Shown here: positions 1 through 33,114 of the stretch, piece after piece
Layout of the letters: every line of letters starts with the position of its first letter
How positions within the stretch are numbered: position 1 is the stretch's first letter
Assembly: GCA_017404955.1 (NCBI GenBank)
Contig: JAFRBH010000006.1
Coordinates: 1 to 33,114, forward strand
DNA: 33,114 nucleotides
Origin: Candidatus Saccharimonadota bacterium
GTDB lineage: Bacteria > Patescibacteriota > Saccharimonadia > Saccharimonadales > Saccharimonadaceae
Direction: 5' to 3'
Translations under genes and position numbers: made by a program
The notes under the pieces: model-generated
What the model was told of the DNA's origin: nothing
The model's input: only the letters and a program-made list of their open reading frames with translations
The model's database searches: none

Positions 1-464
1 CCAGAAGTTAGAGTAGGAATAGTGCCTACACTAGACTCTACAGCACTGTCTGTATTAATTAGAGCTGTAGTATAAGCAGGAGTAGGTGTACTATGATCTC
101 TACCAATACTGGTTAGATATAGTCTATAGCCAGTAGCATTAGAAGTACTAGCTTCTGCAATAAACGAACCTTTGGTAAAGGCGCCATTTGGTGTAGGGGT
201 GATGTTTAGTACTAGATTGTCTAGTTCGGAGGTAGCTGTACTATCTAGGATGCGTAGGTTGATGATTTCTGGAAGAGTTACGGAGACTTGAGAAGTAGCA
301 GAAGTAGTCCCAGTTGTAGCGGAAACTGAAGATGAAGCAGAGATAGAAGTAAGAGTGAGAGAAGTGATAACGGTAGTAATGCCAAGAAGAGAAAGCACGG
401 GTATAGCACTCAGTATGCTAAACCTCTTTAATAAGTACCCCCCCCCATAACTATTTTTTGACAT
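1..464 (-). CDS. Partial secreted/surface protein, N-terminal part (runs off the window)
   Basis: The frame is open from an ATG at 462-464 to the window edge, giving about 154 residues. A strong AGGAGGT ribosome binding site lies just upstream. The N-terminus reads MSKNSYGGGYLLKRFS, then a hydrophobic stretch (about residues 16-45) suits a signal peptide or membrane anchor, and then a Ser/Thr-rich region suits an extracellular protein. A later stretch (ATGYRLYLTS) resembles the N-terminal halves of large surface proteins in Saccharibacteria that often carry FISUMP domains; that link is from memory and is not shown here. Codons 7-9 are an unbroken run of nine G. Gaining or losing one G leads to a stop within about ten codons, so the gene could be switched by slippage. 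The full function is unknown. Confidence 0.75.
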   Translation of the reverse strand, partial: MSKNSYGGGYLLKRFSILSAIPVLSLLGITTVITSLTLTSISASSSVSATTGTTSATSQVSVTLPEIINLRILDSTATSELDNLVLNITPTPNGAFTKGSFIAEASTSNATGYRLYLTSIGRDHSTPTPAYTTALINTDSAVESSVGTIPTLTS

Positions 465-485
465 TATACCTCCTATGTTTATTTA

Positions 486-515
486 AGTATATCATAAAAT
501 TATAAAGTTCAACAA
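486..515 (-). promoter_or_regulatory. Probable promoter of the left-edge surface protein gene
   Basis: On the minus strand TTGTTG is followed after 18 bases by TATACT, which is preceded by TGA as an extended -10. It lies about 20 bases upstream of the ribosome binding site. The -35 is weak. Confidence 0.4.
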
Positions 516-544
516 GAAACTGGCCCAAAAATAGCCAGTTTCTT
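514..544 (-). terminator. Stem-loop at the end of the membrane protein gene
   Basis: A perfect 11-bp stem (AAGAAACTGGC / GCCAGTTTCTT) with a 9-base loop lies just after the stop codon of the 558-1091 gene. The T-run after the stem is poor, so termination efficiency is uncertain. Confidence 0.6.
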
Positions 545-557
545 TCCAGTTTTATAT

Positions 558-1091
558 CTAAAACTCGAAGTGGGTATTACCAGAATGGACCTTGACATGT
601 CCATCTTTGATTTGAACAATGTCGCATTTACCATCTTTGTTGTCGCAATCCTTGACGTCAATATCGACACCCTCAATTACGCTCTGATAGATATCATAAA
701 GGTTGCCACCGTTTCGTTGAGCCCAGATGCTGCCGGTGACACAGCTGCCAACAAAGATGCCGAAGATGAGCACTACGCTAGCGATAATTGTAGCAATAAG
801 ACCTTTGCCAGCACGTTTCTTGCTGAAGAAATAAGCCACACACTTACCAAAGATAATAAAGCCTAACACGGTAGAAAGAGCCAGCATTGATGCAAGTAGT
901 ACTCCAGAGGTAATCAAAAGCCCGGCATCTGGTGCATTGGTAGAGAACAACGCTGCGAGACCGTAACTTAAAGTTGGGACTAAAATGATGGTTTTAACAA
1001 TGTTATAAAGTAAACCAAAGATGCCCACGATGAGGAGCGATATTCTTAAACCCTCTTTGGCTGGGGTCTCTTCTTCTTTCTTGTCTGCCAT
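558..1091 (-). CDS. Three-helix membrane protein of unknown function
   Basis: This 177-residue protein has a charged N-terminus (MADKKEEETPAKEG), hydrophobic segments at about residues 17-48, 57-83 and 97-122, and a soluble C-terminal part of about 55 residues with two cysteines in a short Asp-rich stretch (DCDNKDGKCD). The start at 1091 is preferred over an in-frame ATG 20 codons upstream because AAGGAGA lies 6-12 bases before it and a promoter -10 box overlaps the longer version. It has its own promoter and stem-loop and follows the terminator of the ribosomal operon, so it is a single-gene unit. I do not recognise the family. The pattern fits an envelope protein with a small exposed domain. 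Confidence 0.8.
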   Translation of the reverse strand: MADKKEEETPAKEGLRISLLIVGIFGLLYNIVKTIILVPTLSYGLAALFSTNAPDAGLLITSGVLLASMLALSTVLGFIIFGKCVAYFFSKKRAGKGLIATIIASVVLIFGIFVGSCVTGSIWAQRNGGNLYDIYQSVIEGVDIDVKDCDNKDGKCDIVQIKDGHVKVHSGNTHFEF

Positions 1092-1116
1092 ATTTTCTCC
1101 TTGATTAGATATTTTT

Positions 1117-1145
1117 ATTATAACAATTTTAGGAAGAATATTCCA
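1117..1145 (-). promoter_or_regulatory. Promoter of the three-helix membrane protein
   Basis: An extended -10 TGTTATAAT (-10 hexamer at 1117-1122) lies 17 bases from TGGAAT on the minus strand. Confidence 0.6.
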
Positions 1146-1150
1146 CTCCA

Positions 1151-1183
1151 CGAAAAAAGGCCCTTTTGAAGGGTCTTTTTTCG
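1151..1183 (-). terminator. Terminator of the L3-L15 ribosomal protein operon
   Basis: Two 15-base arms flank a 3-base loop, with a CCCTT/AAGGG core and A/T flanks that give a T-run on both strands. The core has one G-T pair on the plus strand, equal to one A-C mismatch on the minus strand. It starts directly after the L15 stop codon. Confidence 0.8.
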
Positions 1184-1189
1184 GAAATC

Positions 1190-1672
1190 TTATTTCTTTT
1201 CGCCTTTTCTGCTATCTTCTCTAGTCTTACGAGCGGGAACAGTAGCTTTCTTAAATGTGCCGCCGGCCTTTTTGATAGCCTCTACAGCAGTCTTAGAAGC
1301 AAATTGTGTTTCTAGAGCTACCTTGGCGGTTAGTTCGCCGCGGGAGATGATTTTGACCTTGGCGTATGGGCTCTTAATCAAACCTGCTTCGTACAATGCA
1401 AAGTTGTCGACAGTTCCCTTTAGGCCATTTAGTCTATCGGTGTAGACGACCTCAGCTTTAGCATGAATAGATTTGAAACCTTTGAGTTTTGGTACAGCTT
1501 GCATAATAGCGCGCTGACCACCCATGAATCCAGCTGGCATCTTGCGATGACCAGTACGAGATTTCTGACCTTTGGTACCGCGACCAGCAGTTTTACCTTG
1601 GCCCGCAGAAATGCCACGACCTTTTCTAGAAGGACGAGCGTTTGCAGTGACGTTTAAATCATTGTATTTCAT
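1190..1672 (-). CDS. rplO: 50S ribosomal protein L15
   Basis: L15 is an assembly protein of the large subunit that contacts 23S rRNA. The protein has 160 residues and carries the Gly/Arg/Lys-rich N-terminal signature (KGRGISAGQGKTAGRGTKGQ, about residues 17-36) and the later GGQRAI segment. It is slightly longer than usual and ends in a basic tail (RKTREDSRKGEKK). Its ATG shares one base with the S5 stop (TAATG), so the two are probably translationally coupled. It directly follows S5; most bacteria have rpmD (L30) between them. It is the last gene of the operon. Here secY does not follow, although it does in most bacteria. Confidence 0.97.
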   Translation of the reverse strand: MKYNDLNVTANARPSRKGRGISAGQGKTAGRGTKGQKSRTGHRKMPAGFMGGQRAIMQAVPKLKGFKSIHAKAEVVYTDRLNGLKGTVDNFALYEAGLIKSPYAKVKIISRGELTAKVALETQFASKTAVEAIKKAGGTFKKATVPARKTREDSRKGEKK

Positions 1673-2376
1673 TATTTAGCCTCCTTCTTAGCAGCTTTTT
1701 TGGCTGGAGCCTTTTTGGTTGCAGGTTTAGCGGCAGGCTTTTCAGCTTTGGCTTCACCTTTATTCTTGGTAGTTTCCCATTCTTTTCTAGGAACCTGTTG
1801 CCTCAAGCCCTCAACTACGGCGTAAGCGATGTTAACCTTATTGGTACTACCTAGAGATTTAGAAATCAAGTTCTTGACCCCAGTTAGACCGATGATAGAA
1901 CGAACTACGCCACCGGCGATAATACCAGTACCAGGGGCAGCCGGCTTCATCAAGACATCTGCACCGGTGATTTTAGTTTCTACTTCGTGACAAATAGTTT
2001 CTTTGTCCATAGAGAATTCAACGATATTCTTCTTAGCCTTAGCGGTTGCTTTAGCTACAGCAGAAGTAACGTCGTTGCCCTTAGCAACACCGACACCAAC
2101 TTTGTTCTTGTGGTTGCCGATAGCAACTAGGGCTTTGAAACGCATGCGGCGACCACCAGCGACAGTACGAGAAACACGATCGATATTGATAGTAACTTCA
2201 TCATATTCTTTTGGTGCAACGTCGGCTTTAATACGATTCCTGCGACGATTATTGCGATGATCAAATGGACGACCACCGATATCGCGAGACTTTCTGGTTG
2301 CAGCAGTCTCATCAGTCATCTTCAAAGTACCAGACTTGTTAATGACCTTTGGTTGATTTGCGTTATTTTCTGCCAT
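1672..2376 (-). CDS. rpsE: 30S ribosomal protein S5, with N- and C-terminal extensions
   Basis: S5 lies near the decoding site of the small subunit and affects fidelity and assembly. The double-stranded RNA-binding and S5 C-terminal domains occupy about residues 55-205 (YDEVTINIDRVSRTVAGGRR; later GVGVAKGNDV and APGTGIIAGG). At 234 residues it is far longer than the usual 165 or so. It has an extra N-terminal segment of about 50 residues rich in Arg and Asn, and a Lys/Ala/Pro tail of about 30 residues. GGAGTTCTAATATG at the L18-S5 junction shows the ribosome binding site and the closely spaced stop and start. Confidence 0.97.
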   Translation of the reverse strand: MAENNANQPKVINKSGTLKMTDETAATRKSRDIGGRPFDHRNNRRRNRIKADVAPKEYDEVTINIDRVSRTVAGGRRMRFKALVAIGNHKNKVGVGVAKGNDVTSAVAKATAKAKKNIVEFSMDKETICHEVETKITGADVLMKPAAPGTGIIAGGVVRSIIGLTGVKNLISKSLGSTNKVNIAYAVVEGLRQQVPRKEWETTKNKGEAKAEKPAAKPATKKAPAKKAAKKEAK

Positions 2377-2377
2377 A

Positions 2378-2707
2378 TTAGAACTCCAATCCTTCCTTAC
2401 GTGCAGCGTCAGCTAGAGCAGACAAGTGTCCAGCGTAAGCCTTAGGGCCACGATCAAAGACCACAGTCTTAATTTTGGCTTTCTTTGCTTTTTCTGCAAT
2501 TTCTTTACCAACGACAGCGGCTTTCTCGGTCTTAGTGCCAGAAAGTTTTTTGCCAACTGTAGTAGCATAAGCTAATGTAACTCTATTATCATCATCGATG
2601 ACCTGCGCAGTAACGTGAAGATTACTGACGTGCACAGATAAACGAGGGCGCTTAGCGGTGCCATGAATCTTGGCACGAGTACGATTTGCGCGATATTCAG
2701 CTTTCAT
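2378..2707 (-). CDS. rplR: 50S ribosomal protein L18
   Basis: L18 binds 5S rRNA together with L5 and carries it into the large subunit. The protein has 109 residues, close to the family norm. It shows the basic N-terminus and the typical RPRLSVHVSNLHVTAQVIDD stretch (residues 19-38), and it ends in AGHLSALADAARKEGLEF as L18 proteins do (usually RV.ALADAAREAGL.F). The start codon shares one base with the stop of L6 (TAATG). Its place between L6 and S5 is the normal spc order. Confidence 0.97.
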   Translation of the reverse strand: MKAEYRANRTRAKIHGTAKRPRLSVHVSNLHVTAQVIDDDNRVTLAYATTVGKKLSGTKTEKAAVVGKEIAEKAKKAKIKTVVFDRGPKAYAGHLSALADAARKEGLEF

Positions 2708-3243
2708 TATTTCTTACCTGCCTTTCCGGCCTTGCGGATGATGTGTTCACCCACATACCTAATACCTTTACCCTTGTATGGTTCAGGCTTCTTTAGACTT
2801 CTGATTTCTGCTGCGACCTGGCCGACCTTTTGCTTATCGATGCCAGATACGATAATTTCCATCTTATCAACTTTTAGTTCGATACCATCTGGAGCAGTGT
2901 ATTTAACAGGGTGAGAGAAACCTAGGGCCATCTCAATCTGTTTGCCACCGCCTGACAGACGGAAACCAACACCTTGAATTTCTAGTCTCTTTTCAAAACC
3001 TTTGGTTACACCGACGACAGCGTTATTGATTAATGCACGCTGAAGACCGTGCCAAGCCTTAGATTCTGGTTCGTCATCTTTACGGGTGACGATAACCTGA
3101 TTTTCTTCTACCTTGGTGGTAGTATTCTGTTGAACTGGAACCTGGAGTGTGCCTTTAGGGCCTGCGACAGTGATTTCACTTTCGCCGACCGTAATTGTCA
3201 CGCCTGCAGGAATTTCAACAGGTAGTTTTCCGATACGACTCAT
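2707..3243 (-). CDS. rplF: 50S ribosomal protein L6
   Basis: L6 sits near the sarcin-ricin loop and the factor-binding site of the large subunit. The 178-residue length is typical. The N-terminal MSRIGKLPVEIPAGV and the C-terminal signature PEPYKGKGIRYVGE (about residues 153-166) are clear. AAAGGAATAAAATG gives the start. The 38 bases between S8 and L6 are the largest gap in the operon and hold an extended -10 box, so L6-L18-S5-L15 may also be transcribed separately. Confidence 0.97.
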   Translation of the reverse strand: MSRIGKLPVEIPAGVTITVGESEITVAGPKGTLQVPVQQNTTTKVEENQVIVTRKDDEPESKAWHGLQRALINNAVVGVTKGFEKRLEIQGVGFRLSGGGKQIEMALGFSHPVKYTAPDGIELKVDKMEIIVSGIDKQKVGQVAAEIRSLKKPEPYKGKGIRYVGEHIIRKAGKAGKK

Positions 3244-3269
3244 TTTATTCCTTTCTTAAAACTTTAATT

Positions 3270-3278
3270 ATTATAACA
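3270..3278 (-). promoter_or_regulatory. Possible internal promoter before L6
   Basis: On the minus strand TGTTATAAT, an exact extended -10, lies in the S8-L6 gap 32 bases before the L6 ATG. No good -35 is visible, because that position falls inside the S8 coding end. Confidence 0.45.
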
Positions 3279-3281
3279 CAT

Positions 3282-3683
3282 TTACCAAACTTTGACTAGG
3301 ATTTCACCACCTAGGCGAAGCTTCTTAGCCTCTTGGCCACTCATCACACCTTTAGAGGTGGAGATGAGAACGATACCACGACCAGATTTGATGGTTGGGA
3401 TATCATCAGCAGAGGTATAAACTCTACGACCTGGTTTAGAAACCTTGGTAATTTCATTGATGCGAGCGTTAGCATCTGCTTTGTTGATGATAACATGAAG
3501 AATATCACGTGGGTGAGACTTCTCTACTTCGTAGTCTTCAATGTAACCATCTTTCTTGAGGCCTTCTACAACTGCAACTTTAAGTTTAGAAGTAGGGACC
3601 TTAACTTCGTTCTTAGAAACCTGAATAGCATTGCGGATGCGAGTAATCAGGTCAGCGATTTGATCAGTAGATTGTAATGACAT
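3282..3683 (-). CDS. rpsH: 30S ribosomal protein S8
   Basis: S8 binds the central domain of 16S rRNA, and in E. coli it also represses the spc operon. The protein has 133 residues, the usual length. The N-terminal DQIADLITRIRNA and the C-terminal STSKGVMSGQEAKK (about residues 108-121) identify the family; the more common C-terminal form is STS.GVMT..EA. The start has an AAAGGAG ribosome binding site. It lies between S14 and L6 as in the standard spc order. Confidence 0.97.
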   Translation of the reverse strand: MSLQSTDQIADLITRIRNAIQVSKNEVKVPTSKLKVAVVEGLKKDGYIEDYEVEKSHPRDILHVIINKADANARINEITKVSKPGRRVYTSADDIPTIKSGRGIVLISTSKGVMSGQEAKKLRLGGEILVKVW

Positions 3684-3698
3684 TTTTACTCCTTTCCT

Positions 3699-3968
3699 TT
3701 ACCAGCTACTCTTTGTTACACCAGGGATTTCGCCCTTGCTTGCTTTTTCACGGAAGTTAATACGAGATAGACCAAATCTGCGCATATAACCACGTGGACG
3801 ACCGTCTAAAAGATCGCGATTCTTGAGCCTTGTAGGACTTGAATTTCTAGGAAGTTTCTGCAAACCTTCTAGATCTCCGGCGGCCTTCAAAGCAGCGCGC
3901 TTATCTTTGTATTTGTCGTACATTTTCTGCCTTTTTTGATCGCGGAGGACAGCTGATTTCTTAGCCAT
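3699..3968 (-). CDS. rpsN: 30S ribosomal protein S14, zinc-free form
   Basis: S14 is a late-assembling protein of the small-subunit head. The 89-residue length and the C-terminal signature ([19 protein letters not shown], about residues 58-76) identify it. It has no cysteine at all, so it is the longer C-minus form without a zinc ribbon. The ATG at 3968 is chosen because the protein then begins [13 protein letters not shown], as in the family. A longer in-frame start would overlap the end of L5. It follows L5 immediately (stop at 3970). Confidence 0.96.
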
Positions 3969-3969
3969 A

Positions 3970-4542
3970 TTACTTCTCCTCCTTCTCAAAAGGCATACCA
4001 AATAGTTCTAGCAACTTGGTGCTCCCTTCTTTTGAACCGTTCTTAATGATAAATGTTACTTCTAGGCCATGCAAAACTGCTGCATCTTCGAAAGTGATTT
4101 CTGGGAATACAGTCTGTTCGTTAAGACCTAGGCTGTAGTTGCCTTGGTTGTCAAAGCTATTCTTCTTAACGCCGTGGAAGTCACGTACGTGTGGAAGTGC
4201 GATGTTGATGAGACGATCAACGAATTCGTACATCTTAGCACCTCTAAGGGTGGTAAGATAACCAATTGGTGCGCCCATACCTTTTCTAATCTTGAAAGTA
4301 GCGATTGACTTCTTAGCAAGACGAGAAGTAGTAGCTTGACCGGTAATTTTAGCAATAGTAAGCTCTACGGTCTCTGTAAATCTCTTATCTTCGCGCTTTT
4401 TACCAACGCCAGAAGATACGATAACCTTCTCTAGTTTTGGAACTTGGTTAACATTCTTGATGTTTAGTTCCTTCATTAGAGTTTTGACAATTTCCTTGTC
4501 ATATTTCTCTTTTAGTCTTGGGACATATTTAGTTTCAGCCAT
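3970..4542 (-). CDS. rplE: 50S ribosomal protein L5
   Basis: L5 binds 5S rRNA and forms an intersubunit bridge with the small-subunit head and the P-site tRNA. The 190-residue protein shows the hallmark regions: [13 protein letters not shown] at the N-terminus, [15 protein letters not shown], and [20 protein letters not shown] in the middle. The usual form of the last is LPR.RDFRG...SFDG.GN. It ends with a short acidic/basic tail. Its start codon shares one base with the stop of L24 (TAATG). Confidence 0.97.
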
Positions 4543-4769
4543 TACTTACCCTCCTTTTTTAGGTTAGATAGGTCAATGCCAACATGAATAGTCTTTTTGC
4601 CACCAGCTGGGTTGTACTGGGTTTTGCGCATGTGGCGCTCACGAACCTCAATACCTTCAACCATAGCTTTGTGGTTTTTTCTATCCATTTTTACAATTTT
4701 GCCGGTTTTACCCTTGTTGTCGCCAGAAATAATCTTGACGGTATCATTGATTTTCAAATTCTGTGCCAT
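4542..4769 (-). CDS. rplX: 50S ribosomal protein L24, short form
   Basis: L24 is an assembly initiator that binds the 5' end of 23S rRNA. The KOW motif is clear near the N-terminus (NDTVKIISGDNKGKTGKIVK), followed by VEGIEVRERHMRKTQ. At 75 residues it is shorter than the usual 100 or so, because the C-terminal part after the second conserved block (HVGIDLSNLKKEGK here) is missing. It starts two bases after the L14 stop codon region (TAATATG). Confidence 0.95.
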   Translation of the reverse strand: MAQNLKINDTVKIISGDNKGKTGKIVKMDRKNHKAMVEGIEVRERHMRKTQYNPAGGKKTIHVGIDLSNLKKEGK

Positions 4770-4770
4770 A

Positions 4771-5139
4771 TTAGAGTACCTCCGGTGCTAAGCTGATAAT
4801 CTTGGAAAAACCGTGTTCGCGAAGCTCTCTTGGAACTGGGCCAAAGACACGAGTACCCTTTGGGGTCTTATCGTCATTAATAAGCACTGCGGCATTATCA
4901 TCGAAACGGATGGTGGAGCCATCTGGACGACGGATTTGAGCGCGAGTGCGAACGATAACTGCACGAACGACAGCTTTCTTCTTAACGCCACCAGTAGGTG
5001 ATGCATCTTTTACGCTAGCGGTAACGATATCACCAACGTGAGCATAGCGAGCACGAGTCCCGCCAAGGACACGGATTACACCAAGTTCTTTGGCGCCACT
5101 GTTGTCAGCAACTTTTAATCTAGTTTCCTGCTCAATCAT
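4771..5139 (-). CDS. rplN: 50S ribosomal protein L14
   Basis: L14 lies at the subunit interface and is the docking point of the silencing factor RsfS. Length is exactly the standard 122 residues. The N-terminal [19 protein letters not shown] and the C-terminal [14 protein letters not shown] are near-consensus. The third conserved residue block has VIRVLGG where CI.VLGG is more common, so the usual cysteine is absent. An AAAGGAG ribosome binding site sits before the ATG. Confidence 0.97.
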
Positions 5140-5141
5140 AT

Positions 5142-5498
5142 TTACTCCTTTACCTCTTCAGAAGTTTCTTCTTCAGCGGCCTTCTTAGCGGCTGCATCTG
5201 CGCCAACTTTTTCAGGAATTTCCACTTCGGTAACATCTTCTTTGAGGGTAACTGCGCCGTGTGATTTCTCCAAGATTTTAACTAAATTGTAGTTAACGGT
5301 CTTAGAAAATGGGCGGCATTCGACGATTTCGACTTTATCGCCAACTTTTGCTTCATTTTTCTCATCGTGAGCGGTGTACTTACGAGTCTTGGTGTACTGC
5401 TTACGATAGAGTGGGTGAGTTTCGCGACTGGCAACGGAGACGGTAATGGTCTTGTCACGCTTGTCGGAAGAAACGAGCCCTTGAATAGTCTTAGCCAT
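5142..5498 (-). CDS. rpsQ: 30S ribosomal protein S17 with an acidic/Ala-rich tail
   Basis: S17 is a primary 16S rRNA-binding protein with an OB fold. The core (residues 1-82 or so) shows [34 protein letters not shown] and [12 protein letters not shown]. The protein has 118 residues against a usual 80-90. The extra C-terminal part is rich in Ala, Glu and Lys and is probably disordered. Its ATG shares one base with the stop of L29 (TAATG). Confidence 0.96.
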
Positions 5499-5764
5499 TA
5501 CTTTGTTCCTTTCTTATCTTCTGCCTTGGCAACTTTAGCCTTAGCTTTTGGCTCGCCAGCAGCTTCGATTTTGGCTGCATTCTCGGCAGTTAATTTTCTT
5601 GCGATTTCCTTCTTGATACTCTTGATAGCGTGTGGATTGGTAAGAGTGCCGTCGTGTAGGCTCTTCTGAGCGATCAAGAGATCTGCTCTTAGTTCAGCGA
5701 CAGTCTTATTCTTGCTGTCAGCTTTTGCCTTCACGACCTTAGTCTTAGTTTTGTCTTTTGCCAT
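5498..5764 (-). CDS. rpmC: 50S ribosomal protein L29 with basic extensions
   Basis: L29 lies beside the peptide exit tunnel and forms part of the docking site for trigger factor and SRP. The two-helix core spans about residues 20-62 (VAELRADLLIAQKSLHDGTL, then IKSIKKEIARKLTAENA). Extra Lys/Ala-rich segments of about 18 residues at the N-terminus and 20 at the C-terminus bring it to 88 residues, against the usual 60-70. It follows L16 by two bases and precedes S17, the normal S10-operon order. Confidence 0.94.
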   Translation of the reverse strand: MAKDKTKTKVVKAKADSKNKTVAELRADLLIAQKSLHDGTLTNPHAIKSIKKEIARKLTAENAAKIEAAGEPKAKAKVAKAEDKKGTK

Positions 5765-5766
5765 AA

Positions 5767-6186
5767 CTAGAACTCCTCTCTCTTAACAATCTTACAGCGA
5801 ACTGGGAGTTTGTGAGAAGCAAGGCGGAGTGCCTCTTTTGCTTGCTCATCGGTGACGTCAGCAATTTCGAACATTACGGTGCCGGCTTTAACCTTAGCTA
5901 CGAAGAACTGTGGTTCACCTTTACCGCCACCCATCTTCACATCAAGAGGTTTCTTAGTGACAGGGGTGTGTGGGAAAATTCTGATCCAGATTTTACCACC
6001 ACGCTTGATGTAACGGGTAATTGCCTGGCGAGCTGCCTCGATTTGGCGGGAATTTACACGTTCATTGTCTAATGAAACTAGACCATAATCACCGAAATCT
6101 ACGCTGTTGCAGCGGGTAGCAACACCTTCGTTTTTACCTTTTCTCACTTTGCGGTGAGCGGTTTTCTTTGGAAGTAAAATAGCCAT
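5767..6186 (-). CDS. rplP: 50S ribosomal protein L16
   Basis: L16 helps position aminoacyl-tRNA in the A site. Length is 139 residues, as in the family. Signatures include VDFGDYGLVSLD, SRQIEAARQAITRYIKRGGK (about residues 46-65), WIRIFPHTPVTKKP and MGGGKGEPQFFVA. The N-terminus (MAILLPKKTAHRKVRKG) is slightly extended before the usual PKRTKYRK. Its ATG follows the stop of S3 in a TAATATG arrangement. Confidence 0.97.
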   Translation of the reverse strand: MAILLPKKTAHRKVRKGKNEGVATRCNSVDFGDYGLVSLDNERVNSRQIEAARQAITRYIKRGGKIWIRIFPHTPVTKKPLDVKMGGGKGEPQFFVAKVKAGTVMFEIADVTDEQAKEALRLASHKLPVRCKIVKREEF

Positions 6187-6187
6187 A

Positions 6188-6814
6188 TTATTTCTCCCCC
6201 TTATAGATCCAGACCTTTACGCCAACGATACCAGCGGTAGTTGGAGCGTGATGACAGTAGAAATCAATATCAGCACGAAGAGTGTGAAGAGGAACTGAGC
6301 CCTCGATAAACTTTTCACGACGAGACATTTCTGCGCCATTCAAGCGACCTGCTACCTCGATACGAACACCTTTAGCGCCGGCAGCCATTGTTGACTGGCA
6401 AGCCATCTTTACAGCGCGACGGAAGTTCATACGCTTACCAAGCTGGAAACCAATGTTTTCAGCGACAAGCTTAGCGTTTAGTTCTGGTTTTTTAATTTCT
6501 TCTACGTTAATTCTTACAGGACCTGAGGTAAATTTCTCGAGGTCTTTCTTTAGCTCATTGATACCTGCGCCCTGTTTGCCAATAACAGCACCAGCTTTTG
6601 CGGTCAAGATAGTAATAGTGATGAGATTTGGACTTCTCTCAATATTAATCTTGGCAATAGTTGGGCGGCTCTTAAAGCGCTCTTCAATAGCTTCACGGAT
6701 TTTAACGTCTTCTACTAACCAATTCTTGAAATCAGACTTCTTGGTAAACCATTTAGAAGACCAATCTTTACTGATTTGAAGACGGAAAGATCCAGGATTT
6801 ACTTTCTGACCCAT
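6188..6814 (-). CDS. rpsC: 30S ribosomal protein S3
   Basis: S3 lies at the mRNA entry channel and has helicase-related activity on incoming mRNA. The protein has 208 residues. It begins MGQKVNPGSFRLQISKDWSS, has the KH type II domain in the middle (AGAVIGKQGAGINELKKDLE; GKQG is the GxxG loop) and ends with the S3 C-terminal domain (GRLNGAEMSRREKFIEG..PLHTLRADIDF). It lacks the long C-terminal tail of some homologues. Its ATG shares one base with the L22 stop. Confidence 0.97.
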   Translation of the reverse strand: MGQKVNPGSFRLQISKDWSSKWFTKKSDFKNWLVEDVKIREAIEERFKSRPTIAKINIERSPNLITITILTAKAGAVIGKQGAGINELKKDLEKFTSGPVRINVEEIKKPELNAKLVAENIGFQLGKRMNFRRAVKMACQSTMAAGAKGVRIEVAGRLNGAEMSRREKFIEGSVPLHTLRADIDFYCHHAPTTAGIVGVKVWIYKGEK

Positions 6815-7194
6815 TACTTTTCCTCCTTCTTAACAGTTTTCTTCTCTTTTTCTTCACCAGCAACTTCGACAAAGATGTTGGAAGAAACTTTTTCGTAAGG
6901 TAAAGCACGTCCGCGGGATGCTGGTTTGTAGCGACGAATGCGGGTACCAGCAGTTACGGAGATACGAGCGATGCGAATGGTCTTTGGATCGATTGATGCA
7001 CCAGAGTTTAGCAAGTTTGCTCTTGCGGAGTCAATTGCTTTCATAACTGGTCTAGCAGCGCGACGTGGGGTGTTCTCTAGGATCACCATTGCGTCGGCGA
7101 CATAACGATCACGGACCAAGCTAGCAACAATGCTAGTTTTTCTTGGCATGCTGTCAATACCTTTAATATAGGCGTGTGCGAAGCGAGTTTCCAT
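6814..7194 (-). CDS. rplV: 50S ribosomal protein L22
   Basis: L22 has a long loop lining the exit tunnel and contributes to macrolide sensitivity. The protein has 126 residues. The family pattern is clear: a helix with LVRDRYVADAMVILENTPRR, the segment ARANLLNSGASIDP, and a loop region RISVTAGTRIRRYKPASRGR (about residues 77-96) where L22 usually has G...KR..PRA.GRA. The Lys/Glu-rich tail is short. Its start codon overlaps the S19 stop by one base. Confidence 0.96.
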   Translation of the reverse strand: METRFAHAYIKGIDSMPRKTSIVASLVRDRYVADAMVILENTPRRAARPVMKAIDSARANLLNSGASIDPKTIRIARISVTAGTRIRRYKPASRGRALPYEKVSSNIFVEVAGEEKEKKTVKKEEK

Positions 7195-7487
7195 TATGCA
7201 TCTCCTTTCGCAGCAGCTGCTTCAGCAGCTTTCTTACCGCCATGGCGTTTAAATTTGCGGGTTGGAGCAAACTCGCCAAGTTTGTGGCCAACCATGTTCT
7301 CGCTGACAAATACAGGGACATGAACTTTACCGTTGTGAACGGCAATAGTGCGACCCACCATTTCCGGAGAGATGGTAGATTGTCTAGCCCAAGTTTTGAT
7401 CACGGTGCGATCATCAGCGGAGAGAGCTTCAACCTTTTTTTGTAGCTTATAATCTACAAAAGGTCCTTTCTTAAGACTTCTACTCAT
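7194..7487 (-). CDS. rpsS: 30S ribosomal protein S19
   Basis: S19 is in the small-subunit head next to S13 and contacts A-site tRNA. The start [15 protein letters not shown] is near-consensus, followed by [29 protein letters not shown] and [19 protein letters not shown]. The 97-residue length includes a short Ala-rich tail after the normal end. It follows L2 by three bases. Confidence 0.97.
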
Positions 7488-7490
7488 AGA

Positions 7491-8327
7491 CTATTTCCTC
7501 TTTCCTTCGTGGCGACTACGCACGATATACTTATTAGTTTTCTTATTATGACGGGTACGATATCCAAGTGTGAGCTGGCCCCATGGTGAGCGTGGAGCTT
7601 TACCAGAGCCGTGACGACCACCGTCACCACCACCGTGTGGGTGATCTGTAGCGTTCATTACAACACCACGAACGGTTGGACGAATACCTTTCTTACGATT
7701 TCTGCCAGCAGCACCCTTCTTAATGTTCTGGTGCTGGACGTTACCAACTGTACCGATGCTAGCTTCACAGGTTGAAAGTACCTTTCTAACTTCACCAGAC
7801 GGCATTCTGAGAGTGGCATAGCCATCTTCTTTTGCCATAAGCTGAGCGGATGAACCAGCAGCACGTACCATTTGGGCGCCTCTGCCTGGGGTGATTTCAA
7901 TACCGTAAACGAAAGTACCAACTGGGATATTTTCGAGTGGCATACGGTTAGACTCTTCGATAGTTGATTCTTCACCGGTAGTAAAGGTTTTACCTTTTTC
8001 CATACTGGTATCAGCTAGAACATAGTAGTAAACACCATTTTGGTCCTTAACTCTAGCGATACGAGCAGAACGGTTTGGATCGTATTCGATTTCTTCAACT
8101 ACTAATTTCAAATCTTTTGGTAGATTGTGAGTTAGCAATCTATAGTGACGTTTAACACCACCACCTCTATGGCGGACGGTGATACGTCCCTGATTATTCT
8201 TACCAGCCTGTTGCTTTTTGGCCTTGGTCAAAGATTTGAGCGGACTCTTAGTAGTAATCTGATCAAAATCTTGAGTGGTCTTTTGGCGCTGAGCTGGAGT
8301 AACTGGACGATAGGCTTTAACTCCCAT
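7491..8327 (-). CDS. rplB: 50S ribosomal protein L2
   Basis: L2 is needed for subunit association and for peptidyl transferase centre assembly. Length is 278 residues, as usual. The family blocks are present: GRITVRHRGGGVKRHYR near residue 50, the SH3-like region with ARIARVKDQNGVYYYVLA, and DHPHGGGDGGRHGSGKAPRS near residue 228, which includes the conserved His. The residues before that block read NATDHPHGGG, where NPVDHPHGGG is the common form. Its ATG overlaps the L23 stop by one base. Confidence 0.97.
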   Translation of the reverse strand: MGVKAYRPVTPAQRQKTTQDFDQITTKSPLKSLTKAKKQQAGKNNQGRITVRHRGGGVKRHYRLLTHNLPKDLKLVVEEIEYDPNRSARIARVKDQNGVYYYVLADTSMEKGKTFTTGEESTIEESNRMPLENIPVGTFVYGIEITPGRGAQMVRAAGSSAQLMAKEDGYATLRMPSGEVRKVLSTCEASIGTVGNVQHQNIKKGAAGRNRKKGIRPTVRGVVMNATDHPHGGGDGGRHGSGKAPRSPWGQLTLGYRTRHNKKTNKYIVRSRHEGKRK

Positions 8328-8689
8328 TACTTCTTATCTCCTTTCTTTTCCGATTTTTTATCGGCCTTTGCGGATTTTTTAGCGTCCTTCTTATCTGATT
8401 TCTCTTCTTCTTCAAAAACTTTAATCTTGTCGCCCTCTTTCAAAGTGACATAAGCGAACTTTCTGTCACGACGGTAAGTAGTGCCAGGGTAAGCATGTTT
8501 ACCTTTAGAGAAGCGAGTTTTCTTACCTTTTCTAGTCAAGACACGGATAGAAGTTACGGTGACACCGAATTGTTCTTCTACCGCTTTTTTGGCTGCCTGT
8601 TTGCTAGCCTCTTCAGGGATAACGAAGATGTAAGTGCGTTTTGCTTGCTCGAAATAGGATTTTTCAGTTGCACGTGGGTAAACTTCCAT
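8327..8689 (-). CDS. rplW: 50S ribosomal protein L23 with a Lys/Ser/Ala tail
   Basis: L23 lies at the exit tunnel and docks trigger factor and SRP. The core (residues 1-92) shows PRATEKSYFEQAKRTYIFVI, AVEEQFGVTVTSIRVL and FAYVTLKEGDKIKVFE. The protein has 120 residues. The last 25 or so are a Lys/Asp/Ser/Ala low-complexity tail not needed for the fold. ATG and L4 stop overlap by one base. Confidence 0.95.
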   Translation of the reverse strand: MEVYPRATEKSYFEQAKRTYIFVIPEEASKQAAKKAVEEQFGVTVTSIRVLTRKGKKTRFSKGKHAYPGTTYRRDRKFAYVTLKEGDKIKVFEEEEKSDKKDAKKSAKADKKSEKKGDKK

Positions 8690-9291
8690 TATGCGTTCTC
8701 CTTTCCAAGTAGCCAGTTTTCAGCGACTTTAACAGCATCAGCAGTCATAACGATTGCATCTGCGTTCATAATATCGAAAACGTTGAGGTAAGTAGCGCGA
8801 ACAGCTTTGACATTAGCAAGGTTGTTCAAGCTTCTGATGATCTCTGGAGTCTTCTCTGGGAAGACTGCAAGAACATTCTTTCCTTCAAGTTTAAGATCTT
8901 TCAAAGATTTAGCAGCATCTTTGGTTTTGCCAGTAGTTTTGATATTGGCAATGATGACAGCTTTATCCTTATTCTTCATAGATAGAGCTTGGCGAATAGC
9001 CACTTTCTTGCTCTCTCTAGTGATTTTCTTAGTGAAATTCTCTTCACCGGTGCGGCCAAAGGCTACACCACCATGGCGCCAGATAGGGTTACGGGTAGAG
9101 CCGAAACGAGCACGACCAGTTCCTTTCTGCTTCCAAGGTTTCTTACCACCACCGCGAACTTCGCCACGCTTCAAAGTTTTAGCGTGTGAGCTACGGGAGT
9201 TAGCAAGATATGCATCATAAGCTAGTTTAACTAGCTCGTGGCTCTCAACGGAGAGGCCAAAGACATCTTTTGGTAATGTTACGTCTGCCAT
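8689..9291 (-). CDS. rplD: 50S ribosomal protein L4
   Basis: L4 helps fold 23S rRNA and lines the exit tunnel. In E. coli it also represses its own operon by binding the leader, which makes it a candidate regulator of the structured leader upstream of L3 here. Length is 200 residues. The hallmark is KTLKRGEVRGGGKKPWKQKG then TGRARFGSTRNPIWRHGGVA (about residues 39-78). The end, with ALSMKNKDKAVII and ADAIVMTADAVK, fits the family. It starts two bases after L3 with an SD (GGAGAGGAG) inside the L3 end. Confidence 0.97.
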   Translation of the reverse strand: MADVTLPKDVFGLSVESHELVKLAYDAYLANSRSSHAKTLKRGEVRGGGKKPWKQKGTGRARFGSTRNPIWRHGGVAFGRTGEENFTKKITRESKKVAIRQALSMKNKDKAVIIANIKTTGKTKDAAKSLKDLKLEGKNVLAVFPEKTPEIIRSLNNLANVKAVRATYLNVFDIMNADAIVMTADAVKVAENWLLGKENA

Positions 9292-9292
9292 A

Positions 9293-9910
9293 TTACTCCT
9301 CTCCCTCCACTGTTACGATGCCTTTCTTAGGACCAGGGACAGCGCCCTTGACGCCTAAGATGTTGTTTTCCTTATCGATGTAAGCAACTACCAAGTTCTT
9401 AACGGTAACTTGATCGTGGCCCATGCGACCAGGCATCTTTTTGCCTTTAAATACTTTTTGTGGATACATCGAACCGATAGAACCAACACGGCGGATATTA
9501 CCCTTGAAACCGTGAGTGTTTCTAGATTCGTTGAAGTTCCAACGTTTGACTGTACCAGCGAAACCTTTACCCTTAGAGGTGCCAGTAATAGTCACTTTGT
9601 CGCCAATATTGAAGCTTTCTACAGTAAGAACATCCCCTACCTTTGCTTCAGGCAACTCCTTCACCCTAAACTCTTTAATGACTTTAGGGGATACTTTTTC
9701 TCCGGCCTTTTTGACGTGGCCAGAAACCGACTTGCTCAGATTCTTACCCTGACCAAACCCGAGCTGTACTGCGTTATAACCGTCTGATTCAACGGTCTTT
9801 ATCTGAGTCACAGTAGCCGGTCCGGCTTGAAGCACAGTAACAGGGGTCACTACGCCGTCTTTGCCGATGATCTGGGTCATACCAACTTTGGTGCCGATGA
9901 TGACTTGCAT
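9293..9910 (-). CDS. rplC: 50S ribosomal protein L3, first gene of the operon
   Basis: L3 starts large-subunit assembly and reaches toward the peptidyl transferase centre. From the ATG at 9910 it has 205 residues and begins MQVIIGTKVGMTQIIGKDG, the canonical L3 start. AAAGGAAG lies just upstream. An in-frame ATG 12 codons earlier falls in the leader and lacks family-like sequence. Later blocks are TGTSKGKGFAGTVKRWNF and PGRMGHDQVTVKNLVV. In most bacteria rpsJ (S10) precedes L3; here L3 comes directly after a promoter and a leader of about 110 bases, so S10 must be elsewhere if it is present. Confidence 0.97.
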   Translation of the reverse strand: MQVIIGTKVGMTQIIGKDGVVTPVTVLQAGPATVTQIKTVESDGYNAVQLGFGQGKNLSKSVSGHVKKAGEKVSPKVIKEFRVKELPEAKVGDVLTVESFNIGDKVTITGTSKGKGFAGTVKRWNFNESRNTHGFKGNIRRVGSIGSMYPQKVFKGKKMPGRMGHDQVTVKNLVVAYIDKENNILGVKGAVPGPKKGIVTVEGEE

Positions 9911-10021
9911 CTTCTTCCTTTCCCTTAATTTTATAGATTGTTGCATTATAGAAACTAGACTTATGGGCAGTATCTCCGTTAATGCAAAACCAGAGACTTA
10001 CTCCTTGCGTCTAGTAATTCT
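9911..10021 (-). promoter_or_regulatory. Structured 5' leader of the ribosomal protein operon
   Basis: Between the predicted transcription start (about 10021) and the L3 start lie about 110 bases with two exact complementary pairs: 10009-10015 with 9954-9960 (7 bp, ACTAGAC/GTCTAGT) and 9980-9987 with 9941-9948 (8 bp, TTGCATTA/TAATGCAA). The pairs cross, so they form either a pseudoknot or two competing folds. A third, local pairing (AGAC at 10009-10012 with GTCT at 9993-9996) competes with the first. This is compatible with autoregulation by a ribosomal protein; the ligand is unknown. Confidence 0.55.
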
Positions 10022-10027
10022 GGGAAT

Positions 10028-10056
10028 ATTTTATCACACTTTTTTCCCCTTGACAA
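10028..10056 (-). promoter_or_regulatory. Promoter of the L3-L15 operon
   Basis: On the minus strand TTGTCA (10051-10056) is followed after exactly 17 bases by TAAAAT (10028-10033), with TGA directly before it as an extended -10. It lies just downstream of the rpoC terminator. Confidence 0.85.
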
Positions 10057-10068
10057 CCCCTTTTTAAC

Positions 10069-10095
10069 AAAAAACCGCCATTTCGGCGGTTTTTT
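10069..10095 (-). terminator. Terminator of rpoBC
   Basis: The 11-bp stem AAAAAACCGCC / GGCGGTTTTTT with a 5-base loop lies 17 bases after the rpoC stop. The T-run on the minus strand makes it a standard intrinsic terminator. Confidence 0.9.
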
Positions 10096-10111
10096 GCTTT
10101 CTCGAGGCTAT

Positions 10112-13100
10112 TTAGGCTTCTTCGAGCTCTTCTTCGGAAGGCTCAGTAGCTTCTTCCTCTTCTGGGTCCTCAATTGGGGTAACACCAGTTCCTACTGGAA
10201 TCTTACGGCCAATGATGACGTTTTCCTTGAGGCCGTGTAGGTGGTCAACGCGTCCTGCAATAGCAGAGTTGATAAGTACACGGGTGGTATCCTGGAAGGA
10301 CGCTGCAGATAAGAAGGAATCTGACCAGATGGAAACTTTAGTAATACCAAGTAGTAAGTTGGTATAAGCTGCTGGTTTCTTGCCTTCAATGGTTAGAGCG
10401 GAGTTAGCAGTTTCAACAGCAGACTCAGAGACAATGTCACCAACCACAAACTCTGAATCACCAGCTTCGTCGATGATTACTCTAGAGAACATCTGACGGA
10501 CAATGATTTCAAGGTGTTTTGCGGAGATTTCGTGACCCTGAGCGGCATAAACTGCCATCACATCATTCATGATGTAGCGTTCGGTTTCCTCTTTACCTTT
10601 ATACTTCAAGAGATCTTGGAGATTCAAGGAGCCAGTAGTCAAACGATCGCCAGCAGCAACTTTATCACCACTCTTGACAAGTAGTTCAGCTTCGCCTGGG
10701 ACTTCTACTCTTACTGGAGCACCAGCGCCTGCTACTAAGATGATAGCGTCTTCAACAAGTTGTGCGTTACCATCAAATGGAGCCTTGATTGCGGCTTTCT
10801 TGAGCTTCTTAGAAGCGAGAACGTCACCAGCTTTGACATCAGCACCATCTTTAACTTTGGCCTTTCTGCCTTCAAGCTCGATACGCTGAGTATCGCCACT
10901 CTCTGGGGTAATTTGAACAATGAAGTGATTTCCATCTTCCCAAAGCTCAATTACGCCACTGATAGGTGAAACATATGCCTGACCTTTAGGGGTACGGGCT
11001 TCGAGAAGCTCCTCAACACGAGGAAGACCTCTTGCGATAGCACCGGAACCTGCTACACCAGAACCGTGTTTGGTATCAAGAGTAAGCTGAGTACCTGGTT
11101 CACCAAGAGATTGAGCAGCAATCACACCAACTGGTTGATGTGGAGCCACCAATTCACGGGTGGACATATCAATACCATAAGCTTTCTGTGGAATGCCCTC
11201 AACTGCAGTGGTAGTGAGAACAGATTGAATTTTAACAGATTCAATCTTGTCATCTTCCGCAATCTGATTGGCAATATCAGAGGTAATAAGCTGATCAGCT
11301 TCAAGATAGCCTGGAATAGATTCTGCGGTATAGCGGCCAGCGATACGAGCTGCGAATTCAATACCGGTTTGCTCGGTTTCGGACTTGTAGATAGTGAAAC
11401 CTGGATCTTCGGCCACTGTATCAGTGGTAAAGACATCCTGAGCCACATCAACAAGACGACGAGTAAGGTAACCAGAGTCCGCAGTACGAAGTGCGGTAGA
11501 AACCTGACCCTGACGAGCACCACGAGTTGCGATGAAGGACTCAAGAGTATTCAAGCCTTTCTTGTAACTTGATTTAACTGGGAGCTCAATTTCGTTGTTG
11601 TTAATATCGACCATGATACCAATTTCTGCAGAAGCAAGCTTGATGTTAGAAACGGAACCACGAGCGCCGGAGTTAACCATCACAGCGATGTCGGTATCCA
11701 TCTCAGAAAGCTTACTCTTCAAGAAGTCGGAAATCTTATTGTCAATTTCACGCCAGTTAGCAACGGTAAGATTATAACGTTCTTCCTCGGTAACGAGACC
11801 TTGGTCGAATTGCTCCTGAATAAGAGCGGTCTTAGCATCACCTTCGGCGATGAAGTCTTGGATTTCTGGGTAAGTTGGATAGTCATCTTTAGCAGTAGAA
11901 ACAGAGGCGATAGTTTCGTATTCGAAGGCTAAGTTTTTGAGTTTATCAGCGATCTTGACAGTGGTTTCAGCACCATACATATCGAAGATGTTAGCCATTA
12001 CTTTCTTTAACTGCTTAGAAGTCTGAACAGAGTTATCAAATGGGTAATCCTCTGGCAAGATTTCATTGAAGATAACGCGACCAAGAGTAGTATTTCTAAT
12101 TTCTTTCTTAGCAAACACGCGAATTGGAGTTTGTAGGTGAATTAGACCTTGATCGTAGGCCATTTCAGCTTCATAGATAGAGCTGAATGGTTTAACGTCA
12201 TCGGTAGCAGTGCCAGGCTTGTCGTAGGTGAGATAGTAAATACCAAGAACGACATCCTGATAGATAGAAAGCACTGGGGCGCCATCAGCAGGCTTTAGCA
12301 AGTTCTTAGTTGCAGACATTAATTCTCTAGCCTCAGCCTGAGCATCTTTAGATAGAGGTAGATGAACCGCCATCTGGTCACCATCGTAGTCGGCGTTGAA
12401 ACCAGTAGCTACGAGTGGGTGAAGCTGGATTGCTTTACCATCGATCAACTTTGGTTGGAAAGCTTGAATAGATAGACGGTGAAGAGATGGAGCACGGTTT
12501 AAGAGTACGTATTTGCCCTTAATTACTTCATCAAGTGCATCCCAAACGATGTTGTCACCGGCCTCAATTTGGCGGGTAGCTGCGCGAATGTTAGCAGCGT
12601 GCTCGTGTTCCATGAGCCAGCTGATGACAAATGGCTTAAAGAGCTCAAGTGCCATCTGTTTTGGCAGACCACATTCATTAAGTTTTAGTTCTGGGCCAAC
12701 CACAATTACAGAACGACCAGAGTAATCAACACGCTTACCAAGAAGGTTCTGGCGGAAGCGACCCTGCTTACCCTTCAAGAGGTCGGAGAGAGATTTGAGC
12801 TTTCTGCGGCCATTTTGAGAAGATGCAGTGCGGTTGCCATGAGAAGCAGAGTTATCAATGAGGGCATCAACAGCTTCCTGGAGCATACGCATTTCGTTTC
12901 TACAGATTACTTCTGGAGCATTAAGATCAAGAAGCTTCTTCAAACGGTTGTTACGGTTAATCACGCGGCGATAAAGGTCGTTAAGGTCGGAGGTAGCAAA
13001 GCGACCGCCAGGAAGAGCAATCATCGGCCTTAAATCTGGTGGAATAACTGGAATAACAGTTAAGACCAAGTCAGATGGGCTAATGCCGGCAGATTTCATG

Positions 13101-13954
13101 CCCTCGACAAGCTTCAAGCGCTTAGAAAGTTTCTTTTCTTTCTGACCTTTAGCTTCTTCGACTTCGACAGACAATTCTTCAATCATCTTATCAATGTCGA
13201 TTTCATCGAGCATTCTCTTGATAGCAGTAGCGCCCATCTCAACCTCAATCATATCGGCATAGTCTTCATGGTCTGCTTCAAGATTGCGGTAATCAACTTC
13301 AGAGATGACTGCGCCCTTCTTAAGACCAGTCAAGATTTCTTTTCTTGATTCGTAATTAGCGTTAAGAGCATCTAATTCCTTAGCTTCTTCTTCAGCTAAC
13401 TTCTTAGCGTCGGCATTTTTATCTTTGCCGGCTTCTTTGTAGCGTAGAGCGATAGCTTGACGAGCTGCATCGGTTTGAGCCTCAAGATCGTTCATTGCCT
13501 TCTCGATTTCTTCTTCCTTAGCGTCGACAATGAGATAAGATGCGAAATAAACAACTTTCTCAATGTTTTTAACGGTAAGATTTAGGAGTAAAGAGATAGC
13601 AGAAGGAGTACCACGCATGAACCAGATATGAACTACTGGTGCAGCGAGAGCGATGTGACCCATACGTTCACGTCTAGAGATAGATTTGGTAACGAGATTG
13701 CCATCTTTATCAACAGCGGCTTCGCGAGAGCGCACACCTTTTAGTTTGCTATCATGAGGGTTGATATCTTTTACTGGACCGAAGATGCGTTCACAGAAAA
13801 GACCATCGCGCTCAGGTTTTTGTGTTCTATAGTTAATAGTTTCAGGCTTTAAGACTTCACCGTAGCTCCAGTTCATGATGTCATCTTTAGAAGCGACACT
13901 CAAGCGAATAGAGTCGAAGTCGGAAGCTGAGATAAAATTATCCATCCAAGCCAT
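10112..13954 (-). CDS. rpoC: DNA-directed RNA polymerase subunit beta', zinc-site-less and active-site-divergent
   Basis: This is the largest catalytic subunit of RNA polymerase, 1280 residues from the ATG at 13954 (MAWMDNFISASDFDSIRLSV). That start is preferred because GAGGAG precedes it and it sits just after the rpoB stop. The catalytic Mg motif is NADYDGDQMAVH (Asp 522, 524, 526), with Tyr for the usual Phe. RRERMGHIALAAPVVHIWF and the C-terminal GVIAAQSLGEPGTQLT are canonical. The N-terminal zinc-binding segment (about residues 63-85, DINPHDSKLKGVR...) contains no Cys, and the second zinc site (about 840-929) has also lost its Cys; only three Cys exist in the whole protein. The trigger loop reads LTLDTKHGSGVAG where LTMRTFHTGGVAG is usual, and the F-loop and bridge helix also differ. 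The C-terminus is acidic. Confidence 0.97.
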   Translation of the reverse strand: MAWMDNFISASDFDSIRLSVASKDDIMNWSYGEVLKPETINYRTQKPERDGLFCERIFGPVKDINPHDSKLKGVRSREAAVDKDGNLVTKSISRRERMGHIALAAPVVHIWFMRGTPSAISLLLNLTVKNIEKVVYFASYLIVDAKEEEIEKAMNDLEAQTDAARQAIALRYKEAGKDKNADAKKLAEEEAKELDALNANYESRKEILTGLKKGAVISEVDYRNLEADHEDYADMIEVEMGATAIKRMLDEIDIDKMIEELSVEVEEAKGQKEKKLSKRLKLVEGMKSAGISPSDLVLTVIPVIPPDLRPMIALPGGRFATSDLNDLYRRVINRNNRLKKLLDLNAPEVICRNEMRMLQEAVDALIDNSASHGNRTASSQNGRRKLKSLSDLLKGKQGRFRQNLLGKRVDYSGRSVIVVGPELKLNECGLPKQMALELFKPFVISWLMEHEHAANIRAATRQIEAGDNIVWDALDEVIKGKYVLLNRAPSLHRLSIQAFQPKLIDGKAIQLHPLVATGFNADYDGDQMAVHLPLSKDAQAEARELMSATKNLLKPADGAPVLSIYQDVVLGIYYLTYDKPGTATDDVKPFSSIYEAEMAYDQGLIHLQTPIRVFAKKEIRNTTLGRVIFNEILPEDYPFDNSVQTSKQLKKVMANIFDMYGAETTVKIADKLKNLAFEYETIASVSTAKDDYPTYPEIQDFIAEGDAKTALIQEQFDQGLVTEEERYNLTVANWREIDNKISDFLKSKLSEMDTDIAVMVNSGARGSVSNIKLASAEIGIMVDINNNEIELPVKSSYKKGLNTLESFIATRGARQGQVSTALRTADSGYLTRRLVDVAQDVFTTDTVAEDPGFTIYKSETEQTGIEFAARIAGRYTAESIPGYLEADQLITSDIANQIAEDDKIESVKIQSVLTTTAVEGIPQKAYGIDMSTRELVAPHQPVGVIAAQSLGEPGTQLTLDTKHGSGVAGSGAIARGLPRVEELLEARTPKGQAYVSPISGVIELWEDGNHFIVQITPESGDTQRIELEGRKAKVKDGADVKAGDVLASKKLKKAAIKAPFDGNAQLVEDAIILVAGAGAPVRVEVPGEAELLVKSGDKVAAGDRLTTGSLNLQDLLKYKGKEETERYIMNDVMAVYAAQGHEISAKHLEIIVRQMFSRVIIDEAGDSEFVVGDIVSESAVETANSALTIEGKKPAAYTNLLLGITKVSIWSDSFLSAASFQDTTRVLINSAIAGRVDHLHGLKENVIIGRKIPVGTGVTPIEDPEEEEATEPSEEELEEA

Positions 13955-13955
13955 A

Positions 13956-16900
13956 TTAGAACTCCTCTCCGAGGTCGATAGTTCCGTCATCTCCCTCATC
14001 CATTAATCCATCATCTTCGACAAGTCCTTCTTCCTCGCCGTCGGTGATTTCCATTTCTTCGCCATCTGCGACTTCGGAAACTTCTTCGTCGCTAGCGTTG
14101 TCTAAATCATTTTCAGTGTCTTTAGCGTGCTGAGCATAGATTAGCTCATCATCCTGAGACTTCTCAATTGCTTGGGAAACTTCTTCGATGGCTTCGGAAG
14201 CGTCAGTAGAATCACCGTGGTCTAGGAGATCAACCTTGAGACCGAGGCCTTGTAATTCCTTAACTAACACGTTGAAACCTTCTGGAAGTTTTGGACCTTC
14301 AATTGGTAGGCGCTTAATGATAGATTCGTAAGCCTTAGCACGACCATAGACGTCATCTGACTTGATGGTGAGCATTTCCTGAAGGGTAGTTGCAGCACCG
14401 TAAGCCTCAAGAGCCCACACCTCCATTTCACCGAAGCGCTGACCACCGTTCTGGGCTTTACCACCAAGTGGCTGCTGAGTAACCATAGTGTAAGGACCAG
14501 TAGAACGAGCATGGATCTTGTCGTCAACCATGTGGTGAAGTTTGAGCATGTGCATCACGCCAACAGAGGTTCTTTCTTCAAATGGTTCGCCAGTGAGACC
14601 ATCGTAAAGTTGGACACGACCATCTCTGTTGAAGCCGGCCTTCTCTAGTTCTTTACTGATAATCTCATCTGGGACACCGTTAAATGATGGGGTAGCAACT
14701 TTGTAGCCCAAAGCTCTAGCGGCCATACCAAGGTGAATTTCAAAAAGCTGACCGAGGTTCATACGGGAAGGCACACCCATTGGTGAAAGAATCACATCAA
14801 TTGGAGTACCGTCTTCCATAAATGGCATATCCTCAACTGGAAGAACGCGGGAGACCACACCCTTGTTACCGTGACGACCGGAAAGCTTATCACCTACACC
14901 GATCTTTCTAAGTTCGGCAACATAGATCTTGATCTGCATTAAGACACCAGCTTTTAGTTCATGACCTTGTTCGCGAGTATAAATGCGAACACCGACAACT
15001 TTACCGGTAGATGAACCATTCATACGAACAGAGGTATCGCGGACGTCTTTGGCTTTTTCGCCGAAGATAGCGCGAAGCAAGCGTTCCTCAGAGCTTAGCT
15101 CTTGCTCGCCCTTAGGGGTAATCTTACCGACGAGAATATCACCATTCTGAACTTCAGAGCCTACGGCAACGATACCATCTTCACCAAGGTGGCGGAGTGA
15201 ATGCTCAGAGACGTTAGGAATATCACGAGTAACCTGTTCTGGACCAAGCTTAGTTTCACGGACCTCTACATCGTAATCTTTGATGTTGATAGAGGTCAAA
15301 GTATCGTCTTGGACAAGGCGGCTGGAGATGACAATGGCGTCATCCATGTTGTAACCACGCCATGGCATAAAGGCTACCAAGAGATCACGGCCAAGAGCAA
15401 GCTCGCCATCGTTGATGGAAGCGCCCTCAATGAGAATGTCACCTTTCTTAACCTTCTGACCACGTTTGACTTTAACACGTTGGTTATAACAACGGTCATC
15501 GTTGGTCTTTTCAAAGTGAATGAGCTTGTATTCTTTGTCGCCATCTTTATAGGTAACAATTACAGATTCGCCATCGGCTTTTTTGACCTCGCCTGCACCT
15601 TCAGCAACTACGAGCTGAGAAGTGTTTCTAGCGACTTCGCCTTCGATACCAGTACCCACAATTGGGTTGTCTTGGCGAAGTAATGGAACTGCTTGCTTCT
15701 GCATCGCGCAGGCCATCAAAGAGCGGTCAACACGGTTCTTCTCTACAAATGGAATGAGAGATGCGGAAACACCAAGAATTTCCTTGTGAGCAGCATCGAT
15801 ATGAGTAACTTTTGATGATTCTACCTGAACTGGCGCGCCATTTACACGGGCAGAAACACGAGCGTCAACGAATTTGCCATTCTTGTCGAGTTTAGCAGAG
15901 GTATCGGCGATAATCATGTTTTGTTCTGTGGCGGCGTCCACATAAACAACTTCGTCGGTGACTTTGCCATTTTTAACGACACGATATGGAGCTTCGATGA
16001 AGCCATATTCGTTAATGCGAGCGTAGGTGGCAAGGTTCAAAACCAGACCCACGTTAGCACCTTCTGGAGTTTCTACAGTACAGATACGACCATAGTGAGT
16101 TGGGTGAGTATCACGCACATCGAAACCGGCACGTTCACGGGTAAGACCACCAGGACCCATGGAGGATAGACGGCGCTTGTGAGCGAGTTCTGAGAATGGG
16201 TTAGTTTCATCCATCAGCTGAGAAAGTTGTGATGAGGTAAAGAATTCTTTCACAGCGGCAGTGACTGGGCGAGCGTTAATAAGCTGAGATGGGGTGACAT
16301 CTTCTACGCTAGCCATGGACATGCGGTCGAGAATGTTTCTCTGCAAACGAAGCATACCGAGACGGAATTGACGCTGAATCAATTCGCCAACGAGTTTGAT
16401 GCGGCGATTAGATAGAGAGTCGATATCGTCTGGTGCTTCTTGAGTATTGTTAAGACGAATAATTTCAGCAATAATTGCAACTAAGTCTTTCATCTGAAGA
16501 GTGCGGTTCTTGCTGACATTTGGCGTATCAAAGCCAAGGCGTTGGTTAATTTTGAAACGACCAACGCGGGAATAATCATAGCGCTTGTAATCGAAGAAGG
16601 TACGCTCAATCATAGATTTTGCGTTTTCAACGGTAGCGAGATCACCTGGGCGGAGCCTTCTATAGACCTCGATCAAAGCTTCGCTCTGACCAGAGGTGGT
16701 GTCTTTCTCAAGAGTAGCATCAATATAGCTAATTTCGCCTTCATCAAGCCCCTTAAAGGTTTCCTTAATTTCAGATTTCTTAGAGATACCAAGAGCTCTA
16801 AGGAAAGTAGTTACAGGAATTTTGCGGCGGCGATCAATCTTGACATAAATAGCGCCAGAAGTGGAAGTCTCAAACTCTAGCCATGCGCCACGACCTGGAA

Positions 16901-17375
16901 TCACTTTTGCGCCATAATAGTTACGGCCGTTGATATTATCGGCGATGAAGAATACACCGGCAGAACGAATCAACTGAGAAACAATTACGCGTTCGGTGCC
17001 ATTGATAATAAAGGTGGCCTTATCGGTCATCCACGGATATTCACCGAAGAAGATATCTTGTTCTTTCTTTTCGCCGGTGACTTTATTTTCTAGTTCTACT
17101 TGAACGTGAAGTGGACGCTCATAGGTAGCTAGGTTTAGCTTAGCCTGGTGTTCGTCCTCTTTTGGTTCGCGGAATTCATAGTCTTTGAACCTTAATGATA
17201 GTTTTTGTCCGGTATAGTCATCAATCGGGTTTAGCTCGCTGAAGACTTCGCGGAGTCCATTCTTAACAAAATCGTCCCAGGAATCTTTCTGGTGTGCGAT
17301 CATGTCAGGAATAGGAAGTGCTTGGTCGCCCTCGGTAAAGAATACGCGACTATCACTCTTATTCGCAGTTTTCAC
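13956..17375 (-). CDS. rpoB: DNA-directed RNA polymerase subunit beta with an acidic C-terminal tail
   Basis: This is the second catalytic subunit of RNA polymerase, with 1139 residues. The start is GTG at 17373-17375 with AGAGGT 7 bases upstream. Conserved elements include the fork/rifampicin region (SSQLSQLMDETNPFSELAHK, near residue 385), GPGGLTRERAGFDVRDTHPT, RGYNMDDAIVIS and GRHGNKGVVSR. The rifampicin pocket keeps the Asp, His and Ser most often mutated in resistance. After the last conserved block (ELQGLGLKVDLL) comes an extra tail of about 85 residues that is very rich in Asp and Glu. In most bacteria rplJ-rplL precede rpoB; here rpoB has its own promoter and a 150-base leader. rpoC starts 2 bases after its stop. 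Confidence 0.98.
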   Translation of the reverse strand: MKTANKSDSRVFFTEGDQALPIPDMIAHQKDSWDDFVKNGLREVFSELNPIDDYTGQKLSLRFKDYEFREPKEDEHQAKLNLATYERPLHVQVELENKVTGEKKEQDIFFGEYPWMTDKATFIINGTERVIVSQLIRSAGVFFIADNINGRNYYGAKVIPGRGAWLEFETSTSGAIYVKIDRRRKIPVTTFLRALGISKKSEIKETFKGLDEGEISYIDATLEKDTTSGQSEALIEVYRRLRPGDLATVENAKSMIERTFFDYKRYDYSRVGRFKINQRLGFDTPNVSKNRTLQMKDLVAIIAEIIRLNNTQEAPDDIDSLSNRRIKLVGELIQRQFRLGMLRLQRNILDRMSMASVEDVTPSQLINARPVTAAVKEFFTSSQLSQLMDETNPFSELAHKRRLSSMGPGGLTRERAGFDVRDTHPTHYGRICTVETPEGANVGLVLNLATYARINEYGFIEAPYRVVKNGKVTDEVVYVDAATEQNMIIADTSAKLDKNGKFVDARVSARVNGAPVQVESSKVTHIDAAHKEILGVSASLIPFVEKNRVDRSLMACAMQKQAVPLLRQDNPIVGTGIEGEVARNTSQLVVAEGAGEVKKADGESVIVTYKDGDKEYKLIHFEKTNDDRCYNQRVKVKRGQKVKKGDILIEGASINDGELALGRDLLVAFMPWRGYNMDDAIVISSRLVQDDTLTSINIKDYDVEVRETKLGPEQVTRDIPNVSEHSLRHLGEDGIVAVGSEVQNGDILVGKITPKGEQELSSEERLLRAIFGEKAKDVRDTSVRMNGSSTGKVVGVRIYTREQGHELKAGVLMQIKIYVAELRKIGVGDKLSGRHGNKGVVSRVLPVEDMPFMEDGTPIDVILSPMGVPSRMNLGQLFEIHLGMAARALGYKVATPSFNGVPDEIISKELEKAGFNRDGRVQLYDGLTGEPFEERTSVGVMHMLKLHHMVDDKIHARSTGPYTMVTQQPLGGKAQNGGQRFGEMEVWALEAYGAATTLQEMLTIKSDDVYGRAKAYESIIKRLPIEGPKLPEGFNVLVKELQGLGLKVDLLDHGDSTDASEAIEEVSQAIEKSQDDELIYAQHAKDTENDLDNASDEEVSEVADGEEMEITDGEEEGLVEDDGLMDEGDDGTIDLGEEF

Positions 17376-17526
17376 TTTATACCTCTTTTATTTAGTGTTG
17401 ATAATCTTTATAGGCCGCAGCATACCTCAATGCTTCGGTCCTAGCGCCGAAGATTACTGCCGGGTTTTTATCTTTAAAGTCGCCAGCTCTAAAGACACCC
17501 AAAAACTCGACACACTTTACTTCTTA
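17376..17526 (-). promoter_or_regulatory. Structured leader of rpoBC
   Basis: About 150 bases separate the predicted transcript start from the rpoB GTG. Complementary segments include CTTCGG/CCGAAG (17433-17438 with 17447-17452, 8-base loop), GCAT/ATGC (17420-17423 with 17430-17433) and GCAG/CTGC (17417-17420 with 17457-17460). A competing 7-bp long-range pair is TAATCTT/AAGATTA (17402-17408 with 17450-17456). The mutually exclusive options suggest a regulated leader, but no known class is recognised. Confidence 0.4.
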
Positions 17527-17532
17527 CTGCCT

Positions 17533-17561
17533 ATCTTAGCGCATTTTTTGCCAGAATGCAA
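17533..17561 (-). promoter_or_regulatory. Promoter of rpoBC
   Basis: On the minus strand TTGCAT (17556-17561) and TAAGAT (17533-17538) are separated by exactly 17 bases. Confidence 0.75.
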
Positions 17562-17613
17562 GGGTTTTCTGCAAAAATTCTACAGGTGGATGCCATATGA
17601 TTGTTTTCAGCAT

Positions 17614-17641
17614 GAAAAAGGGCGGAAATTTTATCCGCCCT
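17614..17641 (-). terminator. Terminator of the 17670-18176 gene
   Basis: The 8-bp stem AGGGCGGA / TCCGCCCT with a 7-base loop is followed on the minus strand by CTTTTT. Confidence 0.85.
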
Positions 17642-17669
17642 AGGGTAATATACTCTTAAACTCTGCTTG

Positions 17670-18176
17670 TCAGTTTGCTTCATCATGTAGCCAAGACTCT
17701 GTTCCGTGACGCGACCAAATAACATCGCCATACGAATATTGGAGCAAAATATCATCGTGCTTATTCCTTGTAATTCGCATTCTATAGTTTGGCTCGTCTA
17801 CCAAATACTTCTGCCTAAACTTCGCATTTACGATGTATGGCAATCCTTCAGCTGATAGGGTCAAAGGATGTATCCTATCGTCCGTATAGCAACCGCTATC
17901 AAACATTATTATGACCCCCGGCGCCTTGATGGAAGACATCAGCTCATTTATGAGTATAGACATACCGTACGCCACTTTAACCGGCCGCCCAAGAGCTGTT
18001 AAGTCACTCCAGTAGGCCAGAAATTCAGGCTTGGACCTATCTCTTTTCGGAGTGTATTTAGCCCTAGCCAAATCCGCAATCGGAACAAAAGCCAGACCAT
18101 CTATGCCTGCCGACTTGCCCTGTGTCCATAAGTAAGTTCCATTTCCCAACCAAATAGGCTTCTCTAACATCTTCAT
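17670..18176 (-). CDS. Hypothetical protein, accessory single-gene unit
   Basis: This 168-residue soluble protein has no signal peptide and no membrane segment. I do not recognise it. The ATG at 18176 is chosen because AAGGAGGGG lies 5 bases upstream; an in-frame start 18 codons earlier lacks a ribosome binding site. It opens KMLEKPIWLGNGTYLWTQG and has an aromatic, mixed alpha/beta composition with one cysteine (FDSGCYTDD). It stands alone between the KH-protein terminator and its own terminator, upstream of rpoBC where rplJ-rplL are usual. I saw no strong promoter in front of it; the 70 bases before it after the KH terminator hold only weak -10-like sequence. It could be lineage-specific or recently acquired. 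Confidence 0.75.
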   Translation of the reverse strand: MKMLEKPIWLGNGTYLWTQGKSAGIDGLAFVPIADLARAKYTPKRDRSKPEFLAYWSDLTALGRPVKVAYGMSILINELMSSIKAPGVIIMFDSGCYTDDRIHPLTLSAEGLPYIVNAKFRQKYLVDEPNYRMRITRNKHDDILLQYSYGDVIWSRHGTESWLHDEAN

Positions 18177-18249
18177 ATTCCCCTCCTTATTCCGGAATTG
18201 TAGCCGTAGCAGAAATTTTAAGTATCTCAACCCTTGAATCTAGTATAAC

Positions 18250-18276
18250 AAAAAAGAGTGACAATGTCACTCTTTT
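18250..18276 (-). terminator. Terminator of the KH-protein gene
   Basis: The 11-bp stem AAAAGAGTGAC / GTCACTCTTTT with a 3-base loop is followed on the minus strand by a T-run (CTTTTTTG). Confidence 0.9.
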
Positions 18277-18328
18277 GGTGTGTGAGGTGGGTCTTGGGGT
18301 ATAAACCGACGTGCCCAATAATTGACAA

Positions 18329-18769
18329 TTAAATGTCTAGGTCGTCCATATCGGCAAGTTCAGCACGAGTCTTCTCGGCGAGATCAGAAGCACTATCTGG
18401 CTCTTCTACTGGAGCTTCTTCAACAGTTTCTGCTGCAACAACTTCTTCTTTTGGAGTATCAATCACTTCGACAGATTCAGTTTCTTTGGCAGGAGCCTCC
18501 TTCTTAGGAGCAGGGGCGCCTTCATCGGTGTTAACAATCTTGAGATTGAATCTTGCATCATTCTTGGTGCCAAGAGCACGAAGCAAGGTGCGAATAGATT
18601 GTGCTGTTGCGCCACGACGGCCAATTACGCGGCCGACATCTTCTGGGTCAACAGAGAGAGACAAGAGAACGCCTTTTTCATCGATTTTGCGATCTACTAC
18701 GACTTTGTCTGGGTTATTTACTAGAGTTTTTACGATATATTCTACGAATTGCTGGTCAATGGTTGCCAT
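18329..18769 (-). CDS. khpA: KH-domain RNA-binding protein (KhpA/YlqC type) with an acidic tail
   Basis: KhpA-type proteins are small KH proteins that bind many RNAs and usually act with KhpB/Jag. The first 75 or so residues match the family: FVEYIVKTLVNNPDKVVVD, then DPEDVGRVIGRRGATAQSIR with the RNA-binding GxxG loop GRRG at residues 50-53, then LRALGTKNDARFNLKIV. The usual length is about 75-80. Here a tail of about 70 residues rich in Glu, Ala, Pro and Val is added, ending MDDLDI. GGAG precedes the ATG. It lies after rpsP as in many bacteria, but here it has its own promoter and terminator. Confidence 0.93.
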   Translation of the reverse strand: MATIDQQFVEYIVKTLVNNPDKVVVDRKIDEKGVLLSLSVDPEDVGRVIGRRGATAQSIRTLLRALGTKNDARFNLKIVNTDEGAPAPKKEAPAKETESVEVIDTPKEEVVAAETVEEAPVEEPDSASDLAEKTRAELADMDDLDI

Positions 18770-18801
18770 TTGAATTCTCCAGATTAGTTGTTAATGTTTT
18801 T

Positions 18802-18810
18802 ATTATAGCA
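18802..18810 (-). promoter_or_regulatory. Promoter of the KH-protein gene
   Basis: On the minus strand TGCTATAAT, a perfect extended -10, lies 33 bases before the ATG. The -35 (CATCAA at a 17-base spacing) is weak. Confidence 0.7.
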
Positions 18811-18839
18811 GATTTTTTAGATTTTTGATGAAAAAAGTC

Positions 18840-18869
18840 TTGACTTTCACTTTTTGCTTATGCTAAACT
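18840..18869 (+). promoter_or_regulatory. Plus-strand promoter in the S16-KH gap
   Basis: TTGACT (18840-18845) and TAAACT (18864-18869, preceded by TGC as an extended -10) are 18 bases apart. The direction is opposite to both neighbouring genes. Confidence 0.5.
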
Positions 18870-18875
18870 AGAAGA

Positions 18876-18968
18876 AGTTCGAATTGAACTTAAGCTTACT
18901 GCGAGTCAGCTTACATACAAGTTGAGAGCTTATCTGTTCAAAAAACCACCCCTTGAGGTGGCTTTTTG
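18876..18968 (+). ncRNA. Candidate small RNA between S16 and KH genes
   Basis: A plus-strand promoter just upstream and an intrinsic terminator at 18940-18967 (CCACC-CCTTGA-GGTGG-CTTTTT) bound about 93 bases with no reading frame of note. The body can fold into AAGTTC/GAACTT with a 5-base loop (right at the start) and a second hairpin AAGCT..AC/GT..AGCTT (18891-18911). No known RNA family is recognised. The region could instead be only a bidirectional terminator with a chance promoter-like sequence. Confidence 0.4.
18940..18967 (-). terminator. Terminator of rpsP, usable in both directions
   Basis: The stem CCACC / GGTGG with a 6-base loop has A-runs and T-runs on either side, giving TTTTTT after it on the minus strand and CTTTTT on the plus strand. 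Confidence 0.85.
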
Positions 18969-18997
18969 GTTTCCGATTTGCACTATTTAGCTTTGAC

Positions 18998-19483
18998 TTA
19001 TTCAGCAGGAGTTTCTGCTGGAGCTTCAGCTGGTGCCTCTGGAGCTTCAGCTGGTGCCTCTGGAGCTTCAGCTGGAGCAGCTTCTGCAGCTTCAGTTTCG
19101 GCTGGAGCTTCTGCTGGGGCTTCGGCTGGTGCTTCACCTTCGGCTGGTGCTTCAGGAGCTGGAGCGTCCTTTGGCTGGTTCTTGCGAAGCTTGTCGGCAT
19201 GCTTAGCCTTAGAACTCTTCTTAAGAGGTTCGGCAACCCATTTTGGAAGAGCAATTTTCTCAGCCTTCAAAATACGAACCATGCGAGAAGATGGCTGAGC
19301 ACCGTGCTCCAAATAAAATTTAACTTTTTCTTTGTCCAAAGTAGTAACTTTGGCTTGAGGGTCGTAATGGCCAATTTCTGCCACAACGCGCCCAGAAAGA
19401 GGGTGACGCTGCGCTTCTTGGACGATTATCCGATACACAGGATTGTGTGTTCGGCCATTACGCTGCAAACGAATCGCTAGCAT
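18998..19483 (-). CDS. rpsP: 30S ribosomal protein S16 with a long Ala-Pro-Glu tail
   Basis: S16 is needed for assembly of the small-subunit body. Residues 1-80 are typical: MLAIRLQRNGRTHNPVYRII, EIGHYDPQAK, VKFYLEHGAQPSSRMVRIL. The family is usually 75-100 residues, and this one has 161. The last 60 or so are an Ala/Pro/Glu repeat region (units such as APAEAPE) encoded by partly exact 21-base tandem repeats. AAGGAGA lies before the ATG. It has its own promoter and terminator. The tail is probably disordered and solvent-exposed; its role is unknown. Confidence 0.96.
   Translation of the reverse strand: MLAIRLQRNGRTHNPVYRIIVQEAQRHPLSGRVVAEIGHYDPQAKVTTLDKEKVKFYLEHGAQPSSRMVRILKAEKIALPKWVAEPLKKSSKAKHADKLRKNQPKDAPAPEAPAEGEAPAEAPAEAPAETEAAEAAPAEAPEAPAEAPEAPAEAPAETPAE
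19020..19075. repeat. 21-base tandem repeat inside the S16 tail
   Basis: The unit GGAGCTTCAGCTGGTGCCTC plus one T occurs exactly at 19020-19040 and 19041-19061, then for 14 bases of a third copy. It encodes a 7-residue Ala/Pro/Glu unit and could expand or contract in frame. Confidence 0.9.
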
Positions 19484-19511
19484 ATTGTCTCCTTAATTTT
19501 TAATAATCTTC

Positions 19512-19520
19512 ATTATAGCA
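19512..19520 (-). promoter_or_regulatory. Promoter of rpsP
   Basis: TGCTATAAT lies on the minus strand 29 bases before the S16 ATG. The -35 is weak (CTTTAC at a 17-base spacing). Confidence 0.7.
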
Positions 19521-19527
19521 AATTTTT

Positions 19528-19563
19528 GAAAAAAGTAAAGCCCCAGTCGAAACCGGGGCTTTT
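19528..19563 (-). terminator. Terminator of the 19577-20152 gene
   Basis: The stem AAAGCCCC / GGGGCTTT with a 10-base loop is followed on the minus strand by a long T-run (ACTTTTTTTC). It overlaps the rpsP promoter -35 region. Confidence 0.85.
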
Positions 19564-19576
19564 ATTAAAAGAGAGT

Positions 19577-20152
19577 TTATATTTTTTTGGATTTTTTGCG
19601 CTTTTCAAGCACTATACGGCAGACATCCTGCATAGACATCATGCGGTTGTGCTTAAGAAGTGTCTGGAGCTCCTCCCAAAACTCCCGAAGATTCTCTCTG
19701 TCGTTAAAGATCCGGATTTCAAAGTGATAACCCGGGTCCTTGGTGGGCTCGCCGCAGCTGTCAGGCACAGTATGATAGCTGAAAGTCAGCCAATCCAAGA
19801 ATTTCTCATGATCTTCGACCGGCTTTAAGCCTACCGCTTCAAGAGCTGCGTTTAACTCCTCAAGAAGTTTCCTGCAGCGCTTGTGGCAACCATCATTCAC
19901 CGCGTGGTCAAGACGCTCTAAAGCTTCTTTTAGTTCTTTTTCAGAGGCAGTGGTAATGCCCTTGCCGCCGAGAAACCTCTGGGAGAAATACGCCTTGGCG
20001 CCCTTGTCCACCTCTGAGAGTGGCAGGTGGTATCCTCTCCAGAGGGAGATCTCATATTGCGTAATCCGCACCTTGGCATATTTTTCCAGCGCGGAATCCT
20101 TGCCTTTGAACATTTCATTTAAAATCTCTTTTAACTCTTTTGTTTCTTCCAT
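19577..20152 (-). CDS. Hypothetical soluble helical protein
   Basis: This 191-residue protein is rich in Lys and Glu, predicted mostly helical, with no signal peptide or membrane segment. It contains a short Cys/His/Arg stretch (VNDGCHKRCRKLLEE, about residues 85-99) and ends in a basic tail (EKRKKSKKI). I do not recognise the family. The ATG at 20152 is preceded by GGGGGTGTATCT. A near-identical segment precedes the unrelated gene at 22495-22959. It has its own good promoter and terminator, so it is an independent unit inserted between rnc and rpsP. Function unknown. Confidence 0.8.
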   Translation of the reverse strand: MEETKELKEILNEMFKGKDSALEKYAKVRITQYEISLWRGYHLPLSEVDKGAKAYFSQRFLGGKGITTASEKELKEALERLDHAVNDGCHKRCRKLLEELNAALEAVGLKPVEDHEKFLDWLTFSYHTVPDSCGEPTKDPGYHFEIRIFNDRENLREFWEELQTLLKHNRMMSMQDVCRIVLEKRKKSKKI

Positions 20153-20224
20153 AGATACACCCCCTATCTTGAAGAACTCCTTGTAAACGTGCTACTCTGG
20201 AGCAGATTTGCCCCAACTCTTTAT

Positions 20225-20253
20225 ATTATAGCACAAAATATCCAAAAAATCAA
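20225..20253 (-). promoter_or_regulatory. Promoter of the 19577-20152 gene
   Basis: TTGATT (20248-20253), exactly 17 bases, then TATAAT (20225-20230) with TGC before it as an extended -10. The following leader is about 65 bases. Confidence 0.85.
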
Positions 20254-20281
20254 TAGATTAACGCTTGTCACCCCTGAAAAG

Positions 20282-21022
20282 CTATTTAGCAATAATTTGT
20301 TTGAATGCCTCTGGGTGGGCTAAACGATACTTCTTAATCGCTTCTTTAGCGGCAGCAGCTTGTGCTTCCTGTTTAGAGTGGCCAGAGCCAACGCCCTTTA
20401 GTTCGGCACCAACATAGACTGCAATAGTAAAAGTTTTGTCGTGGTCTGGGCCATCTTCTTTGAGCAAACGATAATTAGGGGTAATGCCATCGATGTGTTG
20501 TGCAAGTTCCTGAAAATAAGACTTAGAATCACGCCAGCTACCCTCTTCAATCACGCTATCGATCTTACATAAAACATGTGTTTCAATGAATTTTTTAGCG
20601 GTGTCATAACCTTGGTCTAAATAAATTGCACCAATCACCGCCTCAAAGCAATCGGCCATAATTACACTGTGAGCGCGCTCAGTACCCATTTTCTCACCGT
20701 GAGAAAGGCGTACCAGTGGGCCATAGCCCAGTTTAATGCCAGCGTCACTATTGCTCTCTGTCCTGACTAGAGCAGAACGCCAGGCTGTCATAATACCCTC
20801 AGGCTGGTCATAATTGCGATAAAGAAAATCAGAAACCACCAATTCCAAGATGGCGTCACCTAGAAATTCTAGGCGTTCATTATGTTCTAGGTTTGCATTC
20901 TTATGTTCATTAACATAACTACGGTGGGTAAGGGCGGTAACCAATAAATTGATATCATGAAATTCAAAACCAAGCTTTTCCTTGGCAAATTCCTGATATT
21001 CCTGCACCAATTCTCCGTTCAT
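20282..21022 (-). CDS. rnc: Ribonuclease III
   Basis: RNase III cuts double-stranded RNA, chiefly to process rRNA precursors. It has 246 residues. The catalytic domain has the signature NERLEFLGDAIL (Glu49, Glu52, Asp56), Glu75, and Asp124/Glu127 in DCFEAVIGAIYLDQGYD, so the metal ligands are intact. The C-terminal double-stranded RNA-binding domain begins at about residue 165 (SKSYFQELAQHIDG) and includes the conserved GSGHSKQEAQAAAAKEAI. GGAGG precedes the ATG. The gene follows the Nudix gene by 9 bases and completes the L32-nusB-Nudix-rnc run. I saw no clear terminator after it. Confidence 0.97.
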   Translation of the reverse strand: MNGELVQEYQEFAKEKLGFEFHDINLLVTALTHRSYVNEHKNANLEHNERLEFLGDAILELVVSDFLYRNYDQPEGIMTAWRSALVRTESNSDAGIKLGYGPLVRLSHGEKMGTERAHSVIMADCFEAVIGAIYLDQGYDTAKKFIETHVLCKIDSVIEEGSWRDSKSYFQELAQHIDGITPNYRLLKEDGPDHDKTFTIAVYVGAELKGVGSGHSKQEAQAAAAKEAIKKYRLAHPEAFKQIIAK

Positions 21023-21031
21023 TTTACCTCC

Positions 21032-21709
21032 TTAAATCTCGCCGTTTCTAATTTTCTTTCTAGCAATTAGCATTAATTTTTCGATATCATCATATTCAAT
21101 CGCATCTAGCGCATCTGGGAAGCTAAACCATCTGATGCCATTCATCCATTTTTCCTTCTGTGGCTTCTCGGTTTTGTCAAGCGCACGCACTAAATAAATC
21201 TGAGTAGTCATCAGAACTAATCTATCTTGGCGGCGATATTTGAAGTGAATTTTGCCAAGCCAAGTCAAAACTTTGACATGGTGAAGGCCAGATTCCTCAC
21301 CAATTTCGCGAATGGCGGTCTGTTTGGCGGTCTCTCCTGGCTCAATGTGACCTTTTGGAATAGTCCAACGGTTCTTGGAATCTTGAATTAATAAGATTTC
21401 AATGTCTTTCTGGTCCTTGGTCATGCGATAGACAATACCACCAGAGGTCGGTTCACGCACAATCTCTTGGATAGCCGGCTTCTTATGGAAAATATGTGGA
21501 AATTTAGGCTCTTTATATTCCTTAGTAGGCAAAGCTTCCGGAATTTTCAGAGTTCCGGTAGCAGTGCGATATGTGTAATCAGGTTTTTTAGCAGGGGTAG
21601 AATTAACTTTCTCCGGTTTCTTTTTCTGGCTTTTCTGATTTTGCTGTGTCAGCGCTTCCCTTGCTACTTTCTGCCTGCGACTCTGTTTCTTCTTTTCTTG
21701 ATTCTTCAT
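21032..21709 (-). CDS. Nudix hydrolase with a basic N-terminal extension
   Basis: Nudix enzymes hydrolyse nucleoside diphosphates linked to another group; the substrate here is unknown. The Nudix box is complete: G120, E126, R134-E135, E138-E139, G141 within [20 protein letters not shown]. Of the 225 residues, the first 80 or so are a Lys/Gln/Pro-rich, probably disordered extension. The start at 21709 has AGAAGGT upstream and lies inside nusB, so the first 107 bases are read in two frames. A later start would lose only the disordered part, so the exact start is less certain than the domain. Confidence 0.9.
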
Positions 21710-22160
21710 TTTTACCTTCTGTAGCAGCTTCTGGATCTATCTGACGAAAGGCTGTGCCAAGTACGCCATTGATAAATCTAGAAGAATTATCGGAACCGAA
21801 AGCTTTTGCTAGCTCTACGGCTTCGTTGATAGCAACTTTTGGTGGCACGCTGTCTTTACAAAATTCTAGCTCGTACAGCCCAATACGAAGGACATTTCTG
21901 TCAATCGCGGCGATAGAACTGATTGGCCACTCTGGAGCAAGGGGTTTCAACTCCTCATCAAGAGATTTGAAACGCTCTGCCACGCCATGAGTGAGGTTGT
22001 AGACAAATTCGGTGTCACCGAGAGCCTTTTCATAAGGCTCGATATTTTTTGCGATAATGGTATCAATATCGGCCGTGGTATCGCCCGCCTTTTCACGGAA
22101 CTCGTATTCATACAAGCTCTGTAAAGATATAATTCTGCCTAAGTGCCGATTACTTGCCAT
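21603..22160 (-). CDS. nusB: Transcription antitermination factor NusB with an extra tail
   Basis: NusB joins S10 (NusE) and the boxA RNA to prevent early termination in rRNA operons. The core (about residues 1-145) has the family pattern, including [13 protein letters not shown], the central helices around [18 protein letters not shown], and [20 protein letters not shown] then [11 protein letters not shown] near its end. The protein has 185 residues, against the usual 130-150. The extra 40 or so are Glu/Ser/Lys-rich and overlap the Nudix gene start. Its ATG shares one base with the L32 stop (TAATG). Confidence 0.94.
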
Positions 22161-22396
22161 TATTTTTTACTCTTTTTTACGGTTTTAGTGGTTTTTGTAG
22201 CTTTTTTAGCTACTGCCTTTTTTGCAGGCTTTGCTGCTTTCTTAACAGTTTTGACCTTTAAATTTGGGGTCTTTTTCTTGGTTTCGAAAGCTTTAACAGG
22301 TGATTTCTTGTTAACGCTACGAGCAAGTTTCAGGCGTAAGTGACTGCGGCGAAGGCCGGTTTTGCGCGCACTGCTCTGTTTTTTAGGTTCAGGCAT
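22160..22396 (-). CDS. rpmF: 50S ribosomal protein L32, zinc-free, with a Lys/Ala tail
   Basis: The first half matches L32 ([20 protein letters not shown]; the usual core is P.RK.S.SR...RRSH). It has no cysteine, so the zinc ribbon of the common form is absent. After residue 45 or so it continues as a Lys/Ala/Thr/Val repeat ([18 protein letters not shown]) like histone H1 tails. Total length is 78 residues. GGAG precedes the ATG. The position before nusB and the r-protein-like promoter support L32 over a free histone-like protein, which is the main alternative. Confidence 0.82.
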
Positions 22397-22430
22397 AATA
22401 TGCTCCGTTTAATGATATAAATTTGGGTAT

Positions 22431-22459
22431 ATTTTAGCACAGTTTTGCTATGGTTTCAA
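22431..22459 (-). promoter_or_regulatory. Promoter of the L32-nusB-Nudix-rnc operon
   Basis: TTGAAA (22454-22459), exactly 17 bases, then TAAAAT (22431-22436) with TGTGC before it. Confidence 0.85.
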
Positions 22460-22470
22460 GCGTTTTAAAG

Positions 22471-22495
22471 AAAAAGGCTGGAGAAATTCCAGCCT
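22471..22495 (-). terminator. Terminator of the 22975/22495 gene pair
   Basis: The 8-bp stem AGGCTGGA / TCCAGCCT with a 5-base loop is followed on the minus strand by TTTTTCTTT. It begins at the stop codon. Confidence 0.9.
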
Positions 22496-22959
22496 CAAAA
22501 ATTGTTTTTAACTTCACGCTTTCTCTTTTTGGCGTAAGCCAATTTCTTCTTCGCAGACTCTATGCCGCGTCTAGCGCTGAGAACTCTCTGCTCAGCATCA
22601 TTTCTGATAAGCGCCACCAGCATAGTGCCCATTAGCCCGATTACGATACATACAATCGACAGGATCGTCTTTAAGTTAAACTGGTAATGCCAGCTTACTT
22701 TAAAGAAAAAAATCGAAAAAAGCGTAAAAATGATGAAGAATCCCATCCCTACTAGATATAAAGGGTCGTCGTTCATCTCTTGGGCTCTTTTTAAAAGAGC
22801 CTTTTGTTGTTCCAGCTCTTTCTGATAAAGTTCCACTTCGCCAGTCACAATCTTCACGCGTTTTTCATGAATTTCATCCAGCCTCTTCCGGCTAGGGCTC
22901 TCAGTCTTCTTTGTAACGCTAAGCGAGCCTGGCTGATCACGAAAGCTTACTTTTCCCAC
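22495..22959 (-). CDS. Hypothetical membrane protein, coiled coil with two helices
   Basis: This 154-residue protein has a charged N-terminal part with a likely coiled coil (residues 25-65: RLDEIHEKRVKIVTGEVELY...), two hydrophobic segments at about 68-87 and 96-115, then a second charged helix rich in Lys and Arg. Both ends are probably cytoplasmic. The start is GTG at 22957-22959, with GGAGG 8 bases upstream; the leader segment GGGTGTATCTGTGG nearly matches that of the 19577 gene. It uses a TGA stop. It follows the 22975 gene by 15 bases and so is probably its operon partner. I do not recognise the family. Confidence 0.75.
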   Translation of the reverse strand: MGKVSFRDQPGSLSVTKKTESPSRKRLDEIHEKRVKIVTGEVELYQKELEQQKALLKRAQEMNDDPLYLVGMGFFIIFTLFSIFFFKVSWHYQFNLKTILSIVCIVIGLMGTMLVALIRNDAEQRVLSARRGIESAKKKLAYAKKRKREVKNNF

Positions 22960-22974
22960 AGATACACCCTCCTT

Positions 22975-23520
22975 CTAAACCAGTTTACTGATGGGCGCTT
23001 CAAACATACCCTCGTCGTGCAGGTGGCGCTTGTCCGTTAATCGTATTATCCCCTCTGAGTAACCATAATCATAAATAATCATCGTCAACCTCTTGGTGAT
23101 AATCGCACCACAAAGATAAAATTGCACCATCGCAGCCAATGCTATTATCGGTATAATAACTAGTAGCGGCATAATCTTCAAAAGTGCCGCTAATACGACT
23201 ATAGCCCCAGCAATATATGGTAAGACACTCAAAAGATAGATTCGAATCATGGCGGTAATCGTACCGAGTTGCCGACACTCGTCGACCCCTGTTTTAGTCG
23301 AATTAATCACGGCTTCAGCATCAATCCGGTATTTCTCAAGGTCTTCAGATGGCACACCTTCAAAATCCGCAGCGAGCTGATTCATGGCATCAGCATAGCC
23401 CTGCCAACGAGTTCCTTCAAACGCCTCCAATGTACTATTCCTAAAGTTTTCGGAGACTTCAGCGTAATACATCCGATAGCAGGCATGCAAAACTGCTCTT
23501 ATATCTAATATTCTAAACAT
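22975..23520 (-). CDS. Hypothetical membrane protein with two helices
   Basis: This 181-residue protein has a soluble N-terminal part of about 95 residues (Ala/Glu-rich, probably helical), a long hydrophobic region at about 103-152 that can form two membrane helices (LLSVLPYIAGAIVVLAALLK and LLVIIPIIALAAMVQFYLCG), and a soluble tail of about 30 residues. The ATG at 23520 has GGGAGGTGAAG upstream; the frame extends 9 codons further but without a ribosome binding site. It is the first gene of a two-gene unit with 22495-22959. The pair of small two-helix proteins suggests a membrane complex, but this is inference. Confidence 0.75.
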   Translation of the reverse strand: MFRILDIRAVLHACYRMYYAEVSENFRNSTLEAFEGTRWQGYADAMNQLAADFEGVPSEDLEKYRIDAEAVINSTKTGVDECRQLGTITAMIRIYLLSVLPYIAGAIVVLAALLKIMPLLVIIPIIALAAMVQFYLCGAIITKRLTMIIYDYGYSEGIIRLTDKRHLHDEGMFEAPISKLV

Positions 23521-23561
23521 AATCTTCACCTCCCTGTAAAAGTGCACCCCACATTGTGGAT

Positions 23562-23590
23562 ATTATAGCATATTTTCTGGACTTAGTAAA
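23562..23590 (-). promoter_or_regulatory. Promoter of the 22975/22495 gene pair
   Basis: TTTACT (23585-23590), 17 bases, then TATAAT (23562-23567) with TGC before it. It is back to back with the plus-strand promoter at 23600. Confidence 0.8.
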
Positions 23591-23599
23591 TGTTGCCCA

Positions 23600-23628
23600 T
23601 TGACTTTTTAGCATAAGTGTGGTATAAT
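23600..23628 (+). promoter_or_regulatory. Promoter of the 23701-24186 gene
   Basis: TTGACT (23600-23605), exactly 17 bases, then TATAAT (23623-23628) with TGG before it, close to the ideal form. The -35 boxes of the two divergent promoters are only 9 bases apart. Confidence 0.9.
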
Positions 23629-23680
23629 GTGGTTATATGGCGGCTTTGCCATTTTCTGTTGTGGGCCTCTGGCCTGGTTC

Positions 23681-23698
23681 TTTCACAAAGGGGTGAAA
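23681..23698 (+). promoter_or_regulatory. Hairpin holding the ribosome binding site of the 23701 gene
   Basis: TTTCAC (23681-23686) and GTGAAA (23693-23698) form a 6-bp stem, and AAAGGG of the ribosome binding site lies in the 6-base loop. The ATG is 2 bases after it. Upstream in the leader are two more small hairpins, ATGGC/GCCAT and GGCC/GGCC. Confidence 0.5.
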
Positions 23699-23700
23699 AT

Positions 23701-24186
23701 ATGAAGATTGAGGCAGCAAAAAGTAACAAAGGGAGCAATTTTGTATTTTCAAGCTCGTCAGGAAGATCCTGCCGAGCCACTTTAGACCTGTTTTCCGACG
23801 CAATTTCTTCAACTTATCTCACGTACAACGGGGACAAGTGGGACAATAAGTCGGAGAAGAGTGAGGATGTAATGCTGAAGTTGGATAGCGGAGAATACGC
23901 AATATGTCCGCGATTCAACATCGCAAGGAAATCGCCAACCGGAGAGGAAAAAAGCACCCTGATCTTTAGGGTAAAGCATCCGGGGGGTGGAAAGGTGCGA
24001 CTCTATCTCCAGCTAAAAGAAGGTAAGTCTATCTCTGTCAATTTCTCGGAGAAGCTTACACCCGAGGAGGTGATGGACTGCGATAAGCAGTTCGTGGTCC
24101 ACGCAGTGGACATCCTCTGCTACAATGGAATGTATTTCATCTCTCAGATGAATGAAATTCCGGCAGAGGAATCGGAGTGCTTCTAA
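23701..24186 (+). CDS. Hypothetical soluble protein, the only complete plus-strand gene
   Basis: This 161-residue protein has no signal peptide or membrane segment and looks beta-rich with an acidic C-terminus (EIPAEESECF). It contains four cysteines (residues 23 in GRSCRATLDL, 69 in AICPRFNIA, and later CDKQ and ILCYNG). The ATG at 23701 is chosen because AAAGGGGTG lies just upstream and the promoter overlaps any longer version. It has its own near-ideal promoter and terminator. Codon use looks richer in CGA, GGA and CCG than in the ribosomal genes. I do not recognise the family; it may be lineage-specific or acquired. Confidence 0.8.
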   Translation: MKIEAAKSNKGSNFVFSSSSGRSCRATLDLFSDAISSTYLTYNGDKWDNKSEKSEDVMLKLDSGEYAICPRFNIARKSPTGEEKSTLIFRVKHPGGGKVRLYLQLKEGKSISVNFSEKLTPEEVMDCDKQFVVHAVDILCYNGMYFISQMNEIPAEESECF

Positions 24187-24192
24187 GGCCCC

Positions 24193-24219
24193 AAGCCACC
24201 CAAATATGGGTGGCTTTTT
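24193..24219 (+). terminator. Terminator of the 23701-24186 gene
   Basis: The 9-bp stem AAGCCACCC / GGGTGGCTT with a 6-base loop is followed by TTTC on the plus strand. leuS converges from the other side; on that strand the hairpin has no T-run. Confidence 0.85.
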
Positions 24220-24234
24220 CTCGCCTTGATTAGA

Positions 24235-26667
24235 CTAAGCCGCAACGATATTGATTAACTTAGCTTTTTTGACAAAAATAACTTTTTTCACGCCATTTTT
24301 GGTGAAATTCTGGACATTCTTTTCTTCCAGAGCGAGTTTCTCAATTTTCTTTTGATCTTCTAGATCATTTACGTCAACGCTGAGTTTGGCGCGAAGTTTG
24401 CCATTAACCTGAACAATCACCTCTACAGTGTCAGATTTTAAGTATTTTTCATCCCAAGTTGGCCAGACGTCATCTGCTTTCAATTTTTCTAGCATTTCCG
24501 AGGCAAGATGTGGGCCAAACGGCTTCAAGAGCTTAGCAAGCGCAATCAAATCTTCTTTTGTAGTACCAAGTTTATAGAGTTCATTAACATATTCCATCAG
24601 GGCAGCTACAGCAGTATTGAAGCTATTTCTATGTAAATCTTCGGTGACTTTCTTGATAGTCTTATGACGGATAGAAATTGTCTCGTCTTTCTTGCTTAAT
24701 TCTTTGTCAAAACAGAGAGTCCAACAACGATTGAGGAAGCGGTAGACGCCGCCCACAGACTTAGGGTCCCAAGCCGCATCAAGATCGTAAGGGCCAATAA
24801 ACATTTCATAGGTACGCAAGGTGTCGGCACCATACCCCTGATCAATGATATCAAGTGGGTCAATAACGTTACCTTTGGACTTGCTCATTTTCTTGCCATC
24901 TGGAGCGTTGATGTAGCCATTGTAAAGTAAGGTTTTTACCGGCTCGCGGAAAGGAAGTAGCCCCTGATCGGCGAAGAATTTGCACCAGAAACGAATATAC
25001 AAAAGATGCGCAACAGCATGGTCAGCGCCAACATAAACATCGGTTGGCGCCCAGTAAGAGATGGCTTTTTTGTCCCAAGCGGCCTTTTTATCGCTTGGCG
25101 AAACGTAACGCCAGAGATACCAAGATGAACAAGCATAGCCATCAAGTGTATCTGTTTCGCGTGTTAACTTCTTCTTAACCTTCTCCCCAGTCTTAGGATC
25201 TTTTACTTCCATTTCTAGGCTCAACCAGTCTTTGGCTTTAGCTAGTGCGGAACGGCCAGTATTATCTGGTTTGTAATCCTTTACTTCTGGAATAGTCACT
25301 GGAAGTTGGTCTTCTGGAATTGGGTATTCGTTACCGTCCTCATCGTAGGCAATTGGAATCGGACAACCCCAATAACGCTGTCTGGAAATCAGCCAGTCAC
25401 GCATTTTGTAGGTAACCTTTTTCTTGCCAATTTTTTGTCTTTCTAACCACGCCACCACCATTTCGCGAGCATCAGAGGTGCTAGTGCCATTAAAATGCCC
25501 AGAGTTGATTAATTCTCCTTCACCAGAGTAGCATTTTTCATCATCTTTCACACCTTCTGGCTTTTCAATAACTTGTTTTACAGGGAGATCAAACTTCTCG
25601 GCAAACTCAAAATCGCGCTCATCGTGAGCTGGCACAGCCATAATAGCACCTTCGCCGTAGCCCATTAGAACATAATCAGATATCCAAATTGGAATTTTTT
25701 CGCCAGTACCGGGGTTAATCGCGTAACTTCCAGTGAATACACCAGTTTTCTCCTTGTTCTCTTGGCGCTCAATTTCGGACTTCTTGAGAGTTTCCTCGCG
25801 ATATTGATCAACTTTCTCCTTTGTTTTATCGGTAACAAGTTTAGAAATTACAGGGTGCTCTGGTGCTAAAACTAGGAAGGTAGCGCCAAAAATGGTGTCC
25901 GGGCGGGTAGTAAAGACTTTAATCTTGTTCTTGTTCCCCTCGACTTCAAACTCGATTTCCGCACCTTCGGAACGGCCAATCCAGTTTTTCTGCATAGTTT
26001 TAATCTTGTCTGGCCAATCTAGAGCATCAATATCGTTTAGAAGTTCATCGGCATAATCAGTGATCTTGAAGAACCATTGTTTCATCTTTTTCTTTTCGAC
26101 TTCAGAACCACAACGCCAACAATGACCATTTTCAACCTGCTCATTAGCTAGTACGGTTTGGTCAACTGGGCACCACCACTGATAGCTTTCCCTACGGTAA
26201 GCTAAGCCTTTCTTATAGAGCTGCAAGAAACACCACTGGGTCCAGCGATAATATTCTGGGTCAGAAGTATTAATCTCTCTAGACCAATCAATAGCGTAGC
26301 CTAGGCGTTTTAATTGTTTCTTAAAGTTATTGATATTGGTTTCAGTTGCTTCTTGAGGAGAAATACCAGTTTTGATAGCGTAATTCTCAGCTGGAAGGCC
26401 AAAAGTGTCGTAACCAAAAGGACGGAGGACATTCATCTCTTGTTGGCGATAAAAACGAGCAAGGACATCAACAATCGTAAAATTACGAACATGCCCAACG
26501 TGAAGACCGGCGCCAGATGGGTAAGGAAACATCTCCGCGATGTATTTTTTCGGGGTTTTAAGGTCTTTTGGCAAGTCCTTCCCAGGTTCGGCAGCAGCAA
26601 AAGCTTGCTCCTTCTCCCAGATTTTTTGCCATTTTTTCTCAATTTCCTGTGGATTATATCTGCTCAT
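24235..26667 (-). CDS. leuS: Leucyl-tRNA synthetase
   Basis: LeuRS joins leucine to tRNA(Leu). It has 810 residues, typical of the bacterial form. The ATP-binding HIGH motif appears as HVGH (residues 56-59, in PYPSGAGLHVGH), and KMSKSKGN lies near residue 592. The zinc-1 insert keeps its Cys (WWCPVDQTVLANEQV and HCWRCG). The editing domain CP1 is present with TTRPDTIFGATF and AVPAHDERDFEFA, so it should clear mischarged tRNA. The C-terminal domain ends VIFVKKAKLINIVAA as in the family. AAGAGGACC lies upstream of the ATG. It has its own promoter. Confidence 0.98.
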   Translation of the reverse strand: MSRYNPQEIEKKWQKIWEKEQAFAAAEPGKDLPKDLKTPKKYIAEMFPYPSGAGLHVGHVRNFTIVDVLARFYRQQEMNVLRPFGYDTFGLPAENYAIKTGISPQEATETNINNFKKQLKRLGYAIDWSREINTSDPEYYRWTQWCFLQLYKKGLAYRRESYQWWCPVDQTVLANEQVENGHCWRCGSEVEKKKMKQWFFKITDYADELLNDIDALDWPDKIKTMQKNWIGRSEGAEIEFEVEGNKNKIKVFTTRPDTIFGATFLVLAPEHPVISKLVTDKTKEKVDQYREETLKKSEIERQENKEKTGVFTGSYAINPGTGEKIPIWISDYVLMGYGEGAIMAVPAHDERDFEFAEKFDLPVKQVIEKPEGVKDDEKCYSGEGELINSGHFNGTSTSDAREMVVAWLERQKIGKKKVTYKMRDWLISRQRYWGCPIPIAYDEDGNEYPIPEDQLPVTIPEVKDYKPDNTGRSALAKAKDWLSLEMEVKDPKTGEKVKKKLTRETDTLDGYACSSWYLWRYVSPSDKKAAWDKKAISYWAPTDVYVGADHAVAHLLYIRFWCKFFADQGLLPFREPVKTLLYNGYINAPDGKKMSKSKGNVIDPLDIIDQGYGADTLRTYEMFIGPYDLDAAWDPKSVGGVYRFLNRCWTLCFDKELSKKDETISIRHKTIKKVTEDLHRNSFNTAVAALMEYVNELYKLGTTKEDLIALAKLLKPFGPHLASEMLEKLKADDVWPTWDEKYLKSDTVEVIVQVNGKLRAKLSVDVNDLEDQKKIEKLALEEKNVQNFTKNGVKKVIFVKKAKLINIVAA

Positions 26668-26690
26668 TTTGGTCCTCTTTTGATTTTTAT

Positions 26691-26719
26691 ATTTTACAAC
26701 AGATAGAGAAAAATGGCAA
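26691..26719 (-). promoter_or_regulatory. Promoter of leuS
   Basis: TTGCCA (26714-26719), exactly 17 bases, then TAAAAT (26691-26696), about 25 bases before the ATG. Confidence 0.75.
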
Positions 26720-26722
26720 ATC

Positions 26723-27232
26723 TTAGAACGCGGTTTTTAAGGCGTAGAGAGCAATTCCAGCAGCTACAGAGACATTGAAGCTCTCTTTTTTGCCAACCAT
26801 TGGAATTTCTACGAACAAATCGACATCGTCATAAAGCTCGCGATCAATACCTTGAATTTCCTCCCCCAGAATCAAGACGGCCTTGTCTCTTAATCTAGAA
26901 AGTAAAATTGGCGAGCCTAGGGTGTATTTTCTATCATCATCAATACGATTTTCTAGGCCAATAATCTGCCAGCCGTCCTCTTTGTAACGTTTCAAAAGCT
27001 TTCTCAGGTCATCCGTCCAGCGAATCGGGACTAGCTTTTCGGCACCAAGTGCCGTCTTGGCAATTTGGTTTTCAATCTTATCTGCAAGGTGCGGCAAGAG
27101 ATTAGGGTTTAAATTACTCGGTGTGTAGCCCGAGCAAATCACTTCCCTAATGCCAAGCCCCTCTGCAGTGCGAAGAATCGCGCCGACGTTATAAGTTGAT
27201 CTGATATTATGAAGGCAAAGTATAATCTCCAT
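26723..27232 (-). CDS. SpoU-family (TrmH/RlmB-like) RNA 2'-O-methyltransferase
   Basis: SPOUT enzymes of this family use S-adenosylmethionine to methylate the 2'-OH of tRNA or rRNA. The 169-residue protein has all three motifs: NIRSTYNVGAILRTAE (residues 9-24), LILGEEIQGI (120-129) and IPMVGKKESFNVSVAAGIAL (143-162), which form the knot and cofactor site. There is no N-terminal substrate-binding domain, so it is a minimal form. The exact target is not decidable; TrmL, TrmH or RlmB-like activities are all possible. AAGGAGGATAT precedes the ATG. A promoter-like extended -10 lies between dnaE and this gene. Confidence 0.9.
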   Translation of the reverse strand: MEIILCLHNIRSTYNVGAILRTAEGLGIREVICSGYTPSNLNPNLLPHLADKIENQIAKTALGAEKLVPIRWTDDLRKLLKRYKEDGWQIIGLENRIDDDRKYTLGSPILLSRLRDKAVLILGEEIQGIDRELYDDVDLFVEIPMVGKKESFNVSVAAGIALYALKTAF

Positions 27233-27249
27233 ATATCCTCCTTAGCGTT

Positions 27250-27258
27250 ATTATAGCA
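27250..27258 (-). promoter_or_regulatory. Promoter of the SpoU methyltransferase
   Basis: TGCTATAAT (with TGTG before it) lies on the minus strand 18 bases before the ATG. There is no good -35. Confidence 0.65.
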
Positions 27259-27264
27259 CAAAAG

Positions 27265-27303
27265 AAAACTCCAAGCGAGCATGAGCGTTTCTACAAGAGT
27301 TTT
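27265..27303 (-). terminator. Possible terminator of dnaE
   Basis: AAAACTC / GAGTTTT (7 bp) with a 25-base loop spans the dnaE stop and is followed on the minus strand by CTTTTG. The long loop makes it doubtful. Confidence 0.35.
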
Positions 27304-30300
27304 AGGCAAGTTTTACGCACTCAGAACCCAAAAGTTCAGAGAGAGGTTTTACCAAATCATCGCTAGCATCAACTTTAAATGGCATTTTGAGAGGTTTTTT
27401 ACCAGATTTATCTTCTAGGACTAAGACTATCTCCTGAAGCCCAGGGTGTTTATCGCAAAGATGGCGAATTTCAGTCAAAACTTCAGTATTGTCGGGGTCT
27501 TTAACTAAACAATACAAGCGCTCATGAATGTTTACAGGGCTAACTGGCTCAGCTGGAGCTTTCTCCTCGGTTTTTGCTGAGGCTTTTCTAACATATTCTG
27601 CAGATGTGCGGGCTGGCCTTTTACTGCCTGTAGTGCCCTTTGGCTCAGCTATTTTCGTGCCTGTGCTTTCATAACTATCCAGAACATCGTCAGAGATAAG
27701 TTCGACACTTTCCGCTAAAACCTTAGGGTCGGGCACGATGTTGCCATTTCTGTCGCGGCAATTTACCTTGCCAGTCACCTTAATCACGTTATCTTGGACC
27801 AATTTGCCGCCAAATTGCTCAAAAATACTTGGAAAGACCACGATTTCCTGTTCGTCAGTCTTGTTTTCTATCTTAACAAAAGCCATCTTACTATTAGATT
27901 TAGTCAAAATTGTGCGAACGTCGGTAATAATACCGCCAATGGTAACAATTTTGTTGTCATTTTCTTCACAGACCATAGAATATGGGTGAGTTTGTTCCTC
28001 AAAATAGGTGTCATATTTATCAAGTGGGTGGGCAGAAAGATAGAGACCCAGCAAATCTCGCTCCCAGAGGAGTTGCTCTTTTTCGGAGGCCTCGGTTGGA
28101 GCCTTTTTAATTTCTGGCTCTGGAATGGCGCCGGCAGAACCGAAAGCGCCAAAGAGATCAGTCTGGCCAGAAGCCACATCTTTTTGACATTTTGCCCCAT
28201 AGCCCTGAATAGCTTCCAAATTAAACAACAAATCAGAACGACTACCAAAGCGATCGAAAGCGCCAGTTTTGATGGCGGCCTCCCAAGAGCGCTTATTAAA
28301 TTTAGTAGAATTTACCCTCTTCGCGAAATCGGCGACTGACTTAAACGGACCGTTTTTGTCGCGCTCTGGAATGACTTCTTCTTCTACAAGAGCTTTACCC
28401 ATACTCTTGATACCAGAGAGGCCAAAGCGAATGGTCTTCTTATCTTTAACGATTGCGAAATCACCATAGGACTCATTGATGTCTGGGCCTAAGACTTTGA
28501 GGCCCATTTTCTTACATTCGGCCATCTCAATTGCTAGACGATCGGTCCAACGCATATCGGAGGTCATCAGCGCCGCCATAAAGGCATCTGGGTAGTGGGC
28601 CTTAAGGTAAGCTGTCCAGTAAGCAATCAGAGCGTAGCATGCGGCGTGAGACTTGTTGAAACAGTAGTTTGCGAAGTCTAAAAGCTGATCCCAGAATTTC
28701 TCGGCAATCTCGCGAGTGGCACCACCGACTTTGATAGCGCCCTCGATGAATTCTGGTTTTACTTTCTCCATCAAATCAACTTTTTTCTTACCTACGGCTT
28801 TGCGCAAAGTATCAGCCTGACCACCGGTAAAACCACACCAATCTCTGGAAATCTGCATGAACTGCTCCTGGTAAATCAAAATACCATAGGTATTCTTCAA
28901 AGCTGGCTCAAGACCAGGGTGAAGATAAGTGATGCTTTCTTTGCCATGTTTCCTACGAATGAACGAATCAATAAATTGCATTGGCCCAGGACGATAAAGC
29001 GCCACCATAGCGATAATATCTTCAAATGATGAAGCCTTAAGATCTTTTAAGTAACGTTTCATGCCGGCAGATTCAAGCTGGAAGACGCCAGTAGTTTCGG
29101 CACGTTGCAAGAGTGCATAGGTCTCTGGGTCATCTAGCGGCAAGGAGTACATGTCAAGATCTACACCATAGACCTTACGAATCATTCTTAGAGCATTATT
29201 GATTACGGAAAGGTTGGAAAGGCCAAGAAAGTCCATCTTGAGAAGACCTAGTTCCTCGACTTGAGTCATTGGGAATTGTGCTGCCAAAACATCTTCACCA
29301 TCAGCACCTTTTTTCTTGGCAACCTCAAGCGGTAGGAACTTTACTAAATCATCTGGAGCGATAATCACACCACAGGCATGAACGCCATGTGAACGAATGG
29401 TACCTTCAAGTTTGGAGGCAAAATCAATCACCTCTTTGGCGGTAGGGTTATGCTCGTATTCATTCTTAAGATCTGGGACGTCCTTAATCGCGTCTTTTAG
29501 ATGTACGTGGTGACCCATCACTGGGTCTGGGACCAGTTTAGCAATACGGTCAGATTCGGCATAGGGCACTTCCAAAACGCGTGCCACATCACGAACGGCG
29601 TTTTTGGCCATCATTTTACCAAAAGTTACAATATTGGCCACACGACCACGACCGTATTTTTCGGTACAGTATTTAATAACCTCATCGCGGCGCGTATCTT
29701 GAATATCGGTATCAATATCAGGCATAGAAATACGATCTGGATTCAAGAAACGTTCAAAGAGTAGGCCGTATTTTAGAGGGTCTAACTCGGTAATTCTTAA
29801 GGCATAAGCCAAAATCGAACCAGCAGCTGAGCCACGCCCTGGACCGTAGACGATGCGCTGTTTTTTACCCCAGTTAATGAAATCCTGAACGATCAAGAAA
29901 TAGCCATTATAGCCCATTTTATCGACTACCGAAAGCTCATAATCGATGCGCTCCAAAACATCTTTTCGATCGGCTTTTTCGAGAATTTTACGACACTCTG
30001 CGATAGATAATTTTTCAGCTTCCTCCTCTGTTTTCCCGCCATATCTAAATACTAGACCACGAAATACTAATTTGTCAAGGTAAGACTTTTCGTTGTCACC
30101 CTTAGGAATACCTGGAAATTTTGGAATTAGAATACGCCCAAGCTGCAAATCAACATTACATTTTTCGGCAATTTTCTTAGTATTCCTGATAGCATCTGGG
30201 AAATCTTTGCCCCAACGTGCAATAATATCTTTTGGCGGAATAACATGGAGCTCAAAATCTTTCAAAGTCATGCGATCTTTGTCAGAAAGATTGGCAGCAG

Positions 30301-31045
30301 TACCAACACAGAGCAAAATTTCGTGAGTATCTTGATCTTCGTGTTTCAGATAGTGACCATCACAAGTTACCACGAGCGGCAAACCAGTCTCTTTGGCAAT
30401 CTGTTGCAAGCCTTCGTTAATGCGATTTTGTGACTCCCAATGAGTTGGGCTATCAGGGTGGCCATGATCCTGCATTTCTAGGTAGAAACGATCTTTGAAA
30501 GTCTTGGCGTACCAATCAACTAATTTTCTAGCGCCTTTGATGTCGCCCTCTTTTAGCTTGACAGAAATTTCCGAAGAAGCACAGCCAGAGAGACAAATAA
30601 TTCCCTCGTTATACTGTTCCATCAAATCATGATCAATGCGCGGCTTATAATACATACCTGTAAGTTCAGCCTCAGTCAGCATGCGACAGAGATTTTCAAA
30701 ACCCTTTTCGTTTTGTGCTAGAAGTGTAATATGAAAGCGCTCTTTATCATGAGCCGGATCTTTATCGGTGCGCTTTCTGGCAGCTACATAGGCCTCAAGT
30801 CCCAAAACTGGCTTGATGCCGTTATCCTTTGCAGTTTTATAAAGCTCAATTAGGCCGCTCATGGTGCCGTGATCGGTCACTGCCACCGCTTCCATACCAG
30901 TTTCTTTTACAAAATCAACCAAATCAGGAATCTTAGTCAGGCCGTCAAGCAAAGAATAGTGAGTGTGATTATGAAGATGCACAAAATCAGAAGGTGCTAA
31001 ATTCGCACCCTCAGTAATCGGACTCAGTTTGACCTCCTCAGACAT
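27302..31045 (-). CDS. dnaE: DNA polymerase III alpha subunit
   Basis: DnaE is the replicative polymerase subunit, with 1247 residues. The N-terminal PHP domain keeps all nine metal ligands as I read them: H25, H27, D34, H59, E84, H105, C155, D229 and H231. It may therefore be an active proofreading exonuclease, unlike in E. coli. The polymerase site has D443 and D445 in MPDIDTDIQD, and GPGRGSAAGS lies just before it. The C-terminus has an OB fold (IVTIGGIITDVRTI, near residue 1010) and a final domain joined by a Lys/Pro/Thr linker. The -10 box ends 6 bases before the ATG and there is no ribosome binding site, so the mRNA is probably leaderless. Confidence 0.97.
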   Translation of the reverse strand: MSEEVKLSPITEGANLAPSDFVHLHNHTHYSLLDGLTKIPDLVDFVKETGMEAVAVTDHGTMSGLIELYKTAKDNGIKPVLGLEAYVAARKRTDKDPAHDKERFHITLLAQNEKGFENLCRMLTEAELTGMYYKPRIDHDLMEQYNEGIICLSGCASSEISVKLKEGDIKGARKLVDWYAKTFKDRFYLEMQDHGHPDSPTHWESQNRINEGLQQIAKETGLPLVVTCDGHYLKHEDQDTHEILLCVGTAANLSDKDRMTLKDFELHVIPPKDIIARWGKDFPDAIRNTKKIAEKCNVDLQLGRILIPKFPGIPKGDNEKSYLDKLVFRGLVFRYGGKTEEEAEKLSIAECRKILEKADRKDVLERIDYELSVVDKMGYNGYFLIVQDFINWGKKQRIVYGPGRGSAAGSILAYALRITELDPLKYGLLFERFLNPDRISMPDIDTDIQDTRRDEVIKYCTEKYGRGRVANIVTFGKMMAKNAVRDVARVLEVPYAESDRIAKLVPDPVMGHHVHLKDAIKDVPDLKNEYEHNPTAKEVIDFASKLEGTIRSHGVHACGVIIAPDDLVKFLPLEVAKKKGADGEDVLAAQFPMTQVEELGLLKMDFLGLSNLSVINNALRMIRKVYGVDLDMYSLPLDDPETYALLQRAETTGVFQLESAGMKRYLKDLKASSFEDIIAMVALYRPGPMQFIDSFIRRKHGKESITYLHPGLEPALKNTYGILIYQEQFMQISRDWCGFTGGQADTLRKAVGKKKVDLMEKVKPEFIEGAIKVGGATREIAEKFWDQLLDFANYCFNKSHAACYALIAYWTAYLKAHYPDAFMAALMTSDMRWTDRLAIEMAECKKMGLKVLGPDINESYGDFAIVKDKKTIRFGLSGIKSMGKALVEEEVIPERDKNGPFKSVADFAKRVNSTKFNKRSWEAAIKTGAFDRFGSRSDLLFNLEAIQGYGAKCQKDVASGQTDLFGAFGSAGAIPEPEIKKAPTEASEKEQLLWERDLLGLYLSAHPLDKYDTYFEEQTHPYSMVCEENDNKIVTIGGIITDVRTILTKSNSKMAFVKIENKTDEQEIVVFPSIFEQFGGKLVQDNVIKVTGKVNCRDRNGNIVPDPKVLAESVELISDDVLDSYESTGTKIAEPKGTTGSKRPARTSAEYVRKASAKTEEKAPAEPVSPVNIHERLYCLVKDPDNTEVLTEIRHLCDKHPGLQEIVLVLEDKSGKKPLKMPFKVDASDDLVKPLSELLGSECVKLA

Positions 31046-31051
31046 AGTTCT

Positions 31052-31060
31052 ATTATACCA
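31052..31060 (-). promoter_or_regulatory. Promoter of dnaE, close to the start codon
   Basis: TGGTATAAT (-10 hexamer at 31052-31057) lies on the minus strand, and the ATG begins 6 bases after the hexamer. The -35 is weak. Transcription would start at or next to the A of the ATG. Confidence 0.75.
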
Positions 31061-31071
31061 AATAATTCCAG

Positions 31072-31239
31072 TTAAATAAGATTAAAATAGCAAAAAAGCT
31101 TAGCTCGACTTACGTCAAATCAAAATAAGTTTCCTAGGCAAGTCTGCGCCGAAATTACAGTTTCGTGCTCGACTTGTAGGAAACTTATTTCGATTTGGTG
31201 CGTCGAAATGTCGCTTTTTTACTATTTCAATCTCTATTT
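31072..31239. repeat. Long imperfect palindrome between the YtxH-type gene and dnaE
   Basis: Two arms of about 75-80 bases are complementary with few mismatches and small indels. The best part is 31116-31136 against 31177-31197 (20 of 21 pair). Nearer the centre CAAGTC pairs with GACTTG, and at the tip CGAAA (31150-31154) pairs with TTTCG (31161-31165) around TTACAG. The outer parts AAAAAAGC/GCTTTTTT and AGATTAAAATAG/CTATTTCAATCT also pair. As RNA it is one long hairpin with a T-run after it on the minus strand, so it can end the 31234 transcript. It could also be a mobile-element remnant. Confidence 0.85.
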
Positions 31240-31683
31240 AGTGCGGAGTTTCTTGGCGCCTTTTTCTAGGGTGTTAGCAGCACTATTTCTAGCCTTTTTG
31301 ATGTCTTTGTTCGCAGTGCGCTTAGCTTTGTTGGCGGTAGTGCCGACCTTTTTACTGACAGTTTTGGCGGTGCGCTTAACGGAAGCTTCAACACGCTTAG
31401 ATTCGCGGCCAATATTCTTGGCAGCTTGACGACCTCTGGCTTTAGCAGCCTTGGCAACCTTTTTGCCTTTAGCTTCTAGTTTCTTGCCTTCGGCCTTAGC
31501 TTCCTTCAAAGCTTTTTTACCTTTCTTTTCGAGATCTTTTCTGGTTTCCTTGCCAGATTTTGGAGCAGTTAAAATTCCTGCTACTGCACCAGCAACAGCT
31601 CCAAGAGCTGCGCCAAGCACAAATGCTCCACCTTTACCTGATTTTTTGCCGCCCTTTTCTGCTTTTTTCTTAGAGTCTGTCAT
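31234..31683 (-). CDS. YtxH-type protein with a lysine-rich tail
   Basis: The ATG at 31683 (MTDSKKKAEK, with AAAGGA upstream) gives 149 residues. Residues 20-50 match the YtxH pattern: a glycine- and alanine-rich hydrophobic helix (FVLGAALGAVAGAVAGILTA) then PKSGKETRKDL. The remaining 95 or so residues are very rich in Lys, Ala and Arg, like histone H1, and probably bind nucleic acid or an acidic surface. The family is found in envelope-stress contexts in Firmicutes, but its activity is not established. It is the last gene after galU-like and 31694-31951 and is followed by the long palindrome. Confidence 0.85.
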   Translation of the reverse strand: MTDSKKKAEKGGKKSGKGGAFVLGAALGAVAGAVAGILTAPKSGKETRKDLEKKGKKALKEAKAEGKKLEAKGKKVAKAAKARGRQAAKNIGRESKRVEASVKRTAKTVSKKVGTTANKAKRTANKDIKKARNSAANTLEKGAKKLRTK

Positions 31684-31693
31684 TTTATCCTTT

Positions 31694-31951
31694 CTATTTC
31701 TTGGCTGACTTCTTGTTACCATCATTATACTTATCAACGAAATTTTTGACAAGACCACCGACTGAAGTCATACCTTTAACATTCTCGGCGATGTCGGCAG
31801 TCTTATCAGCAATGTGTTGACCCTTATCAACGATAGCCTGAGCACCCTTAGAAATCTTGATGAGTTTGACTAGAAGAATGATTCCCAAAATTAAGAAGAT
31901 AAAGAGCGTAACTGATAGAATTACGACTAAAATCCAAGTTGCGAGTTCCAT
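31694..31951 (-). CDS. Small single-helix membrane protein
   Basis: This 85-residue protein has one N-terminal membrane helix (residues 5-31, WILVVILSVTLFIFLILGII) followed by an amphipathic helix region (residues 35-75) with regular Lys/Asp spacing and a basic tail. It resembles DUF948-type proteins in layout, but the match is not firm. AAAGGAAC precedes the ATG. It lies between the galU-like gene (11 bases upstream) and the YtxH-type gene (10 bases downstream), so the three form one operon. Confidence 0.85.
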   Translation of the reverse strand: MELATWILVVILSVTLFIFLILGIILLVKLIKISKGAQAIVDKGQHIADKTADIAENVKGMTSVGGLVKNFVDKYNDGNKKSAKK

Positions 31952-31962
31952 TTTGTTCCTTT

Positions 31963-32832
31963 CTAATTATTATTTACAAATTTTTTAATATCTTCAAAGT
32001 AGTCTTCGTAATCTTTGACATATCTTAGATGTGACAAGAAGTAGTTCTTTGGGTCGCCGGTGGTCATCCAGGTACCGGAAGTCTTTTTAACATAAACACG
32101 ATTGGTTGGGATGAGTTTAGCGATGGCATCAGCAGTCCAAAGCTCGCCATCAAGACCAATATTCTTTGGGTCAAGATGTTGGAACACCTCTGGGGTCAAA
32201 AGATAGCGACCATAGGAAGCAAGGTCTGATGGAGCATCTTCTGGGGCTGGTTTTTCTACCAAACCAACAAGTTTATCACCATCTAGAGAGATGGAAGCGT
32301 ATTTCTTAATCTCCTCGTGTTCTACTGGCTGGCCAGCAATGATAGCGGCAGCTTCTGGGTGTTCTTTTTGAGCTGCAATCAAATCTTTTACGGCGCTTGG
32401 GCCAAACACCACGTCATCAGAATAGGCTACGATAAATGCTTCGTCATCGTCAATGAAATTTCTAGCGGAAGCAACTGGGGAACCGTTGCCATAAGGAAGG
32501 CTCTGGTCCTGTTCGATCACGGTGATATTGGCAAGTCCTAGAACTTTTTTAACTGGTTCAAAACGATCATCTTTGCCTTGCTTATGAAGCTGGGCTTCGA
32601 TTTTTTCTACTTTGTTATGGAAGTAATCATCGTAAATTGCTTTCCCTTCTGGGGTAGCAACGATGATAATATCAGTAATTCCTGCTTCGACACATTCTTC
32701 GACTACTAGTTGCATAATTGGACGATTGCCAAGTGGTAGCATTGCCTTGGGAATGGTCTTAGTAATCGGAAGATACCGGCTGGCAAAACCAGCATCGGTG
32801 ATGATAGCCTTGGTAGGTGTTTTATAATTCAT
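31963..32832 (-). CDS. galU: GalU-like sugar-1-phosphate nucleotidyltransferase, divergent
   Basis: GalU makes UDP-glucose from UTP and glucose-1-phosphate for surface glycans. The 289-residue protein has the fold's order of motifs: the nucleotide-binding loop near residue 13, IPKAMLPLGNRPIMQLVVEE (27-46), a D-D metal pair in VAYSDDVVFG, VEKPAPEDAPS, and a C-terminal DGELWTADAI. The loop reads DAGFASRYLP where GalU has AAGLGTRxLP, so two glycine/threonine positions that contact the nucleotide are changed to Ala and Ser. The substrate could therefore differ. AAGGAGAATTT precedes the ATG. It leads the operon with two small envelope-type genes and has tandem -10 boxes upstream. Confidence 0.82.
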   Translation of the reverse strand: MNYKTPTKAIITDAGFASRYLPITKTIPKAMLPLGNRPIMQLVVEECVEAGITDIIIVATPEGKAIYDDYFHNKVEKIEAQLHKQGKDDRFEPVKKVLGLANITVIEQDQSLPYGNGSPVASARNFIDDDEAFIVAYSDDVVFGPSAVKDLIAAQKEHPEAAAIIAGQPVEHEEIKKYASISLDGDKLVGLVEKPAPEDAPSDLASYGRYLLTPEVFQHLDPKNIGLDGELWTADAIAKLIPTNRVYVKKTSGTWMTTGDPKNYFLSHLRYVKDYEDYFEDIKKFVNNN

Positions 32833-32881
32833 AAATTCTCCTTGAATTCAGGAATATTTTATAAGTGTTCCTTAAGTCTTA

Positions 32882-32913
32882 ATTATAGCATAAAGCGTTT
32901 TAGAATTATAGCA
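32882..32913 (-). promoter_or_regulatory. Tandem extended -10 boxes before the GalU-like gene
   Basis: Two copies of TGCTATAAT lie 23 bases apart on the minus strand, with -10 hexamers at 32882-32887 and 32905-32910. The upstream -10 falls exactly where the -35 of the downstream one should be, so each may act as an extended -10 promoter without a -35. Confidence 0.65.
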
Positions 32914-32971
32914 TTTTATCTTTTGCTTTTTGAAATAAGAAAAGGGTGCGTTCGACTCAGCTCAGTGTCTT

Positions 32972-33114
32972 ATGCTACTTACCCCATGCTTAGGTTTTAA
33001 TGTCGCACAACATACATTGTACGACTATAGAGGAGCTGATGGAACAGGGACAGCCAGCAACAAAGTAGCTCCAGATTCTGCTAACGCTAAAAGCTATACA
33101 GTAAGGAAACTTGC
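32972..33114 (+). CDS. Fragment of a FISUMP-type surface protein (runs off the window)
   Basis: The frame from ATG 32972 to the edge reads MLLTPCLGFNVAQHTLYDYR, then GADGTGTASNK, and ends SYTVRKL. SYTVRKL resembles the opening of FISUMP domains in surface proteins of this lineage (usually YTVRKLADGNCW), from memory. The frame is open back to 32939. There is no good ribosome binding site, signal peptide or promoter on this strand, so this could be a 5'-truncated remnant and not an intact gene. The rest is outside the window. Confidence 0.4.
   Translation, partial: MLLTPCLGFNVAQHTLYDYRGADGTGTASNKVAPDSANAKSYTVRKL

Follow-up and report, generated by a model that had tools for sequence, protein, structure and literature searches.

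A palindrome beside dnaE as a probable copy of a dispersed element with locus-specific arms in one genus of Saccharibacteria

The near-complete inverted repeat at 31072-31239, which separates a YtxH-like gene from dnaE in the stretch of 33,114 nucleotides analysed here (the window), is probably an intergenic member of a family of selfish palindromes dispersed in the genomes of one genus of Saccharibacteria. Its conserved apex and inner arms recur at many loci, either between genes (mostly at gene 3' ends) or in frame within conserved genes. Comparison of the loci shows that at the known empty sites one arm corresponds to host sequence and the other to its inverted copy, and that the outer arms, as judged from alignments, are unique to each locus, still pair and change jointly over time.

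The palindrome of the window and the spread of its family

The features of the region are as follows.

31234..31758, minus strand: upstream gene, coding for a YtxH-like Lys/Ala-rich protein (PF12732, 3.4e-11)
31212..31239, minus strand: outer arm, 5' side on the minus strand, including the end and stop codon of the upstream gene
31171..31211, minus strand: inner arm, common to other copies (same similarity span as 31109..31144)
31145..31170, minus strand: apex, motif GAGYAC..stem-loop..GGCGCA (CGAGCACGAAACTGTAATTTCGGCGCAG on the minus strand), with invariant or near-invariant columns and a covarying apical stem
31109..31144, minus strand: inner arm, common to other copies in the genome (similarity spans query 35-137, equal to window 31109-31211)
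31072..31108, minus strand: outer arm, 3' side on the minus strand, locus-specific, pairing with 31212-31239
31052..31057, minus strand: TATAAT, probable -10 box of dnaE (consensus match only; a like box is found in most relatives read)
27302..31045, minus strand: dnaE, DNA polymerase III alpha (Pfam DNA_pol3_alpha and PHP)

An earlier note on this DNA had described arms paired nearly throughout, and indeed an alignment of 31072-31156 with 31158-31240 shows an inverted repeat almost from end to end, the inner 21-mers (31116-31136 and 31177-31197) match at 20 of 21 positions, and the outermost pairs do reach the stop codon of the upstream gene, TAAATAG being its last codon plus stop. This stop codon (31234-31236, minus strand) falls within the hairpin stem. 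The outermost block is formed by TAAATA-AGATTAAAATAGCAAAAAAGC pairing with TAAATAGAGATTGAAATAGTAAAAAAGC, the latter holding the last codon and stop of the YtxH-like gene, and the alignment score of the outer arms (39) was reached by none of 2000 shuffles (maximum 30). For 31040-31270 the folding energy is -88.7 kcal/mol on the minus strand, where shuffled sequences average -42.2 (z -10.9), and -79.4 kcal/mol on the plus strand (z -8.8); not one of 200 shuffles folded as well. Internal loops and bulges, which are conserved, interrupt the stem, so that it is no single unbroken helix.

The TATAAT box lies 6 nt ahead of the dnaE ATG, immediately outside the hairpin, and its position suggests that the dnaE transcript is leaderless. 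TATAAT recurs near the dnaE start in many relatives (window 31043-31057 and the dnaE genes of relatives), and similar boxes precede dnaE in relatives both with and without the hairpin. Since the box is outside the hairpin and present in either case, the hairpin may insulate dnaE to some degree as a by-product. A function for dnaE is not required of the element, which lies between the YtxH-like gene and the promoter of dnaE and whose effect on termination, if any, would be incidental. Elsewhere in the window (18400-19150) there are low-complexity coding repeats of the TTCTGCTGGAGC type, in steps of ca. 12 nt.

The earlier note had suggested a search of the genome for further copies. These were found, and the palindrome is thus dispersed and multicopy. 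By a covariance model built from 23 copies and used for the counts across genomes, its own genome (718 kb, near complete) holds nine, and copies are present in 74 of the 118 genomes of the genus, with a maximum of 24 per genome. Across the class (295 genomes from 129 genera scanned) no second genus was found to have the family. A scan for the apex pattern in contigs of 84,980 species gave 50 matches, all 50 in Candidatus Saccharibacteria records; the named records are MAGs, and wherever a source is stated it is a ruminant gut sample, the remaining titles giving none. Viral contigs gave 0 matches to the apex pattern, and a phage origin was rejected on this ground. Rfam 15 returned nothing above the gathering score for the window region or for 17 loci, and the matches below threshold, mostly microRNA precursors, were set aside, as any long hairpin resembles these. 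No tRNA or tmRNA was found as a neighbour of the copies.

A shared core and private arms that change together

The copies share an apex with the consensus C-GAGYAC-(stem-loop)-GGCGCA-G, in which the apical stem covaries and the bulges are conserved; in the alignment of copies, 22 of the 28 consensus pairs have two-sided changes. The core amounts to ca. 35-50 nt on each side of the apex. Similarity between copies extends for a median of 35 nt to the left and 36 nt to the right, and the two extents are correlated (rho 0.70; |L-R| 4 vs 18.6 when shuffled), while the hairpin itself has a median half-span of 89.5 nt per side. In other words, the similarity ends symmetrically and well inside the hairpin, which therefore consists of a common core and of outer arms that are private to the locus but still complementary. 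For the window copy the common part is 31109-31211, flanked by private arms at 31072-31108 and 31212-31239, of which the first has no similarity to the other copies in its own genome. Conserved terminal inverted repeats are absent from the copies, the similarity between them stopping well within the hairpin. The near-identical copies of one genome (G110) were excluded from this definition of the ends, their extra left sequence being common to repeated FISUMP-like gene fragments. In that genome (L067-L074) the hairpins adjoin arrays of FISUMP-like gene fragments with RRYPLSYV repeats, as well as contig ends, and these arrays could be silent cassettes for surface variation. At three copies TA target duplications were suspected by eye.

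The two arms of a copy change in concert. In 29 shared-site comparisons, copies in obgE among them (2023 stem pairs; the comparisons overlap and are non-independent), there were 422 two-sided changes against 205 expected if the arms changed independently, and 330 of the 422 retain pairing. A structured RNA kept under selection for its hairpin (a bidirectional terminator, a protector of mRNA 3' ends or an RNase III substrate) and spread by rare duplication would also be expected to show such compensatory change. The strong covariation is matched by a bias of the extragenic copies to gene 3' ends (37 convergent vs 10 divergent contexts, with a median overlap of 9 nt between gene end and stem), and the conserved apical Y-G pair, T-G or C-G, fits folding of the modelled strand. 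We nevertheless consider this explanation unlikely. Runs of at least five T at the 3' foot were found in only 11 of 108 copies, compared with 5% in control stretches, and in-frame copies occur in obgE and dus and in what we take to be alaS and argS, where a terminator would harm. The element is also missing from many genomes. Mismatches of the G.T (288) and A.C (249) types are nearly equal, with no clear strand preference, and so support no single RNA strand, although this asymmetry is weak as a test for RNA and was discarded as such. The 3' bias is explained equally well by the loss of those copies that hit promoters or genes. The super-terminator proposed in the earlier note thus fails as a general role, given the scarcity of T-runs and the many copies in frame within genes. 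The same note had held that a single conserved copy with compensatory changes and a mapped 3' end would point to a terminator; the compensatory changes are abundant, but the element is multicopy.

Template switching can create perfect hairpins and maintain or mend them (PMC8794818). Concerted arm change is expected from this process as well as from selection on an RNA, and the covariation is not decisive between the two. This is a warning that covariation alone need not imply a functional RNA.

Copies in protein genes, empty sites and a possible route of spread

By a crude overlap rule, 24 of the 115 analysed copies lie inside long ORFs, some of which may be spurious. Those that are clear concern conserved proteins. 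The ObgE linker holds copies in 11 genomes and in both orientations, the segment measuring 72 residues when empty and ca. 104 when filled. Other in-frame copies were seen in what is, by eye, presumably a P-type ATPase (two genomes) and in a gene that we likewise take to be alanyl-tRNA synthetase, alaS (one genome). Translated in frame, the family insert gives DEYETEISAQSRL, and the core peptide predicted from the reading frame in an example from ObgE or Dus is SRSIFSDGENTERPSPVTTGARER. Across species the obgE linker (L182-L231) contains at least five different recurrent inserted peptides, most of them folding as long hairpins, and the genome of the window itself has another kind of insert there (L212).

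A sister family has matches in 81 of the 118 genomes, some copies being 98-100% identical within one genome. All 21 copies examined, from seven genomes, are in frame within protein genes; they are the best matches, and this in-gene fraction may not hold family-wide. Their host genes include obgE and dus, together with one that by eye we named argS and another whose start resembles, again by eye, that of miaA. In one genome (L334, G147) a single gene, presumably arginyl-tRNA synthetase (argS) as named by eye, has two inserts of one palindrome family in different reading frames. The 75-nt core of the sister family has a median identity of 95% between loci, compared with 39% for its 18-nt outer arms, and the arms are 72% complementary within a locus vs 33% across loci (ungapped). 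Some copies have longer common arms (105 vs 81 nt), which suggests that layers gained at one site can travel to the next.

These identities bear on the possibility that there is no mobile element at all, and that short hairpins have been enlarged in place by template switching while the core was spread by gene conversion. Such mutational growth would account for inverted copies of the flanks and for concerted arm change (PMC8794818), but we find it rather improbable, as a 75-nt core that is ca. 95-100% identical at unrelated loci without common flanks requires a step of copying between loci, and as several distinct cores are found at one dus site.

Empty and filled sites can be compared at the same locus over more than 100 genomes, and the mode of insertion is therefore readable from sequence. 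Of the 32 genomes read at one site in dus (dihydrouridine synthase, by Pfam), 13 are filled, with four or more different cores, and 19 are empty. The longest inverted repeat is 4-7 bp in 16 of these 19, the same as in control windows; arms at the filled sites measure ca. 15-20 bp. There the left arm is the stretch that encodes the host motif LYE(K/E)Y, present in the empty genes, and the right arm repeats this stretch in inverted form. Among the empty genes, that of G018 (L368) has an 11-bp palindrome of the arm sequence around a 6-nt loop, with no core; we take it for the scar of core loss, although a pre-existing target hairpin is an alternative.

At the dnaE site of G032 there is a related hairpin, and its distal arm is a mirror of TAAAGAAGCGCAAATAG, 17 nt of the YtxH gene end including the stop. 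Part of this gene end, CGCAAATAG, occurs in G021 and G110, both without such a hairpin; the G110 empty site is too diverged to tell alone which arm of the window's palindrome is the copy. The convergent jag / LytR-CpsA-Psr site has a gap of 1-2 nt in some genomes and hairpins of different families in others. In G133 and G111 a single palindrome takes in the ends of both facing genes, which for this reason share their terminal residues (SAE, ELN). A fixed polarity of the host-derived arm was considered and rejected, host sequence having been seen on either side. Counting against a mobile element, the same sites are occupied in several species, and neither an excision product nor a within-species polymorphic insertion turned up.

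A MITE or IS derivative could have entered or displaced hairpins that were already present, the mode proposed for IS1272 (PMC5678879), in which case the arms would be those of the target. This would fit the G018 allele with its arms, 6-nt loop and missing core, but is highly improbable in view of the 16 of 19 empty dus sites without a palindrome above control windows, the host coding sequence and stop codons within the arms and the absence of conserved terminal repeats. Among the options of the earlier note a MITE-type remnant nevertheless came nearest: dispersal and multiple copies were borne out, whereas constant termini are absent and each locus has outer arms of its own, copied in inverted form from the target.

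How the selfish element would move is a more tentative matter. It may spread without a transposase, the core being captured at a DNA end where fold-back synthesis copies the flank, so that each move would add an inverted layer ("onion" palindromes). The hairpin, as single-stranded DNA or as a hairpin end, would become attached where the DNA is broken or synthesis has stalled; its own end would fold back, copy ca. 15-35 nt of flanking DNA and then join the far side. This would place the core between the flank and its inverted copy, the order that is observed. Thereafter, switches of template inside the hairpin would keep the arms matched, and copies would survive where harm is small, at gene ends and as in-frame loops. 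If this were true, the target duplications would be inverted instead of direct, and the ends of neighbouring genes would be rewritten. A scan limited to the families of Y1 transposase and reverse transcriptase found no associated transposase or dedicated enzyme. A RAYT transposase was rejected as partner, Y1 being found in 5 of the 118 genomes of the genus and absent from G000, and so was reverse transcriptase, found in 70 of the 118 and missing from hairpin-bearing genomes such as G026 and G054.

Relation to known palindromic elements

The closest likeness is to the Rickettsia palindromic elements (RPEs), reportedly the work of Ogata et al. 2000/2002. In RPEs the whole element, arms included, is common between loci. 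They have been described (PMC10969869) and, like ours, are palindromes of ca. 100-150 bp, with several families per lineage, found in frame in unrelated genes and between genes of host-dependent bacteria with reduced genomes. As in RPEs, we found a multicopy dispersed palindrome with a long hairpin and its in-frame insertion in unrelated protein genes. Here, however, only the core is common between loci and the outer arms are inverted copies of the target; the arms also stay matched, whereas RPEs reportedly lose repeat identity (PMC6649704). The sequence comparison with RPEs was limited to an exact-pattern scan, in which the core pattern was seen only in Saccharibacteria records. We have not filed the element as an RPE because its arms differ between loci and homology is not demonstrated. 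The inverted-target signature is unusual. Searches of the open-access literature yielded neither an account of such elements from Saccharibacteria or Patescibacteria nor a description of locus-copied inverted outer arms for any bacterial repeat.

MITEs and the Correia, ERIC and BOX repeats are dispersed non-autonomous palindromes of intergenic DNA (reviewed in PMC10969869). Our intergenic copies resemble them in this but have no constant terminal inverted repeats, their ends varying by locus, and show an inverted copy of the flank where a MITE would have a direct target duplication. REP/BIME sequences with their RAYT transposase are also dispersed hairpins outside genes (PMC2817692, PMC3733652), although REPs measure 20-40 nt and Y1 transposase is absent from G000. 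IS1272, by stem-loop replacing transposition, targets pre-existing palindromes (PMC5678879); in both cases palindromes are linked to insertion, but most empty sites here are without one. In nematomorph mitochondria, coding palindromes with concerted evolution of the arms have been described and template switching proposed (PMC6649704). These are likewise long inverted repeats in coding sequence with arms evolving in concert, but they are described as arms of the gene itself, with no common mobile core.

Palindromic elements inside protein genes are known mainly from Rickettsia and relatives, and here they appear in an unrelated lineage of reduced genome and in several families. Essential proteins (ObgE, Dus, tRNA synthetases) thus gain peptides unrelated to them, and mirrored gene ends, by mutation. 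A third palindrome family is located between genes; its query had matches in 51 of the 118 genomes, and it has a constant end motif, AATCTGGTCTAAATCTCATTATG, in the jag / LytR-CpsA-Psr intergenic region (L234, L235, L236, L254).
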